Source: Candidatus Poribacteria bacterium
GTDB lineage: Bacteria; Poribacteria; WGA-4E; JAJDTR01
Direction of reading: 5' to 3'
Assembly: GCA_028820655.1 (NCBI GenBank)
Contig: JAPPIK010000025.1
Location: 62,001-126,000, forward strand
DNA: 64,000 bases
The stretch's first letter is position 1. Every line of letters begins with the position of its first letter. The translations under genes were made by a program, and so were the position numbers. Below the pieces are notes generated by a model that saw nothing but the letters and a program-made list of their open reading frames with translations, made no database searches and was not told where the DNA came from. This document shows positions 1-64,000 of this stretch, piece by piece.

Positions 1-2
1 TC

Positions 3-713
3 GACCCGAAAGCCGCATACCCAATCCTGAGAGAAGCGCGCCGTTGGAACGTACCGGTGATTTCTTTGGACCAGATGTTCCCCAGTATGCCGGTGCACGG
101 ACACGTCACGGTCGACGAATCTCGTCTCGGGGCAAAAGCCGCGCAGTATGCACTAGAACAGATCGGATATAAGGGAAATGTCCTGGTCTTGGAAGCCCCG
201 GTTAGAGTGGAATCAATGCGCAAGATCGCGATTGGCGTTCATAGTGTTTTAGACCGGTATGTAGACACAATCCAAGTAATTTCACGGACGTCAGCGCTTG
301 ACGCAAACGCCGCTTTTGATGTCACGGGTCGGATGCTGAAGGACTACGCAGGCAACATTCAAGCTGTCATTGCGGCGGATAGTACCCTTGCTTTAGGAGC
401 GGTTCAAGGGGTACAATTACATGGACTCGCTGACAAGATTGTTACCGTCGGCGTGGGCGCCGGAGAGAAGGCATGCCGTCAGATAATCCTAAAACAACAC
501 GACGCGGAGGTCGATTTGATGCCCTACGAACGCGGGTTGGAAGCGCTAAAAGCCGTGGTGTCCGCGCTGAACGAGGACGACTTTTCCTATGACGCTCAGT
601 TGCCAAGCGGCGAAATCCTAACGAAAACCAAATTTGGCCCCACCCGTCTAATTACCGCTGCGAACCATCTTCTGCTTGAACGCATGTGGCCGAGTCTGTT
701 TGTTTCAAATTAA
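3..713 (+). CDS. Periplasmic sugar-binding protein, C-terminal part (cut by window edge)
   Basis: The reading frame is open to the left edge of the window, so the gene starts outside. The first visible residues (DPKAAYPILREARRWNVPVI) match the hinge region of ribose/galactose-type periplasmic binding proteins (Peripla_BP_4), where a DP...A...A..GIPV segment precedes the ligand-contacting D. Later segments (AVIAADSTLALGAVQGV, TVGVGAG) match the second lobe. It would deliver a sugar or similar ligand to an ABC importer, or act as the sensor lobe of a LacI-type regulator. No DNA-binding part or permease is visible, so the two cannot be separated. A GTG at 57 is internal and is not the likely start. 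Confidence 0.7.
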   Translation, partial: DPKAAYPILREARRWNVPVISLDQMFPSMPVHGHVTVDESRLGAKAAQYALEQIGYKGNVLVLEAPVRVESMRKIAIGVHSVLDRYVDTIQVISRTSALDANAAFDVTGRMLKDYAGNIQAVIAADSTLALGAVQGVQLHGLADKIVTVGVGAGEKACRQIILKQHDAEVDLMPYERGLEALKAVVSALNEDDFSYDAQLPSGEILTKTKFGPTRLITAANHLLLERMWPSLFVSN

Positions 714-744
714 CCTTATGATTGGGAACAGGGCGGGTTGTACG

Positions 745-1290
745 ATGCGGTTCAGTACATACTTTCTGGCGATAGCGATTTTGACATGTCCTGTTGGCGC
801 GTCAAGAGACGAGGCGCCTCCGAAAGTGGGTGATATCGCTCCCGACTTCACCTTGAAAGACGCCGAAGACCAATCTCACCCCTTAAAGAAGCTACGTGGT
901 AAGGTTGTATTTCTTATCTTGGGCAACAGAAAAATTCGGAAAGAGGACGACAAGTGGGCGGAGGCATTTCAGAAAGATTATGGCGGTCGTGAAGGTATTG
1001 TCGCCTACATCATCGCAGACATGCGGAGCGTCCCCGGATTTGTGCCCAAGAGATTTATCAAGAGGCAACTTAGGAAGAATAAACCACCGGTGACGTTACT
1101 GCTCGATTGGAAAGGCGAAATTCATAATGCCTATCACACCGACATAAAGAAACCGAATCTTTTTCTGATCGCTCCAAATGGATCAATCGTGTTCCATGCG
1201 AAGTCAGACTTTGACGAGAAGACATACGAGAAACTCAAAGCGGCAATCAGCAAGATAAAGCCGCCGGCTAAAGACGCATTGCCGGAATGA
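745..1290 (+). CDS. Exported thioredoxin-fold (AhpC/TSA-like) protein lacking redox cysteines
   Basis: 181 aa from ATG 745; this start places a signal peptide (hydrophobic residues 5-16, then GAS) at the N terminus. The mature part begins with the family motif VGDIAPDFTLKD, followed by LRGKVVFLIL, which is typical of AhpC/TSA, ResA and TlpA proteins. At residues 60-67, where CxxC or the peroxidatic Cys should be, the sequence is GNRKIRKE. The only cysteine (C15) is in the signal peptide, so classical thiol redox chemistry is ruled out. It may be a chaperone or binding version of the fold. It follows the binding-protein gene by 31 nt on the same strand. Fold call fairly sure, function unknown. 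Confidence 0.65.
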   Translation: MRFSTYFLAIAILTCPVGASRDEAPPKVGDIAPDFTLKDAEDQSHPLKKLRGKVVFLILGNRKIRKEDDKWAEAFQKDYGGREGIVAYIIADMRSVPGFVPKRFIKRQLRKNKPPVTLLLDWKGEIHNAYHTDIKKPNLFLIAPNGSIVFHAKSDFDEKTYEKLKAAISKIKPPAKDALPE

Positions 1291-1459
1291 GTTACACCTT
1301 ATATCCTACCGGAACAGTCAATACTTCGGTCAAAGTACTGGCAGTGCTCAATCGAATTCATGGTATTTTCGATTTTGAAAATAGCGCAAGGCTAAGCAAG
1401 TTTCAATAAGAATGCTTGCCTTCTACATGGACTAGAAACAGTGGAAGTAGTGCCCGATT

Positions 1460-1620
1460 TATACACATGCAGCTCCTCGGGAGCAGAAGAATGAATCTAT
1501 GGGTAATTCTATCAACATACCGCTCTTCCGGAGCGAAAGACTCAAAGCCAACAGGGTGATAGAGAACTGCTGGATTTGTCAATCCAGCAGGAGCGGTCGG
1601 GACTCCACGACGCCCTTGTG
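1460..1620. repeat. Intergenic hairpin cluster (gap 1291-1674)
   Basis: The 384-base gap between the thioredoxin-like gene and the epimerase holds three short inverted repeats. GCTCC-tcg-GGAGC lies at 1472-1484, CGCTC-ttccg-GAGCG at 1521-1535, and a perfect 10-bp stem CTGCTGGATT-tgtc-AATCCAGCAG at 1567-1590. The first two share an ACAT lead-in and are about 49 nt apart. The same arrangement recurs near 23.5 kb. None is followed by a T-run, so they are not classical terminators. Nothing else is visible in 1291-1460. Confidence 0.6.
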
Positions 1621-1674
1621 TTTGTAAAATTGTAAGAATTATCTTTGCAAATTGCTTAATCTGGAAAATTGTGC

Positions 1675-2646
1675 ATGGTATACTTCGTCACTGGCTGCGC
1701 CGGATTCATCGGAAGCAAAGTCACCGAGTTGCTGCTCAAGGATGGGCACACCGTAGTCGGTGTTGATAATCTCAACGATGCTTATGATGTGCGATTGAAA
1801 AGCTGGCGGCTTCAACAATTTGAGGGGGAGTCCGGTTTTCAGTTTCATGAACTGGACATTTGCAATCAATCTGGATTACGCGAGGTGTTCAACGCAAACA
1901 CTCCGGATGCGGTCATCAATCTGGCTGCCCGCGCCGGTGTCCGCTACTCAGTCGAAAACCCGTGGGTATATTATGAAACGAATGTCACCGGTACACTGAA
2001 TCTGCTGGAGTTATGCAGGGAAGCGGAAGTCAAGAAATTTGTACTGGCATCAACATCAAGCTTGTATGGGGCAAATAATCCTCAACCATTCCGAGAAGAC
2101 GCCAACACAAATTCTCCGATTTCTCCATACGCCGCGTCAAAAAAGGGAGCGGAAACGCTCTGCTACACCTATCACCATCTGCACGGCATAGATGTGACGG
2201 TGCTTCGCTTTTTCACCGTGTATGGTCCCGCGGGGAGGCCGGATATGAGCCCGTTTCGATTTGTCCAATGGATAAGCGAAGGGCGTCCAGTGGTGGTATA
2301 TGGAGACGGGGGGCAGTCGCGCGACTTCACCTACGTTGACGACGTTGCCCGCGGAACAATTGCGGGCCTAAAGCCGTTAGGCTATGAGGTCATCAATCTG
2401 GGATCGGATTCTCCTGCCGTACTAATGGACATGATCCATCTGGTGGAGGAACTAACAGGGAAAAAAGCCGAAATTGAACATAAACCCGTCCATCCTGCAG
2501 ATGTACGCGCAACGTGGGCTGACATCGGACGAGCCGAACAGCTATTGGGATGGCACCCCCGTTCTTCATTTCGGAATGGATTTTCAGCGCTGGTAGATTG
2601 GTACCAAGCCAATAGGGAATGGGCGAAGGAAATCTCAACGATTTAG
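1675..2646 (+). CDS. NAD-dependent nucleotide-sugar epimerase (GalE / UDP-glucuronate 4-epimerase type SDR)
   Basis: Extended SDR of 323 aa. The Rossmann motif TGCAGFIGS lies at residues 6-14, a catalytic STSSLYG segment at 127-132, and YxxxK with Y152 and K156. Further motifs are RFFTVYGPAGRPDM and YGDGGQSRDFTYVDDV, which are typical of UDP-glucuronate 4-epimerases and related UDP-hexose epimerases. It would interconvert UDP-sugars for surface polysaccharides in the cytoplasm. ATG 1675 is preferred over the TTG at 1669 because the Rossmann strand begins directly after it and a GGAA lies upstream. The exact sugar cannot be read from the sequence. It stands alone, with 181 bases before sucC. 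Confidence 0.85.
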   Translation: MVYFVTGCAGFIGSKVTELLLKDGHTVVGVDNLNDAYDVRLKSWRLQQFEGESGFQFHELDICNQSGLREVFNANTPDAVINLAARAGVRYSVENPWVYYETNVTGTLNLLELCREAEVKKFVLASTSSLYGANNPQPFREDANTNSPISPYAASKKGAETLCYTYHHLHGIDVTVLRFFTVYGPAGRPDMSPFRFVQWISEGRPVVVYGDGGQSRDFTYVDDVARGTIAGLKPLGYEVINLGSDSPAVLMDMIHLVEELTGKKAEIEHKPVHPADVRATWADIGRAEQLLGWHPRSSFRNGFSALVDWYQANREWAKEISTI

Positions 2647-2827
2647 CGCCTTAAACAGGACTCTGTATCATCGTAGGGTAGACACCTCGATCAAGTGAGT
2701 GCATTACAGACCCAATGGTAATCCCTAGAAATCTTACCAGCCTTAAAAGCCCTTTAGAGTTCAAGCAAACGAATAGTGGATTCGAGCGAGGAAATGAAAA
2801 CCAATATAATGAATTCGGAGACTATGG

Positions 2828-4003
2828 ATGAACATACATGAATACCAAGCGATAGAAATCTTAAAAGCCCACGGTGTCAATGTTCCGAACGCAGACGTTG
2901 CGTCAACCCCGGCAGAAGCGGAAGCAATCGCTCGAAAACTCGACTGTTCGACATACGTTGTGAAGGCGCAAATTCATGCCGGCGGACGCGGAAAGGGTGG
3001 AGGCGTGAAACTAGCGAAAAGCCCCGAAGAGGTCAGGACGCACGCGGACGCTATATTGGGAATGCAACTTGTGACCCATCAAACGGGCCCGCAGGGCAAG
3101 CTGGTTAGCAAAGTCTTGGTAGCCGAAGCGAGCGAGATTGTCGATGAATTTTATCTCGGCATGGTGCTTGATCGGGCGGCTTCGCGCATCGTGTTGATGG
3201 GCAGCGACGAAGGCGGGATTAACATTGAAGAGGTGGCATCAACCCGCCCCGAGAAGATTTTCAAAGAGATGATAGATCCGACGGTTGGGTTACGCCCCTT
3301 TCAAGCACGGCGACTGGCTTACAATCTTGCTATCCCCAAGGATCTCATCTCGAAAGCCGCTTCATTGATGTCTGCGCTGTACGCTACCTTCATCGATTGC
3401 GACTGCTCGCTCGTGGAAATCAATCCGCTTGCTATCACGAAAACTTACGGGGAACAGGACATTGCGGCGCTTGATGCCAAACTCAATTTCGATGATAATG
3501 CGCTCTGGCGGCAACCAGACATCGAGTGCATGCGCGATCCGAGCGAGGAGGATTCCCGCGAGTTGGAGGCAAGTGAATCGGGATTGAGTTACATCAGTCT
3601 CGAGGGAGATATTGGGTGCATGGTGAATGGCGCAGGACTTGCCATGGCGACAATGGATCTGATTAAACTGCACGGTGGCGAGCCGGCGAATTTTCTCGAT
3701 GTCGGAGGAGGGGCGACGACCGAGACCGTCGCACACGCATTTCGTCTAATCCTCGCGGACAAAAAGGTGAAAGCGGTGTTGGTGAACATTTTCGGCGGCA
3801 TTATGAAGTGTGACGTCATCGCGAACGGCATTATCGAAGCTGTCAAGCAGGAAGCATTGGAAGTACCGCTCATCGTGCGCCTCGAGGGCACAAATGTTGA
3901 AATCGGCAAAGAGCTTCTTACAAATTCCGGTTTGAATTTGATTACGGCTGATGGGCTTGCGGAAGCGGCACGGCAAGCAGTGGCCGCTGTGCAGGGGAAC
4001 TGA
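2828..4003 (+). CDS. sucC: Succinyl-CoA ligase, beta subunit
   Basis: 391 aa, the usual length for SucC. The N-terminal ATP-grasp domain opens with [17 protein letters not shown] and the nucleotide-binding [16 protein letters not shown]. The C-terminal CoA-ligase domain carries FLDVGGGAT and [17 protein letters not shown]. With the alpha subunit it converts succinyl-CoA to succinate while making ATP or GTP in the TCA cycle. The partner sucD is not adjacent: it lies at 8159, after a serpin, pgk and proS on the same strand. The TGA stop is separated by one base from the serpin ATG, so the two are probably co-translated. Confidence 0.95.
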
Positions 4004-4004
4004 G

Positions 4005-5240
4005 ATGAAAAAACTTTCAAGCTGGACAATCTGCATCCCATGCGCGTGTACAGTTCTGTTGTGCTTTTCGGCTTGTTCTGACGGAGGTTCACCGAAGGAT
4101 GCTATTGACGAGGTATTGAACCTCATTGACGATTCATCTATTTCAAACGTCGCTACCGCTAACACCTCGTTCGGGTTCAAGCTGCTAAAGGATCTGCAGA
4201 AACGACAACCCGATTCGAATATCATGATTTCGCCGCTGAGCATTTCGATTGCGCTGACGATGACGTACAACGGAGCCGTAGGGCAAACGCAACGCGCCAT
4301 GGCAGAGGTGTTGGACATCGAAGGTTTGGGCATTGACACGGTCAATCGCTCCAACGCGGCGCTGCGAAACAGCTTGGAAAACACCGACCCGAAAGTCGAA
4401 ATCGCGATTGCAAACTCGATCTGGTCAAGTCAAGGAGTAGATTTCAACCCAGGATTTCTCGACCGAAACCGTGAGTTCTTTGAGGCGGAGATCGGGGCGC
4501 TCAATTTCAATGATCCGCAGGCGACCGAAATCATAAACGGTTGGGTAGATACAAACACGAACGGCAAGATAAATCAGATCGTTCAACAGATCGACCCGGC
4601 AACGCTGATATTCCTGATAAATGCCATATACTTCAAAGGGAGTTGGCAGAAAGAGTTCGACAAATCCGCAACCCGCGACGGCATCTTTCATCTATCCGAT
4701 GGCGGGCAAAAGCGGGTGAAATTGATGTATCGAAAAGGGGCATATTCACATTTGCGAGGCGAGAATTTTGAAGCCGCCCGGCTGCCGTATGGCGAGGGCA
4801 GAGTGAGTATGTATATCTTTCTACCGGATCGCGATTCTAACCCAAACGATGTCATCGAACAGTTGAACGCAGAAAACTGGTCACATTGGCTTTCCCAATT
4901 CCAAGACCGGACGGACAACAGCGAGATGATACTACCGCGTTTTAAATTGGAGTACGAAGTAAGACTCAACGAGGCACTGACGGCGCTGGGGATGGGAATT
5001 GCCTTCGTTGCAGGTGCAGATTTTAGCGGCATGGGCACACAGCTGTTTATCAGCGAGGTACGGCACAAAACCATTATCGAAGTAAACGAGGAGGGAACCG
5101 AAGCGGCAGCCGTGACAGCCGTTGTCGGAGTCAAATCTCTGCCTCCCGCCTTCCGAGTGGACCGTCCTTTCATTTTCGCCATTCATGACGACAGAACGGA
5201 GACGATACTATTCCTAGGCATCGTTGTGGAACCGGTCTAG
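4005..5240 (+). CDS. Serpin (lipoprotein protease inhibitor)
   Basis: 411 aa from ATG 4005, one base after sucC; this start gives a lipoprotein signal ending in LCFSAC, so the protein should sit on a membrane facing outward. The full serpin body is present: FGFKLLKDL, SPLSISIALTMTYNGA, NAIYFKGSWQKEF, LPRFKLE, and the C-terminal signature DRPFIFAI. The reactive loop has an inhibitory-type hinge, EEGTEAAAVTA. Aligned to antitrypsin by the downstream SLPPAFRVDRPF, the scissile bond falls at Lys-Ser, suggesting a trypsin-like target. The loop is one residue shorter than usual. Serpins are patchy in bacteria. Its place inside a sucC-to-sucD stretch is odd. Confidence 0.92.
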   Translation: MKKLSSWTICIPCACTVLLCFSACSDGGSPKDAIDEVLNLIDDSSISNVATANTSFGFKLLKDLQKRQPDSNIMISPLSISIALTMTYNGAVGQTQRAMAEVLDIEGLGIDTVNRSNAALRNSLENTDPKVEIAIANSIWSSQGVDFNPGFLDRNREFFEAEIGALNFNDPQATEIINGWVDTNTNGKINQIVQQIDPATLIFLINAIYFKGSWQKEFDKSATRDGIFHLSDGGQKRVKLMYRKGAYSHLRGENFEAARLPYGEGRVSMYIFLPDRDSNPNDVIEQLNAENWSHWLSQFQDRTDNSEMILPRFKLEYEVRLNEALTALGMGIAFVAGADFSGMGTQLFISEVRHKTIIEVNEEGTEAAAVTAVVGVKSLPPAFRVDRPFIFAIHDDRTETILFLGIVVEPV

Positions 5241-5391
5241 GCTAGATTCTGCGAACGAAAGGTGCGTGGGAACTTCGGTCAACTTAATGCCTCCAACGCA
5301 CTACGCCAAATTGAAGTGGGAAGCGCGAAAACAAACTTAAACGGATTTAACCCATGCGAATTGGCACAACTATGTAGCGGGGACTTGATGA

Positions 5392-6576
5392 ATGGCGGAG
5401 AAACTTGGTCTGAATGACATAACCGCGCGAGGCAAGCGTGTGTTGGTGCGCGTTGATTTCAACGTGCCGATGAAAGATGGTCGTATCACCGACAACACCA
5501 GAATTCGAGCCGCCCTCCCTACGATTCTACAACTCATTCATGACGGCGCCAAGATGGTGCTGGCGACCCATCTGGGGCGCCCCAATGGTTTCGAATCGGA
5601 GTTTTCCACTGAGCCGCTCGCCGTAGAGTTGAGTAAACTCATCGGACAACGAGTGCAACACACTGGAGATTGCATCGGACCCAAAGTTGAAAACACAATC
5701 AATGAACTTCAAGAGGGCGACATACTATTACTTGAGAATATCCGCTTCTACAAAGAGGAAACTCAAAATGACGCGGAGTTTGCGCGTACGCTGGCTGTGC
5801 TAGTAGACATGTATGTGAATGACGCTTTTGGCACCGCACATCGCGCTCATGCTTCAACTGAAGGAATCACCCGCCATTTCGATCAGTGCGCTGCGGGGTT
5901 GCTGATGGAACGAGAAATTGAATACCTCGGCAAAGTGGTCGAGAGACCGGAGCACCCGTTTGTTGCAATACTTGGCGGTGCGAAAATCTCGGATAAAATC
6001 GGAGTGATTGAAAACTTAATCGAAAGCGTTGACGCGCTCCTCATTGGTGGCGGCATGGCGTATACATTTCTGAAAACCATAGGGCTGCCAATCGGCGACT
6101 CGATAGTGGAACCGGCTAAATTGGAACTGGCAAGCGAGCTACTCAAGAAAGCCGCGGATCGGAATTTGGGCATCTTCCTGCCGGAAGACCACGTTATTGG
6201 TAGAGAATTAAATCTCTGTACAGAATCAAGGATTGTAGCACGCACGGAAATACCTGACGGTTGGAGGGGTTTGGACATCGGTCCTAAGTCGGTTGAGGCT
6301 TTCGGTGCGATTGTCGATGGAGCAAACACTATCTTCTGGAATGGTCCATTGGGCATGTACGAATTCGAAAAATTTGCGAACGGCACAATTGAAATTGCCA
6401 AACGAGTCGCCGAGTCGGACGCGGTTAGCATCATCGGCGGCGGTGATTGTGTCGCCGCCGTGCACAAAGCCGGAGTTGCCGATCGAATAACACATATCTC
6501 CACCGGCGGTGGTGCATCACTAGAATTTCTTGAAGGAAAATCATTGCCCGGAATCGACGCATTGACGGATAAATAA
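5392..6576 (+). CDS. pgk: Phosphoglycerate kinase
   Basis: 394 aa, standard length for bacterial PGK. The N-terminal motif KRVLVRVDFNVPMKDGRI and the LLLENIRFYKEE segment bind phosphoglycerate. FVAILGGAKISDKI leads into the C-terminal nucleotide domain, with FWNGPLGMYE and the terminal GGGDCVAAVHKAG loop. It transfers phosphate between 1,3-bisphosphoglycerate and ADP in glycolysis. The start ATG 5392 lies shortly after AGCGGGGAC, a plausible ribosome site. It lies 151 bases after the serpin gene, without an obvious terminator, and 59 bases before proS. Confidence 0.96.
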   Translation: MAEKLGLNDITARGKRVLVRVDFNVPMKDGRITDNTRIRAALPTILQLIHDGAKMVLATHLGRPNGFESEFSTEPLAVELSKLIGQRVQHTGDCIGPKVENTINELQEGDILLLENIRFYKEETQNDAEFARTLAVLVDMYVNDAFGTAHRAHASTEGITRHFDQCAAGLLMEREIEYLGKVVERPEHPFVAILGGAKISDKIGVIENLIESVDALLIGGGMAYTFLKTIGLPIGDSIVEPAKLELASELLKKAADRNLGIFLPEDHVIGRELNLCTESRIVARTEIPDGWRGLDIGPKSVEAFGAIVDGANTIFWNGPLGMYEFEKFANGTIEIAKRVAESDAVSIIGGGDCVAAVHKAGVADRITHISTGGGASLEFLEGKSLPGIDALTDK

Positions 6577-6635
6577 GAATAAAGCACCTTAGATTTTGGA
6601 AATCGAAGCAGGAAAATTAAGGAGACATTGCACAC

Positions 6636-8075
6636 ATGTTTCAAAAAATCACCCCTCGCAGTCAGGACTATTCCGAATGGTACACTGAGGTGATCCGTGG
6701 GGCGGAACTGGCAGATTACGCGCCCGTGCGCGGTTGCATGGTTATTCGACCCTACGGCTACGAACTTTGGGAAAACGTGAAGGAGGGTTTAGATCGCCGC
6801 TTTAAGGAAACGGGGCATGAGAACGCCTATTTTCCGCTTTTCGTTCCGATGAGTTTCATTGAGAAGGAGGCTGAACATGTCGAAGGTTTCGCGCCCGAGT
6901 TGGCGGTTGTAACACACGGCGGCGGCAAGAAACTAGAAGATCCTTTAGTGGTGCGCCCTACCTCCGAGACGGTCATCGGGCACATGTACAGCCAGTGGAT
7001 TCAGTCATACCGCGACTTGCCGGTGCTGATTAACCAATGGGCGAACGTGGTACGATGGGAGTTGCGCACTCGGCTATTTTTGCGCACGATGGAATTCCTC
7101 TGGCAGGAGGGGCATACCGCGCACGCCACCGTTGAGGAAGCCCAAGAGGAAACCTTGCGAATGCTCGACGTTTATACAGATTTTGCCGTCAATGACGCCG
7201 CTATACCGGTTATTCCCGGGCGCAAGAGCGACAGCGAGAAATTCCCCGGTGCGGATGCTTCCTATAGCATAGAAGCCATGATGGGCGATGGACGAGCGCT
7301 ACAATCGGGCACATCTCACAATCTCGGACAGAACTTTGCTAAAGCTTTTGAGATCCAATATCAGGACGAAAACAGTGAACTGCAATACTGCTGGACTACG
7401 AGCTGGGGTGTAAGTACCCGTATGGTCGGCGCGATAATCATGACACACGGGGACGATCAAGGTCTTGTTTTGCCACCGCAATTGGCGCCCATTCAGGTCG
7501 TTATCATACCAATCTGGAAGAAAAACAGAGACGACGATAAACGGTCAGTCATGGAAGCGGTGGCAAAGATGACCGCCGAAATTGGCGAGGATGTCCGTGT
7601 GAAGGTAGACGACCGAGACGAATATTCGCCCGGTTGGAAATTTAACGAGTGGGAGCTAAAAGGTGTGCCGTTACGTATCGAGATTGGTCCGCGTGACGTA
7701 GAAAAGGGTGAGGTTGTGTTCGCTCGAAGAGATCAGCCGGGCAGAGAAGGTAAATCTTCCATTCCGTTGTCAGGCATATCGGCAGCGGTTAACGACTCAC
7801 TGACCGCCATCCAGGGCGCCCTGCTGCAGCGCGCCACGGATTTCCGCGATGAAAATACGACTGAAGCGGCGGACTACGATCAACTCAAAGCGGCAGTCGC
7901 CACCGGCTTTGCGCGTGCTTGGTGGTGCGGAAACCCGTCATGCGAGGATCAGGTGAAAGCCGACACGCAAGCGACCACTCGCTGTATGCCGATAGATCAA
8001 CCCGGCGGGGATGGAGAGTGCATTGTGTGCGGCGAATCGGCGACGGAGATAACTGTTTTCGCACGAGCCTATTAG
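6636..8075 (+). CDS. proS: Prolyl-tRNA synthetase (short, archaeal/eukaryotic-type ProS)
   Basis: 479 aa. Class II motifs are clear: motif 2 RWELRTRLFLRTMEFLWQEG, and motif 3 toward the middle. It lacks the editing insertion of the E. coli type and has the C-terminal zinc-type extension with several cysteines (WWCGNPSC, then CIVCGE), ending in the family-typical FARAY. It belongs to the ProS3 class, which many bacteria share with archaea and eukaryotes. It charges tRNA-Pro in the cytoplasm. The start ATG 6636 is preceded by TTAAGGAGACAT, a strong ribosome site. Only 59 bases separate it from pgk, too few for a T-box leader. Confidence 0.95.
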   Translation: MFQKITPRSQDYSEWYTEVIRGAELADYAPVRGCMVIRPYGYELWENVKEGLDRRFKETGHENAYFPLFVPMSFIEKEAEHVEGFAPELAVVTHGGGKKLEDPLVVRPTSETVIGHMYSQWIQSYRDLPVLINQWANVVRWELRTRLFLRTMEFLWQEGHTAHATVEEAQEETLRMLDVYTDFAVNDAAIPVIPGRKSDSEKFPGADASYSIEAMMGDGRALQSGTSHNLGQNFAKAFEIQYQDENSELQYCWTTSWGVSTRMVGAIIMTHGDDQGLVLPPQLAPIQVVIIPIWKKNRDDDKRSVMEAVAKMTAEIGEDVRVKVDDRDEYSPGWKFNEWELKGVPLRIEIGPRDVEKGEVVFARRDQPGREGKSSIPLSGISAAVNDSLTAIQGALLQRATDFRDENTTEAADYDQLKAAVATGFARAWWCGNPSCEDQVKADTQATTRCMPIDQPGGDGECIVCGESATEITVFARAY

Positions 8076-8158
8076 CACATAACAATGTTGACGAAACTTG
8101 AATCAGGATTTAGCAACCTGTAACGAAATACGAATTATTTTCCAAGGAACTTGATTGA

Positions 8159-9034
8159 ATGGGCATTCTTGTAAATCGAGACACGAGAGTTGTCGTTCAA
8201 GGGATAACTGGGCGTTCCGGACGGTTTCATACCCAACAGTGCGTTGAATACGGCACACAGATTGTCGCAGGCGTTACCCCGGGCAGAGGCGGCTCGGATG
8301 TTGACGGAATCCCCGTTTACGATACGGTGAGCGAAGCTGTGGAGGCGACCGGTGCGGATACATCCGTCATCTTCGTGCCGGCGCGATTTGATGCCGCCGA
8401 CTCGGTCATGGAAGCGGCTGATGCCGGCATTAGCCTAATCGTATGCATCACAGAAGGGGCGCCCGTACTTGACATGATAAAGGCCAAGCGTTTTCTGGAC
8501 GGGCTGTCCACTCGACTGATTGGTCCAAACTGCCCTGGAGTTATTACACCCGGAGAGTGCAAAATCGGAATCATGCCGGGTTACATTCATCGTCCCGGCA
8601 AGATCGGCATCGTCTCTCGAAGTGGAACTTTAACCTATGAAGCAGTGGATCAGGTGACAAAACTCGGATTGGGCCAGTCCACCTGCGTTGGTATCGGCGG
8701 CGATCCAGTCATCGGTACGACTTTCGTTGATGTCCTGACGTTATTTGAAGCCGATAAAGACACGGAAGGGGTGATAATGATTGGGGAAATCGGCGGGACG
8801 GCCGAAGAATCGGCGGCTCAATTTGTGAAGGAAAACATGAGCAAGCCGGTTGTCGGCTTCATCGCGGGACAGACCGCCCCCAAGGGTAAACGGATGGGAC
8901 ACGCCGGCGCGATCATTTCGGGAGGACAGGGCACAGCGGCGGAGAAGATAGAGGTGTTAAGATCCGCCGGCATCGCCGTTTCCCAAAGCCCCGCGACAAT
9001 TGGAGACACACTCGTGCAGGCGCTCGGCAGTTAA
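8159..9034 (+). CDS. sucD: Succinyl-CoA ligase, alpha subunit
   Basis: 291 aa. The CoA-binding motif [12 protein letters not shown] lies near residue 16, and the [10 protein letters not shown] loop at 122-131. The phospho-accepting histidine is H248 in [25 protein letters not shown] is the glutamate-containing loop facing the beta subunit. It completes the enzyme begun by sucC, more than 4 kb upstream. The start ATG 8159 follows AAGGAAC. It is the last gene of the plus-strand run; minus-strand genes converge on it from 9070. Confidence 0.95.
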
Positions 9035-9069
9035 ATTGGATTCGATGGCGACGACGGTACCTTTTCTAT

Positions 9070-9300
9070 TCACTTGAGACGTACACGGTAATGTCTCGGA
9101 CCAAGTTTCTCCAACCACCCATCCTTCAACCATTGTTCGCGACGTTTCAGCGATAGTTTGATCAGATCCCGGCGTGAAGCCGCGTCTCGCGGACGACGGC
9201 GAGGCGATCGGTGCAACTGTTTTGCGCGTTGCTTGAGTTGATATTCTCGCGATTTCTCTCTTATGTTTTGGACGTGCCGATCAAAGTTTACGATTTTCAT
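9070..9300 (-). CDS. Small basic protein coupled to a nucleotidyltransferase
   Basis: 76 aa, very rich in Arg and Lys, predicted mostly helical, ending with KLGPRHYRVRLK. I do not recognise the family. Its ATG overlaps the TGA of the upstream nucleotidyltransferase by four bases (ATGA), so translation is probably coupled. The composition suggests nucleic-acid binding. As the second gene of a nucleotidyltransferase pair it could be the partner in a toxin-antitoxin-like module, but no known toxin or antitoxin motif is visible. It is the last gene of the hisI-trpEG transcription unit. Confidence 0.6.
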   Translation of the reverse strand: MKIVNFDRHVQNIREKSREYQLKQRAKQLHRSPRRRPRDAASRRDLIKLSLKRREQWLKDGWLEKLGPRHYRVRLK

Positions 9301-9872
9301 TTCGTCTCATCCTCAATCGCTGATTTTAGCGTGTTCAGTGCATCAAGCAACTCTTTTGTTTGGACAGATTCTACAAGGTAATCCCAGTCAATATCATCTC
9401 TATACAAAGCCATTAGCTCTTTCGCCCAATCGCCATCATCTATCGACCGCCAGTGGACATACGCGTTGACTCGATCGATGATAAGATCCTCTACGCCGAT
9501 AATATAGACGTTCAAGCCCTCAATCTCGACCTGAGTGATTTTTTCTTCGGACCCGGCGAGAACATCATCGGGAACCTCAATGGCAACATCCAAGTCGGGG
9601 TGGTACCAGTGCCTACCCATCCGATTGAACCCCCAACTTTCCAGTATGTTGCCGATCTCGGAACGCCTTGCACTGACGAGGTCAACATCCACGGTAGTGT
9701 AATCGCCGAGCGTGTAAAATTCTAGGGCATTGCCGCCGACAACAACAAAGGGCAATTCGTCTGAAGGTACCAATGCCGCGTTAGCTATCGCACAAACATA
9801 GAGCCGGCGACGCAGTGGGTCCTCAATTTTTTTGGCATTGTCAAGTTGTGTACGAAAATCCGATTGCGACAT
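9297..9872 (-). CDS. Nucleotidyltransferase-fold protein (DUF6036 / AbiEii-like)
   Basis: 191 aa. The N-terminal half has the signature of the DNA polymerase-beta superfamily: FVVVGGNALEF (G46, G47) followed by the acidic pair in TTVDVDLV (D62, D64), and a third acidic position in the LDVAIEV strand. These are the metal-binding residues expected of MNT, AbiEii and DUF6036 proteins. The C-terminal part (VEDLIIDRVNAYVHW) matches the helical part of the same group. It could transfer nucleotides to RNA or protein, or serve in a toxin-antitoxin pair with the overlapping small gene. It starts 3 nt after trpG stops, hence is probably co-transcribed with the trp operon. Confidence 0.72.
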   Translation of the reverse strand: MSQSDFRTQLDNAKKIEDPLRRRLYVCAIANAALVPSDELPFVVVGGNALEFYTLGDYTTVDVDLVSARRSEIGNILESWGFNRMGRHWYHPDLDVAIEVPDDVLAGSEEKITQVEIEGLNVYIIGVEDLIIDRVNAYVHWRSIDDGDWAKELMALYRDDIDWDYLVESVQTKELLDALNTLKSAIEDETK

Positions 9873-9875
9873 CTT

Positions 9876-10439
9876 TCAGCCTTTTAAGAAATTCTCCAGC
9901 AAATTTTTCCCTTCAGGAGTCAAGATCGACTCGGGATGAAACTGTACTCCCCAGATCGGGTAGTCTTTATGTCGAATACCCATGATTTCGTCTTCGTCGG
10001 TCCACGCAATGACTTGGAGGCACTGCGGAATACTGTTCTTTTCTACAATCAGCGAGTGATATCTCGTCGCCTCAAACGGATTCCGCACCCCCGCGAAGAT
10101 CTCCCGACCATCATGCTCGATCATCGATGTTTTCCCGTGCATCAATCGGTCTGCACGGACGACATTCCCGCCAAAAACATCTCCAATACACTGATGCCCC
10201 AGACAGACACCCAAAATCGGCACCTTTCCCGCAAAAGATCGGACGACGCCGCAGGAAATCCCAGCTTCACGAGGTGTACAGGGGCCGGGTGAAATGACGA
10301 TTTTTTCCGGTGAGAGGCGCTCAATTACATCCAACGTTATTTTGTCGTTTCGATGGACTGCAAGTTCCGCCCCCAACTCACCAAAGTATTGGACGAGATT
10401 GTAGGTAAACGAGTCATAATTGTCAATCATCAGAATCAT
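9876..10439 (-). CDS. trpG: Anthranilate synthase, glutamine amidotransferase subunit
   Basis: 187 aa class I amidotransferase. It opens [20 protein letters not shown]. The oxyanion motif SPGPCTP lies at 50-56, the nucleophile C79 is in LGVCLGHQ, and the His/Glu pair H168/E170 is in VQFHPESI. It supplies ammonia to TrpE for making anthranilate, or, as in many bacteria, to PabB for p-aminobenzoate. trpE is in the same operon, separated by a methyltransferase gene that ends 9 nt upstream. Regulated with hisI and trpE by the leader at 13.3-13.5 kb. Confidence 0.93.
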
Positions 10440-10448
10440 CGTTGTCTC

Positions 10449-11135
10449 CTAAGTGTTCCCCCGGATTCTCATCATCGCGTTTCCCCCTTTTTGAAACTCA
10501 TAGGTTACAGGACAGATGTCAACTGTAAAGCCCATTCCCCGGAAAAAAGATTGTATGGGTGAAATGTGCCGTGACGTTCTACAATCAAGCGCCAGTAGAG
10601 GAAAGATTCGTACCTCTCGCGAAACCCGGCAAAGCTCTTGTACGGATTCTCGGTGAAAAGCAAGTGATAACTGATCCGAATATAAAAAGAGCAAATGAGA
10701 GCAGACAGCAAAATCAAACTGTCCATCGTCAAAATAGAGTTTCGGCAATGACCACGGAAGATAACGCCCCTGCGCTCTGCCCATTTCGAAATCCTGCAGA
10801 AACATCCGCATCCGTTGAAGCCGGTAGCAGCCAAGATGTTCAGGGTTCGAAAAAAAATCCCACACAAAATCATCAGGCTTCTGTTTTACTTGATGGATAA
10901 CAGTATCATAGGTCTTTTCGATTCGAAGTTCAATCTGTTCTTTTGAAAAGGCGTAGATTGGATCGATTGATACCACGGTTTGTCCGAGCGCCTTCATCTC
11001 ACTGTTAAAACTGGCTGGCCCATCACCAACTCCCAAGATACGTGATGCCAATTCTTCGTTGGAGAGCATGAACATCTGTCTGTATTCCTCGAGTGATCGC
11101 CCCCATGGGACGACTTGATCGAGTTCCACACTCAC
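10449..11135 (-). CDS. SAM-dependent methyltransferase-like protein inside the trp operon
   Basis: 228 aa. Motif I of a class I methyltransferase is visible as SRILGVGDGPASFN, followed by an acidic residue at the end of strand 2 (VVSIDPIYAFS). The later DGQFDFAVCSHLLFLY matches motif IV. Related proteins are annotated only as SAM-dependent methyltransferases; the substrate is unknown. It sits between trpE (20 nt upstream) and trpG (9 nt downstream), a compact arrangement suggesting co-expression. No role in tryptophan synthesis is established for this family. The C-terminal part (FRGMGFTVDICPVTYEFQKG) completes the fold. Confidence 0.75.
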   Translation of the reverse strand: MSVELDQVVPWGRSLEEYRQMFMLSNEELASRILGVGDGPASFNSEMKALGQTVVSIDPIYAFSKEQIELRIEKTYDTVIHQVKQKPDDFVWDFFSNPEHLGCYRLQRMRMFLQDFEMGRAQGRYLPWSLPKLYFDDGQFDFAVCSHLLFLYSDQLSLAFHRESVQELCRVSREVRIFPLLALDCRTSRHISPIQSFFRGMGFTVDICPVTYEFQKGGNAMMRIRGNT

Positions 11136-11155
11136 GGTGTCCTCCTCGCAACTGT

Positions 11156-12640
11156 CTACTCCAACCCAGCTTCAGCCAGTTTGATTGCCCTTAGCACGGC
11201 TTGGGCTTTGTTGAGTGTCTCTTCGTATTCGGTTTGCGGAACGGAATCCGCTACGACTCCGCCGCCTGCTTGCACGTAAGCAATGCCATCCTTAACAATA
11301 AGAGTACGAATGATGATAGCCGTGTCGGCATTTCCGGAAAAGCTAAAATATCCGGCTGCCCCACCGTAGGGACCGCGGCGTGTCGGTTCTAGTTCGTCAA
11401 TAATCTCCATCGCTCGAATCTTGGGCGCCCCTGAAAGTGTTCCGGCAGGTAGACATGCACGGATAACATCAAATGCCGTCACGTTTTCACGAATCTCGCC
11501 AACCACATGCGAAACAATATGCATGACATGCGAATAGCGTTCAATTGCCATCATCTCACTCACGCGTACAGTGTGGAATTTGCAAACTCTCCCCAGATCG
11601 TTGCGCCCAAGATCAACGAGCATGACGTGTTCGGCACGCTCCTTTTCGTCAGCAATCAGCTCCTCAGCCAGTGCCACATCTTTAGCGGCCGCATTTCCGC
11701 GCGGCCGCGTCCCGGCGATTGGACGCGTTTCCGCAATTCCATCCTCAACTCGAACCATCATTTCCGGCGAAGTACCGGCTATCTGAACATCTCCCAGCTT
11801 CAAGTAATACATGTATGGTGACGGATTGACGGTGCGCAACGCACGGTACACGTCAAAGGTGTCAACTGACAACGGGGTGCACAACCGCTGCGAGGGAACG
11901 ACTTGGATAATGTCACCCGCGGCAATATATTCCTTCGCCTGTAGAACCACGCTTTCATATTCCGCCTGTGTGAAATTCGATTCCGGTTCAACCTCGTCCG
12001 TGACTGTACCCCGTGTTTTTGAAGGGGGCATCAACAAGAGATTTCTCAACTTGCCAATCAGCATGTCGACACGATCAATCGCACGCCGGTACCCACCTTC
12101 AACGTCCCCATCAACTCGAGCGTTCGCCACTGCCGTGATCCGATGACCAACCCGATCAAATATCAACAAGGTATCGGTAATCATAAAGAAGCAATCTGGC
12201 AGCCCTCGATCATCTTCCGTGCTGTCAGGCAACTCTTCAAAAAAACGCACAGCGTCATAGCTCAGGTAGCCGACGGCACCGCCGTGGAAGCGCGGCAATC
12301 CTTCGACCTCTACAGGCTTATAGCGCCCCATCAACTTCTCAAGTTCGCCGAGCGGATAACCGCTTTCGAATTCGGTTGTCGTGCCTGCCTCTAAATCCTG
12401 TATCCTCACCTGATTTCCTTTACTCTGAAACAGAATTGAAGGCTCACTGCCGAGAAACGAATACCTTCCAACGTGCTCGCCACCTTCGACACTTTCCAGC
12501 AAGAAACTGTATTCACCGGCATCGATCTTTTTGTATGCCGACACAGGGGTTTCCATATCTGCCAAAATAGATTTAAAGACAGGAATCAAGTTTCCGTGTT
12601 GAGCTTTTTTTCGAAAATCTTCCAAACTCGGATAATACAT
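11156..12640 (-). CDS. trpE: Anthranilate synthase, component I
   Basis: 494 aa, full length. The feedback-inhibition motif LLES is at residues 47-50, suggesting tryptophan inhibits the enzyme. Chorismate-binding signatures are present: FTQAEYESVVLQAKEYIAAG, IVPSQRL-type QVVPSQRL, IAGTRPRG, DEKERAEHVMLVDLGRNDLG and LPAGTLSGAPKIRAMEII. It makes anthranilate from chorismate with ammonia from TrpG. The gene starts 52 nt after hisI and is part of the same transcript, downstream of the mixed His/Trp leader. The YERYSHVMH-type sequence near the end is normal for TrpE and favours it over PabB. Confidence 0.95.
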   Translation of the reverse strand: MYYPSLEDFRKKAQHGNLIPVFKSILADMETPVSAYKKIDAGEYSFLLESVEGGEHVGRYSFLGSEPSILFQSKGNQVRIQDLEAGTTTEFESGYPLGELEKLMGRYKPVEVEGLPRFHGGAVGYLSYDAVRFFEELPDSTEDDRGLPDCFFMITDTLLIFDRVGHRITAVANARVDGDVEGGYRRAIDRVDMLIGKLRNLLLMPPSKTRGTVTDEVEPESNFTQAEYESVVLQAKEYIAAGDIIQVVPSQRLCTPLSVDTFDVYRALRTVNPSPYMYYLKLGDVQIAGTSPEMMVRVEDGIAETRPIAGTRPRGNAAAKDVALAEELIADEKERAEHVMLVDLGRNDLGRVCKFHTVRVSEMMAIERYSHVMHIVSHVVGEIRENVTAFDVIRACLPAGTLSGAPKIRAMEIIDELEPTRRGPYGGAAGYFSFSGNADTAIIIRTLIVKDGIAYVQAGGGVVADSVPQTEYEETLNKAQAVLRAIKLAEAGLE

Positions 12641-12692
12641 CCGGGGTCTCCTCTTGGCGAAACGCGAATCCGCTTTACGCTGCGTTCAAGTT

Positions 12693-13076
12693 TCACGAGT
12701 ACACTTCATCGGGATCAAATACCTTCTCACCTACAATCCGACTGGAAACGCCGTCGGAAGAGACTTCCCTAAAGAAACAGGAGCGATAACCGACGTGGCA
12801 TGCCCCGCCTTTTTGTTCCACCTTAATCAGTAGAGCGTCGCCGTCACAGTCATAGGCAACGGACTTGACGGTTTGAGTATGCCCCGAAGTCTCCCCTTTA
12901 ATCCAGTACTCCTGACGGGATCGACTCCAGAAACACACACGCCCGGAGTCCAAAGTTTTCTGCAATGCATGGCGATTCATAAAAGCCACCATTAGAACTT
13001 CATTGCTTTCATCATCCTGAATGATGGCGGGAATCAAACCGGACTGGTCAAATTTGAGTTCATCAAGTATTTCCAT
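12693..13076 (-). CDS. hisI: Phosphoribosyl-AMP cyclohydrolase
   Basis: 127 aa, HisI domain only, without a fused HisE. Characteristic stretches are [38 protein letters not shown] and the metal-binding DCDGDALL, with later Cys residues in [13 protein letters not shown]. It opens the purine ring of phosphoribosyl-AMP in histidine synthesis. A near-perfect ribosome site (GGGAGGAT) precedes the ATG at 13076. It is the first structural gene after the leader peptide and terminator, which explains why the leader carries His as well as Trp codons. The other his genes are not in this window. Confidence 0.95.
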
Positions 13077-13252
13077 TACTTATCCTCCCTATTATAACAA
13101 TGGCTTGTGAACAACCTAAGTTGAACCGTTGTAGCATATGATCACAGCATGTATTAGAATACTCTTACCATTATTGAATTATTCTCTTTTCAGAACGGGT
13201 GTACATCTTTAAAGTCTCGTTAGCAGCAACTTGGATTAAGGTCATTCGGCAC

Positions 13253-13292
13253 AAAAAAAGCCGTAGACAAGGAGTTTCGTATGCCTACGGCT
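13253..13292 (-). terminator. Attenuator terminator of the hisI-trpEG operon
   Basis: On the minus strand, AGCCGTAG (13292-13285) pairs with CTACGGCT (13266-13259), followed at once by a run of T (to 13253). The loop is 18 nt. It lies 28 nt after the leader-peptide stop and 176 nt before hisI. A competing antiterminator is possible: GTGCCTTTGGT (13338-13328), inside the last leader codons, can pair with GCCGTAGGCAT of the 5' arm. The terminator is seen directly; the switch is inferred. Confidence 0.85.
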
Positions 13293-13320
13293 CTGATTAA
13301 TCAGATATGATTTCAACACT

Positions 13321-13449
13321 CTATCTTACCAAAGGCACACTCCCATCCTGAATGGCACGCCGCCACCAATGCCAATGATGAACAACAGTTTGAAGTTGAG
13401 GTCGTCGATCAAGAGTTTGCATGGGTTTACTTAATTCACGAGTCATCAT
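13321..13449 (-). CDS. Leader peptide with consecutive His and Trp codons (trpL/hisL-like)
   Basis: A 42-codon ORF starting with a double ATG at 13449 and ending with TAG at 13321-13323. Residues 24-29 read His-His-Trp-His-Trp-Trp: six regulatory codons in a row, encoded by CAT and TGG. It lies between a good promoter and a rho-independent terminator, upstream of hisI, trpE and trpG. Classical attenuation peptides carry runs of the amino acid made by the operon. Here both products, histidine and tryptophan, are represented. TGGCAT at 13374-13369 can pair with GTGCC of the antiterminator arm, giving the expected 1:2 pairing. Existence of the ORF is certain; ribosome stalling is inference. Confidence 0.82.
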   Translation of the reverse strand: MMTRELSKPMQTLDRRPQLQTVVHHWHWWRRAIQDGSVPLVR

Positions 13450-13466
13450 CGCGATATTACTGCTAA

Positions 13467-13496
13467 ATACTATCACAAACCACGTTAAGATGTCAA
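13467..13496 (-). promoter_or_regulatory. Sigma-70-type promoter of the hisI-trpEG operon
   Basis: Minus strand: TTGACA at 13496-13491 (perfect -35), an 18-nt spacer, and TAGTAT at 13472-13467 (4 of 6 matches to the -10). Transcription would start near 13460, about 11 nt before the leader-peptide ATG, so the leader ORF lies at the very 5' end of the transcript as in known trp and his operons. Bases 13497-13612 hold nothing else recognisable. Confidence 0.7.
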
Positions 13497-13612
13497 GAAC
13501 TTTTCAAGCCACGCACAAGAAACCATTTTTGCGACATAATTCCGTCGGAGCAATATCCCCAAGTTGCACAGGTTTATCGTCCGCCAGAGCACCATAGCGG
13601 TCATGCGGCGGG

Positions 13613-14800
13613 TCACTCTTTCTCGATGCCAGTTTCACGGTGGTATATCGCCGCCTTTGTCATACCGACCAGCGTAATAACCCAATTCATGCCATGACTC
13701 GTATATACAAGCGATTGATCGTCCTTCCATTCCGCGAAACCCCAATCTAGAAACGCTTCAAGTGCTGCATCCAATTCCTCATCCGACAGGTTGCATTCGC
13801 TTCTGATATCTTCTCGGGAATTTTTCTCGTTACCGAAGAAAAAGAGGTGCTTGAATATTCTGATAGTGTGGGAGTTGGTGAAGGCGTCCGCCAAGACCGC
13901 TACATTTTCGTCATCGGCGTCAGGGCTGTTGAAATATTCTTCCTGTTTCATGGTGAGAATACTAGCCGCCATATGCTGTGCTCCATCAGCCCCAACTTCA
14001 CCGAACGCGCCTATAGTTCCCCATCGAATCATTTGACCATCATCTTCCGGGATTTGTCGAAACTCTTTGACAGCCTGTTCAACAGTATCCTTAGCTGGCG
14101 GCGAGGGACTCGGATCCAAGCGCTCCAATAGTTGGCGAATTACGGCTAATTCTTCTCGGACCGAAATGATGTCTTGCGTGACCTGTTCGCCAAATTTGCG
14201 GCTGATCTCAATCCTGCTATCGGTTTGTCCAGTGCTCATACGTAACATCTCCTCTTTTAATCGTCTTCTAGCGCGATACATCATGCTACTAACAGCAGCA
14301 ACCGATATGGCTAGGCGGTCTGCAATCTCTTTGGAGGAGCAGTCGTCGTAATAGAAAAGCTTGATGATGTCGCGATGCGCTGGAGAAAGCGCATCAATTG
14401 CCCTTCGCAGCAAATCTTCCCGCTCTTGCTGCTCTATCATATCGTGAGGGGACGGCTCTTCATAGCAGCTGTATAACTCATGGACTTTGCCATCTTTGTA
14501 GATGCTGGCAATGTCGTCGAAACGCACGGTAGATTTTCGGCGTCTGACCCAAGAAACTGCGGTATTGACGACGATTCGACGCAACCATCGTCCGAATTTT
14601 CCTGCTTGCCGCAATGTATCAAGTCTAAAATACGCTTCAACGAACGCCTCCTGGGCAATCTCTTCGGCTTCGGATATATTCCCAACCTGACGAAATGCCC
14701 ACTGCTCTGCCAATAACTGGTAAGCATCCACCAACTTGCGATAATCATCAAGGTTGCCCGCCAACACGGATTCCACCAATCGGGCATCATCATTATTCAT
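13613..14800 (-). CDS. ECF-type RNA polymerase sigma factor with long C-terminal extension
   Basis: 395 aa from ATG 14800, chosen because AAAGGAA lies 9 nt upstream; an earlier in-frame start would add 14 residues. The first 190 residues are an ECF sigma: region 2 (AEEIAQEAFVEAYFRL, GKFGRWLRRIVVNTAVSWVRRR) and region 4 (LSPAHRDIIKLFYYDDCSSKEIA). The remaining roughly 200 residues include a linker and a segment, SREDIRSECNLSDEELDAAL, resembling a winged-helix (ArsR-like) domain. ECF sigmas usually end after region 4, so the extension may replace an anti-sigma as the sensor. No anti-sigma gene is adjacent. It lies between the leader region and leuD. Confidence 0.88.
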   Translation of the reverse strand: MNNDDARLVESVLAGNLDDYRKLVDAYQLLAEQWAFRQVGNISEAEEIAQEAFVEAYFRLDTLRQAGKFGRWLRRIVVNTAVSWVRRRKSTVRFDDIASIYKDGKVHELYSCYEEPSPHDMIEQQEREDLLRRAIDALSPAHRDIIKLFYYDDCSSKEIADRLAISVAAVSSMMYRARRRLKEEMLRMSTGQTDSRIEISRKFGEQVTQDIISVREELAVIRQLLERLDPSPSPPAKDTVEQAVKEFRQIPEDDGQMIRWGTIGAFGEVGADGAQHMAASILTMKQEEYFNSPDADDENVAVLADAFTNSHTIRIFKHLFFFGNEKNSREDIRSECNLSDEELDAALEAFLDWGFAEWKDDQSLVYTSHGMNWVITLVGMTKAAIYHRETGIEKE

Positions 14801-14834
14801 GCAATCTGTTCCTTTTGCAGAGGTTACACTGTAT

Positions 14835-14860
14835 TGTCGCACATCACCTCAAAATGTTAC
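14835..14860 (-). promoter_or_regulatory. Possible ECF-type autoregulatory promoter
   Basis: Upstream of the ECF sigma gene the minus strand has GTAAC (14860-14856), 16 nt, then CGACA (14839-14835). A -35 containing AAC and a -10 beginning CG is the usual ECF promoter form, and ECF sigmas often drive their own gene. With only two short boxes this is weak evidence. Confidence 0.25.
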
Positions 14861-15044
14861 TCACAATATTACACTTTTCTAGTAATTTTCTTCTCTTTGA
14901 CCACATTTCACCAACTAGTTTCGATTTAGGCTTCTGTGCGCTGTTTTCATTCTGAAACAATTAAGGCGCTTGCTCGGGAACATCATAATCCCAAACAAAC
15001 GCCTCTATTTGTCATGACAACTATTGATTGCTCTTCAGCAGTCG

Positions 15045-15635
15045 TCAAATTCCTCTCTTACTTTCGTATGCCGATATCTCGGTTTCAAACTGTAACGTCC
15101 AACCAATTTCATCCAACCCGTTCAAAAGACACTGTTTCTGAAACTCACCTATCTCGAATTCGTGATAGACGCCATTCGGTTGGGTCACCGTCTGTGATTC
15201 CAAATCGATAGCTAGCGCATAACCCGCTTGAGCTTCGATTTGCGCAATCGTGTCCGCGACAATATTCGCCGGCAAGGTAAGAGGCAATAGTCCATTCTTG
15301 AAGGAATTCCCCCGGAAAATGTCCGCAAACGACGGAGCGATGATTGCTTTGAATCCATACTGCTGCAGTGCCCAAGGTGCATGCTCCCGAGAGCTGCCGC
15401 AACCGAAGTTCGCACCGGTAACAAGGATGCTCGCCGATTGATAACGCGGAGCGTTTAAGACAAACTTCGGATTGGGGGTTCCGTCGTCAAGGAAACGCCA
15501 ATCATAAAAGAGATAATTCTCAAAGCCCGCTCTCTCGATACCTTTGAGAAATTGTTTTGGAATAATCTGGTCGGTGTCTACGTTTATTCGATTAAACGGT
15601 GCCGCAAGCCCCGTATGTTTCTTGAACGCTTCCAT
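15045..15635 (-). CDS. leuD: 3-isopropylmalate dehydratase, small subunit
   Basis: 196 aa, the usual length. It opens [31 protein letters not shown]. The swivel-domain motif [42 protein letters not shown] is clearly present in overlapping parts ([26 protein letters not shown]). It forms the heterodimer with LeuC that isomerises 2-isopropylmalate to 3-isopropylmalate in leucine synthesis. It follows leuC by 96 bases on the same strand. A gap of 244 bases to the sigma gene shows no T-rich hairpin. Confidence 0.95.
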
Positions 15636-15731
15636 TCTAGGTCTTCTCCTAAAAAACTCCCAAGGAATCTCACCGTGAGACTTCTGTGCTATCTATCATT
15701 CGGTACGAAATAACTGTCGCACCTCTATGCT

Positions 15732-17141
15732 TCAGTATGATTCCCACTCTCGTATGTCAACAAAATGTCCGGCAACCGCAGCAGCAGCCGCCATCTGCGG
15801 ACTGACGAGGTGGGTTCGCCCCCCTTTTCCTTGCCTACCCTCAAAATTTCGATTGGAAGTGCTAGCACAACGCTGTTCCGGCATCAGGATATCCGGATTC
15901 ATCCCCAAGCACATGCTACAACCTGCTTCGCGCCACTCGAAGCCGGCCGCACGAAAGATCTCGTCCAATCCCTCCGCTTCGGCTTGACGTTTTACACTTG
16001 CAGACCCCGGCACAACAAGGGCATTCACCGTTTCCGCAACCTTACGCCCCTTTGCAACCTCTGCGGCAGCGCGAAGATCGCTTATGCGGGAGTTCGTGCA
16101 ACTTCCGATGAAAACCTTATCAACTTCAACATCGGTAATATTGGTTCCCGGTATAAGTCCCATGTACTCCAGGGCGCGTTCGGTTGCCATTTTGGCATCG
16201 TCGGTCGGCATCTCCCCCGGATCGGGCACAACATCGGTCACATCAGCCCCCATGGCAGGATTTGTGCCCCACGTTACCTGGGGCGCCAACGATTGCGCGT
16301 CAATGTGAAGCGTCTTATCGTAGGTCGCGCCTTCATCTGTTGGTAATTCTCGCCACTCTTCCACCGCTCTGTCAAAATCCTGTCCCTTCGGGCTAAATAG
16401 GCGATTTGCCAAATATTCATAGGTCTCGTCGTCCGGCGCAATTAGCCCCGCTCGCGCCCCCGCCTCGATGGACATATTGCAAACGGTCATCCGCTCCTCA
16501 ATACTCAAGGCTGATATTGTCGAGCCGGTGTACTCAATCACCGTGCCGGTACCGCCATCCGTCCCGATTCGACGGATAATTGACAGTATAATGTCCTTGG
16601 CGGTGACACCGCGCCGCAGACTGCCATCAACTCGAATCTCGAACGTCTCAGGTTTGTGGTACAACAGACACTGAGTGGCAAGAACATGCTCAACTTCACT
16701 TGTGCCTATTCCGAGTGCAAAAGCGCCCATTGCGCCATGTGTTGAAGTATGACTATCGCCACAACAGATTGTCATTCCGGGCTGAGTGATGCCAAGTTCC
16801 GGCCCAATGACGTGAACTATGCCTTGTTCGGGACTATCAATATCGTACAATGTAATTCCAAACTCTTCGCAGTTCTTAGCTAACGTCTCCATCTGTTTTA
16901 CTGCTATCTGATCTTTTATGGGAAGCGATCTATCCGTTGTCGGGACATTGTGATCCATAGTGGCAACAGTGAATTCCGGATGCCGCACCGATCGCCCCGC
17001 GAGCCGCAGTCCTTCAAATGCCTGTGGTGTGGTAACCTCATGTATCAGGTGCGCGTCCATATAGAGCACGGTGGCTTCATCCGGCATCTCCCGAACAACG
17101 TGATTGTTCCATATTTTCTCAAACATCGTCATTGGTTCCAT
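15732..17141 (-). CDS. leuC: 3-isopropylmalate dehydratase, large subunit
   Basis: 469 aa, aconitase superfamily. Motifs include [26 protein letters not shown] and the 4Fe-4S ligands: Cys in [14 protein letters not shown] and the pair in [10 protein letters not shown]. It catalyses the isomerisation of isopropylmalate with LeuD. The start at 17141 is supported by TAGGAGATAGGAT directly upstream; a second Met lies at codon 4. No leucine-rich leader peptide is visible in the 265 bases upstream (17142-17406), where TATACT near 17178 on the minus strand could be a -10. Confidence 0.95.
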
Positions 17142-17406
17142 ATCCTATCTCCTATTATCCTTGTGTTTTAACGCCGGTTTAGTATACCCGAATTACCGTT
17201 TACTGTCCACTTATCTGTTTTCCTCTCGGGCCTTTAAATGACGCTGATTCCGGCATGAAATATGGCATGGATCTCCAAAGCGGGATTCGAAAGACAGCGA
17301 ATTTGCCTAGGTCAGAGGATTGCGGTAGAAAATCGGGGCGGGGTAACCTATTAGGAATGGATGATTGAAGCGAAAAACGGTATTCGTTTGAGCGCCTCTC
17401 TTCAAT

Positions 17407-18570
17407 TCAACTTGGAGCGCTACGCATCAATTCAGCTTTAATTGAAGCAATCGATTGGCTAAGTAAGAAATCCTCGTCCAGCAGCGATTCGATGCGTTGG
17501 ACACTATGGACAACCGTAGTGTGATGGCTATGCCCAAAACCTCGGCTTATCTCTTTTTGAGAGAGGGTTGTTAACTGTCGCGCAAGGTACATCGCTATTT
17601 GCCGAGGAAGCACATATCGCTTTCCTCGCCTTCTCGAACATAATTCCGACAAAGTAATTTGAAAATAGCGTGAAACCGCTTCTTGGATCCTTTCGAGGCT
17701 CACATGGTGGGGTGAATTAGAACTCAAGTGCCCGCCCTCTATTACACGGCGCGCAACTTCCACGTTAAGGTCGGAACCGAGTCGTGCCTCCGCCATAAGG
17801 CGGTTTAGACATCCTTCAAGTTGGCGGACATGTCCGGTCAGGTGTTTTGCAATGAAACGAATTACTCGCGGAGGTACAGGCCCCCAATTCCGTTCCTTCA
17901 ACTTCTGTTTCAGGATAGAAACACGCAGATCGAATTCAGGTGGGAGGATTTCTACATGGGCACTGTAGTTAAAATCATCGGCTACAGCCAAGTACGATTT
18001 CAAAAATTCAGGAGGACGATCACAAGTACAAACCAGTTTACAATTCTGCGACGAAATGTGACTCAGCAAATCAACAAATTCGTCTTGAACTCTTTGCTCA
18101 TGGGTCAAAAAATGAAGATCGTCAATTAACAAGAGGTCAAGGTTGTAATACCGTTGCCTCATTACGGAATATTTGTGAGGGTGATTTATTGATTGAATAC
18201 ACTCGCGCACAAATTTCTCGGATGGCACACAAAACACTGTTTTATTCGGATGGTTTGCGCGAAATTGGTTTCCGATGGCATGCAAAAGATGTGTTTTGCC
18301 GAGACCCACGCCACCAAATACAAGTATAGGTCCGTCCAAATTGTCCGTTTCGTTTATCGTATCTATTGCTCTCTCATAAGCGGTCCGATTACTCTCGCCA
18401 ACGACAAATCGCTTTAAAGTTAGGACAGGATTCAATCCGGAACTTGATACCGAACGTGCTCGCGAAGTTGAAACGCCTTGTGACAGTTGAGGAGATTGTG
18501 ACTCCGGGGAACTCTCATTGGCCTCAGATTGGGAGGGAACTCTTTTTCTAGCCTCATCCGAGTGATTCAT
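17407..18570 (-). CDS. DnaA-like AAA+ ATPase without domain I and without the arginine finger
   Basis: 387 aa from ATG 18570 (AAGGAA 9 nt upstream). The first 50 residues are Ser/Gln-rich and do not resemble DnaA domain I. The AAA+ part is clear: Walker A GGVGLGKTHLLHAI, Walker B LLLIDDLHFL, sensor I CTCDRPPEF. Box VII, which in DnaA contains SRF with the inter-subunit arginine finger, reads ADDFNYSAH here, with Asp in place of Arg. The C-terminal domain IV is intact (PRQIAMYLARQL, then ISRGFGHSHHTTVVHSV), so DNA-box recognition is expected. This looks like a DnaA paralogue or a divergent initiator. No dnaN, gyrB or recF lies nearby. Confidence 0.85.
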   Translation of the reverse strand: MNHSDEARKRVPSQSEANESSPESQSPQLSQGVSTSRARSVSSSGLNPVLTLKRFVVGESNRTAYERAIDTINETDNLDGPILVFGGVGLGKTHLLHAIGNQFRANHPNKTVFCVPSEKFVRECIQSINHPHKYSVMRQRYYNLDLLLIDDLHFLTHEQRVQDEFVDLLSHISSQNCKLVCTCDRPPEFLKSYLAVADDFNYSAHVEILPPEFDLRVSILKQKLKERNWGPVPPRVIRFIAKHLTGHVRQLEGCLNRLMAEARLGSDLNVEVARRVIEGGHLSSNSPHHVSLERIQEAVSRYFQITLSELCSRRRGKRYVLPRQIAMYLARQLTTLSQKEISRGFGHSHHTTVVHSVQRIESLLDEDFLLSQSIASIKAELMRSAPS

Positions 18571-18895
18571 ACTTGCGTTCCTTGAAGTTCGAGAACTGTG
18601 ACGCAACTGGGGTTTTCTCGTTGACGAGTATTTTTTATGAGGAATGGGAGTTTTATTTTATCAAAATACGGGAGTTTGATCAAGCCTTTTTTTGAAACTT
18701 TGGAACAAATTTCAAGCAGTGCGAAACTCGAAATTCGATGTAAGAATTCATCCACTAGGATGAACCTTCACGCATTTCAATAGGTCATTGACACAATTTA
18801 ACCTTGCCGTTATACTTACGTCCCGAAACTGAGTTAAGCGTAGTTACAGACCGCAGATCGCCAGTTTTTCGTTACAATGGTAGGAAGGCTGCTTT
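18571..18895. other. Divergent intergenic region
   Basis: 325 bases between the divergent DnaA-like and lipoprotein genes. It is AT-rich near 18640-18720 with runs of T and A. I see no DnaA-box cluster, no tRNA and no clear promoter pair. A perfect TTATCCACA lies further right at 18987-18995, inside the lipoprotein gene. Confidence 0.4.
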
Positions 18896-19303
18896 GTGAG
18901 AATGCCTCGGACAATTGGATTATGTCTCTTCTTCTTTATTTTGGGGTGCTCGGATCGAAACACGCCTGAGAACGTCGCGGGAGACTTTATCCACAACTAC
19001 TATCAGCGCGCTGATCAGGAAGCTGCATTGCGCTTGAGCGACTCGCTCGCCGCGGAAAAACTGAAGGACGAAATTGCACTGGTGCGAGGCGCACGCCGCC
19101 AAGGCGGACTTCCGACCGAGATGCCGGAAATAATCTTTGAAAAGCTGACTCAGAAAACCGACGGCGCAAATATGGTCTTTTTCAATTACCGATTGACAAT
19201 CAAGAACACGGCATCATCTAGTCCGGCCCGAAATGTAATCATAATCACCGAATTAATCGATGGAAAATGGAAAATCACTAATTTCGACGAATATGCCGAC
19301 TAA
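18896..19303 (+). CDS. Small lipoprotein, DUF4878-like
   Basis: 135 aa. A lipoprotein signal ends in FFFILGC (cysteine about residue 18). The mature part reads PENVAGDFIHNYYQRADQEA and ends KWKITNFDEYAD, the pattern of small NTF2-like lipoproteins in which a helix pair precedes a curved sheet. GTG at 18896 is preferred to ATG 18902 because AGGAAGG lies at the proper distance. Function unknown; it stands alone. A perfect consensus DnaA box, TTATCCACA, falls within the coding region. Confidence 0.6.
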   Translation: MRMPRTIGLCLFFFILGCSDRNTPENVAGDFIHNYYQRADQEAALRLSDSLAAEKLKDEIALVRGARRQGGLPTEMPEIIFEKLTQKTDGANMVFFNYRLTIKNTASSSPARNVIIITELIDGKWKITNFDEYAD

Positions 19304-19377
19304 CTCTCCAGCCATTGAGGCAAAATTTACATTAACCAATCATACACGCGTTTAATGGCTAGCGATTAGTGGTCAGT

Positions 19378-19440
19378 GGTCAGTGAAACCTTTTGAGCGA
19401 CAGGACGGATAGCGAATGAAATCTCAATCAGGATTTACTA
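19378..19440. repeat. Degenerate direct repeat, copy 1
   Basis: Starts TGGTCAGTGAAACC and continues through GCGAAT, ATCTC, ATC and GGATTTA. It matches a second copy 177 bases downstream over about 60 bases with scattered differences. The gap 19304-19787 contains only these two copies and fragments of the family described at 29887 and 54531; no convincing gene is present. Confidence 0.5.
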
Positions 19441-19554
19441 TCGCACGAGATCTTCTATCAGGACTCCCCATGGTATCTCTACCGTGGGAATTCCTATCGG
19501 TCAGTTGCTCCTTCTCCATCCGTTCAGTCGATCGCTCAATGTCCATTCGCTTGA

Positions 19555-19616
19555 TGGTCAGTGAAAACCTTAAACCGTAAGAGGGACAACGAATCGGGAT
19601 CTCTATCTGGATTAGC
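19555..19616. repeat. Degenerate direct repeat, copy 2
   Basis: Starts TGGTCAGTGAAAACC and continues through CGAATC, GGATCTCTATC and GGATTA. The inner GGATCTCTATC plus the following CTTGATCC resembles the repeat unit inside the two MITEs of this window, so this region is probably a decayed insertion. Confidence 0.5.
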
Positions 19617-19787
19617 TACCACATTCGTATTTCACCCACTTGATCCGACCAAAAGCCGGAGGAATGGGAATTTGCACAAGTGCTCCCAAAAAATGGCAAA
19701 AAAACTGCCTACCTTAATAGCACTTAACCCCAGAAATCAAGGAACTAAACAGTTACCCAAGCATTAAACCTCTAGGAGAATCGTGTA

Positions 19788-20900
19788 ATGAAAACCGGGA
19801 ATGTTTCTGTTTTTACCCAACCTAACGTGCCTCTAGAATTCCGTGAGTATCCGGTTCCAGCCGTCGCGGATGACGACCTTCTTGTGAAGATTAGCATGGC
19901 GAACATCTGCGGTTCCGACCTGCATATCTGGCGAGGCCACGGATCCAAAATCCCACGAGGTATTCCGCAAGTGCTAGGCCATGAAATGGTCGGACATGTT
20001 GAACAATTGGGTAAAAACGTGAAGGTTGACAGCACGGGAGAGCGATTGGAGGAAGGAGATCGTATCGCCTATTCCTACTTCAAACCTTGCAATCAGTGCT
20101 GGATGTGTTTAAGCGGCAAACCCGGTTGTCCAGAGCGCTATCGCGACTGGATTGGCATGTCGAGTGATCAACCACCGCATTTTCACGGCGCTTATGGCGA
20201 CTACTATTACATGAAGCCCGGACACTGGATTTTCAAGGTACCGGCGGAACTACCCGATGCTTTAGTGTCGCCGGTCAACTGCGCCTTGGCGCAAGTCATC
20301 TATGGACTGAACCAGATCGAAATCATGCTTGGCGATACTGTAGTGATCCAGGGAGCAGGAGGCCTCGGGCTATACGCAGTCGCAGTGGCAAAAGAGATGG
20401 GAGCAGGGCAGGTGGTAATTCTAGATCGTTTTCCGGCGCGCTTGGAACTCGCCCGCGAGTTTGGCGCCGACCATCTGATCAATGTTGACGAACTCTCCAT
20501 TGCGAACCGCGTAGCATATGTGCTCGATCATACACGAGGAACCGGCGCCGATGTTATTGCAGAATTTGTCGGTTCCCCAAGGGTGCTGTCTGAAGGCATC
20601 GAAATGCTAAGGTGGGGTGGACGCTATTTGTGGATCGGAAACATAAATCTGGAGCAACTCACGGAAATCGATCCGGGTAATGTAGTTCGCTGCAGCAAAG
20701 CGATTCAAGGAATAATCGTATACGAGCCGTGGGTTATCCGCCGTGCACTAGACTTCCTAAGTCGCACCAAGCATAAGTATCCTTACCATAAGATTATCTC
20801 CCATACCTTTCCCTTCGAGCAAATCAACGAAGCCTTTGCGTTTGCCAGCGAGGGTAGTGCTATTCGAGTTGGACTGGAGTTTGATTCGACATCCAAATAG
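19788..20900 (+). CDS. Zinc-dependent alcohol/polyol dehydrogenase (MDR family)
   Basis: 370 aa medium-chain dehydrogenase. Catalytic zinc ligands are C41 (NICGSD), H65 and E66 (GHEMVGH). The structural zinc site is C101, C104, C107 and C114. The NAD(P) Rossmann motif is VIQGAGGLGLYAVAVAKEMGA, followed by an acidic residue in VILDRF, which favours NAD. It would oxidise an alcohol or polyol; the substrate is not readable, and threonine or sorbitol dehydrogenase-like enzymes are candidates. The ribosome site CTAGGAG lies before ATG 19788. It stands alone, with 587 non-coding bases after it. Confidence 0.88.
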   Translation: MKTGNVSVFTQPNVPLEFREYPVPAVADDDLLVKISMANICGSDLHIWRGHGSKIPRGIPQVLGHEMVGHVEQLGKNVKVDSTGERLEEGDRIAYSYFKPCNQCWMCLSGKPGCPERYRDWIGMSSDQPPHFHGAYGDYYYMKPGHWIFKVPAELPDALVSPVNCALAQVIYGLNQIEIMLGDTVVIQGAGGLGLYAVAVAKEMGAGQVVILDRFPARLELAREFGADHLINVDELSIANRVAYVLDHTRGTGADVIAEFVGSPRVLSEGIEMLRWGGRYLWIGNINLEQLTEIDPGNVVRCSKAIQGIIVYEPWVIRRALDFLSRTKHKYPYHKIISHTFPFEQINEAFAFASEGSAIRVGLEFDSTSK

Positions 20901-21487
20901 ATAAGAGAAACCCCTCTTACTTCTCCGACTACTGGAAAGTTGCGGCCCGGCCGGGTTATCTCCACTGATTGTTTGGCTGCATTGCGCGCCGCGGCCGCGA
21001 AAGAGATTAGGTCTATCAAAATAACCTGTCGCCTTTTATATGAATCCCTCCGAGAATATCCCAATCGATTCCAGTTCCACTTATTTTCGCAAACTGATTT
21101 GGATGCCAGCGGCTTCGTTCGTGCACCGGTATGCATCATTTAGCTTGAACTTACCCTAGTTTAATTTGCCACAGGGCTAATTGCAGCCATGTTGTGATAA
21201 TACTCACTCCGAAGAATTGGATAACGTCCTACAATCACCCGATTTGTATCCGGAGATCCCCCTTGATTGGGGTTAACACACAGTGTTCGCGTTGCCCGAG
21301 GTGTGGTGCCTGCTGGACAGACAGAAAAACCGAAACATTCAGGTTGAAAGAGGCGTCCACTTCTGCCAATTCCAAGCCGAGGCTGATAATGCGGTTTGCC
21401 GAATGCCAGTTCTAGAGTAGGGATTTAGGTGAAACTGGTAAAGAACCCGGTACCCACTGCGGCTTTCTGCACTAGGGAAGAATCAAT
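20901..21487. other. Long intergenic gap, nothing recognised
   Basis: 587 bases between the dehydrogenase and the PhoX-like gene. Short ORFs exist on both strands, but none has a ribosome site or family match. Around 21425-21470 the words GGTGAAACTGG and CCCACTGCGG recall a cobalamin riboswitch core, but the rest of that element does not fit before the gene start. Confidence 0.4.
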
Positions 21488-22936
21488 ATGTCGACAAATA
21501 AAATCACGCGGCGGCAATTCGTACGTACAGGATTAACGGCTGGGTCTGCCGCCTTAGCTCTTGGATTCCTCGGATGCAGTCGATTCTTGATTAGCCCGTC
21601 GGTTGATTCCCTCATTGAGCCATACGGCGGTTTCCGGCTCGACCCGGCCGGGATTCTCGACCTACCCCTTGGTTTCAAATACCATACGTTTTCCACAACC
21701 GGGGAAACGATGGATGATGGGTTCTTGGTGCCTGGAGGTCACGACGGAATGGCCGCTTTCCCGGGACCAGATGGCAAAACTATTCTTGTTCGAAACCACG
21801 AACTGGAAATCGACGCGCGCACGGGAGCTTTCGGTCAGTCCAATGAATTAGTCAATCGAATCGATAGCAAGAGAATCCACGATTTCGGTCAAGGATCAAG
21901 TCCAGCCCTTGGTGGCACGACGACTCTCATCTACAATACTAGAACAAAGAAATTGGAAAAACAGTTCCTTAGTTTGGCTGGGACCATGCGTAATTGTGCG
22001 GGTGGGCCAACCCCGTGGAATACATGGATTAGCTGCGAGGAATGCGTTCAGAGGGCTGAGGACACGTTTGAAACAGACCACGGATATAACTTTGAGGTGC
22101 CGGTTTCGGCTCGTGGGATTGTTACTCCAACCCCATTGAAAGCGATGGGACGATTTTACCATGAAGCCGTCGCCGTGGATGCCAGGACAGGCATTGTTTA
22201 CCAGACCGAGGATCGCGGCGACGGCCTCTTATACCGGTTCATTCCGCACTATCCTGGAAAACTGATGGAAGGAGGCCGCCTCCAAGCATTAAGGATTCGA
22301 GATTTGAAAAGTGCCGACACGCGAAATTGGAAAAATCCTCTTGAAACCCTTTTTCCTTTGGTGCATCACGTTGTACCGGTCGGCGAAACATTAGATGCGG
22401 AATGGATTGACATTGAAAATGTTGAATCCCCCAAGGACGATCTCCGTAATCAAGGATTTCATGATAAGGGTGCGGCAAGATTTGCACGCGGCGAAGGAAT
22501 GTGGTACAGCGACGGTGTCATTTTCTTTGCCTGCACAAATGGGGGAGAGCGCAGGAAGGGTCAGATTTGGAAATACACTCCAAGCCCATTCGAGGGCACG
22601 CACGACGAAGAAAAAAAACCGGGTGTGCTCGAGCTTTTTGTTGAATCAAAGAGCAGCGATCTGCTGGAGAATGCGGATAACCTAACCGTAGCGCCGTGGG
22701 GCGATCTTATAGTGTGCGAAGATGGATTAACAGAACAGTTCTTGGTCGGCATAACGCCAGAGGGAAGATTGTACCGCTTCGCTCGGAACGCCAAGAATGT
22801 CTTTGAGTTTGCCGGCTCTACATTTTCGCCGGATGGTAGTACCTTATTTGTCAACATTCAAACACCGGGTATAACACTTGCCATAACGGGACCTTGGAAG
22901 ACGGTTGCATCCGATATTGAACAAGGACACAGTTAA
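21488..22936 (+). CDS. PhoX-like phosphatase (DUF839), Tat-exported lipoprotein
   Basis: 482 aa. The N terminus has a twin-arginine signal (RRQFVR at 8-13) and a lipobox GFLGC with C30, so it should be exported folded and lipid-anchored. The body is of the DUF839/PhoX family: GHDGMAAF, ILVRNHEL, GGTTTLIYNT, GGPTPWNTWISCEE, FYHEAVAVD, VYQTEDRGDGLLYRF and EDNLTVAP-like ENADNLTVAPWGDLIVCED. Family members are calcium/iron-dependent alkaline phosphatases that release phosphate from organic esters, though many remain untested. The pst-phoU operon 1.4 kb downstream fits phosphate scavenging. Confidence 0.8.
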   Translation: MSTNKITRRQFVRTGLTAGSAALALGFLGCSRFLISPSVDSLIEPYGGFRLDPAGILDLPLGFKYHTFSTTGETMDDGFLVPGGHDGMAAFPGPDGKTILVRNHELEIDARTGAFGQSNELVNRIDSKRIHDFGQGSSPALGGTTTLIYNTRTKKLEKQFLSLAGTMRNCAGGPTPWNTWISCEECVQRAEDTFETDHGYNFEVPVSARGIVTPTPLKAMGRFYHEAVAVDARTGIVYQTEDRGDGLLYRFIPHYPGKLMEGGRLQALRIRDLKSADTRNWKNPLETLFPLVHHVVPVGETLDAEWIDIENVESPKDDLRNQGFHDKGAARFARGEGMWYSDGVIFFACTNGGERRKGQIWKYTPSPFEGTHDEEKKPGVLELFVESKSSDLLENADNLTVAPWGDLIVCEDGLTEQFLVGITPEGRLYRFARNAKNVFEFAGSTFSPDGSTLFVNIQTPGITLAITGPWKTVASDIEQGHS

Positions 22937-23202
22937 CTAGCACCTTACCTAACATGATTGCGTACCATGGCTGCGGCATTGAATAGTCATCGATCTGCAT
23001 CAATTCATTAACACCCTCTTTTTCGATCGCCATTTCCACCCTATAATCCGCGCCCCAGATCCAACTCAATCTTCTGCGTTGAATCAACCTTAGACCGGTT
23101 TGCAGCTAAAGCCATTTCTATTCTTATTTGTTCGATTTTGAGTAGTATGTTGTGTCCATTCGTGAGTGGTAGGTGCGGCATACCTGTTGAAGGCGCGATA
23201 TC

Positions 23203-23228
23203 CTGATCGCGACTTCCTTAGCGATCAG
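23203..23228. repeat. Hairpin in decayed region
   Basis: Perfect 8-bp inverted repeat CTGATCGC ... GCGATCAG with a 10-nt loop. No T-run follows. It lies in the 22937-23870 stretch, which has no supported gene. Confidence 0.5.
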
Positions 23229-23495
23229 AACTTCCTCAAACCAAAGACCTAAACTGAGTTGAGCTACTACAAACCGAACAGTCCGCACTGAATGATTTCC
23301 GGTTGCAAGAACCTTAGAATCACCCGCCATCAACCAGACTTTACTGTATTTCATCCCACCTATTCGTGTGAGTCACGTTCCCCCGAGAATCCGGATGCAA
23401 TTATTTCCACGAAACTCAAGACATAAAAAAGTCAAGGGATTACCACAATTCTGAAAAATTTCTGTTTTATATTTTAACAAGTAACACTCGACATT

Positions 23496-23563
23496 GCGCT
23501 CCCCTGGAGCGCGGAGATTGGGAAGCATCACGATTCTATTGACATTGCACTCCACTGGAGTGC
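23496..23563. repeat. Paired short hairpins of the ACAT-hairpin family
   Basis: GCGCTCC-cct-GGAGCGC (23496-23512) and GCACTCC-act-GGAGTGC (23547-23563). Both follow ACATT, and their starts are 51 nt apart. The G-C to A-T change is matched on both arms, so the hairpin is conserved rather than the bare sequence. The same layout occurs at 1472-1535. Confidence 0.6.
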
Positions 23564-23580
23564 AAGAGATGGAAAACCGC

Positions 23581-23850
23581 TCAAGTGATACTTTCTCCAA
23601 AGCTTGTGATAGCGCCAAAAACGAGTGTTACCTGTTGATAGAATTATTCAGACAGGGATAATGGCGTGCTCTCAAGTAACGATTTCTCCAAAGTTAGTAG
23701 TAGAGCGAAAAACGAGTTTCGAAATGAGGGAATCGTATCTTTATGTATAATGACGTGCTCTGTACCACAATCTGTTAGATTGTGATCGCGAACTAACAGT
23801 TTGCGGTACGATAGTGTTACCTGCTGAAAGAATTATTCCGACAGGAATGT
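23581..23850. repeat. Diverged repeats around a 48-bp palindrome
   Basis: The phrases TTTCTCCAAAG and CGAAAAACGAG (or GCCAAAAACGAG) occur twice (about 23592-23625 and 23672-23715). GTGTTACCTG-T/C-TGA-T/A-AGAATTATTC also occurs twice (23626 and 23815). Between them, 23762-23809 is an imperfect palindrome beginning GTACCACAATCTGTTAG and ending CTAACAGTTTGCGGTAC. This looks like the remains of nested mobile or repetitive elements. Confidence 0.55.
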
Positions 23851-23869
23851 TGGGACGCTATCATGGAAT

Positions 23870-24215
23870 ACCGCACGTGGTTGCTATCTCCGAGGTTAAG
23901 CGTGCGGGCGGAAGTTATTTCGCGGAGATTCTTGGCACCTTTAGTCATATTCTCACGATTCTGCTGCTCGTTCAGCGCCGGTCCAAGAAGATTTCCATAG
24001 TCGTGGGACTATTGGTCGCAGGCCAGTTGATTGCCACATCAAGCACGATGTTTGCTAACCCGCAGGTCACACTCGCGCGCATGTTCACATACTCGGCGGC
24101 AGGCGTAAAACCGATAGACGGAATAGCGTTTATTTTGATGCAGGGCATTGGCGCCGGCCTAGCTGTTCTAGTCTACAGAGCAGTCTTCCGTATACGTTTT
24201 TTGATAACTTCGTGA
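23870..24215 (+). pseudogene. Aquaporin (MIP family) remnant, C-terminal half only
   Basis: The frame encodes the second half of a MIP channel: a helix from AGGSYFAEILGTF, then VVGLLVAGQLIATSSTMFANPQVTLARMF, where ANPQV is the second NPA motif in altered form. It ends with IDGIAFILMQGIGAGLAVLVYRAVF. The first half, with the first NPA motif, is missing. The coding match begins right after the GTTACCTG...GACAGGAATG repeat, so a repeat-associated deletion probably removed it. Closest in flavour to the aquaporins often found with arsenic genes. Not expected to form a channel. Confidence 0.72.
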
Positions 24216-24223
24216 CCCTACTG

Positions 24224-24232
24224 TGATATAAT
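24224..24232 (+). promoter_or_regulatory. Extended -10 promoter for the pst operon
   Basis: TGATATAAT: a perfect TATAAT (24227-24232) preceded by the TGn extension. TTGATA at 24201 is 20 nt upstream, too far for a normal -35. The start point would be near 24239, giving a 5' leader of about 147 nt before pstS. No CTGTCAT-type Pho box is recognisable. Confidence 0.5.
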
Positions 24233-24385
24233 AGAAACCGTTTTGTGGAAACTGCCGACACGACTAACCGAAAAGAGAACCGTCCGACATTTGCACTTTG
24301 TTTGAGTGCGTAGAGGATGGAAGTTTCAACAGCGGCGAATGACGTGCGGCATTCCATAGAACACTAAATCCTAAAGGAGTTTATA

Positions 24386-25393
24386 ATGCTTTACCGATTC
24401 ACTCAAGCGACGTTAGCTGTTCTCATCATCAGCACATTTGCTGCTAGTCCTGCATTTTCCGCCAAGTTAATCAGAGTGGATGGCTCAAGTACGGTGTATC
24501 CCATTACGGAAGCAGTCGCAGAAGAATACCAGAAGGAGAACCGTAAGTTTAGAGTCACAGTTGGAATCTCCGGCACCGGTGGCGGATTCAAAAAATTTGG
24601 CCGTGGCGAAACCGATATCTCAGATGCATCGCGCCCCATTAAGCCGAGCGAAGTCGAATTATGCGCGAAAAATGGAATCGAATATATAGAGTTGCCCGTG
24701 GCGTATGACGGTTTGGCGGTCATCGTGCATCCGACAAACGACTGGGTAGATTATTTCACTGTGGATGAACTAAGAAGGTTGTGGGAACCCGACGCACAGG
24801 GCAAGATTACTCACTGGAATCAAATTCGACCGGAATGGCCGGACAAGAAATTTTCGTTGGCAGGACCCGGAGTTGATTCCGGTACCTATGACTATTTTAC
24901 GAAAGCAATCAATGGGGCAGAAGGAGCGAGTCGCGGAGATTTTGTAGTTAGCGAAGATGATAACGTTCTCGTTCAAGCAGTCTCTAACGACCTGCATGGA
25001 CTGGGATTTTTTGGATTAGCGTATTATGAGGAAAACAAGGACTTGCTGAAGCTAGTTCCCATAGACGATGGAAAGGCTGAAAACGGCGATGGCCCGATTT
25101 TTCCATCGCTAGAAACGGTCAAGAATTCCACCTACCAACCACTGTCCCGCCCCGTGTTCATCTATGTGAGTAAAAAGTCGGCGGAGCGTCCCGAGGTTGA
25201 AAAATTTATAGAGTTTTATCTCACGCACGCGAATGTTCTAACGAATGAGGTAGGCTACATTCCATTGCCGGATGAGGCATATCGACTCGCAATGGAGCGG
25301 TTCCAAAATCGTGTGACGGGTTCTGTGTTTGGTGGTAAAGGCGCCAAAACGGGGGTTTCGGTCCAAGAACTTCTTGGTCAAGGATCAGAATAA
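24386..25393 (+). CDS. pstS: Phosphate ABC transporter, substrate-binding protein
   Basis: 335 aa with a Sec signal peptide (cleavage near AFSA-K). Phosphate-binding segments are [36 protein letters not shown] and [14 protein letters not shown], which together form the PstS site. It captures phosphate outside the inner membrane and hands it to PstCA. AAGGAG precedes the ATG. It is the first gene of pstSCAB-phoU and lies 64 bases before pstC. The PhoX-like phosphatase upstream would provide its ligand. Confidence 0.95.
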
Positions 25394-25456
25394 TCCTGGT
25401 GTGATGCAAATAATCCGCTAATCCGGGACGCGCATGTCCGATTCGGCAAGATCTCT

Positions 25457-26353
25457 ATGATGATTCGTCCAAAAAAATCCAGAAGAGGAGAAAAGATTAT
25501 TGAAACCGTCCTCTTGGCCTGCGGAATGCTATCAATTTTGACTACCGTAGGCATCATTGGCGTGCTACTGTTTGAAACGATTGGATTTTTTAAGGAGGTC
25601 TCTATCATTGAGTTCCTCACAGGCAAAGAGTGGACTCCTCTTTTCGTCAAGAAGCACTTCGGCGTGCTCCCGCTTGTAGCGGGTACTGCGCTTACATCTG
25701 CGATTGCCATTTTGGTCGCCGGTCCCTTGGGAATACTGACTGCAATCTTCTTAAGCGAATATGCTCCCGCCCGTCTCCGTCAAACATTGAAACCGATTCT
25801 TGAGATTCTGGCAGGCGTTCCGACCATAGTTTACGGCTATTTTGCTCTTCTATTCGTTACACCGCTGCTTAAAAAACTGATCCCCGATCTAGGTGGTTTC
25901 AACGCACTCTCTCCGGGAATCGTGATGGGAATCATGATTGTACCATTAGTTTCGTCATTAAGCGAAGATGCCATGTATGCCGTCCCGCGCGGTTTACGCG
26001 ATGCGGCGTATGCGCTGGGGTCTTCACGGCTTCAGACGGCTTGGCAGGTTGTCGTACCGGCAGCATTTTCGGGAATTACCGCGTCCTTTGTCATTGCGAT
26101 TTCGCGCGCGATTGGCGAAACGATGCTCGTGGCAATTGCGGCAGGACAAATGCCAAACTTAACGTTCAACCCCTTGGTGCCGATTGAGACGATGACGACT
26201 TACATTGTTCAGATAAGCTTGGGAGATACACCGACCGGAACCTTAGGATTCCGCACGATTTTTGCCGTCGGGATGCTCCTATTCCTATCGACCTTTGCAC
26301 TCAACCTTATCGGTGACTTTATGCGCCAACGATTTCGGGAGCGGTACGAATGA
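25457..26353 (+). CDS. pstC: Phosphate ABC transporter permease
   Basis: 298 aa, about six membrane helices. The permease signature is at the EAA loop: [21 protein letters not shown] followed by [16 protein letters not shown]. The N-terminal helix around [21 protein letters not shown] and the loop FLTGKEWTP are typical of PstC. It forms the membrane channel with PstA. Two successive ATG codons open the gene at 25457. The stop overlaps the pstA start by four bases (ATGA). Confidence 0.94.
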
Positions 26354-27228
26354 TTTCAACAGATCGCACTCGAAAGCTATTAATACGACAGAAATTGGGC
26401 GACGGTGTATTCCAAGTCGTCGCAGTGGTTGGCATAGTGATCGCGCTTGCTACACTTGCAGCCCTGATTATTGATGCCCTCGTTGATGGGCTGCCGCGGA
26501 TTGACTGGAAATTCTTGACAAGCTTTCCTTCCCGGAAACCCGCGGAAGCCGGTATTTTCTCCGCTCTCGTAGGTAGTGTATACTTGATTGCCCTGACTGC
26601 GGTGGTCGCCGTACCGATAGGAGTGGCGGCTGCAGTGTATCTTGAAGAATATACAAATCAGTCGAGCCGGTTGAGTCGCATCATTGAGGTAAACGTAGCA
26701 AATTTAGCCGGCGTGCCGTCGATCATTTATGGGCTCTTGGGTTTGGAACTGTTCGTTCGTGCAATGCGATTGGACAGAAGTCTTCTAGCGGGCGCGTTGA
26801 CATTGGCGCTACTCGTTCTTCCAATCGTTATTATCGCGTCTCGTGAGGCTATTCGAGCGGTTCCCAGTACGATCCGGGAGGCCGCCTATGCACTTGGGGC
26901 TACACAATGGGAAACGACAAGGGATCATGTGCTGCCATTGGCGTTTCCAGGTATTCTAACGGGCATAATCCTAGCAGTCTCTCGCGCCATCGGAGAAACC
27001 GCCCCATTGATTACGATTGGTGCATTGACATACGTGGCATTTGTACCTGATGGATTACTTTCTCCGTTTACTGCATTGCCGATCCAAATCTTCAATTGGG
27101 TGTCTCGTCCACAACACGGGTTTCACATCAATGCTGCGGCGGGTATCGTTGTTCTTCTGGCAGTAACACTTCTCTTGAACGCACTTGCCATCTTCTTGCG
27201 AAACCGCTACCAAAAACAATATCAATAA
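26350..27228 (+). CDS. pstA: Phosphate ABC transporter permease
   Basis: 292 aa. PstA features are a first helix ([20 protein letters not shown]), [34 protein letters not shown] and the EAA loop [19 protein letters not shown], followed by [12 protein letters not shown]-like [17 protein letters not shown]. It dimerises with PstC. The ATGA overlap with pstC implies coupling, and the TAA is 7 nt before the pstB ATG. Confidence 0.94.
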
Positions 27229-27235
27229 GGACAGC

Positions 27236-28015
27236 ATGAAGGAGCAGAAAAACAACAAAGCCGATGTGATTCTCAGTGTCCACGATCTCAACACTTGGTA
27301 TGGAGACGCGCAGGTTCTTTGTAATATGTCGTTTGACGTTGAACGGAACAGAGTAACTGCCTTGATTGGGCCTTCCGGTTGCGGGAAAAGCACACTAATT
27401 CGATGTTTCAACCGAATGAACGATTTTATCCCCTCTTTCAAATTAACAGGAAAGATTCTTTTAGAAGGCGAGGACCTTTACTCTACTACTATTGATCCGG
27501 TCGAGGTGCGTTTAAGACTCGGCATGGTTTTCCAGAAACAGAACCCGTTTCCTAAATCTATATATGATAACATCGCTTACGGTCCTAGGATTGCGGGGAT
27601 ACGCAACAGAGATCAACTTGACTCTATTGTTGAGGACAGTCTTCAGAAAGCCGCACTGTGGGACGAGGTTAAGGACAAGTTGAGAGATAACGCTTACGCA
27701 CTCTCTGGCGGACAGCAGCAACGGCTCTGCATCGCGAGAACATTGGCAATTGAGCCGGACGTGCTCCTTCTCGACGAACCATGTTCAGCGCTCGATCCAA
27801 TCGCCACTGCGAAGATAGAGGAACTGATATTAGAGTTAAAAGATAGTTACACCGTTTTAATTGTAACGCACAACATGCAACAAGCGGCGCGAGTTTCACA
27901 CTACACTGCATTTCTCTATCTTGGGGAACTCATCGAGTTCGGATTAACGGACAAGATTTTCACAAACCCCGGAGACCACCGTACCGAGGCCTATGTGACC
28001 GGTAAGTTTGGTTAA
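27236..28015 (+). CDS. pstB: Phosphate ABC transporter ATP-binding protein
   Basis: 259 aa from ATG 27236, chosen because AAGGAC precedes it and because it clears the pstA stop. Walker [10 protein letters not shown] is at 45-53, Q-loop VFQKQNPFP, signature [17 protein letters not shown], and Walker [14 protein letters not shown], then the H-loop VTHNMQQA. The [14 protein letters not shown] opening is typical of PstB. It energises phosphate import and, in many bacteria, passes the phosphate signal to PhoU and PhoR. Confidence 0.96.
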
Positions 28016-28108
28016 CAGATTAGAGGGCGCACATAGATTCCTTCTTGTTCTTGCATCCTTGATAAACTTCATGTCGATTTAACCGGATTTAAGAGGAAGG
28101 GAACAAAA

Positions 28109-28759
28109 ATGCGACGTCATTTTGAGGTAGAACTGAAAGAAATTCAACAGGAATTACTTAGAATGGGTGGAATGGCGGAAAACATGCTTCGAGACGCTGT
28201 TGATTCCGTTTTGAACCGCGATGGCGAATTGGCATCGGTCGTAATTCAGAGCGACGATCAAGTGAACACTCTCGAGAACGAGATTGAGGAATCCTGCATC
28301 CGATTCATCGCTCGTCATCAGCCCGCGGCATCGGATCTCCGACTCTTAAGCATGGTATTCAAGATTAACCATGATGTCGAGCGGATGGCAGACAAAGCCG
28401 TAAATGTCGCCCAGCGCAGTCTTGAGTTACTGGAATATCCCCCCGTGAAACCCTTCATTGACTTGCCTCGTGTTGCAACAATCGTTCGCGACATGGCAAA
28501 AGACGCACTCGACGCTTTCGTAAATCGAGATGCAAACTTAGCCGAGGCAGTTCGAGAGCGCGATGAACAGGTGGATGAAATCTATAAACAAACTGTCCAA
28601 GAACTCCTGATCCGCCTTTCGGAGGATTCCGCACTCGTGCGTCCGGGAATCAGTATCCTATTGCTCTTTCGCCATTTGGAGCGAATCGGCGATTTAGCCT
28701 CGAACATTAGCGAGGAAGTATATTACTTGGTAAAAGGCGACGTTCTCCGGCACACGTAA
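28109..28759 (+). CDS. phoU: Phosphate signalling/transport regulator PhoU
   Basis: 216 aa, two repeated three-helix bundles. The family motif appears in each half (FIARHQPAASDLRLLSMVFKINHDVERMADKA and, second copy, LLLFRHLERIGDLASNISEEVYY). In other bacteria PhoU links the Pst transporter to the PhoR kinase and limits phosphate uptake. A ribosome site AAGAGGAAGGG precedes the ATG. It closes the pst operon 93 bases after pstB. The PhoB-like gene just after it, on the other strand, is broken. Confidence 0.94.
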   Translation: MRRHFEVELKEIQQELLRMGGMAENMLRDAVDSVLNRDGELASVVIQSDDQVNTLENEIEESCIRFIARHQPAASDLRLLSMVFKINHDVERMADKAVNVAQRSLELLEYPPVKPFIDLPRVATIVRDMAKDALDAFVNRDANLAEAVRERDEQVDEIYKQTVQELLIRLSEDSALVRPGISILLLFRHLERIGDLASNISEEVYYLVKGDVLRHT

Positions 28760-28864
28760 ATGACGGAACGACGCCTTTCCGACATTCTTTGGAAACAGAT
28801 ATAGCACACCTACCGCTACAAGGAGACAGACTGCCACATTGAGTCTTCGAAGACAAACCTTCCC

Positions 28865-29545
28865 TTACCCCGTAAATCTATATCCCACTCCGTGAACGGT
28901 CTCAATATTCTCTCCAAAGTGACCTAACTTGCGGCGCAAACGACTGACGCGCGTATCCACGTACGGTCAACCCCATAATATTCCTGTCCCCAAATCACGT
29001 CCATCAGCACACTTCTGGTGAACACATGGCTAGGCGCCTGCGCAAACAGCGTCAACATTTTGAACTCGGTAGCTGTAAGGTCAATTTCTCCCTCCGCGCC
29101 GCGAACCAAATAATTGTCAAGGTTTGTCGTCAGACCGTGCACTTCAATCTTATGCGAAGGTTCATTGGTTCGAGACGCAACGCGGCGCAACACGGCACAC
29201 ACGTAACACAACTTCGCGCAGGCTAAACGATTTCGCGATGTAGTCATCAATACCCAACTCTAGTCCGACAATTCGGTCAATTTCCTCACCTTTCGCCGTT
29301 AGCATGACTACGGGAATCGCCGCCGTTTGGGGATTGCGCTTGAGCAATCGACAAACCTCAAGCCCGTCTGTCTCCGGAAGCATTAAATCCAAGATGATTA
29401 GGTCGGGCACCCCCGCGGCGGCTTGCTGAAGCGCATCGGCGCCATCAAGCGCCGCGTGTACGTCAACACCCTCTTGTGCCAAGTTATACGTCAACAACTC
29501 TACAATGTTATGATCGTCTTCTACGATCAGAATCTTGGAGGTCAT
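28865..29545 (-). pseudogene. PhoB-like response regulator, frameshifted
   Basis: The receiver domain (MTSKILIVEDDHNIVELL, ILDLMLPETDGLEVCRLL, VVMLTAKGEE, GIDDYIAKSF) is intact up to about 29210, where the frame shifts. The winged-helix output part continues in another frame (IDLTATEFKMLTLFAQAP, VFTRSVLMDVIWGQEYYGVDRT). Near 28965 a second shift occurs: one G appears to be missing in CGTACGTGGAT. The third frame then gives VDTRVSRLRRKLG and ETVHGVGYRFTG before TAA. Two frame changes make a functional protein unlikely unless the sequence has base-call errors. It would have been the phosphate regulator next to phoU. Confidence 0.85.
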
Positions 29546-29795
29546 AGATTTTTTCGTTATTATGTCATATCGTGTCGTAATCGAGTATTGCGCAGGCGGT
29601 GAGTAATTCAACGTGCCGGCGATTTGTGAGGGCTCGCGCGTGAAGGGAAGTTTGACACGGGGAGTGCTGTATGACATGTTCAGATACGGAGAATTCCTAC
29701 ATTAATTATGCAATTTTTCGTGTAAATGTCGATCCTCATTTTACGTTGACACCGCTTTGCACGCTTGCTAGAATGCTCGAACCTCAGAACCCTTA

Positions 29796-30060
29796 GAACC
29801 TGTTTGAATAATCGCAGCAGAGACTTTTTTGGTCATTTGTAGTAAGTCTTTTCGGGCTATTAATGTCGTCTGTCACGTACCGGTGGGATCTCTATCGCAC
29901 TCGTTATCCACTCGCTTGATCCCCGCTGGGGCTTGGTGCACGGGGCTTTGGACGTTTCTATACACCTTCAAGATCTCTATCGCACTCACTATCCATTCGT
30001 TTGATCCCCTCTGGGGCTTTTAAAGGCCGGTGCTACAAAATGCACTTTTCAAACAGGCTC
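29796..30060. mobile_element. MITE, copy 1 (265 bp)
   Basis: Ends GAACCTGTTTGAATA at the left and TTTTCAAACAGGCTC at the right, an inverted repeat of about 15 bp with one or two mismatches. TTA flanks both sides (29793-29795 and 30061-30063) as a 3-bp target duplication. It holds no transposase. The inside carries two copies of a roughly 48-nt unit starting GATCTCTATCGCACTC and ending GGGGCTT (29887-29934 and 29972-30019). The ends and TTA duplication are like those of the IS5/IS1031 group, which may supply the transposase. Confidence 0.85.
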
Positions 30061-30140
30061 TTAATAGTGGGCTTCTGCAATGAATCATCCTCAGTATTTG
30101 AGCACAAACATGCTGTTCTATTCTTAATCTGGGATTATAC

Positions 30141-30902
30141 GTGAATCTCGCCCCGGTACTACGACAGGAAGATGAGTACAGCAACCTCCGCGCTACGATT
30201 GATCGACTTGATCCCGATGGCTTCCCGGAACTTGCGTGGATACATCGGGCATCCAAGCGCATAAAAAGCAAGAGGAAACGGCTCGGTATTTTCTCCGGAT
30301 CCTTCAATCCTCTTACCGTGGCGCATGTTAAAATGATAGAGGACTCGCAAGCACAATTCGGTCTCGAAGAGATTCTGCTATGCTTGGCCAAATCAAATGT
30401 GGATAAAAGTGTATTCGGTTTCTCTCTTGCGGACCGCCTCCTGATGCTTAAGATTTACGCGGTACAGAGGGACGATTTCTCAGTGGCAGCTTGCAGCCAT
30501 GGGCGTTTCGTAGACAAGCTCTCAGCCATCAAAACCACTTACCCGCCACGAACTTCATTCCATTTCATAACCGGTATTGATACCCTGATTCGACTCTTCG
30601 ATTCCAAATACTACACCGACATGCACGCTGAACTAAAATCCCTGTTCGATCAATGTGATTTTATCACTGCCAACCGGGAAGAATACAGCGCAGATACGAT
30701 TCGGCGATTTTTATCGACGCCGGAAGTCGGGCGCTACGCATGCAACATCAAGGTAATCGAACTTCCCACTGATTACGCCGCAATTTCCTCAACCGACATC
30801 CGTGAACAGCTCGAACGCGGAGCGCCTGTTGAAAACCTAGTGCCATCCGCAATCTTCGACTACATTAAATCAACAAGGGCAAGCTCTTCAAACGAAAACT
30901 GA
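30141..30902 (+). CDS. Nicotinate-nucleotide adenylyltransferase-like protein (NadD-like)
   Basis: 253 aa. After about 46 residues of unassigned N-terminal sequence comes the nucleotidyltransferase motif GIFSGSFNPLTVAHV, a variant of the GxFDPxHxGH signature, and near the C terminus ISSTDIREQL, the ISSTxIR motif of NadD and NMNAT enzymes. FITGIDTLIRLFDSKYY corresponds to the NadD GxD segment. It would make NAD or deamido-NAD from the mononucleotide and ATP. The start codon GTG 30141 has no obvious ribosome site and may lie elsewhere. It follows the MITE by 80 bases and precedes the glyoxalase gene by 24. Confidence 0.78.
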   Translation: MNLAPVLRQEDEYSNLRATIDRLDPDGFPELAWIHRASKRIKSKRKRLGIFSGSFNPLTVAHVKMIEDSQAQFGLEEILLCLAKSNVDKSVFGFSLADRLLMLKIYAVQRDDFSVAACSHGRFVDKLSAIKTTYPPRTSFHFITGIDTLIRLFDSKYYTDMHAELKSLFDQCDFITANREEYSADTIRRFLSTPEVGRYACNIKVIELPTDYAAISSTDIREQLERGAPVENLVPSAIFDYIKSTRASSSNEN

Positions 30903-30926
30903 AGCCGAATCACGTACAAGCGTGCA

Positions 30927-31361
30927 ATGATCAAAAACATCCATCATTTCAGTTTCGCTGTCAGTGACATGGACAAATCTCTAGGCTTTTACACAGAAAT
31001 GCTCGACGGGCAAGTACTCTCCGACGCTGTCATTCAGGAATCCGATGGTCATAGTGTAACCCGCATCCCAAATGCGAAACTTCGGATTGTCTTTCTAGAT
31101 TTGCACGGCTCCCTCATCGAACTCATTCAGTACCTCTCACCAATCGGAAAACCGTTGAGAACACGCACCTGCGACACGGGAAGCGCCCATATTGCCTTCG
31201 CCGTCGACAACATAGACGTCACTTACCATGACTTGCGGTGCAAGGGTGTGCGGTTCAAATCAGAACCGACAACAACTGGATCCGATCAGGGTACAATAGT
31301 GAAATGCGTCTATTTCCTCGATCCTGATGGAATCACCCTCGAATTGGTAGAACTAGGCTAG
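30927..31361 (+). CDS. Glyoxalase / VOC-family protein
   Basis: 144 aa, two beta-alpha-beta-beta-beta modules. The first reads IHHFSFAVSDMDKSLGFYTEML, with the metal-ligand His in the first strand. The second begins SAHIAFAVDNIDVTYHDL, and YFLDPDGITLELVEL carries the terminal Glu ligand. Members include glyoxalase I, methylmalonyl-CoA epimerase and dioxygenases. The pattern here is closest to generic lactoylglutathione-lyase-like proteins, so a precise substrate is not assigned. It is the second gene after the NadD-like gene. Confidence 0.82.
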   Translation: MIKNIHHFSFAVSDMDKSLGFYTEMLDGQVLSDAVIQESDGHSVTRIPNAKLRIVFLDLHGSLIELIQYLSPIGKPLRTRTCDTGSAHIAFAVDNIDVTYHDLRCKGVRFKSEPTTTGSDQGTIVKCVYFLDPDGITLELVELG

Positions 31362-31675
31362 AGGCCTAAGCATCCTTGTCGCCCGCTCCCTGAAGTGTGT
31401 GGAAGCCAAGACACCGCCACTCCTAGAGTCACACAAGTGCGGCTTTGACAACACACCCTCTCCCAGCGGAATCTAATCAAGATTCATTCTCCCAGCTCAA
31501 CCAATGCGCGAATTCCTAACGCATGAGTGATTTGGCATTTATCTTGCTCAAATCAGAGAACGCGCCTGTTTCTGCTGAAACCTAGTAGTTGATTTATCGT
31601 ATATCTTTCCAACACGAATTTACATTTTTAAGTCTCTTGGTATATTCATAAATTTTTGTGCGGGAGAATTATCCA
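31362..31675. other. Intergenic gap, nothing recognised
   Basis: 314 bases with no supported gene, hairpin or repeat. A GTGCGGGAGAATT just before 31676 serves as the ribosome site of the small membrane peptide. Confidence 0.4.
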
Positions 31676-31822
31676 ATGTTTAATGGAATCGAATTTGTCC
31701 TCGGAGTTGCCTGTTCAATTATGGGGATTGCCGGTGGTTACATTTTCTTAACGTCAATTTTCGCCGGGCTTCAGTTTATGTCGAAAAACCGGATGAAAAC
31801 AGAAGGTAGCGAAGACGATTGA
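31676..31822 (+). CDS. 48-aa single-span membrane peptide, OadG-like
   Basis: ATG 31676 is preceded by GGGAGAATTATCCA, a good ribosome site. The product is 48 residues: MFNGIEFVLGVACSIMGIAG and a hydrophobic stretch to about residue 34, then a charged tail (KNRMKTEGSEDD). One membrane helix with a cytoplasmic acidic end is expected. The spacing resembles the small gamma subunit (OadG) of sodium-pumping decarboxylases, but the match is weak and no alpha or beta subunit lies nearby; biotin-enzyme genes accB and accC are 15 kb away. It is followed by endonuclease V on the same strand. Confidence 0.55.
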   Translation: MFNGIEFVLGVACSIMGIAGGYIFLTSIFAGLQFMSKNRMKTEGSEDD

Positions 31823-31931
31823 CGCCTAATTTCGAAGATTTTGTCCCACCGTTGGGTCGCTCGATTCCTTCAATGTGTGTTCTCCAAATCTTTGAGAACG
31901 GTGGCTGACAAATTGCAATTTCAGCTCCCAA

Positions 31932-32609
31932 ATGCAGTACCGCCAACTTCACTCATGGGACGTTTCGCCAGAAGAAGCACGCAACATTCAAAACAGCCTT
32001 TGCCAGCTAGTCACACGCACTGACGAGTTTGGTCATGTTCAAACGGTCGCCGGAGTCGACCTCGGATTCAAGAAAAATCTCGCCCGTGCGTCGGTAGTGG
32101 TATTACGTTTTCCTGGATTAGAGTTCATTGACGGGGCAATCGTAGAAAGTTCTGTTCGGTTTCCTTATATTCCAGGTTTGTTGTCATTCCGTGAAATTCC
32201 CCCACTTCTCAAAGCATTTGACCAGTTGAAGACAGAACCGGATATTGTCATTGCCGACGGTCAAGGTCTTGCTCATCCGAGGCGCTTGGGGCTTGCCTGC
32301 CATTTGGGTTTAATCTTGGACAAACCCGTAATCGGCTGCGCGAAGTCGCGCTTATTGGGTGAACATGGAGAGCCCGACAGAGAAAAAGGCTCCTATGAAT
32401 ACCTGTTCGACAAAGGTGAAGTAATCGGAGCGGCAGTCCGCACGAGACGCGATACCAGCGTCATATACGTCTCGATCGGTCATCGGATCTCGCTGGAGTC
32501 GGCTATCGGACTAACACTTAGGTGTTGCAAGACATTTCGACTTCCTGAAACAACACGATACGCGCACAAAGCAGCCTCCGAGAAAATAGAAATACCGAAT
32601 CAGCACTGA
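31932..32609 (+). CDS. nfi: Endonuclease V
   Basis: 225 aa, the normal length. Catalytic acids are D43 in VAGVDLGF, E88 in the conserved YIPGLLSFREIP, and D109 in IVIADGQGLAHPRRLG, matching the T. maritima triad positions. The later IGCAKSRLLG and the RTRRDTSVIYVSIGHRISL region also fit. It nicks DNA next to deaminated bases such as inosine and starts repair. Start ATG 31932 is the first Met compatible with the family's N-terminal helix. It lies 109 bases after the small membrane peptide. Confidence 0.93.
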   Translation: MQYRQLHSWDVSPEEARNIQNSLCQLVTRTDEFGHVQTVAGVDLGFKKNLARASVVVLRFPGLEFIDGAIVESSVRFPYIPGLLSFREIPPLLKAFDQLKTEPDIVIADGQGLAHPRRLGLACHLGLILDKPVIGCAKSRLLGEHGEPDREKGSYEYLFDKGEVIGAAVRTRRDTSVIYVSIGHRISLESAIGLTLRCCKTFRLPETTRYAHKAASEKIEIPNQH

Positions 32610-32639
32610 GCTGAAAAAACTCCACATCATACGAGTTGG

Positions 32640-33824
32640 ATGCAGACCATGAGTTTTCTGTCCAAACGACTACATCGATTGCCGCCTTACATGTTTGGTA
32701 AACTCAAACAGTTAACGCATGAAAGACGGCGCCAAGGCATTGATGTGATAGATCTAGGCATGGGAAATCCGAATGAGCCAACCCCAAATCACATCATAGA
32801 CAAACTATGTGAGGCGGCGCGGGAGCCACGACACCACCGTTATTCGATTTCGCGGGGCATCTTCAACTTGCGGCGGGAAATCGCATGGCACTACGAACGA
32901 CGATTTGGAGTGGATATTGATCCTGAACACGAGGCAATTTCCGTAATTGGCACAAAAGAGGGGCTCTCCCATTTGGCTCTGGCATTGATAGACCAAGGAG
33001 ACCTTGCCCTTGTTCCAAATCCGACGTTTCCAATCCACATTTACAGTGTCGCGCTTGCCGGTGGAAGCGTGGTCAGTATCCCATTACGTGAAGAAAGCGA
33101 GTTCGTACCCAGTCTTGCCGAAATCGCGAGAGATATTTGGCCACGCCCCAAATTGCTCATCCTCAGCTTTCCTCACAACCCCACGGGTGCGGTGGTAGAC
33201 CAGTCGTTCTTTGATGAGATTGTCCACTTTGCAAAAAAACACGACATCGTCCTGATACACGATCTTGCATACGCCGACATCGTCTTTGATGGATACGAGG
33301 CGCCAAGTTTGCTGCAAGCGAAGGGTGCAAAGGATATCGGTGTCGAATTTTTTTCTCTATCGAAGTCCTACAATATGGCGGGTTGGCGGTGCGGATTTGC
33401 GGTTGGCAATCGCGAGATCATTGAGGCTCTAGCGCGTATCAAAGGGTACTACGACTACGGAATTTTCGCCCCAATTCAAGTGGCATCCATTATGGCTCTA
33501 AGGACCCCATCTGACATGGTAGAGGAAAATGCGGAGATTTATCGACGACGGCGAGACGTAATGGTGAACGGATTAAATCGAATTGGATGGAAAGTACAGA
33601 AGCCGAAAGCAACTATGTTTGTTTGGGCGCCGATTCCTGACCGCTATCGTCATCTGAGTTCAATGGAGTTCGCAATGAAACTGCTCGATGAAGCGGAAGT
33701 TTGCGTGTCGCCCGGGGCGGGATTCGGTCACAATGGCGAAGGTTATGTTCGAATTGCGCTAGTTGAGAATGAAAATCGCCTTCGTCAATCTGTGAGACAG
33801 ATTCGGCAGGCTCTTTTCAATTAG
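32640..33824 (+). CDS. Class I/II aminotransferase (AlaC / LL-DAP aminotransferase-like)
   Basis: 394 aa PLP enzyme, fold type I. Motifs are DLGMGNPNEPTP, IGTKEGLSHLALAL, PNPTFPIH, the SFPHNPTGAVV loop that holds the cofactor ring, and FFSLSKSYNMAGWRCGF with the Schiff-base lysine. The C-terminal arginine is in EGYVRIALVENENRL. AlaC-type glutamate-pyruvate aminotransferases and LL-diaminopimelate aminotransferases share this pattern; the choice between them cannot be made by eye. It follows nfi by 30 nt and may be in the same transcript. Confidence 0.88.
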   Translation: MQTMSFLSKRLHRLPPYMFGKLKQLTHERRRQGIDVIDLGMGNPNEPTPNHIIDKLCEAAREPRHHRYSISRGIFNLRREIAWHYERRFGVDIDPEHEAISVIGTKEGLSHLALALIDQGDLALVPNPTFPIHIYSVALAGGSVVSIPLREESEFVPSLAEIARDIWPRPKLLILSFPHNPTGAVVDQSFFDEIVHFAKKHDIVLIHDLAYADIVFDGYEAPSLLQAKGAKDIGVEFFSLSKSYNMAGWRCGFAVGNREIIEALARIKGYYDYGIFAPIQVASIMALRTPSDMVEENAEIYRRRRDVMVNGLNRIGWKVQKPKATMFVWAPIPDRYRHLSSMEFAMKLLDEAEVCVSPGAGFGHNGEGYVRIALVENENRLRQSVRQIRQALFN

Positions 33825-33879
33825 AGTTAGATGGCTTCCTAGTAATCATAAGCAAGTAACGCCGACACAATAGTTTCGA

Positions 33880-34626
33880 TTAATCCAACAAGGTCTCATC
33901 TACCTCCTGCCACAACTTTCGGTACGACTTCGCTGCCACTGAAGTTGGCGCGAACGCCTGGACCGGCTCCCTTTCAATCCCCATTCTTTCGATGTTCGAT
34001 AACGAAGGTATTGAATTGTGCAGAATGCCTTTGAATTCTCGCGAAATGGTTGCCATGAGTTCCTTGTGCATCTTTTTGCGCCTGTCAACCAATGAAAAAA
34101 AAGCGAAAATATTATCCTTGGCGTAATTCTTCTTTTTAAGAAACGTTAGCAACTGTAAATGCGATCGGACAGACAGGGTTGTCGGAATCACGGGCACGAG
34201 AAGGTAATCGGCCACATTGAAAATGTTCTCTGCCAAAAGGCTGATTGATGGCGGGCAATCCAGGACAATCAAGTTGTATTCGGGACGGAGTGGATCCAAA
34301 ATTCGATTTAACCGTCGTTTGCGTCGTTTTAGTTTATTAAACGTAGATGCAAGATTGCGATGTGTGAAATCCGCAGGTAGTATATCGAGGTTCTCATAAT
34401 CTGTGCCTTTTATGCTTCGTGCAATGTTTTTTCCTCCCTTGCGGAATCCCATCGCGTTTCTTTTCAGTTTGGGCTTGACCCGAAAGTAGAAGCTCGCCGC
34501 ACTCTGGGGGTCAAGATCGCAGACGAGCGTCTTCAGTCCCGCTTCTGCCGCCAAGAAAGACAGATTGACGGCTGCCGTCGTTTTTCCGACTCCTCCCTTA
34601 TTACTGTAAATACCCAGAATGTTCAT
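33880..34626 (-). CDS. ParA/Soj-like ATPase coupled to a CHAD protein
   Basis: 248 aa. The deviant Walker A motif is SNKGGVGKTTAAVNLSF, the A' motif CDLDPQSAASFYF, and Walker B LIVLDCPPSISLLAENI. These define the ParA/MinD group of ATPases that form dynamic surface or DNA-bound gradients. No parB gene or parS-like site accompanies it, so chromosome segregation is not the obvious role. Its ATG overlaps the stop of the upstream CHAD gene by four bases, implying coupled translation and joint function. Confidence 0.88.
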   Translation of the reverse strand: MNILGIYSNKGGVGKTTAAVNLSFLAAEAGLKTLVCDLDPQSAASFYFRVKPKLKRNAMGFRKGGKNIARSIKGTDYENLDILPADFTHRNLASTFNKLKRRKRRLNRILDPLRPEYNLIVLDCPPSISLLAENIFNVADYLLVPVIPTTLSVRSHLQLLTFLKKKNYAKDNIFAFFSLVDRRKKMHKELMATISREFKGILHNSIPSLSNIERMGIEREPVQAFAPTSVAAKSYRKLWQEVDETLLD

Positions 34627-36164
34627 GGACTCGCCTTACCCTTTGTTGCAACGAACAACTCATGGTATAACCCTCTGTTTGTTGGCGACGCGAATCTGGT
34701 GAAAATCTCGGAAAACGAGCCCTTGGCCGTTTGTGTTTGTTCTTCTAGTCTCCCAATCAGACTTCCAATCGCCAACGTTGTCTTTTTGGCTTGATGGCCG
34801 GATATCGGTAACTCATCGACAGTTTTCCGTAGATACGCCCGTTGAATGCACAAATCATTGAAGTCACCGAGGTTGTCTTGTAAACTCTTTAGCTCTTTTA
34901 TCAAACGCGATATTTTTCTTCTAGGAAACAGACTGAAAAAAAACTCCATTAAATATCGTAGTTTCTTACACTCAATCCTTAGTGCATGTAACCGATGATC
35001 GTTAGCCGTCTCAGAAGGTTGAGCGCCAGTTTTTAGAATCTCAGTGTACCTCTTGTGGATTCTTTTTCGGGCCAACTCGGAGATTGGAACTGTTGCATTC
35101 GGTGCGGTTGGCGATTCCGCCAAGGGTTCATTCAGAAAGTCCTCCCATTTTCGTACAGCTTTGGAATATTCAGCGGAGCACAAACTGTTTTTGAAATCCT
35201 CCAATACTTTGGATCTCTTATCATTTAAGAATAGGAACAAGGGATTGATTTCTTCTCGCAAACTTTCGGGCACCATCTTTTTGTAGGGATTTTCTTTTAG
35301 GAGACAAACGTCCAAATCCCGTAATTCGTTCGAGAGTTTTCCCAAAATCGCAAAATCTCTCTGAAATTTCTTGGTTGTGTCTGCGGGGAAGACCCTTTTT
35401 ATTTGACCTAGTACGATGCGAGTGCGTCGAATGGCGACCCGAAAATCGTGCAAGAATTCAGTGTCAAGATCCTCAATGATATAATTTTCATTGGCTTTCA
35501 TGGTTCTCAATAGAGAACGCAAAATGATCTTTGTGGCTTCATCTGAACGCATGTTCGGCTCCAGCTGCAACCTCAACTTGGAAGAATATTCCCCGGGAGT
35601 TTTATCGCTCTCTTTCAAAACGTCGAAGTACATGGTCTTGGGATTGATTTGCACAAACCCCATTTTTTCCAACCTGTCTACTGTTTTTCGATAATACCTC
35701 GGATATCCTCTAACCGGTTCAACGTGAAGATGGACGCATAGCGTCTGTTCCTGCGCAACACGGCAGATTTCTTCATAGAACAGCTTAACTACGGTTTTCT
35801 GTTCTTTATTCAGAATTCGGTAGATAGTGAATAGAGAACGAAATTCGGTAAGTTTCAGCAGCCTGCGCATTTCAAGAATTGGCGCAAGCAAAGACTTCAA
35901 ATCTCCATCCGGAAACTCCCACGCAAAGCCGGGAAGTGAATCCACTTTGGTACGCCGGACAATCTTGTAATCGGACAAGCTGTGTAGAATCAGCTCATTC
36001 TCGGCGCCGTACAACAGAAGGGATTTTTCAAAGAGCCGCCAATCGAACGTATCGTATATCGCGACATTCTTGGCTTTGGGTTGTTCCTGTATCAGCAAAT
36101 GATAGTCTGCGAGGTCGCCGATGATTTTCCGTCCATCGCGCCCGTCGAGCACGCTCAAGTTCAT
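34623..36164 (-). CDS. CHAD-domain protein (probable polyphosphate binder)
   Basis: 513 aa. The second half is a CHAD domain: LHDFRVAIRRTRIVLGQI, ELRDLDVCLL and, in the repeat half, LHALRIECKKLRYLMEFFFSLF, with the conserved His, Arg and Lys residues that bind polyphosphate in characterised members. The first 210 residues look like a divergent extra domain, possibly CYTH-like or winged-helix; no catalytic motif is visible. CHAD proteins associate with polyphosphate granules. The overlapping ParA-like gene suggests positioning of granules by a ParA-type ATPase. A hairpin (CGTCCCAT/ATGGGACG, 36201-36229) lies between this gene and mgtE. Confidence 0.82.
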   Translation of the reverse strand: MNLSVLDGRDGRKIIGDLADYHLLIQEQPKAKNVAIYDTFDWRLFEKSLLLYGAENELILHSLSDYKIVRRTKVDSLPGFAWEFPDGDLKSLLAPILEMRRLLKLTEFRSLFTIYRILNKEQKTVVKLFYEEICRVAQEQTLCVHLHVEPVRGYPRYYRKTVDRLEKMGFVQINPKTMYFDVLKESDKTPGEYSSKLRLQLEPNMRSDEATKIILRSLLRTMKANENYIIEDLDTEFLHDFRVAIRRTRIVLGQIKRVFPADTTKKFQRDFAILGKLSNELRDLDVCLLKENPYKKMVPESLREEINPLFLFLNDKRSKVLEDFKNSLCSAEYSKAVRKWEDFLNEPLAESPTAPNATVPISELARKRIHKRYTEILKTGAQPSETANDHRLHALRIECKKLRYLMEFFFSLFPRRKISRLIKELKSLQDNLGDFNDLCIQRAYLRKTVDELPISGHQAKKTTLAIGSLIGRLEEQTQTAKGSFSEIFTRFASPTNRGLYHELFVATKGKASP

Positions 36165-36200
36165 TTTTCGCGTTAACTTCCTCGGAGATCCGCTCTATGC

Positions 36201-36229
36201 CGTCCCATGTGCTTTCATTCGATGGGACG
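36201..36229. other. Hairpin between mgtE and the CHAD gene
   Basis: CGTCCCAT and ATGGGACG form an 8-bp stem with a 13-nt loop in the 102-base spacer. There is no T-run on either side, so a terminator is only possible, not shown. Confidence 0.35.
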
Positions 36230-36266
36230 CACTCGATTAGGCGGCACTTAGGTTAAATGACTATAG

Positions 36267-37646
36267 TCAAAATAGCAGAAACCGTGCAACAGTAAAGTAT
36301 GTCAGAATGCCGAAAACGTCAATCGAAGTCGTCACAAATGGCCCAGTCGCAATAGCCGGATCGACCTGCAGCCGTTTAAAAAACATTGGGATGAGCGCAC
36401 CGATCGCGGCTGCAATTAACATATTGACGCAAATTGCTATGGCAACAACAACAGGAAATCGCCAAGCAAATTCCAATCCGTCAATCTCCACTTTTGAAAA
36501 ACGCAATTTCGCGAATGCGCCAAGCAGAATTCCGTAAACACATCCGAGTGCCACGCCGGTTGCAACTTCTCGCCACAATACTTTCCACGCCCCCTTGGGG
36601 TCAATCTCTCCGGTGGCAAGCCCACGAACGACAATTGTCGATGACTGGGTGCCGATATTGCCTCCCATTCCAATGACAATCGGTATAAATGCAGCCAATG
36701 CGGCGAGTCTGTCCAACTGAACCTCAAAAACCCCAATAACATAAACAGCGACTAATCCACCGACAAAGCTTGCCAACAACCAGGGCAAACGCGCGCGTGT
36801 ATTCTTGAATATGGACTTTGAGGCGATATTGACATCGCCCGTGCCCGCCATTTTCAACATATCTTCCGTGTTTTCTTCACGAATAACATCAATCACATCA
36901 TCAATCGTTACAATCCCGATTAACTTTACAGTGTCATCGATAACCGGCACAGCGAGAAGGTTGTAACGAGCCACAACATGCGCCACCTCCTCTTGCGGCG
37001 TGTTGGGATGCACCGAAAAAACTCGAGTGGTCATGAGATCTCTCAAGGGCGTGTCAGGTTTGGTTGCCACAAGCTGTCTGAGGGATATGACACCTTTGAG
37101 CTGATTCTCGCGGTCGACCACATAAACATAGAACACCATTTCAATATCAACCAGTTCCCGAATCCTCGCCGTCGCCGCGGCGGCTGTTGTTTCCTCTGTC
37201 AACGCGAGAAAGTTGGGAGTCATTATGTAGCCTGCAGTTCTCTCTTCAAATTGTAACAGTTGCTCGACATGTTCGGAGGCTTTCCCCTTTATGAGCTTGA
37301 GCAATTGCCGGGATTTCTCCTCGGGTAAATCTGCCAGTATGTCTCCCAGATCATCGGCTGGCATGGTGTGAAAAACCTCCGCCAAAATGGCAGCATCAAA
37401 TTCGTGCACAATGAGATTTCTGTCCTCGCTGTTCAGTTCGCTCATCACCTCGCCCATTTGTCCCTGTTCGATGAGGAGACCAAACAAGATGGACTTCTCG
37501 TTGGGACGAAGATATGGGAACCAGTGTGCAATGTCCGCAGCATGGGATTTGCTGACGACGTTTTGCAAGTTCGAAGTCGCTCTGCGTTTAATGAGTCTGA
37601 TTACCGTGGATATGAGAATGTCATCTCGGTCTCGTGAAGTTATCAT
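36267..37646 (-). CDS. mgtE: Magnesium transporter MgtE
   Basis: 459 aa from ATG 37646; an earlier in-frame start would add 40 unconserved residues. The N domain carries the family pattern ADIAHWFPYLRPNEKSILFGLL and DDLGDILADLPEEKSRQLLKLI. A pair of CBS domains follows (GYIMTPNFLAL..., DLMTTRVFSVHPNTPQEEVA and LIGIVTIDDVIDVIREENTED). The last third has five membrane helices with GGNIGTQSSTIVVRGLATGEI. It transports Mg2+ and is gated by cytosolic Mg2+ through the CBS dimer. No M-box riboswitch is visible upstream. Confidence 0.93.
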   Translation of the reverse strand: MITSRDRDDILISTVIRLIKRRATSNLQNVVSKSHAADIAHWFPYLRPNEKSILFGLLIEQGQMGEVMSELNSEDRNLIVHEFDAAILAEVFHTMPADDLGDILADLPEEKSRQLLKLIKGKASEHVEQLLQFEERTAGYIMTPNFLALTEETTAAAATARIRELVDIEMVFYVYVVDRENQLKGVISLRQLVATKPDTPLRDLMTTRVFSVHPNTPQEEVAHVVARYNLLAVPVIDDTVKLIGIVTIDDVIDVIREENTEDMLKMAGTGDVNIASKSIFKNTRARLPWLLASFVGGLVAVYVIGVFEVQLDRLAALAAFIPIVIGMGGNIGTQSSTIVVRGLATGEIDPKGAWKVLWREVATGVALGCVYGILLGAFAKLRFSKVEIDGLEFAWRFPVVVAIAICVNMLIAAAIGALIPMFFKRLQVDPAIATGPFVTTSIDVFGILTYFTVARFLLF

Positions 37647-37838
37647 TAGATTTGTAGAGTAGAATTTTTTTTCACGTTTATCAATATTAATCCGGCGCGT
37701 TTTACTCAGCCGCAAAGAATGAAAGAGGCTGTGGTCGGCACGAGATTGGCGTAAATATAACGGCATTACGTGAAGATTATTATATCATCTTGGAGGTGAT
37801 AAAGAAACAAAAAGCCCGATCGCCCAGCGTGTTTAAAC

Positions 37839-37880
37839 ATGGCTATACCCACTCGGTCGAGTGGGATGATAACGCCATGT
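37839..37880. repeat. Large imperfect palindrome
   Basis: CATGGC at the left pairs with GCCATG at the right, and the centre CCCACTCG-gt-CGAGTGGG is a perfect 8-bp arm. It lies in the 37647-38117 gap between mgtE and the broken regulator gene, where no gene is supported. It could be a protein-binding site or the relic of a mobile element; no T-run argues against a terminator. Confidence 0.5.
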
Positions 37881-38117
37881 TCACATCGCGGCGATTTCTT
37901 TTTGACATGACCAGATTCATCCGGTTTTTCGTTAATTTTGGGAACCGCCAGTCAGGAAGGTTGGCGCCAGAGTAAAATTGGAAGGGTCTTCATGGAAGGT
38001 TGCTCAGGACCGCGAGGTGAGATTGGAATCCGCTGCCAGGTGCAGCTAGATACGGTCTATCCGAATAGTGATCTGTTAAATCCACTCAATGAGATTGAGC
38101 GAATAAAACAGTTTCGA

Positions 38118-39150
38118 CTACTCCTTGAAGCGGTAGCCGACCCCGTGTACGGTTTCGATAGCCTCGCTCAGTTGATGCAACTTGCGCCTCGGTCGACTGA
38201 TGTGAATATCCACGGTGCGATCCACCGTGTAATAGTTATCGCCCATAGTTCATTCATCAGAAGATCGCGCGTGAAGACACGTCCGGGAGCGCTCGCGAAG
38301 AGTGTAAGGAGCCTGAACTCCGTGGCGGTCAAATTCACTTCCAGTTCCCTGTTGAATACTTGATGCTTGTCCAAATCTATAATCAAGTCGAGAATCTTAA
38401 GTTGCTTCGGGGCTACCCCAGCCCCGGTACCTTGCATACGTCGCCGGACGGCACGAAGCCTCAATACTACCTCCCTGGGACTGAAGGGTTTGGTTATATA
38501 ATCATCAGTTCCCAATTCCAGTCCTACAATCCCGTCGGTTCTCTCCCCTTATGCAGTCAGCACAATCACGGAAGTCTTGCAGTCTCATGATTGTCTTTTA
38601 GAACCTGTTTGAAAAGTCGGCAGCCAAGCCGTCTTTCGTCATTTGAAGACAGTTTTTTCATGTTTTTGTAATTCCTCGCTATATACCTTTGGGATCTCTA
38701 TCGCACTCGCTATCCACTCGCTTGATCCCCTCTGGGGCTTAGATGCGTGGGGGTTCGGTGTTTCTATACTCCTTCAAGATCTCTATGGGATCTCTATCGC
38801 GTTCGTTATCCACTCACTTGATCACTCACTATCCGTTCGCTTGATCCCCTTCGGGGCTTTTAGAGGCTGGTGCGCAGGGGATTTTCTATCGCGATCGCTA
38901 TCCACTCGCTTGATTGCACCCTACAAATTATATTTTTCAAACAGGCTCTTAACATTCGACAAACTTCAAGTCCATCGACGCGCGGAAGTAACAGATCCAG
39001 GAGAATCAGGTCGGGGGATTGAATGTTCACATGTCGAAGTGCATCTTCGCCATTGGATGCCGTTGTAGTCTCAAAACCTACCCGATGTAGACTATACGCC
39101 AACAATTCGACAATATCGGGTTCGTCTTCGACGATTAGGATTTTCGACAT
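38118..39150 (-). pseudogene. PhoB-like response regulator, split by a MITE and frameshifted
   Basis: The receiver start is clear at the right (MSKILIVEDEPDIVELLAYSL, ILLDLLLPRVDGLEVCRML). The reading is then interrupted by a 348-bp MITE. After it the receiver resumes (VIVLTA, then TAA, then GIVGLELGTDDYITKPFSPRE), followed by the winged-helix domain VNLTATEFRLLTLFASAPGRVFTRDLLMNELW. A further frame change leads to VDRTVDIHISRPRRKL and GVGYRFKE with TAG at 38118. So insertion, nonsense and at least one frameshift are present. It is divergent to a broken PhoR-like kinase gene, its former partner. Confidence 0.9.
38601..38948. mobile_element. MITE, copy 2 (348 bp), inserted in a response regulator gene
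   Basis: Ends GAACCTGTTTGAAAA and TTTTCAAACAGGCTC, the same inverted repeat as copy 1, flanked on both sides by TTA (38598-38600 and 38949-38951). It contains several units beginning GATCTCTATCGC (38693, 38789 and a shorter one near 38884) and ending GGGGCTT. It has no coding capacity. The host gene is cut in the middle of its receiver domain, so the insertion itself is directly visible. Confidence 0.9.
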
Positions 39151-39297
39151 CATCAGCATAACTATAGACTGGAAATGTTACAGATGTATTACACTTCAGT
39201 GGCTTTTTGGTGACGTATTTCTTTTGAATGGCGATGACGATGGCGGGTATGATAAGATGACGATCAACTTTACGCATATATCCAAATAGCTGCGAGA

Positions 39298-41032
39298 ATG
39301 CGCGCACGACCGATACTGCGCTACATCTTTATTTCTTTGGCGACACTGCTCGAGGTGTTCGTATACTTACATCACTCGTTAAAACGGATGTTCTCTGAAC
39401 AGACCGTGTCCAAACCAGAGACGAATGTGCGCATAACCGGTCAATATCTGAGTAACATGCTCCCAACGAAATTCAGTTAGGACACGGTAGAGGAGCTTGT
39501 TGACGAACTTGACACGGAATCCTTCGAGCGCATCACATTCATTGATCCGGTTGGCACCGTATAGGGCGATAGCGCTTACGACGGTGACGCTCTGACAGAA
39601 TTGGACAACCTCCAAAACCGCCCTAGCGCAGGGTATCGGCAATGCAACTCGATACAGTGAGGTTCACGAAACCGATATGCGTTATTTGGCAGTTCCGGTG
39701 TTGCGAGAAAACAGGTTAATCGGCGTGTGTCGAGTTGCAATACCCGTGCATCGCACGCAAGGGTTTGCCGAACGTCTAAAATCAACCCATCTTCTAGCCG
39801 TTGCCATTGGCTTGGCTTCCACACTAATACTCGGTCTTATTGCCGCGAAGATAGTGACAAGACCGATTCGCAGCTTTCTGGGGACAGCAAAACTGATTGC
39901 CGATGAACGAATTTCCGTGCAAGTTTCAAATAATTCTCCAGAGGAACTTGGGCGGTTGACTCGGCATTTCAGCCACATGGCGGATCGGGTCAAACATCAG
40001 ATCCATGAAATCTCCCAGGAACGAGATCAATTGGAAACGATCTTGGCGAACATGGTCGAAGGTGTGTTATTGATAGACGAGTCGTTTGCTATTGTTTTCG
40101 CAAACCCCGCCGCTGTTCAGATGTTGGATCTTTCTGGCTACTAACGGGGAGATCCCCTCATCGAGACAGTTCGCGATCCAAATTCACAGGAACCTCTGAC
40201 GAAAAGTCAGGATACGAGAGAATCCGCGTTTGCCGAACTCAAGTTGGTGGGAACCGCAGACCGCGAAATTGAAATCACGGCGGTTCCTGTCGTAGACGAA
40301 CATCTGGTCGTGATTCACGAAGTAAATCAACTGAGAAAATTGGAGCGCGTGCGTGTGGATTTTGTCACCAATGTTTCTCACGAGATTCGGACGCTGCTTA
40401 CCGGGGCCTTGAACGACTCGAACACAGATCGGCGTTTCGTAGAAAAGATTCTTCAACAGTCATCCGCACTGTCACAGCTTGTGACACATCTTCTCGATCT
40501 CTCACGTTTAGAGTCCGGAATGGCTGCCCTTACGCTTGAACTTTGTGAACTTGGATCATTTCGTTCGCCTCTTCAGAATTTGTTCGGTCCGGTTTTCGAT
40601 GACGCCAAACTCACATTCGATTGGGAGATTCCCGACGACTTGCCTCCGGTAATGGTCGACAAACGGCTCTTGGATCAAACATTCGCCAATCTGATTGACA
40701 ATGCCATCAATTAAACTTCTCTGGGCGGACAAATTACCATTTCGTCCAGTATAAGTGGTTCTGAGATTGTGATACACATTCGAGACACTGACATTGGCAT
40801 CTCTTCCGAAATGTTACCACGGAAATTTGAGCGCTTCTATAGAGTGGACAAGGCACGTTCATCGGAGGTAAGTGGAACAGGATTGGTACTAGCGATTGCC
40901 AAACACATTCTACTGCAACACGGTGGGCGAATCTGGGCGGAGAGCGTGCTTGGGGAAGGATCTGTGTTCCACTTCGCGTTACCTTTGCAACGGACAGAGA
41001 CACCAAACGGACACAATGGCACACGACCATAA
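39298..41032 (+). pseudogene. PhoR-like sensor histidine kinase with nonsense and frameshift lesions
   Basis: Following one gene outline: an N-terminal membrane helix (LRYIFISLATLLEVFVYL), TAG at 39478, TAG at 39562, a frame change near 39616, then TRYSEVHETDMRYLAVPV and a second helix with a HAMP domain (IVTRPIRSFLGTAKLIADE). A PAS segment ends at TAA 40142. The kinase core resumes in frame (VTNVSHEIRTLLTG, DLSRLESG) with an apparent in-frame deletion after the H box. Another TAA at 40712 sits in the N box, and the G-rich ATP lid follows (VSGTGLVLAIAKHIL, HGGRIWAES). The gene is dead unless rescued by editing. Its tail overlaps the next gene's start. Confidence 0.9.
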
Positions 41033-43241
41033 CAAAACAGACAATTTCATGATCATCCCGGTTGACGAGTCGTTCATCCAACAACGCAATCAAACGGAAA
41101 GGGAGTTGCTTTCTGCGGTCAAAGCCAATACGCCTCAAACCTGGAGAACTCCGCTCTTCCCACAGGATGAGACTGGAGAGTTCTCCTTTTTTTTGGACGC
41201 AGGTTTGATCGATCGGCTGAATCTCTGGGATTGGTTCCGCAATTATAAAAGAGAATCTCAGGCGTCGACCGGCGGTATTCGGGGCCCACAGAATGTGTTA
41301 TATCCGTGGGACATGCGATTCCCTATCAACCAAATGGGCGTCGTATTGGCAACTCTCGGAAAGAGTTTGGTGGCAAATGAGAATTCCAAGGGTAGGCAGC
41401 TTAAGAAGATTGCCGGTTGCGAAGTCCGGTACAACTCAAAAAAATACGTTGAATTGATTTCTCGCATTCAGGCCGCTCAGGGCATTCAGACACTGGTAAC
41501 AAGAAATCTTGCACCAATTCCCATTTGGATGGTGTCGTTCCTGATTTTTATACTGGATCTGGACGGCGGTGAGCACGTAACCTCAAGCCATTCCGTGAGT
41601 ACCAAGACCGCAACCAAAGATTTGAACAATCAAGGGAGTCAATATCTGTCCGAGGAATCGCTTCAGTTTGTCAACAAAATTGAGAAAATCTTGAAGACGG
41701 CGGAATCCGAAGGATATTCGATTCAGTTCAGTGCTTTAAACGACGACAATATTGATTTCAGCCTCATTGACAGATTTGACGGCGGTGTCAGCCTATACGT
41801 CGATTACTTGCGCAATGGAGTTGCAAACGATGCCAACTTAAATCTTATCCGTAAGATGAAACCTCCGATCGTCATAGACTGCGTAGGCGGGTGCATGTAC
41901 CAAACAATGCGTAGAATCTTTGAACGGTTAAAAGTCGCGGATACATTGAAGTGGCTCCATGTTGAGGCTGATCCACTTTACTATAATATCGGAAAACTAG
42001 ATTACAACCCGAAATCCGGAGAAACGGAGTATTTCGATCTGGGTTGTGACTTCAGCATTCTTGAAGTCGTGAAAACGGCAGACTACGCTACAAAACTGAA
42101 GAACGAGCCAATTGGAACCGTCATTGAGGTGACGGACCCGGATGGCGATCGACTGATTGTGTGCGAAATTGAGCCAGTGGATCGCAAATGCATTTTGGAG
42201 AGAATCGGGATTGAGTTTTTGGATCTTGGCAATGGGAGAATCCTGAGCATTTTTACACCCAACCAATCTTTCTTGATGAATATGGACTTCTATGCAAATC
42301 AGTTGAAAACCATAGGGGTATGGGAGGCGCACCCGCGCTTCATTATCAAGACAACGCCCTCCGCAATTGCATGGGACGAATGGGCGCTTAGGAACGGTGT
42401 CAGCGCCGTCAATGTTCCGGTCGGATTCAAAGAAATTGCGGCAGTCATAAAAAAGGTCGAAAGACAAATGTCGAATTCGCCTGATGAACCTGTCGTCGTG
42501 AAGGATATTTTCGGAGAGTCGATAAATCTTGGGGTTCAACCCCGTCTTCTTTTCGGAGGGGAGGAGAGTGGCGGAATGATTACCGGACCGGAGGAATTGA
42601 TTCGAAGTCGGAATGGGCGCACCGGAATCGCCATGCGCGAAAAGAGTGCGGGAGAGTCGATGGTTCTCGTTGCGGCACTTGCGGCACATTGCAAAGCAAA
42701 GCGCCTTCATCTATCCGAATATCTCGAGAGGCTCTACACCGAGAATTCCATCGTTGGCAAATATGACATCCGCGAAGACGTCGTCTACTACAACGAATCT
42801 GAACCCGACCCTGCCAAACTGAAACGAGCGAAACTAGGCGGAGAAATGAAGCGAGACAGGAACGACCTCTTTTTCCTTGGACTCGCAATTTCCCGGCACG
42901 AGGAGCGAATCGGTTTAAATCAAGTACGTGTGATCCTTGAGGAAACTTTCCCGTCGCTTGATTTTTCCGATCTTGAAGGTGTGCGGTTTGTGGGTGATGG
43001 GACGTACTTCAAATTCCGCGGCAAGTTTGTAGAGATTCGCAAGTCTGGCACCGACGCAAAGACTAAGGCATATGCCTCGGGTAACGATAAGAGAAACTGC
43101 CGACAATTTGCGGAAGCGTTTGGCAACTATGGAGGCGAACTCACTGCAAGTTACAGAACTGCGATCAGCGATGCCTACCTTTCGACGGTAGAAGAAAAGG
43201 CGCGCGAAATCTATCGCCAATTCCAGCTTGAAACAGTTTGA
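41016..43241 (+). CDS. Large alpha-D-phosphohexomutase (phosphoglucomutase/phosphomannomutase superfamily)
   Basis: 741 aa from ATG 41016, much longer than the usual 450-580 residues. The four superfamily sites are all present. The phosphoserine loop is EHVTSSHS (S191), where TASHNP is more common. The metal site TDPDGDR is at 373-379, the sugar-binding loop GGEESGG, and the phosphate-binding loop RKSGTDAKTKAYASG lies near the C terminus. It should move phosphate between C1 and C6 of a hexose phosphate. Extra sequence precedes the Ser loop and lies between domains 1 and 2. The first 17 bases overlap the decayed kinase. ATG 41049 is an alternative start. Confidence 0.83.
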   Translation: MAHDHNKTDNFMIIPVDESFIQQRNQTERELLSAVKANTPQTWRTPLFPQDETGEFSFFLDAGLIDRLNLWDWFRNYKRESQASTGGIRGPQNVLYPWDMRFPINQMGVVLATLGKSLVANENSKGRQLKKIAGCEVRYNSKKYVELISRIQAAQGIQTLVTRNLAPIPIWMVSFLIFILDLDGGEHVTSSHSVSTKTATKDLNNQGSQYLSEESLQFVNKIEKILKTAESEGYSIQFSALNDDNIDFSLIDRFDGGVSLYVDYLRNGVANDANLNLIRKMKPPIVIDCVGGCMYQTMRRIFERLKVADTLKWLHVEADPLYYNIGKLDYNPKSGETEYFDLGCDFSILEVVKTADYATKLKNEPIGTVIEVTDPDGDRLIVCEIEPVDRKCILERIGIEFLDLGNGRILSIFTPNQSFLMNMDFYANQLKTIGVWEAHPRFIIKTTPSAIAWDEWALRNGVSAVNVPVGFKEIAAVIKKVERQMSNSPDEPVVVKDIFGESINLGVQPRLLFGGEESGGMITGPEELIRSRNGRTGIAMREKSAGESMVLVAALAAHCKAKRLHLSEYLERLYTENSIVGKYDIREDVVYYNESEPDPAKLKRAKLGGEMKRDRNDLFFLGLAISRHEERIGLNQVRVILEETFPSLDFSDLEGVRFVGDGTYFKFRGKFVEIRKSGTDAKTKAYASGNDKRNCRQFAEAFGNYGGELTASYRTAISDAYLSTVEEKAREIYRQFQLETV

Positions 43242-43301
43242 ATCCTGGAGCCTAGGGCACTCTGTGGACAGCCACGAATGCAAACGAGAATCAGCCTTGG
43301 T

Positions 43302-43949
43302 CTACTGGTCTTCCAACCTCATTAGCTCGAGGGCGATGGAAGCCGATTTTCCCGTCGGAATACCCTTAACTTCAGCATGCGCAGTTCGGTATCCCTGCTT
43401 TGTAGCGGTGACAATAGAAGTAAGGTTCGACCAAACGGCAATTTCAAACTGTCCGTTGGAATCGGACGCGCTTTCGAGCGTATTGCAAATGGCTTCGTTA
43501 CATTTGACCCGAATTACAGCCCCCACAATCGGCGCCCTCGTTACCGAATCGGATACAGTGCCCATGATACGCGTGGGAACATATTTGCCCGTATTTTGCG
43601 GAAAAATTACGGCACGTCCGACTTCGGTGACTTTTCCTTCAGCGACCTCAATCTCTCTGATGGCATTATTGGTCACATAGCCAAACGCCGAAACACGGAG
43701 ATTATAGTGCCCGGGAGTTAAATCCTCAATGAGGAAGACACCATCCTGAACACCGACTGCAGCGACAACGTTGCCTTCATACAACACCTCAACCTTCGCA
43801 TCATAGACCGATATGGGTGAGATGTTGCCGCGAATTGAACCCGCAATCGCGCTCGGAGGAAACACCTGCCGTGTCTCCCTCTCCTCCGCGCAACCTACCA
43901 ATAACAGCACATAGATGGCCACAACAGAATTGAATGCATGTTGCTTCAT
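43302..43949 (-). CDS. Lipoprotein with two carboxypeptidase-regulatory-like domains
   Basis: 215 aa from ATG 43949, which gives a short lipoprotein signal ending LLLVGC. Two beta-sandwich domains follow: the first with GVFLIEDLTPGHYNLRVSAFGY, the second with IMGTVSDSVTRAPIVGAVIRV and NGQFEIAVWSN, the typical G.V.D..T..PL.GA.V pattern of CarboxypepD_reg domains. Such domains are structural modules of surface proteins; no catalytic motif is present. The gene is convergent with the phosphohexomutase gene, 60 bases apart. Confidence 0.78.
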   Translation of the reverse strand: MKQHAFNSVVAIYVLLLVGCAEERETRQVFPPSAIAGSIRGNISPISVYDAKVEVLYEGNVVAAVGVQDGVFLIEDLTPGHYNLRVSAFGYVTNNAIREIEVAEGKVTEVGRAVIFPQNTGKYVPTRIMGTVSDSVTRAPIVGAVIRVKCNEAICNTLESASDSNGQFEIAVWSNLTSIVTATKQGYRTAHAEVKGIPTGKSASIALELMRLEDQ

Positions 43950-44123
43950 AATCAATCGTCGCCGCAGCGACAGAATCAACATCTTCCCTTGACTTACTCA
44001 ATGAACAGGTCGGGTAAAACGGAAATTCGCTGAAAGCACCCGCAAGACAAAACTCTCAGGGTTTCGTTTCACCCTAAAATGCCAATATTTGAGCGAATCT
44101 CAACGCTTCAGCAGAAACTGTTG

Positions 44124-45905
44124 TCAATCGACCCGCTGGCGAATGCCGCTGCCTTGCGTGACGACCACCTTCTGATTCACACGGACATCAGAGAATTGTT
44201 CAATTTCACCGTTCGGCCATTTAATCTCAAGTAGATCCACCATTGATTCCCGACCCAAACCAAATTCCGCCATCAGGCTGTTAAAGGACATGTAGCTCGA
44301 TCCCGCATTGATTTCCCGAATCTGCGTCAGATTTCCAGCCTGCACCCGAATCTTGCTCCCTACGCCATCTCGATTGTCTGCCGTCCCTACCAATTTGACC
44401 TGAAACCATGCGTTCCGGTTCCCTCCGTCGTTCCTCAACAACACCGCCCTATCGTGATTATTGACGACAAAAACATCGACATCCCCATCGTTGTCATAGT
44501 CGCCGAACGCGGCACCTCTTCCGACGCGCGATCGCAATGCAGCGACACCAGCTTCCCCCGCGACATCAATGAAGGTTCCATCGCCTTCGTTTCGAAAAAG
44601 GCGATCCTTTTGGCGTATGAGAAACTTCGGCATCTCGAGGTACTGAAAGGTGCTGCCGTTGGCGACAAATATGTCAAGATCCGTATCGTTATCATAGTCA
44701 AAAAAATCTGTTCCCCAGCCAATATCCTTCATACTGATTTCAGCGAGCAAACTGGCATAGGACTCATCAATGAGACGGATGGGATCCGCCTTATTGGATT
44801 TTTCGTTTGTGATTTCACTCCCCTCCACCCACAAGTTCCTGTACAGCGTGTTCTCTTGATCAATCCAATGGCTGATGAACAGGTCCAAATCTCCATCGCC
44901 GTCGTAGTCACCGGTGGCAAGTCCCATCGACCCTCTAAAATCTGCAGCCCATGATTCGCTGCTCACGTCGGCAAATGAGCCAGCGCCATCATTTTCAAAC
45001 ACAAAGTTGGGAGTTAGATCGTTTGCCACATAGAGATCGAGATCGCCATCCAGGTCAAAATCCGTGAATATAGCCTGCATACTTCTTCCGCCGTTGGCTC
45101 CTACCCCCAATTCATCAGTAACATCACTAAATGTGCCGTCACCGTTATTTCGAAATAGAACGTTATCTTGGGCTTCAAACGCCACAGGATTCAATGCGCC
45201 AGGAACCGAGATTCCCGCCTGTTTCGACTTACTTCTCATCTTTTCAATCGTGGAAAGTTTGTAATCAACGTAGTTGCACACGTAGAGATCAAGGTCGCCA
45301 TCTCTATCATAATCGCCGTAGACGGCACCCGTACCCCATCGTTCATCGCCTACGCCAGTGGCTTCGGTGACATCACTGAAACTGCCATCTCCGTTGTTAC
45401 GGTACAACACATTGGCGCCGAAGTTGGTCACGTAAAGGTCCAAATTTCCATCATTGTCGTAATCCCCAAACACACATCCCATGCCGTGACCTCGATCACC
45501 CACTCCCGCTTTCCCGGTGACATCGGTAAATGTGCCGTCTCCGTTGTTGCGATACAGGATGTTTCCCGGCGATTGTGAAGATATCTCAGCCTCCAGGGGA
45601 CCGGGATTGTTAACAACGTACAAATCCAAATCTCCATCATTGTCGTAGTCCGCGAATCCTGCTCCCGAACCCATATCCTCCGGCAACAACGAGGAACGAG
45701 AACCATGAGAGTGCACAAAGTTAATCTCCGCCGCGAGAGTGACATCCGTGAATTTAACGGTGGGGTTTGAATAAGCCATCTCCACCGACACTTCGTTCCC
45801 GCTTAGAGCGATATAAACCAAAGTTGAGCAAACTAGCCGCCAATACAACACAACGATATTCTTAATGCAGTCAATGGGATTTGATTTTCTTATTGAGCTT
45901 TGCAT
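44124..45905 (-). CDS. FG-GAP/VCBS-repeat protein with C-terminal ASPIC/UnbV domain
   Basis: 593 aa from the second Met (45905). After a signal-like hydrophobic segment, FG-GAP/VCBS repeats follow with the calcium motif DYDNDGDLDLYV in several variants (FADYDNDGDLDLYVVNN, FGDYDNDGNLDLYVTN, YGDYDRDGDLDLYVCN, FTDFDLDGDLDLYVAND and others). They form a seven-bladed propeller-type fold. The end (SSYMSFNSLMAEFGLGRESMVDLLEIKWPNG in parts) is the ASPIC/UnbV domain. Such secreted or surface proteins are common in marine and sponge-associated bacteria; the ligand is unknown. Each repeat binds calcium in known relatives. Confidence 0.9.
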   Translation of the reverse strand: MQSSIRKSNPIDCIKNIVVLYWRLVCSTLVYIALSGNEVSVEMAYSNPTVKFTDVTLAAEINFVHSHGSRSSLLPEDMGSGAGFADYDNDGDLDLYVVNNPGPLEAEISSQSPGNILYRNNGDGTFTDVTGKAGVGDRGHGMGCVFGDYDNDGNLDLYVTNFGANVLYRNNGDGSFSDVTEATGVGDERWGTGAVYGDYDRDGDLDLYVCNYVDYKLSTIEKMRSKSKQAGISVPGALNPVAFEAQDNVLFRNNGDGTFSDVTDELGVGANGGRSMQAIFTDFDLDGDLDLYVANDLTPNFVFENDGAGSFADVSSESWAADFRGSMGLATGDYDGDGDLDLFISHWIDQENTLYRNLWVEGSEITNEKSNKADPIRLIDESYASLLAEISMKDIGWGTDFFDYDNDTDLDIFVANGSTFQYLEMPKFLIRQKDRLFRNEGDGTFIDVAGEAGVAALRSRVGRGAAFGDYDNDGDVDVFVVNNHDRAVLLRNDGGNRNAWFQVKLVGTADNRDGVGSKIRVQAGNLTQIREINAGSSYMSFNSLMAEFGLGRESMVDLLEIKWPNGEIEQFSDVRVNQKVVVTQGSGIRQRVD

Positions 45906-45947
45906 TTCCGTAGACAGACCTAGTGTAAGGAACACATTATTGCGAAC

Positions 45948-46676
45948 TTACGCTATAATGCAACCATCGATTTGGCGTGGGACAATATCGATTACATTGG
46001 TCTGGGCGCAGAACGCGAGATCTCCACCCAATCCGACATCGGTGAGATGCTTTCCGTGATAGCACATTTTCAACATTCCAATCAGATCACGGCGATATTC
46101 GTGATAGAGAATGCGAGCCGCTTCAGCAGCATCGGTAACTTGAAAATCGCTTTTCAAGTTACCGGCAGTACATTTCAAGGCATCCGCGCATGCGCCGGCA
46201 AAAACCGTGTCTTCAAGACAGAAACTTCCTTCTCGCCCCGAACACGCAATCACAATTTTTCCCGGCACTCTTTTGAGACAATCCACTACCGATCGAAGAT
46301 TTAGAAAGCATCCAACAAGCACACGGTGGGCAGTTCGACACGCACACAGTGTACGCGTACCATTCGTTGTGGTCAACACAACCGGTCGTCCGGCGACTAC
46401 CGATTTAGTATATTCGCGAGGAGAATTCCCGAGATCAAAGCCGTTAACCTTGATTCCTTCTCGCTCGCCTCCGATTAGGGCGATTGGGGTGCTATCGACG
46501 AAGTGAAATGCATCGGCGGGGGTCAACACAGGAGTCACACTGCAAGCACCGTTTGCAAGAGCGACCGTAATGGTAGTTGTCGCGCGCAAAATATCGGTGA
46601 CTACAACGGTTTTTCCGGACAAACGGGAGGAAGAAAGGAGTTTTGGCGTGAAAACGACATCGACCGACAAAGGCAT
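45948..46676 (-). CDS. comB: ComB-family phosphatase (probable 2-phosphosulfolactate phosphatase)
   Basis: 242 aa. Family motifs are VVVTDILRATTTITVALANGA near the N terminus, LIGGEREGIKVNGFDLGNSP, RPVVLTTTNGTRTL and the glutamate-containing CSGREGSFCLEDTVFAG. ComB removes phosphate from 2-phosphosulfolactate in coenzyme M synthesis in methanogens. Bacterial homologues take part in sulfolactate formation or are of unknown role. No comA or comC is near. It follows accC by 68 bases on the same strand. Confidence 0.85.
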   Translation of the reverse strand: MPLSVDVVFTPKLLSSSRLSGKTVVVTDILRATTTITVALANGACSVTPVLTPADAFHFVDSTPIALIGGEREGIKVNGFDLGNSPREYTKSVVAGRPVVLTTTNGTRTLCACRTAHRVLVGCFLNLRSVVDCLKRVPGKIVIACSGREGSFCLEDTVFAGACADALKCTAGNLKSDFQVTDAAEAARILYHEYRRDLIGMLKMCYHGKHLTDVGLGGDLAFCAQTNVIDIVPRQIDGCIIA

Positions 46677-46744
46677 AATTGAACCAGGAGAGAGAAGGGA
46701 ACAAACGCAATTACCATCATCTTGGGCGTGACATTAATCAAACA

Positions 46745-48121
46745 TCAAACTCCGGCTTCCAAGAACCCCGTGTCCACTCGCCCGGATAGAAAACGTTCAT
46801 CCCTAAGTATTTCTTGATGCAATGAAGTTGTCGTTTTAACCCCTCCAATTGAGAGTTCCTCCAAAGCGCGCCTCATCCGAATGATTGCCTCTTCTCTGGT
46901 TCGACCATGGGAAATGAGTTTGGCAATAAGCGAATCGTAATAGGGAGGAACTTTGTGCCCTGAAAACAGATGACTGTCGGTTCGAATTCCTATGCCCCCG
47001 GGAGGAAGATAGGCGGTTATCTCGCCGGGGGAAGGAATAAAGTTGTTCTGAGCGTCCTCAGCGTTAATCCGGCATTCAATGGCATGACCATCAATTCGCA
47101 CATCCGAATGGCTGTATCCCAATTGCTCGCCCGCCGCCACACGGATCTGTTCTCTAACCAAGTCGATGCCTGTTGTCATTTCGGTAACGGTGTGCTCAAC
47201 TTGAAGACGCGTATTCATCTCCAAGAAATAGAAATTATCGTCTAAGTCAACGACAAATTCGATTGTACCTACGTTTGAATAATTTATCGATTTTGCCGCT
47301 TTCACCGCGGCCTTGCAGATTTCGGCGCGCAGCTTTGCGCCGATCGACGGAGACGGCGCCTCCTCGAGCAATTTTTGCTGCTTGCGCTGAATCGAACATT
47401 CGCGCTCGCCAAGATGCACGACGTTTCCATGCTTGTCCGCGAGAATCTGCACCTCAATGTGCCGCGCATTCTCAATCCACTTTTCAATGTACACATCTGC
47501 GTTACCAAACGCGCTCTCCGCTTCCGCTTTTGCCGTATGGAACAGATTAAGCAAACTCATCTGATTGTTCGCAATACGGATTCCGCGCCCTCCACCTCCA
47601 GCCGATGCTTTAATCCCTACAGGATAACCTATCCGTTCGGCAATCTCGACAGCCTCGTCCTCCGATTCGACCACTCCCGGTTTTCGACCTCTCTTCAAGC
47701 GTCCCTGCCGCGTACTTCGACTTCCCGGCACCAGTTTTAATCCCAATTTAGACATTGTTTCGCGTGCTTCAGCCTTATTGCCCATCCGCACCAAGTTGTC
47801 GACCGAAGGTCCAATAAAAGTGATCCGATGCGCTTCGCAGATCTCGGCAAACTGCGAATCCTCAGACAAAAACCCCACGCCCGGGTGGACAGCGTCCGCA
47901 TTTTTCATTTGTGCCACTGTGATTATGCTAGCATGCTTGAGATAGCTTTCCGCGGGAGGAGGCGGTCCGATGCAACACTGCTCATCGGCATACTTAACGT
48001 GCAAAGCATCTCGATCAGCCGTCGAATAGACTGCTACAGTCTTAATCCCCATGTCGCGACATGTCCGAATGATTCTGACAGCGATCTCGCCTCGATTTGC
48101 AATCAGGATTTTTCTAAACAT
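46745..48121 (-). CDS. accC: Biotin carboxylase, acetyl-CoA carboxylase subunit
   Basis: 458 aa. ATP-grasp enzyme with KILIANRGEIAVRIIRTCRDMG, HPGVGFLSEDSQFAE, the nucleotide loop ASAGGGGRGIRI, the EKWIENARHIEVQIL region, LLEEAPSP and FLEMNTRLQVEHTVTEM. It carboxylates biotin on AccB for fatty acid synthesis. Residues about 135-147 (RSTRQGRLKRGRK) form a basic insertion of roughly 12 residues between the PGS and VED segments compared with the E. coli enzyme. The gene follows accB by 177 bases. Confidence 0.93.
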   Translation of the reverse strand: MFRKILIANRGEIAVRIIRTCRDMGIKTVAVYSTADRDALHVKYADEQCCIGPPPPAESYLKHASIITVAQMKNADAVHPGVGFLSEDSQFAEICEAHRITFIGPSVDNLVRMGNKAEARETMSKLGLKLVPGSRSTRQGRLKRGRKPGVVESEDEAVEIAERIGYPVGIKASAGGGGRGIRIANNQMSLLNLFHTAKAEAESAFGNADVYIEKWIENARHIEVQILADKHGNVVHLGERECSIQRKQQKLLEEAPSPSIGAKLRAEICKAAVKAAKSINYSNVGTIEFVVDLDDNFYFLEMNTRLQVEHTVTEMTTGIDLVREQIRVAAGEQLGYSHSDVRIDGHAIECRINAEDAQNNFIPSPGEITAYLPPGGIGIRTDSHLFSGHKVPPYYDSLIAKLISHGRTREEAIIRMRRALEELSIGGVKTTTSLHQEILRDERFLSGRVDTGFLEAGV

Positions 48122-48298
48122 AGTTCTTTAGGATACCCAGTCTAAAATTGCTTATCCGGTGTCTGGTAATGAAGAAACTCAAATCTGTAGTTCTACGCAC
48201 CTACGGAGGTAATACCTAATGTCAATTTTAACTGGAAGACAACTGAACCCGGGGTTGAGAAGTCTTGACCATCACCATCAATTCCCGTAGTAGGTTTT

Positions 48299-48748
48299 TC
48301 AAGTTTTCTTTATGAGAAAAAGGGGTTGATCGTACTCCACCACTGTTTCATTCTCTACGAGCACCTCAACAATCTGGCAGGAAAATCCGGGTTGAATCGG
48401 ATTGAAGATTTTCATTGCCTCGATCAAACAGATTGTATCTTCGCCCGAAACATTGTCGCCCTCATTGACAAAGAATGGCTCATCCGGAGCGGCAGAGCGA
48501 TAGAAAACACCTGGCATGGGGGCTTTTATAAGTTCTCCGTCTTCGAGATCCGTTTGGCTGGGCATGGATACGGAGGACGAAGGCGCAGGTTGAGGCGCAC
48601 TAGGAGGAACTGAAACCGTGGGACTTTCTCTGCGCACTCTGAGCGTAGTTTCGCCATCACGGAGGTAGACTTCCGTAAGCTGGCGATCGTCCATTACGTC
48701 ACAAACCTCGTTTAACAGTTGCAAAGATGGCGATTTGTCTTCGGACAT
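48299..48748 (-). CDS. accB: Biotin carboxyl carrier protein
   Basis: 149 aa. A short N-terminal domain (LLNEVCDVMDDRQLTEVYL) leads to a Pro/Ser/Ala linker (SVPPSAPQPAPSSS), then the biotinyl domain. The biotin-accepting lysine is K113 in CLIEAMKIFN; the common form is EAMKMMN. APMPGVFYRS and PFFVNEGDNV complete the hammerhead fold. It carries carboxyl-biotin between AccC and the carboxyltransferase. It starts 3 nt after efp, the usual neighbour in many bacteria. Confidence 0.93.
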   Translation of the reverse strand: MSEDKSPSLQLLNEVCDVMDDRQLTEVYLRDGETTLRVRRESPTVSVPPSAPQPAPSSSVSMPSQTDLEDGELIKAPMPGVFYRSAAPDEPFFVNEGDNVSGEDTICLIEAMKIFNPIQPGFSCQIVEVLVENETVVEYDQPLFLIKKT

Positions 48749-48751
48749 GAA

Positions 48752-49309
48752 CTACACCCTTTCCACGTACGTTCCACTGCGTGTATCCACTTTGATGACC
48801 GTCCCGTTTTCAACAAAAAGCGGAACCTGAACCACTCCGCCCGTCTCTAGTTTCGCGGGTTTTGAACCCCCGCTGACAGTGTCGCCGCGCAACCCGGGAT
48901 CCGTCTCGACAATCTTAAGTGCAACGAAGGTAGGAAGTCCGACAGTAATGGGAGTGTCTCCATCTACCCTGACGGTGACAGTCTCTCCCTCTTTGAGGAA
49001 TCTCATTCCATCTCCGATCAAATCTGCAGAAAGCGCATGTTGCTCAAACGACTCATTGTCCATAAAATGCAACAAATCACCGTCGTTATACATAAACTGC
49101 ATGTCTCGCCCTTCAACTCGAACCGTTTCAATGTTTTCACTTGATCGAAACGTGCGATCGATAACCGCTCCGTCTGTCAATCGTTTTAGCTTGGTGCGGG
49201 CAAATGCACCGCCCTTGCCAGGTTTGACATGCTGACAGTCTGTAACGGTATAAATCACCTCCTCAATCCGGATGACCAAACCGTTACGCAAATCATTCAG
49301 TGATGCCAT
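48752..49309 (-). CDS. efp: Elongation factor P
   Basis: 185 aa, three beta-barrel domains. MASLNDLRNGLVIRIEEVIY opens the KOW-like domain. The loop HVKPGKGGAF carries K32, the position modified in many bacteria; a lysine here fits EpmA-type or unmodified forms. Domain III ends LFVENGTVIKVDTRSGTYVERV. EF-P rescues ribosomes stalled at proline runs. It is in the order rph-rdgB-efp-accB, all on the minus strand with short gaps. Confidence 0.95.
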   Translation of the reverse strand: MASLNDLRNGLVIRIEEVIYTVTDCQHVKPGKGGAFARTKLKRLTDGAVIDRTFRSSENIETVRVEGRDMQFMYNDGDLLHFMDNESFEQHALSADLIGDGMRFLKEGETVTVRVDGDTPITVGLPTFVALKIVETDPGLRGDTVSGGSKPAKLETGGVVQVPLFVENGTVIKVDTRSGTYVERV

Positions 49310-49336
49310 AGAATTCTCCCTAGATCTATAATCGAA

Positions 49337-49942
49337 TTATCGCATAGGCATGTAGGTATCTTTAATCAACTTCAGCGCCATGTTGAGAGCTTTTGCTCGA
49401 TGGCTAATCCGGTTCTTGACCTGCTCTCCCAACTCCGCGAAGGACTGATTAAATCCGTTCGGCACAAAGACCGGGTCATACCCAAATCCCAATTCGCCTC
49501 GCGGTTCACGAATGATCGAACCGTCGCAAACACCGACCACGACATCCGTGCGACCTCCCGGTGATGCAACCGCGACGGCACATTTAAACCGGCCGTTTCG
49601 CTCATTGTCGGGTACGTGCCTAAGCGCCGCAAGCAACTTCGCAATTCGATCAGCGTCGGAGGCATCGGAACCGGCATAGCGTGCAGAATGTACCCCCGGC
49701 GCTCCCCCAAGCGCATCAACCTCCAGCCCTGAATCATCCGCGAGAGCAAGAATACCGGAGTATTTCGCAACATGAACAGCCTTTTTCTTAGCGTTGGCCT
49801 GATACGTCTCCCCATCTTCGAGGACTTCCGGCGCATCCGGGAAGTCTTTCATGCATTGGACTTCAACCCCACTCTGATTACTGAGCATATCGTTGAATTC
49901 CTGCACCTTCCCGATATTACGAGTTGCCAAGACTAACTTCAT
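49337..49942 (-). CDS. rdgB: Non-canonical purine NTP pyrophosphatase (RdgB/HAM1)
   Basis: 201 aa. It opens [16 protein letters not shown], the classic start of the family, then [38 protein letters not shown] and [12 protein letters not shown], which hold the metal- and base-binding residues. It hydrolyses dITP, XTP and related nucleotides to keep them out of DNA. Its first 26 bases overlap the end of rph. The two genes are often paired in other bacteria. Confidence 0.94.
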
Positions 49943-50675
49943 TTAATCGTTCCAACACGATACGATTTTGCAAACGAATGAGGTCTCGGATTCCGTCAGT
50001 GGCAAGATTCAACAACTGGTCGGATTGATCCCGTGAGAATGGATGCTCTTCCGCGGTCCCCTGGATTTCCACGAATTCACCCTTGCCGGTCATAACAATG
50101 TTCATGTCTACATCTGCGGCTGAATCTTCGCTATAACAAAGATCCAGACTCGGCGCACCGTTAACAATTCCGACACTGGTCGCCGCTACGTTGTCTAGTA
50201 TAGGCAGTTGCCGGGTCAGTTTACGCTCCATGAGCCATTGACACGCATCCCAGAGCGCAACGTACGCTCCGGTTATGGAGGCGGTTCGTGTGCCGCCGTC
50301 CGCTTGAATAACGTCGCAATCAATCCAGATTGTTCGTTCGCCAAGCATATTCAAATCTATAATCGCTCGGAGTGATCTGCCAATCAGACGCTGAATCTCC
50401 TGCGTTCGCCCGCTAGGTGATCCGCGCGTAACTTCGCGCTGCATCCGATCCGAAGTAGAACGCGGCAACATTGAGTATTCCGCAGTTACCCATCCCCTGT
50501 TTCGGATTTGTTGCTCACGCATGAAGCGCGGTTGTCTTTCATCAACCGATGCCGTACATACCACTTTGGTGTCGCCGATCTCAATCAACACGGAACCTTC
50601 GGCATACTTGATGAAATTGCGATTAATTGTGACGGGCCGCATCTGATCTGTTCGGCGCCCATCGACTCGTGCCAT
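49917..50675 (-). CDS. rph: Ribonuclease PH
   Basis: 252 aa. Motifs are [60 protein letters not shown], the [18 protein letters not shown] phosphate-binding region, [23 protein letters not shown] and [19 protein letters not shown]. It trims tRNA 3' ends using phosphate. The ATG directly follows the TAG of the small upstream ORF. Confidence 0.95.
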
Positions 50676-50810
50676 CTAAAATCCTTTTTGCAGGTTCTGA
50701 ACTGCCGTTCCCATGAGAACCAATCTCGTAAATGGATCAAACTCGGCAGCTACTATATCACCGCATTTTGTTGATGTCAACTCATTTGCCTTGCGCGCCA
50801 AATCAGTCAT
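50676..50810 (-). CDS. 44-aa ORF coupled between a small gene and rph
   Basis: MTDLARKANELTSTKCGDIV and on, 44 residues ending QNLQKGF. Its ATG overlaps the TGA of the 81-aa gene in ATGACTGA (50810-50803), and its TAG touches the rph ATG. The exact fit between two genes is the main support; I recognise no family. It could also be a chance ORF created by the tight spacing. Confidence 0.4.
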   Translation of the reverse strand: MTDLARKANELTSTKCGDIVAAEFDPFTRLVLMGTAVQNLQKGF

Positions 50811-51048
50811 CGGCTGAGGTCGGGCGCCCAAAGTTCTTAGCGTCAAACTCCTGATTGAGAAAGTCGAGCGCTTTCGTGTAGCTCCGCCGCTGTAGATAGT
50901 GATTAAGCATCGTCGGCGCGGTTGAAGCGATTTCGCGCTGTAATTCTTCAATCTGTCGGAGGTCATCTCCCATGCCTTCCCTACTCGCGATGTGTTCAAA
51001 CATGGATTCAAGAGACTCCTTCAAGGATCTCGCCTGCTCAGATGTCAT
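50803..51048 (-). CDS. Small conserved-looking helical protein at the head of the rph operon
   Basis: 81 aa, charged and almost wholly helical (LKESLESMFEHIASREG, QIEELQREIASTAPTMLNHYLQRRSYTKALDFL). No family recognised. The GGAGAGATCTT before the ATG at 51048 is a good ribosome site. The composition and TPR-like motif suggest a small protein-binding module. It starts the cluster that continues with the 44-aa ORF, rph, rdgB, efp and accB. Confidence 0.55.
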   Translation of the reverse strand: MTSEQARSLKESLESMFEHIASREGMGDDLRQIEELQREIASTAPTMLNHYLQRRSYTKALDFLNQEFDAKNFGRPTSADD

Positions 51049-51173
51049 AAGATCTCTCCTTATTCGTGCATACGCATCTCAAAATTGACACCTATTCCTT
51101 CGAGGATATGAATTTCAAGAGCCGGAGAAGGATTGGCCCCAATTTACACTACCCTACGTGTCATGAATCGAGT

Positions 51174-52151
51174 TCAAGCGGCAATTTGACGAATATCATC
51201 GACTGTGCAGAGAATCTCTTCATAACTGTTGCAAGTCACCAACTTGGCTCGATGGTTCTTAATATAGGGAATACCTCTGAAGTAGTTGGCATAGTGTCGC
51301 CGCATCTCTGCGATGCCCACTCGCAACCCCTTCCAATTCGTGGAAAAATCAAGGTGTTTCTTGAAAACTTGGATTCTCTCGTCGATCGATGGACGCGGGA
51401 GCAACTCGCCCGTCGAGAAATAGTGTTTTATCTCCCGAAAGATCCATGGATATCCGATCGCGGCTCTGCCAATCATGATTCCATCAACGCCATATTTTTG
51501 ACGCATTAACAGCGCTTTCTGCGGGCTGTCTACGTCACCGTTCCCAAAAATCGGTATGTGAATACGGGGGTTGTTCTTAATCTCGCCTATCAAAGTCCAG
51601 TCTGCCTCGCCTTTGTACATCTGTTGTCGCGTACGACCATGAATGGTAATTGCGCAAGTTCCCACATCTTGCAGTCTTTCGGAAACTTCGCCAATGTACT
51701 TTGTCTTATCGTCCCACCCAAGTCTCGTTTTCACTGTAACAGGCAAGGAGGTTGTCTTGACGATCTCTTCCGTCATCTTGACCATTTTCGGAACATCCAG
51801 CAAAATTCCAGCACCAGCGCCGCGGCACGCCACCTTTTTCACGGGACAGCCGTAATTGATGTCGATAATGTCAGGGTTAGCTCGTTCCGTCAACTCGGCA
51901 GCTTCCTTCATTGAATCGATGTTGTTTCCAAAAATCTGAATACCGATGGGTCGTTCATATTCAAAGATATCTAGTTTCGCGACGCTCTTGGCTGCATGTC
52001 GGATAAGCCCTTCCGATGAAATAAACTCCGTATACATCAAATCTGCGCCATTCTCCTTGCACACAGCTCGGAACGGCGGATCGCTTACATCCTCCATCGG
52101 AGCAAGCAGCAGCGGGAATTCTGTGGTGGTTATGTTACCGATACGTACCAT
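51174..52151 (-). CDS. dusB: tRNA-dihydrouridine synthase (DusB type)
   Basis: 325 aa from the second Met (52151); the first at 52163 is equally possible. FMN-barrel motifs: LLLAPMEDVSDPPFRAVC, YTEFISSEGLI, the catalytic Cys in DINYGCPVKKV, GAGAGILL, KTRLGWDD, ITIHGRTRQQMYKGEADW, IFGNGDVDSPQ and GIMIGRAAIGYPWIF. It reduces uridines in the D-loop of tRNA. The C-terminal helical part binding tRNA is complete. It is transcribed away from the rph cluster's direction of approach, with 125 bases between them. Confidence 0.93.
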   Translation of the reverse strand: MVRIGNITTTEFPLLLAPMEDVSDPPFRAVCKENGADLMYTEFISSEGLIRHAAKSVAKLDIFEYERPIGIQIFGNNIDSMKEAAELTERANPDIIDINYGCPVKKVACRGAGAGILLDVPKMVKMTEEIVKTTSLPVTVKTRLGWDDKTKYIGEVSERLQDVGTCAITIHGRTRQQMYKGEADWTLIGEIKNNPRIHIPIFGNGDVDSPQKALLMRQKYGVDGIMIGRAAIGYPWIFREIKHYFSTGELLPRPSIDERIQVFKKHLDFSTNWKGLRVGIAEMRRHYANYFRGIPYIKNHRAKLVTCNSYEEILCTVDDIRQIAA

Positions 52152-52246
52152 ATGCCGGATCACGCTTTTTTAACTGTGGGAGAACATGTCGTCCATTTTG
52201 AAGGTAAAAAAGCGACTAGACAACCAAAATCCTACGGATTGCAAAT

Positions 52247-54187
52247 CTAAGCCGCACTCGGTGTGACGCCGCTATTAGACGTTGTCTGTTTGAGGATGTC
52301 GTCCTCCACTTTTGCCGTTTCAATCAGGTGTGCGCCATCCAACCCCTCGAGAACATCCGAATCGTTACTGGTGACAATCACTTGGTACTCCTCGGAAAGT
52401 TTAAGAATGAACTCAATCATCAACTGTTTGCGCGTATGATCCAGATGCAGCGTCGGATCGTCAAAGACAAAAAAGCCGGGGTTGCCCAACGTTTTCGAGA
52501 GCGCTATCTTTAGGGAAAGATATAGAATCACCTTTTCGCTGCCGCTGAGTAGCATCAAATTTCGGTCATTGCCGTCTATCTTCAGGGCAGGAAGCAGGTG
52601 TTGGCTCTTCAAGTCAATTTGCGCCGATTCAAAATGATTCATTTTATTCAGCAAACGTTGCAGTTCTGTCTCGGCCGGCTGGAGAACTTGGCGCTGCATA
52701 GCCTGAATTGTACGCTCAATGGCGTCGCATGTAAGTTCAAGATTCAGTCGTGTCCGAAGCGCTTGACTCGCCTCAACTTCTGAACGTTCAAGTTCCTCCA
52801 TTTTGTTAGTGATAACGGCTTCGTCCCTATTGAGTGCCGCCAACCGCTTCCGCAGTGCATCAATACTGTTCTTCGTCTGGCGTCTGCGTTCAACGACTTT
52901 CGCGTAACGGGTCGCGGCCGTTTCCGAGGCATTATTTCCGGTTGAATCGCCTGCCCGTAGGCTCTTGAGTTTGGCGCTTACGGTATTGAATTCGACCTGA
53001 ATCTCCCCGTGCCGACTCTCAATGCGCTCCAGAGCTTGGACTTTACTTTGCAAGACTTGATGACGTTGATTCAGCTTTTGTAAAGACGATAGGTTAACCG
53101 AGTTTCCGTCTAGTTGATTCTGTTTTTCGGCTAAGCGCTTTTCGTATTTGTCCTTTTCGGTGCGTTTTTCCTCTAGTAGTTCCTTGATAATCATCTCGTG
53201 GACCGGCTGGTGGCACGTTGGACAATGCCCTTGATCGTCTTCAAGTAACCGATGCAAAGTCTGGCATGTCTCCGCCAACATTTCACATTGGTTCCGGAGG
53301 CTACCGATTTCCTGAATCAACTTCTCGCGCTGCTTTTCAAGCTGCCGGGTATCACTAATTGCCGCTTCCACCGTTTCAATCGTACGTCGAATGTGTTCGA
53401 TGTCGTTAAAGCCGGCGATGTTTGATGCTCGCTCCGCTGCGTATGTGTCCATCTGTTTTTGCAGACGCGCACATTCCTCCGTCAATTCATAGACAAGTGC
53501 CTCGTCGCCGCTCGCAGTGTTGTAACTGGACAAGAGTTCGAATTCTTTTTCCAACTCAACGACTTGGTTCTGTATACGCTCTATTTCCGCTCGGTGAGTC
53601 TTCACCGTTGCGCGTTGCAGTTTGCGCCGATGTTCTTGAATCCGGTTTTCTTCACGCTTCGCGATGCGCCTTGCTTCAATGAAACGCTCCCGCAAGCTAA
53701 TGAGCCGATCTATACCTAGCAGTTGGTACAAAATTTCGCGCCGATGAGTCGGCTGTCGAGCCAAGAACTCAAAAATCTCCCCTTCGCGCAAAAAAGTCGC
53801 TGCAGCCAAGTGATAATAGTTGAAATCAAACTTCCTCTCCAAATCCTCGTCCGCCACACGATTTCCACTAAAGATTTTCCGCCAACCATCTCCTTCCCTA
53901 CAGCGAAGTTCTACTTCACCTTGAGTGGAGCGGAACAATTGATAGCTATTTCCATCATCGCAAAAGCCAACCCCGACGGCTCCACTGTTTGTTCCCCCCT
54001 GCGTTAGCGCCCCCATGGCAACCTTAGGGACGATTGGCTTTCCCGTCAAAGTGAAAAATATTGCGTTAACGAGCGTACTCTTTCCACTGAAATTCGGTCC
54101 GAAGATAAGGTTTATGCCTTCACCAAGTTCAAAATCTCTTCGATTGAAGCAGCCAAAGGATTTGAGGAGAATCTTTTCTAACCGCAT
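52247..54187 (-). CDS. Rad50/SbcC-like SMC ATPase with zinc hook
   Basis: 646 aa from ATG 54187 (three bases after the small upstream gene stops; 54205 is an alternative). The N-terminal ATPase half has FGPNFSGKSTLVNAIFFTLTG (Walker A in shorter form GPNFSGKST). Coiled coils with a central CPTCHQPV zinc hook follow, and the C-terminal half has LLSGSEKVILYLSLKIAL (signature) and FFVFDDPTLHLDH (Walker B). It is shorter than SbcC or Rad50 (about 900-1000 residues), so the coils are short. No Mre11/SbcD nuclease gene is adjacent. Role in DNA ends or phage defence is inference. Confidence 0.82.
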   Translation of the reverse strand: MRLEKILLKSFGCFNRRDFELGEGINLIFGPNFSGKSTLVNAIFFTLTGKPIVPKVAMGALTQGGTNSGAVGVGFCDDGNSYQLFRSTQGEVELRCREGDGWRKIFSGNRVADEDLERKFDFNYYHLAAATFLREGEIFEFLARQPTHRREILYQLLGIDRLISLRERFIEARRIAKREENRIQEHRRKLQRATVKTHRAEIERIQNQVVELEKEFELLSSYNTASGDEALVYELTEECARLQKQMDTYAAERASNIAGFNDIEHIRRTIETVEAAISDTRQLEKQREKLIQEIGSLRNQCEMLAETCQTLHRLLEDDQGHCPTCHQPVHEMIIKELLEEKRTEKDKYEKRLAEKQNQLDGNSVNLSSLQKLNQRHQVLQSKVQALERIESRHGEIQVEFNTVSAKLKSLRAGDSTGNNASETAATRYAKVVERRRQTKNSIDALRKRLAALNRDEAVITNKMEELERSEVEASQALRTRLNLELTCDAIERTIQAMQRQVLQPAETELQRLLNKMNHFESAQIDLKSQHLLPALKIDGNDRNLMLLSGSEKVILYLSLKIALSKTLGNPGFFVFDDPTLHLDHTRKQLMIEFILKLSEEYQVIVTSNDSDVLEGLDGAHLIETAKVEDDILKQTTSNSGVTPSAA

Positions 54188-54189
54188 AT

Positions 54190-54390
54190 CTACTGGCGCT
54201 GGCAAATCGCTTCAAAAAGCTTCTGGGGAGTTACCCCATCTCCGGTCCGGACAATCGCGAGGTGAAATACGCGGAGAATCGCATCAATGTCCGCAGGCTC
54301 AAGAGAAGCATACTTGTCTGTCGATTGTGAGAGTTCCTCAACCTCGCGTTGAAAGACTTCAACCAATTCGGTTTCGACCGTGGAAGGCAT
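54190..54390 (-). CDS. 66-aa partner ORF upstream of the Rad50-like gene
   Basis: MPSTVETELVEVFQREVEEL and on, ending TPQKLFEAICQRQ. The chain is acidic and helical. It stops 2 nt before the Rad50-like ATG, which suggests a shared transcript. I recognise no family. It might be a small regulatory subunit; a spurious ORF cannot be excluded because no strong ribosome site is visible. Confidence 0.45.
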   Translation of the reverse strand: MPSTVETELVEVFQREVEELSQSTDKYASLEPADIDAILRVFHLAIVRTGDGVTPQKLFEAICQRQ

Positions 54391-54530
54391 GTGATTTTAC
54401 CGTTGTACCAGAGTCCGGAAATGTCCGCTCGTGCCATGTCTGAAGTAATACCAATCATTATCTATACGCCGTGGCAGGATCGGTTGACTACCGAACCGGT
54501 ATTTCTTCAGTCTCGTAGGTGCGGTTGGAA

Positions 54531-54572
54531 TTGGATTTCTTTCCCACTCACTGTCCAATCGCTTGAAAGCAC
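54531..54572. repeat. Solo copy of the MITE-internal repeat
   Basis: GGATTTCTTTCCCACTCACT followed by GTCCAATCGCTTGAAAGC aligns with the unit inside both MITEs (GGATCTCTATCGCACTCGCT then ATCCACTCGCTTGATCCC). It lies in the spacer between the small Rad50 partner and the cytochrome-barrel gene, outside any MITE ends. Confidence 0.5.
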
Positions 54573-54617
54573 TTAGCAAAACATGTGCAAATATGAATGG
54601 TATTGGTTATGAATCAC

Positions 54618-55787
54618 TTAGAACCAGAAGTGCGACATTAGAATTATCTGATCGATACCCGCAAGTTGTCGGTCTTTCGTTTCTGGTGCCCGGTCCTTGT
54701 TTGCAATATTGCCCCAATAATACAACTCGAGTGTAGCATTGTCCGCGACGGTATATCGTGCGCTGGCGGAAAGGCGACGCGACTCGTCACCGTTTCGTTC
54801 CCGGTCGGAGTCAAATGCCTCGTAGCGTCCCGATACAATCAACTTGGGAATCACCCGGTATCTGGCACCGGCATAATATCCTAGCGACGAAACGCCCAAA
54901 TCGGCTAGTAGACTCTCACCATCGGCGAGACTGTTTCCGACATTAACCTCGGCTTCGATCGACAACCCGTTATGCACAGCCGTCAGGAACGCTCCCGCCA
55001 CCGTGTTTCGTTTGTCTCTTGGTTTGTCGACGAGATAGGAGACCCCGGCCCGTACCGGTCCGAAAGAACTACCTATCGTTGAGGTCCACGCTTTATGTTG
55101 ATTTAGGTCTGACCGAATTGCGCGACCACCGTTGAAGATAGCCGCATTGTAAAATACGTTTCCAGCAGAACCACCAACCTCAACCCCGACATCGCGTTTG
55201 TTCGAACCGAGATTGTAGCTTTGACGCACCAGTATGTTGTGATCCTTCTGCTTAATCCCAAACGGGATGCGGAATTGCCCCACTTTGACGTACAGATGAC
55301 CCGGGACCGCATCAATGGTTGCAAACGCATTCAGAGTCGATCCCATGTTATTCGACAGGGTCATTCTGACCTTCTCGGATGCCTGCGCGTTAAGTGTCAA
55401 TTCGCCTTGCATCATGTAAAAACTGTCGATGGCTGAATGACAGGAGCCGCAACTAGCCCTCGCACGATCCGAGTGATCTACATCATTCGTCTTGATATAT
55501 GCGGTGCGAATGTCTACCGCGGTCGTGAGTCTCTTGGTTACCGCTTCGACTTCCGCCATGATTGCTTCCGCATCGAAGTCTTCCGGGAATTCAAAATAGT
55601 TATCCTCGAACACCTGACCGACTTCGTTACGCGGCCCGCCGCCCGCCGGATCAATGTGACAGAAGATACATTCTTTGTCCTCCTGTGCGGCAAACTCGGG
55701 TCTAGCATCCGAATCTGTGACAACGAAAGTGATTAATAGCAACGTACTTAGGACATACAGCCAGAAAGATCGCAAATTAGATTTCAA
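54618..55787 (-). CDS. Diheme c-type cytochrome fused to an outer-membrane beta-barrel
   Basis: 389 aa. A signal peptide (hydrophobic 9-23) is followed by two heme-binding motifs, CIFCH (C40, C43, H44) and CGSCH (C113, C116, H117). PAGGGPRNEVGQ lies between them. From about residue 125 the sequence alternates polar and aromatic or hydrophobic residues in beta-strand style (ELTLNAQ, HLYVKVGQFRIPFGI, NVFYNAAIFNGG, LSIEAEVNVGNS, YYAGARYRVIPKLIVSGRYEAF, NATLELYYWG) and ends in HFWF, with the terminal Phe typical of outer-membrane proteins. This joins an electron carrier and a pore in one chain, as in Cyc2 (which has one heme). Direct electron passage across the outer membrane is inference. Confidence 0.78.
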   Translation of the reverse strand: MKSNLRSFWLYVLSTLLLITFVVTDSDARPEFAAQEDKECIFCHIDPAGGGPRNEVGQVFEDNYFEFPEDFDAEAIMAEVEAVTKRLTTAVDIRTAYIKTNDVDHSDRARASCGSCHSAIDSFYMMQGELTLNAQASEKVRMTLSNNMGSTLNAFATIDAVPGHLYVKVGQFRIPFGIKQKDHNILVRQSYNLGSNKRDVGVEVGGSAGNVFYNAAIFNGGRAIRSDLNQHKAWTSTIGSSFGPVRAGVSYLVDKPRDKRNTVAGAFLTAVHNGLSIEAEVNVGNSLADGESLLADLGVSSLGYYAGARYRVIPKLIVSGRYEAFDSDRERNGDESRRLSASARYTVADNATLELYYWGNIANKDRAPETKDRQLAGIDQIILMSHFWF

Positions 55788-56159
55788 TCGATTACACCGC
55801 TTTCAAAAATCAAACTTCAGTGAGAGGAAAGAAGGAGAGCGAGAGATTCGTTCAACCAAGTGTTTCGCCAAACTCATTATACCATTAGGTATTTGAAGGA
55901 TTCAAGAGGTATCATGACGGTTAGAGTCAATGACTAAACCGTGCCGACGAAGTCAATTATGCTCAAGCTGCAGAACGGGCTATCACCTAAGCTACCCCGT
56001 ATGTCCGCGCTCAAATGTAACGGATCTTGGTACATCAGAAATGAATTGATTGAGTGCTACACTCCTGCTATAATGTGGTGGCAAATCTTCTCTATGTACA
56101 GTGTCCTCTATCGTGACCGGCACTGCCGCTACATTTACATAGCAGGTGGACGGACGTTA
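55788..56159. other. Divergent intergenic region with promoter
   Basis: 372 bases between the cytochrome-barrel gene and the PhyH gene. The only clear element is the promoter at 56046-56074; otherwise nothing is recognised. An upstream in-frame extension of the PhyH ORF runs through it but has no family similarity. Confidence 0.5.
56046..56074 (+). promoter_or_regulatory. Sigma-70-type promoter for the PhyH gene
   Basis: TTGATT at 56046-56051, exactly 17 bases, then a perfect TATAAT at 56069-56074. Start of transcription near 56081, about 80 nt before ATG 56160. This also argues that translation begins at 56160 and not further upstream. Confidence 0.7.
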
Positions 56160-56999
56160 ATGGGTACCGACTATAGCGAACACATCGAATTCTACAAAAA
56201 GAACGGATACACCGTGTTTCCCGGTCTCTTCGGCGAAGCCGAGATGAACGCTTGGCGCGATAGACACGCGCAATTGTACGCGGAATTCGACAAAAGGACG
56301 TGGTTTGGAAACATGCTGGAATACGCTCCGAAGCTCATGTGGCCCGCGGTGTCGCATCCAACTATCGTAGGTTTTGCGGAGTTGGTGATGGGGCCGTTCG
56401 TGCAACTTGACAATTTGACGCTTTCTGTCTTTTACCCCGTACCTAAAGCGGACGTTGAAGGAAAGGTTTCCGGCTGGCACAGAGATCGATGGGGCCAAGT
56501 CCCTCGTAGTAGCACGTATGAAAGACCTAATGCGATTAACGCCATCTCATACCTTCAGGAACTTACCGATGATATTGGACCATTGCGCGTCATTCCCGGT
56601 TCGCACCGCCGTTCTCTCACCATTCACCCCGACGACAGATCGAAGCCGCATCCTGACGAGATGGTCATAAAAATGAAGCCCGGCGATGTCGTCATAACAC
56701 ACGTAAATCTTGTGCATTCGGGAACGCCGAACACCTCGACATCCGGCGAACTGCGATATTTTTTTAGTATCTTTTACAATCTCACATGGCTGAAACACAC
56801 CGATAACCACAGCGGGCCGCTCACCCGGCAACTTCTCGATGAGGCTCGTGAACGAAATGACCACCGATCCATGCGGCTACTTGGAGAGGACGAGCAACTT
56901 CAGTTACGATGTAATTCCGGCTTCCTGACTCCCGACGAAGAACGCTGGGCAGAATGGGCGGCTGCGGATAAGGAAGCTATACGAGAGGTAGAGTCCTAG
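56160..56999 (+). CDS. Phytanoyl-CoA dioxygenase (PhyH) family oxygenase
   Basis: 279 aa from ATG 56160, supported by the promoter upstream. The start of the family is FYKKNGYTVFPGLF. The iron site is H107 and D109 in WHRDRWG and H186 in HVNLVHSGTPN; R199 in GELRY binds 2-oxoglutarate. The double-stranded helix fold is complete. PhyH relatives hydroxylate small molecules or natural products with 2-oxoglutarate and Fe(II). No acyl-CoA context suggests a substrate. Such genes are strongly expanded in some sponge- and plankton-associated lineages. Confidence 0.87.
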   Translation: MGTDYSEHIEFYKKNGYTVFPGLFGEAEMNAWRDRHAQLYAEFDKRTWFGNMLEYAPKLMWPAVSHPTIVGFAELVMGPFVQLDNLTLSVFYPVPKADVEGKVSGWHRDRWGQVPRSSTYERPNAINAISYLQELTDDIGPLRVIPGSHRRSLTIHPDDRSKPHPDEMVIKMKPGDVVITHVNLVHSGTPNTSTSGELRYFFSIFYNLTWLKHTDNHSGPLTRQLLDEARERNDHRSMRLLGEDEQLQLRCNSGFLTPDEERWAEWAAADKEAIREVES

Positions 57000-57229
57000 T
57001 TACAGCGCTGAGACTTGAGAAACCTATATACAGTCGACAGAATCATGCGAACGGTGGTTCGAAATACTCGTTGAGGTCGAATTACGCGTGCTGATAGCAA
57101 CTCACTTTGGATTGCGATCAATCATCGGATTCCGTTGATTGCGATTGCAATAACCGATTCACCCGATCAACATTAAATCCATCTCCCAGGGTCGTTAGCA
57201 ATGGTTTCAAACAATAATTTGGATGGACG

Positions 57230-58099
57230 ATGACACAAGAAACAAAGAAAAATGAGATAGTACCCGTGGCGGAATATGAGGTTCTTGACCAAGTCGATGA
57301 TCGGGCAATCGTTGAAATGATGACAGGCCAGGCTATTGAGGACTACGTCTATTCATTCAAGCAAGGCGGGCGGACGGTTGAAGGATTGACACTGGCGGGA
57401 ATCAATGAAGCTGCCAACCGTAGAGGGGGAATTCAAATCGATAGCGTAGATTATGAGGAACGGGAGCATTCATGGCTTGCAATCGCAAAAGCCACCGACA
57501 CAGTGACCGGCTCTTCACGCTACGGAGCATATGAACAGGTAAAGGCCATCGGGAATCGTTCCGATCCGCACGCCTTCACGAAAGCAATTCACAAAGCGCA
57601 ACGCAACGCCATCAAGCAACTGCTTCCCGTGCATGTCATCAAAGAGGTACTTAGCTACTACCTGAATCGGCAGGCGCCCCCAACAAAGTCGCAAACGGAG
57701 GCGCCTCCCCCGCAGGACAAAATCTCCGACGCGCAAAAGGCCGCTTTCGCTCTCTCGTCAAAACTTAAAGGACGGTTCGGAAAACAGGGCATTCCGCAAT
57801 CCGATTTTTGGAGTTATGTAAGGCGGCGTTACGGGGTTGAATCTAGAAACGACATGACCGAACAGCAATGGACGCAACTCTCGGCGGAGTTGAAGGCGGC
57901 CGAAAAATCGAAAAAGTTGTTCAATCAGTTGTTAATCCGAATTCGCCAATTCGAGGCAGCGGTCGAAGCCAGCGAAGTTCCCGAGAGTCCCGAGTCGGTT
58001 GCGTCATCAAACGAAAAAGAGCCGATTCCCAGTGCCAGCGACGATAATGATTCTTCACCCGAAGCCGAATCCGGAACGGCACAGAATCCAGCAGTTTAA
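57230..58099 (+). CDS. Possible single-strand annealing / recombination protein
   Basis: 289 aa. The core (YSFKQGGRTVEGLTLAGINEAA, then ATDTVTGSSRYGAYEQ and DPHAFTKAIHKAQRNAIKQLLP) has the form of phage recombination proteins of the ERF/Rad52-Sak type. In those, a sheet strand precedes a K/R-rich helix with an AxxKAxRNAIrxxLP pattern. The C-terminal region (ISDAQKAAFALSSKLKG, YGVESRNDMTEQQWTQL) resembles the small helical domain often attached to such proteins, and the very end is acidic (Ser/Glu/Pro-rich). Alone here and not in a prophage. No recombinase motif can be checked without a search; the call is tentative. Confidence 0.45.
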   Translation: MTQETKKNEIVPVAEYEVLDQVDDRAIVEMMTGQAIEDYVYSFKQGGRTVEGLTLAGINEAANRRGGIQIDSVDYEEREHSWLAIAKATDTVTGSSRYGAYEQVKAIGNRSDPHAFTKAIHKAQRNAIKQLLPVHVIKEVLSYYLNRQAPPTKSQTEAPPPQDKISDAQKAAFALSSKLKGRFGKQGIPQSDFWSYVRRRYGVESRNDMTEQQWTQLSAELKAAEKSKKLFNQLLIRIRQFEAAVEASEVPESPESVASSNEKEPIPSASDDNDSSPEAESGTAQNPAV

Positions 58100-58293
58100 C
58101 AGCGGAGAACGATGGTTTTCCAATCAATATCGAACTGCCCCGTCCGGTCACATCGCGTGAATCACAGCGGCGACATAGTGTAGGCTAGATATGGCACGGG
58201 CAAGGGAAGGTACCGGAGGCAAGAGGCGTAAAATTTGCTTATCTGTTGATTTTTGGTCTTTTCAACGTCTCTGATTCTTTGCGCTTCGCATCG

Positions 58294-59145
58294 TCAATCC
58301 ATCTCGGAGCCGCCATCAATGTTTAAGGAGAGTCCGGTAATGTAATCGGACTGAGAAGAAGCGAGGAACGCCGCCAACCTGGCAACGTCCGAGGCTTCAG
58401 CCACCCGTCCCATAGGGATATTCCGCGCCCGCTCTTCGATAAACGCTTGTCGATGATTGCTGGTTCGCCAGGTTTCGGCTGATACATCCTCCGTTGACGT
58501 CGCTTCAAGAATGTAACCCACTCGTTCCGTGTCCACGGAACCAGGGCAGATCGCGTTGACGTTTATGTGATGCGGCGCGAGTTCCTGAGCGAGAGATTGC
58601 GTAAAGCCTCTCACACCGAACTTTGACGCGCAATACGCGGCAAATCGGGCGCGACCATGCTTACCGGACGTCGAGGACATGTTGATAATCTTGCCTCCCT
58701 TCCCCCTTTCAATCATGAAACGCGAGACGGCGCGACAACAAAGGAACGTCCCCTTTAAGTTTATGTTCTGCACCTCGTCCCAGACCGCTTCGTCCAACTC
58801 GACCACCGGAACACGATCCGGGCCTGGACGCGAGCCAGCGTTGTTTACCAAAATGTCGATACATCCAAACCGATCAAGTACCTGCCGTACCATGCCATCG
58901 ACCTGATTGGCGTCGGAGACATCTGTCAGAACGCGCATCGACCTGCGCCCCATCTCCTCAATTTCACGCACGACAGCAGACGCACCTCCCCAACGCGCCG
59001 GATCATGAGCATACGGATCGTTGACAATGTCCGTAATGATTACATCCGCTCCTTCTTGGGCAAGTCGATTGGCGATCGCGCGACCCATGCCGTGCTCGCC
59101 CCCGGCGCCCGTCACGATGGCAACTCGTCCGTTGAGGTTGTACAC
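58294..59145 (-). CDS. Short-chain dehydrogenase/reductase
   Basis: 283 aa if it starts at GTG 59145, right before NLNGRVAIVTGAGGEHGMG; a TTG at 59190 would add 15 residues. The Rossmann motif TGAGGEHGMGRA is slightly expanded. NNAG is at NILVNNAGSRPG-like DILVNNAGSRPG, catalytic Ser in MSSTSG, and YxxxK in AAYCASKFGV. The acidic residue after strand 2 (DIVNDPY) favours NAD. The end IDGGSEMD is typical. It follows a PhyH gene on the same strand, so the two may act in one catabolic or tailoring pathway. Confidence 0.88.
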   Translation of the reverse strand: MYNLNGRVAIVTGAGGEHGMGRAIANRLAQEGADVIITDIVNDPYAHDPARWGGASAVVREIEEMGRRSMRVLTDVSDANQVDGMVRQVLDRFGCIDILVNNAGSRPGPDRVPVVELDEAVWDEVQNINLKGTFLCCRAVSRFMIERGKGGKIINMSSTSGKHGRARFAAYCASKFGVRGFTQSLAQELAPHHINVNAICPGSVDTERVGYILEATSTEDVSAETWRTSNHRQAFIEERARNIPMGRVAEASDVARLAAFLASSQSDYITGLSLNIDGGSEMD

Positions 59146-59246
59146 CTTATCTCTGCTCTCCCGTTTTCGACCGGCCACGGAGCCATCCAAGCCGTGAATC
59201 TGCGCTCCAACATCCGTTATCCAGGAAACTGTCTCGGAAATTGAAG

Positions 59247-60275
59247 CTAATCGTATAGAATTGACTGGTCCAAAGCCGCAAGCAACTCTTCAGCCCGCTT
59301 GACCTTCTCGGGATTGCGGTCAAGCGCTATTATCCGTTGAAGCGTTGAAATCGCATCGGTATCGCCGTTCTCCGCCATCTCGAATGCCATGCGGTCACGT
59401 TTGTGAAGATATGCAAAATCATAGTCTACAATGTTCAAATCCCATTTCCGCCAGTAATATTTGAGGTCATCGGTAGGCCAGTCCGCGTAAACCTCCTCCC
59501 ACTCCTTCGGCGCGCGATATGGTGTAAGACTTCCGGGCGCGATGGGATCACTGACACGTTGGTACCGGACATCGATGGACTGACGTATTCGTTCACCTCT
59601 GCACGGTAGGCCCTTGTGTACGGACATGCTGTGAAAAAACAGGACGTCACCTTGCTTGAACGGACTGTTTACCCAATCATATTCGCGTTCTTCCGCAACG
59701 CCCAAGCCACCGGCTCCCAAAACGGGACGAATGTCTTGCGGTCCCTCTTTGTGTGATCCACGCGCAATCGCAAGACCACCCATTTCCGGAGGCACATCGC
59801 TGAACGGAATCCATGCGGTATAGGTATCCGGTGACCCTTGAATGGAGGTACTATCTTGATGTGCTCGTGTGGTAACCGCGTCGTGCTGCGGGAATATATT
59901 CCGGCCAATGATACTCGCATGTGACATTACGGGCTCGGCAAGCATCCTTTCCAGCATCGCCATGATGTTGGGATGGTGGGGAAGCGCATGGTATTCCGGA
60001 AGTTTGTTCATCCGGCTGAACACAGACAAGAACGCCGGCTCCGGATCCACACAAAATCCACTCTGGTCCGCGATGCCGTCTTCGAGCGGTCTATCGGATC
60101 TTACCCAACCGGCATCCCACGCGATTTTCAGAACTTTCATTCTGAGATTCTGCACCGGTTCGCAAGGCAACAACCCGCTTATGAACAGGTAACCGTCTCT
60201 CTCCATGCGTCTAGCGAGTTCGGGACCGTCCTCGGCGACATCATGGGAGTCCAAAAAAGGCTGCATAAGCGTCAC
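59247..60275 (-). CDS. Phytanoyl-CoA dioxygenase (PhyH) family oxygenase, second copy
   Basis: 342 aa. The iron ligands are H139 and D141 in RAHQDSTSIQG and H220 in MSVHKGLP; the 2-oxoglutarate arginine is in RIRQSIDVRY. The sequence is longer than the first PhyH protein and differs widely, so they are not recent duplicates. Insertion EREYDWVNSPFKQGDVLFFH is typical of the family. It begins 17 bases after the aldolase gene stops and ends 101 bases before the SDR, all on one strand, so it probably belongs to a catabolic operon. Confidence 0.87.
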   Translation of the reverse strand: MTLMQPFLDSHDVAEDGPELARRMERDGYLFISGLLPCEPVQNLRMKVLKIAWDAGWVRSDRPLEDGIADQSGFCVDPEPAFLSVFSRMNKLPEYHALPHHPNIMAMLERMLAEPVMSHASIIGRNIFPQHDAVTTRAHQDSTSIQGSPDTYTAWIPFSDVPPEMGGLAIARGSHKEGPQDIRPVLGAGGLGVAEEREYDWVNSPFKQGDVLFFHSMSVHKGLPCRGERIRQSIDVRYQRVSDPIAPGSLTPYRAPKEWEEVYADWPTDDLKYYWRKWDLNIVDYDFAYLHKRDRMAFEMAENGDTDAISTLQRIIALDRNPEKVKRAEELLAALDQSILYD

Positions 60276-60292
60276 TCCATATCGAAACTTTG

Positions 60293-61084
60293 TTAGGCTG
60301 TAGTATTATGGCGTTTAAACTTTTCGTTTTCCTCCGCGAATTTACACGTAAACAGGAAGGCATCGTTGCCGCAGGCTATCAACTGTACGCCCGCTTCCAA
60401 CCATCGCTTTCCGCTCGCATAGTCGTTGACGTAGCTCCCGAGCACTATTCCGTGCGCTTGCACTTTTGCGATTACCATCTCAATGCTTTCAACGATTCTC
60501 GGATGGTCTAGCTGACCCGAAATGCCCATTGATGTTGACAAGTCGTAGGGTCCAATGAATATCCCATCAAGGCCGCCAGCGGCTAGAATGCCGTCAATAT
60601 TCTCCACGCCTTTTACGGTTTCAATTTGCCCAATAAGGAAGATTTCTCGGTTAGCCTGCGCGATGTATTGGACGCCGTCCAGTTTTCGAAAATCACCAAA
60701 ATCGTCATGTCCCACGCCGAACGCGACACCTCTTGTCCCTTCGGGCGCGTACTTTGCGCTCTTTACAACCTTTTCTACATCTTCGGCAGATTCTACGCAA
60801 GGAATCATCACGCCTGAGGCACCCACATCAAGCGATCTCGAGATATAGTGCCGCTCGATCGCCGGCACTCGGACAATACTCGGCAGATTCGAACCGCGCG
60901 CCGCCCGAACGATGCTTCCTACAGTTTCCATCGTGAAGGCGGTGTGTTCCATATCGACAATGATATAATCCGCCCCGGCACTCGCAAGAATTGTCGCAAT
61001 CGATGGCACGGCAAACTGCATGACAAAGGTACCGACTAAAACCTCTCCGTTTTGTAAAGTTGACTTGATTTCGTTCGCTTTCAT
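60293..61084 (-). CDS. HpcH/HpaI-type aldolase
   Basis: 263 aa, class II pyruvate aldolase barrel. LVGTFVMQFAVPSIATILASAGADYIIVDMEHTAFT shows the divalent-metal and catalytic His/Asp setting. Further motifs are VRVPAIERHYISRSLDVGASGVMIPCVESAEDV, GQIETVKGVENIDGIL and IFIGPYDLSTSMG. Relatives cleave 2-keto-3-deoxy sugar acids or hydroxyl-keto aromatics to pyruvate and an aldehyde. It sits upstream of PhyH and SDR genes and downstream of a DapA/NanA-like lyase, so aldol steps dominate this cluster. Confidence 0.9.
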   Translation of the reverse strand: MKANEIKSTLQNGEVLVGTFVMQFAVPSIATILASAGADYIIVDMEHTAFTMETVGSIVRAARGSNLPSIVRVPAIERHYISRSLDVGASGVMIPCVESAEDVEKVVKSAKYAPEGTRGVAFGVGHDDFGDFRKLDGVQYIAQANREIFLIGQIETVKGVENIDGILAAGGLDGIFIGPYDLSTSMGISGQLDHPRIVESIEMVIAKVQAHGIVLGSYVNDYASGKRWLEAGVQLIACGNDAFLFTCKFAEENEKFKRHNTTA

Positions 61085-61214
61085 TTCAGTAAGGGATTGG
61101 TACTGACTGGAATCGTTTGTTAGCGTTCAATTCGGACACTGATTGCACCATTAAGGAACAGAGCGGGAAATGCTGAAAACCGGACTGTGACCGCGCCGAG
61201 AATGGGCAACTAAA

Positions 61215-62117
61215 CTAGTGCGCAGTCAAACCGTGTTCGGCGATTATCTTCTTTAGCGCCGCACGCTGCTCCGCAGTCAACGGCTGGCCAGGTGGACGCG
61301 GAGTACCACAATCGATCCCAAGTCGTTGAGCCAGTGTAGCTTTGAGAATCGCATGAAACTCGCCGCACGAAAAGAGCGCATCAGCAAGCGCACTTCCTTG
61401 TTCCTGAGCCGTCTCCGCACGCTTCAAGTCGCCAGCTTGATATGCTTGCCAAATCTCCACCCAGATTTCAGGGGCGAGGCTCGGGGGACCATCTACGCAA
61501 CCAGCCGCTCCTATGGTTAGTGCGGGCAACATCAATCGTGAGTTTCCGATGAAGCAAAAGAGCCCCATCTTCACAAAGGCACGGACATTGTAAAAGTTCA
61601 CCGACGAATGCTTTAGCCCCGTCAGTTGTGGAACTTTATCTTGAATGCGTTTCATTAAGTCGGGAGTTATCTCAACACCGGTTGCATTAGGGAGGTTGTA
61701 GACGAACAGAGGAAGGTCGGCGGCTGCGCCCACGATACGGTAATGCTCTACAATTTCCGCAGGCGGCCGCCTGTAGAAGAACGGGGGCACACAGCAGATG
61801 GCTTCCACACCGGCACGGGCCGCGTGTTCAGCCATCTTGGCGGCTCGCAGCGTTGTCGGCGCCCCAACGTGCATGATGTTCTTGATTCTGCCTCGATTCT
61901 GATCGGATGCTATCTCTGCAACGCGATTGTTTTCCTCGTCATCAAGTAAGACGCTTTCACCGCTACCCCCGGCGACCCAGAAACCGTCTACCCCTGCATT
62001 GATGTTAAATTCAATCATCTGGCGGAATGCGGCGTCGTTCAATTTTCCGTCCGGTGTCATCGGAGTAGCCACCGCAGGAAATACACCTTTAAATTCATCC
62101 ATAAATTCGTTCTCCAT
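61215..62117 (-). CDS. DapA/NanA-family lyase (dihydrodipicolinate synthase-like)
   Basis: 300 aa TIM barrel. VFPAVATPMTPDGKL opens it; GFWVAGGSGESVLLDDEE contains the GxxGE motif. FVYNLPNATGVEI contains the catalytic Tyr, and GLKHSSVNFYNV the Schiff-base Lys. FIGNSRLMLPALTIGAAGCVDG is the phosphate/carboxylate loop. With GGSGES instead of GTTGE it is unlikely to be DapA itself; sugar-acid aldolases or N-acetylneuraminate lyases are closer. Another start (MDEF, 62102) is possible. It is the first gene of the minus-strand catabolic series. Confidence 0.85.
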   Translation of the reverse strand: MENEFMDEFKGVFPAVATPMTPDGKLNDAAFRQMIEFNINAGVDGFWVAGGSGESVLLDDEENNRVAEIASDQNRGRIKNIMHVGAPTTLRAAKMAEHAARAGVEAICCVPPFFYRRPPAEIVEHYRIVGAAADLPLFVYNLPNATGVEITPDLMKRIQDKVPQLTGLKHSSVNFYNVRAFVKMGLFCFIGNSRLMLPALTIGAAGCVDGPPSLAPEIWVEIWQAYQAGDLKRAETAQEQGSALADALFSCGEFHAILKATLAQRLGIDCGTPRPPGQPLTAEQRAALKKIIAEHGLTAH

Positions 62118-62237
62118 ATTGTCCGGATAATTTTGTCAAACCCCATTTCGCATCGTTATCAAACCTGTTTGAAGTATACTATGATCCAAGGAGATGAACA
62201 AGCAAAACCGGAGTAATCGGCAGCAGCCGATGTCGAT

Positions 62238-63146
62238 TTAGATTGAAACCCACCATACGCCTATGACGCAGAGTCCCACACCCAACGCGAGCCGAAGGCT
62301 AATCTTCTCTTTCAGAAAAACCAATGCCATAATCAGACTAAAGACTGGTGAAGTTGATATAAGCGCGGACGTTTTGGAGGGGCCTATCTTGGATAGCGCC
62401 ATCAAGTACAGCAGTGAACCGAATCCCATGCTGAAGATTCCAGTACCGGCAATTAGCAGGAGCGATGACATACTGGGTTTGCCGGTTTTCTTCGAGCCGA
62501 GGGTCCATGCCGTGTATAGAATTACCGTGACGAATGGCAGACGAACGCTGTTGACCTGAATCGGAGTAAGGGTTGTAAGTCCCGCTTTGAGGAGAACCGT
62601 GCTCAATCCCCAGAATAAGGCGGTCAACAATGCGAGCAGAATTCCAACAGTGAATCTCTTGGACCGAATCGAGTCAGCAGGCTTGGGCGCATTTCGAGGT
62701 GCCCGGGATAGACAAATTACTCCCAAGACAACGAAGCAACTTCCGACAAACAGCGTCCAGCTAACGCCTGACCTAAGCAGTATCCATTCGAAAAACAGCG
62801 TGGTTAACGGCTGGATGCTGCCAACCGCCGAAGCGTGCGATGCGCCAATCTCTTTAATGGCAACAAGAAATAGGGTGTCGCCGATGCAGACTCCAACAAT
62901 CATCGAGCCAAACACTGCTGCCCATTCGTGCGCGGGCACCTGTCGAAATGCCGTAAGCGGATCATCAAACGGTAGCATCACCCAAAAGAGGAGTGTCCCC
63001 GTCGCGCAACGAGCCACATTTGCAAGCAACAGTGGAATCTTCTGTGACTGTGTTTGGAGAACGAGGTTGCTGCCCGCCCACAATAGGGCGCCGGAAAGAG
63101 CGGAGAGTTCACCCAAGGAAAAAGAGAAGTCGGTATTTGTGGTCAC
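62238..63146 (-). CDS. EamA/DMT-family transporter
   Basis: 302 aa, ten predicted membrane helices in two EamA repeats. The first repeat has ALLWAGSNLVLQT, the second ALLTALFWGLSTVLLKAGLTTLTPIQVNSVR. SKIGPSKTSALISTSPVFSLIMALVFLKEKI near the end is typical of the family's last helices. It should export or import a small metabolite by proton coupling. It lies upstream of the lyase gene on the same strand, 121 bases away, and may move the cluster's substrate. Confidence 0.85.
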   Translation of the reverse strand: MTTNTDFSFSLGELSALSGALLWAGSNLVLQTQSQKIPLLLANVARCATGTLLFWVMLPFDDPLTAFRQVPAHEWAAVFGSMIVGVCIGDTLFLVAIKEIGASHASAVGSIQPLTTLFFEWILLRSGVSWTLFVGSCFVVLGVICLSRAPRNAPKPADSIRSKRFTVGILLALLTALFWGLSTVLLKAGLTTLTPIQVNSVRLPFVTVILYTAWTLGSKKTGKPSMSSLLLIAGTGIFSMGFGSLLYLMALSKIGPSKTSALISTSPVFSLIMALVFLKEKISLRLALGVGLCVIGVWWVSI

Positions 63147-63324
63147 ACTACGGGATCATCGGCTTTGAATCTTCATCTGTGAAGTAAAACCGACTGTCAA
63201 TTATTCGAAGCGGTAAGTTCGGTTTCCTAACATAACCGTCATTTATTCAATCTCCATGTGCCGAAACATGTGTAAATTTGAATGGATTTGACTTCAGATA
63301 TCAGGTTCCGGGGAAGGAGAAGCC

Positions 63325-63531
63325 ATGCCGATTGACGAGGTGAAACAGGTCAATCAAATGCGCGATCGGCATGTGATGCGGGTTGATACTATCGACTAAT
63401 TCGTCGAGGAAGGCGCACATCAGATCATGTGGTCGAGACAAACACACCCGCGAAATGCTGCCCTAAATTTACAGGTTGGGAATCGAATTCGGGAGCATCC
63501 ACGGATTAATGTGCACGTTTGGACTGGCTAA
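63325..63531 (+). pseudogene. Small ORF with internal stop and strong ribosome site
   Basis: ATG 63325 is preceded by GGGGAAGGAGAAGCC. The frame runs 24 codons (MPIDEVKQVNQMRDRHVMRV...) to TAA at 63397 and then 43 more codons in the same frame to TAA at 63529. No family recognised. A broken small gene or coincidence; the rest of the 63147-63562 gap shows nothing. Confidence 0.25.
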
Positions 63532-63562
63532 CTGCCGCTATTTCTTGGCAACTGAGCGTGGG

Positions 63563-64000
63563 TCATTCGGGTACACCGGTGGTGCGCCGAGGAATATTGT
63601 TTGATGTCATGCAGCTTGAAATCTTCGCAACTTGGCTCTGCGCAAATCGCAGCGCCTTGGCAACTCTTGCATTCACAGGCGGTTCATCCAAGTACTTTTC
63701 CCACAGTTTATCGAAGGAATCGAGTGCATCGTTCCAATATGCATGATCCTCGTCCGCAAGTATCATATAAGCCTCGCCAATCTGCGCCAAAGAAAGGTCC
63801 GCAAACATTGAATCCGCATACTCGGCGACAATATAGCGGAATTCAGCAATAACACTTTCAATCGCCGCCTGTTGCAGGTCTTTGTCGGCAGTTTTAGCGT
63901 TTTCGAAATGTTTCGCGGCTCGAGTGTAGCGATCAGAAGCGCGTCTCGGATATTTGAATGTGGCGAGGCTTATTCCAGTCGCTATTGCCCACAAATTGAC
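63563..64000 (-). CDS. TPR-like helical protein, C-terminal part (cut by window edge)
   Basis: The frame is open to the right edge, so the start is outside. The visible 145 residues form helix pairs like those of tol-pal/BamD-type TPR proteins: DRYTRAAKHFENAKTADKDL, ESVIAEFRYIVAEYADSMFADLSLAQIGEAY and DALDSFDKLWEKYLDEPP. Such repeats often collect small tetratricopeptide units under 'outer membrane assembly' or 'tetratricopeptide' labels. The N-terminal end (VNLWAIATGISLATF) may be a membrane anchor. Function unknown. Confidence 0.6.
   Translation of the reverse strand, partial: VNLWAIATGISLATFKYPRRASDRYTRAAKHFENAKTADKDLQQAAIESVIAEFRYIVAEYADSMFADLSLAQIGEAYMILADEDHAYWNDALDSFDKLWEKYLDEPPVNARVAKALRFAQSQVAKISSCMTSNNIPRRTTGVPE

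Follow-up and report, generated by a model that had tools for sequence, protein, structure and literature searches.

Can one leader peptide report on the supply of two amino acids at once? The question is raised by a locus in a 64,000-nucleotide stretch of a Candidatus Poribacteria genome (contig JAPPIK010000025.1, positions 62,001 to 126,000; the whole stretch is hereafter called the window), in which a short ORF with interleaved His and Trp codons precedes hisI, trpE and trpG. As judged from the sequences compared here, the feature is a real ribosome-mediated transcription attenuator before hisI-trpE-(ORF)-trpG, and it is likely to have two amino-acid inputs, His-tRNA and Trp-tRNA.

Organisation of the leader region

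The following elements were located in the window:

13467-13496, minus strand: sigma-70-type promoter, TTGACA at 13496-13491 and TAGTAT at 13472-13467, 18-nt spacer, 10/12 match
within 13467-13496, minus strand: alternative -10 element, GATAGT, with 16-nt spacing
13321-13422, minus strand: leader ORF of 33 codons, MQTLDRRPQLQTVVHHWHWWRRAIQDGSVPLVR, from start ATG 13422-13420 to stop TAG 13323-13321
13412-13420, minus strand: strand 1 (protector), GCA and ACTCT pairing with strand 2, one mismatch
13363-13380, minus strand: regulatory codons CAT CAT TGG CAT TGG TGG (His-His-Trp-His-Trp-Trp), CATCATTGGCATTGGTGG
13333-13340, minus strand: strand 2, GTGTGCCT, within the last codons of the leader ORF
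13279-13286, minus strand: strand 3, AGGCATAC, antiterminator with strand 2, eight pairs including one G-U
13253-13294, minus strand: intrinsic terminator (3:4), arms 13294-13282 and 13269-13257, T run to 13253
12693-13076, minus strand: hisI, phosphoribosyl-AMP cyclohydrolase (PF01502, E 7.8e-36)
11156-12640, minus strand: trpE, anthranilate synthase component I (PF00425 and PF04715)
10449-11135, minus strand: ORF of 228 aa between trpE and trpG, without a Pfam match
9876-10439, minus strand: trpG, glutamine amidotransferase (PF00117, E 4e-63)
13613-14842: ECF-type sigma factor gene, on the other flank of the leader region from hisI

The elements are ordered as promoter, short ORF, strand 2 at the end of the ORF, terminator and hisI-trpE. 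hisI has its sole match in the source genome at this locus and is single-copy, and its product is 71-86% identical to HisI of named Poribacteria relatives. By eye, the 228-aa ORF may be methyltransferase-like. Elsewhere in the window, a DnaA-like ATPase ORF (17407-18606) lies upstream of leuC/leuD-like genes on the same strand (15045-17141), an assignment made by sequence judgement.

The TTGACA/TAGTAT promoter described in the initial annotation is present on the minus strand, and promoter-like sites with at least 10 of 12 matches were found in 45 of 65 relatives' loci, compared with 6 of 65 shuffled sequences. The same annotation had given the leader ORF 42 codons. The frame is indeed open from an upstream in-frame ATG at 13449, which would lengthen the leader to that size, but the start kept in relatives is the inner ATG at 13422 (55 of 66 distinct leaders), giving 33 codons. 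Over these 66 leaders no stop interrupts the 990 codons of the leader frame, while the other two frames contain 69 and 91 stops. Shine-Dalgarno pairing is near zero in the window and modest in the relatives (median -3.45 kcal/mol). The run of six His and Trp codons, likewise seen at the outset, was not matched when the upstream region was shuffled 5000 times with its dinucleotides preserved; the densest shuffled cluster had four in six codons.

Conservation among Poribacteria

hisI with up to 1.5 kb of upstream sequence was collected from nearly all accessible Poribacteria genomes, yielding 79 loci, in nearly all of which trpE directly follows hisI. At 70 of the 79 the leader was present with a cluster containing both His and Trp, mostly HWHWW and in 69 cases with at least two Trp, which bears out the codon conservation that the initial annotation had proposed to look for. 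Among the remaining nine, L012, L017 and L162 run into a contig end or lack part of their upstream sequence, L160 and L161 come from genomes in which hisI is divergent and does not adjoin trpE, and L120, L138, L149 and L153 lack the whole attenuator. Retention of hisI-trpE with loss of the run, which had been named beforehand as an observation against the proposal, was encountered solely where the entire attenuator is gone (genomes G003, G021, G024 and G025).

Among the 66 distinct leaders, the three core places hold Trp in 64, 64 and 59 cases; the central place holds His in 63, and the place preceding it does so in 53. The leaders fall into six families, in which the position before hisI-trpE is fixed and the cluster always contains His, while the order varies (HHHWCWWH, WWWHWRGH and HRHW, for example).

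Several individual loci showed peculiarities of their own. An in-frame insert of about 45 nt with the inverted repeat TCTGCCCGTGTGGGCAGA, possibly a small mobile repeat, splits HW from WW in L121 and L126 (G068 and G076). G047 has two hisI copies, and its contig C149 may represent contamination, because the leader on it (L012) is of another family's type, HHWHWWWH. An in-frame TGA is present close to the end of hisI in G071 (L127), the trpE of G026 is matched in two separate parts, which points to an insertion, and at 2274-2518 of L020, in the vicinity of the leader in one Poribacteria genome, there is a cobalamin riboswitch (RF00174, 95.8 bits).

Mutually exclusive RNA structures

A T-tailed terminator was confirmed after the leader stop codon, at 13294-13253, although the distance between them is 26 nt and not 28 as first stated. 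With a loop of 12 nt it is missed by a general terminator scan, whose limit is 8. Strand 3 overlaps the 5' arm of the terminator, and the early suggestion that this arm also takes part in an antiterminator was well founded: strands 2 and 3 pair and covary. In an alignment of 38 distinct rows, delimited with anchors and, in part, by their complementarity, which biases them towards pairing, the terminator had 98.5% of cells paired (85.5% in shuffled alignments) and 40 both-side changes (10.6 shuffled), and the antiterminator 88.5% (82.3%) and 17 (5.7), contrasts that are inflated by related sequences. Individual rows of this alignment were adjusted: L002, once corrected, duplicated another row and was merged with it, the positions in L018 and L158 were assigned manually, and L151 was excluded. 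Pairing in both structures dropped when the partners were slid against each other, and the covariation among relatives that the initial annotation had called for was thus seen in terminator and antiterminator alike.

The protecting pair turned out differently from what had been proposed. TGGCAT in the Trp-codon region and GTGCC had been put forward for this role, but their pairing probability is near zero and they were rejected as the 1:2 stem; the partner of strand 2 is instead the leader's 5' end. There, strand 1 reads TCACACTCC in one large family and GCAAACTCT in the window. The 1:2 duplex of the relatives averages -13.3 kcal/mol, compared with -8.3 for shuffled sequences and -5.4 for the His/Trp run, and is weaker in the window (-8.7) than this average. 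Since strand 1 lies near the leader start, the His/Trp run falls in the loop that separates strand 1 from strand 2.

Strand 2 was found in frames 1, 2 and 0 relative to the leader at 44, 15 and 8 loci, respectively, and this occurrence in all three frames indicates that it is kept as RNA. The median distance from the start of strand 2 to the stop codon is 17 nt, a spacing at which a ribosome on the stop codon would cover strand 2. With strand 4 absent, strands 2 and 3 of the window fold at -19.8 kcal/mol, near the -19.4 of the terminator. Folded as a whole, the leader shows no exceptional stability (z -0.68), which is what alternative structures that exclude one another would lead one to expect.

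Two further variations on these structures were observed. In L016 and L127 the 5' arm of the terminator is altered to CCTTATGCCCCCG and strand 2 can pair in a shifted register, GGGGG with CCCCC, possibly a compensatory shift to judge by these two sequences. L028, L133 and L136 carry a second inverted repeat, AAATTATGCC-TTAAAT-GGCATAATTT, between the attenuator and hisI.

The short ORF could in principle be a small protein gene, or noise, with a terminator of its own and unrelated to hisI-trpE. The fixed position before hisI-trpE in all six families, the mutually exclusive and covarying stems and the freedom of strand 2 from the reading frame all speak against this, and we regard it as extremely improbable. 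What was found is the set of parts expected of a ribosome-mediated attenuator, namely an ORF with regulatory codons, a terminator, an antiterminator and a protector stem with the codons in its loop.

Proposed mechanism

In the mechanism that we propose, RNA polymerase would start just after 13467 and transcribe the leader while a ribosome translates it. With both tRNAs charged, the ribosome would reach the stop codon and cover strand 2, the 3:4 terminator would form and hisI-trpE-trpG would be off. If His-tRNA or Trp-tRNA runs short, the ribosome is predicted to stall in HHWHWW, between strands 1 and 2; strand 2, freed from strand 1, could then pair with strand 3, no terminator would form and the operon would be transcribed. 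Without translation, the 1:2 stem would be expected to form and the operon to be off. We infer from the layout that the operon is regulated in this way and that it responds to each of the two amino acids.

Operons without hisI

G022 and G023, sister species of one genus, have trpE without hisI and retain the attenuator, providing a natural control that comprises these two species of a single genus. The G023 leader, MQTRWPRSKVISCVKRWWYTSWGRSVPV, has four Trp and no His and retains strands 2 to 4, with GGAGTGTGCC as strand 2, while the leader of G022 contains RWRH, with one His and one Trp. Going by the kinship labels of the genomes, the loss of His in the hisI-less attenuator is probably derived, given that mixed leaders occur not only elsewhere within this order but also in families of the class that are further removed. 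No conserved single-input His or Trp leaders were detected before hisB, hisG, trpC or trpA in 25 Poribacteria genomes, and the leader does not therefore belong to a pathway-wide system.

Short leaders in Verrucomicrobiota

Nine Verrucomicrobiota genomes with hisI-trpE have a structurally different attenuator in which every leader contains both His and Trp, as HW, HWW or WHWWH, for instance. These leaders are very short, at 8 to 11 residues (MTNYWHWWHI, MKFFWHWWHF, MTTYWDWWHL, MKFTPHWWRP, VSLPAIHWWHW, VKLSLHWWR, MTTLHWRD, VTLHWRLC and VILQHWCIS), with His and Trp adjacent or nearly so. In most of them GACGGGC or a similar sequence comes right after the stop codon and is complementary to a terminator arm, GCCCG; at one of the nine loci, L320, the terminator is a candidate. 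No His/Trp leader was found before trpE without hisI (29 Verrucomicrobiota loci) or at Verrucomicrobiota hisI loci without trpE. Three hisI-trpE loci of the same Verrucomicrobiota group (L306, L307 and L312), together with more distant ones, are without the leader, and no convincing hisI-trpE leaders were seen in the loci fetched from Omnitrophota, Actinobacteria, Auribacterota and BRC1/Sumerlaeota.

The lengths of these leaders bear on whether the HWHWW segment might be read as a peptide and not codon by codon, through nascent-chain arrest that senses a free ligand. TnaC is an arrest peptide of this kind, sensing tryptophan, and strong amino-acid conservation over much of the leader within one Poribacteria family would suit such a function. 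The families, however, share little outside His and Trp, the His and Trp places tolerate substitution and reordering, and 8 to 11 residues are short for an arrest peptide, which makes this explanation very unlikely in our view.

Is histidine read?

If the stalling of ribosomes at codons is accepted as the basis of the switch, the His codons might still be passengers in an ordinary Trp attenuator, kept by a conserved CAT context in the RNA or by inheritance and not read. The nucleotide sequence offers some ground for this. CAT outnumbers CAC by 156 to 10 in the leader cluster, compared with 326 to 224 in hisI and trpE; at the central place the numbers are 59 and 6, and with so few synonymous changes a constraint at the nucleotide level is possible. 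Within one family, moreover, the run is nearly identical in nucleotides. The His codon at place -10 of one family belongs to strand 1 and is explained by pairing, and the high His content of the 5' half of the leader was for this reason partly rejected as evidence of sensing.

On the other hand, strand 2 is not a pairing partner of the His/Trp run, and His stands at several places around Trp, with other orders in other families. It also occurs in the Verrucomicrobiota leaders, which are unrelated and in three cases contain a single Trp and a single His, and it is gone from one hisI-less trpE attenuator, that of G023. Passenger His codons accordingly seem unlikely to us. The reading of both tRNA pools, as predicted in the initial annotation, draws support from the 70 loci, the covariation, the hisI-less control and the Verrucomicrobiota leaders. 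In these sequences the codon content of the leader matches the gene content of the operon, with His codons accompanying hisI and Trp codons accompanying trpE and trpG, as would be the case in a multi-amino-acid leader.

Relation to known attenuators

The trpL leader peptide has 14 codons, and in the thr and ilvGMEDA leaders each encoded amino acid is able to cause readthrough. Some actinobacterial trp leaders (Corynebacterium, Streptomyces) have His nearby. The known multi-input leaders, to our knowledge, sense amino acids of linked pathways.

With the E. coli trpL type (RF00513) the locus shares the promoter, the short ORF with Trp codons, the three alternative stems, the terminator and the downstream trpE; it differs in its interleaved His codons, in hisI as first gene, in its unrelated sequence and in a leader of 33 codons. 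The E. coli/Salmonella hisL type (RF00514) likewise has His codons and a his biosynthesis gene in first position, whereas here Trp codons are interleaved and hisI is the only his-pathway gene of the operon. In cmscan searches neither the Trp_leader nor the His_leader model of Rfam matched at E values up to 5 in the window and up to 1 in 14 loci, and the T-box model had no match in the window or in these 14 loci. Codons for more than one amino acid are a feature in common with the enterobacterial thr (Thr and Ile) and ilvGMEDA (Ile, Val and Leu) leaders, whose operons are listed as attenuator-controlled (PMC1183508). Those leaders serve linked pathways, while the pathways of His and Trp are separate and are joined here by gene order and by their use of PRPP. 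The actinobacterial trp leaders are, as here, Trp-codon attenuators outside Proteobacteria; a survey of Actinobacteria (PMC1262725) makes no mention of hisI and reported no RNA element conserved ahead of the histidine operons.

No published mixed His/Trp leader, hisI-trpE attenuation or Poribacteria leader was found in a literature search that mostly did not extend to subscription journals. Judging from the sequence features, the mechanism would be classical and the combination of His and Trp as inputs new, with a prior description being possible. On balance, we favour the view that an either-or hisI-trpE attenuator for two separate pathways has arisen at least twice, in Poribacteria and in Verrucomicrobiota, in unrelated RNAs, with codon content following gene content and His codons being lost after hisI leaves.

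In a 2010 survey (PMC2965389), leader-peptide attenuators were known from no phyla other than Proteobacteria and Actinobacteria, to which Firmicutes were newly added, and the present loci extend this type of control to Poribacteria and Verrucomicrobiota. If the two-input reading is true, attenuators can be rewired to whatever genes come to share an operon, and the leader would offer a clean system for studying how two starvation signals are weighed within a single stretch of mixed codons.
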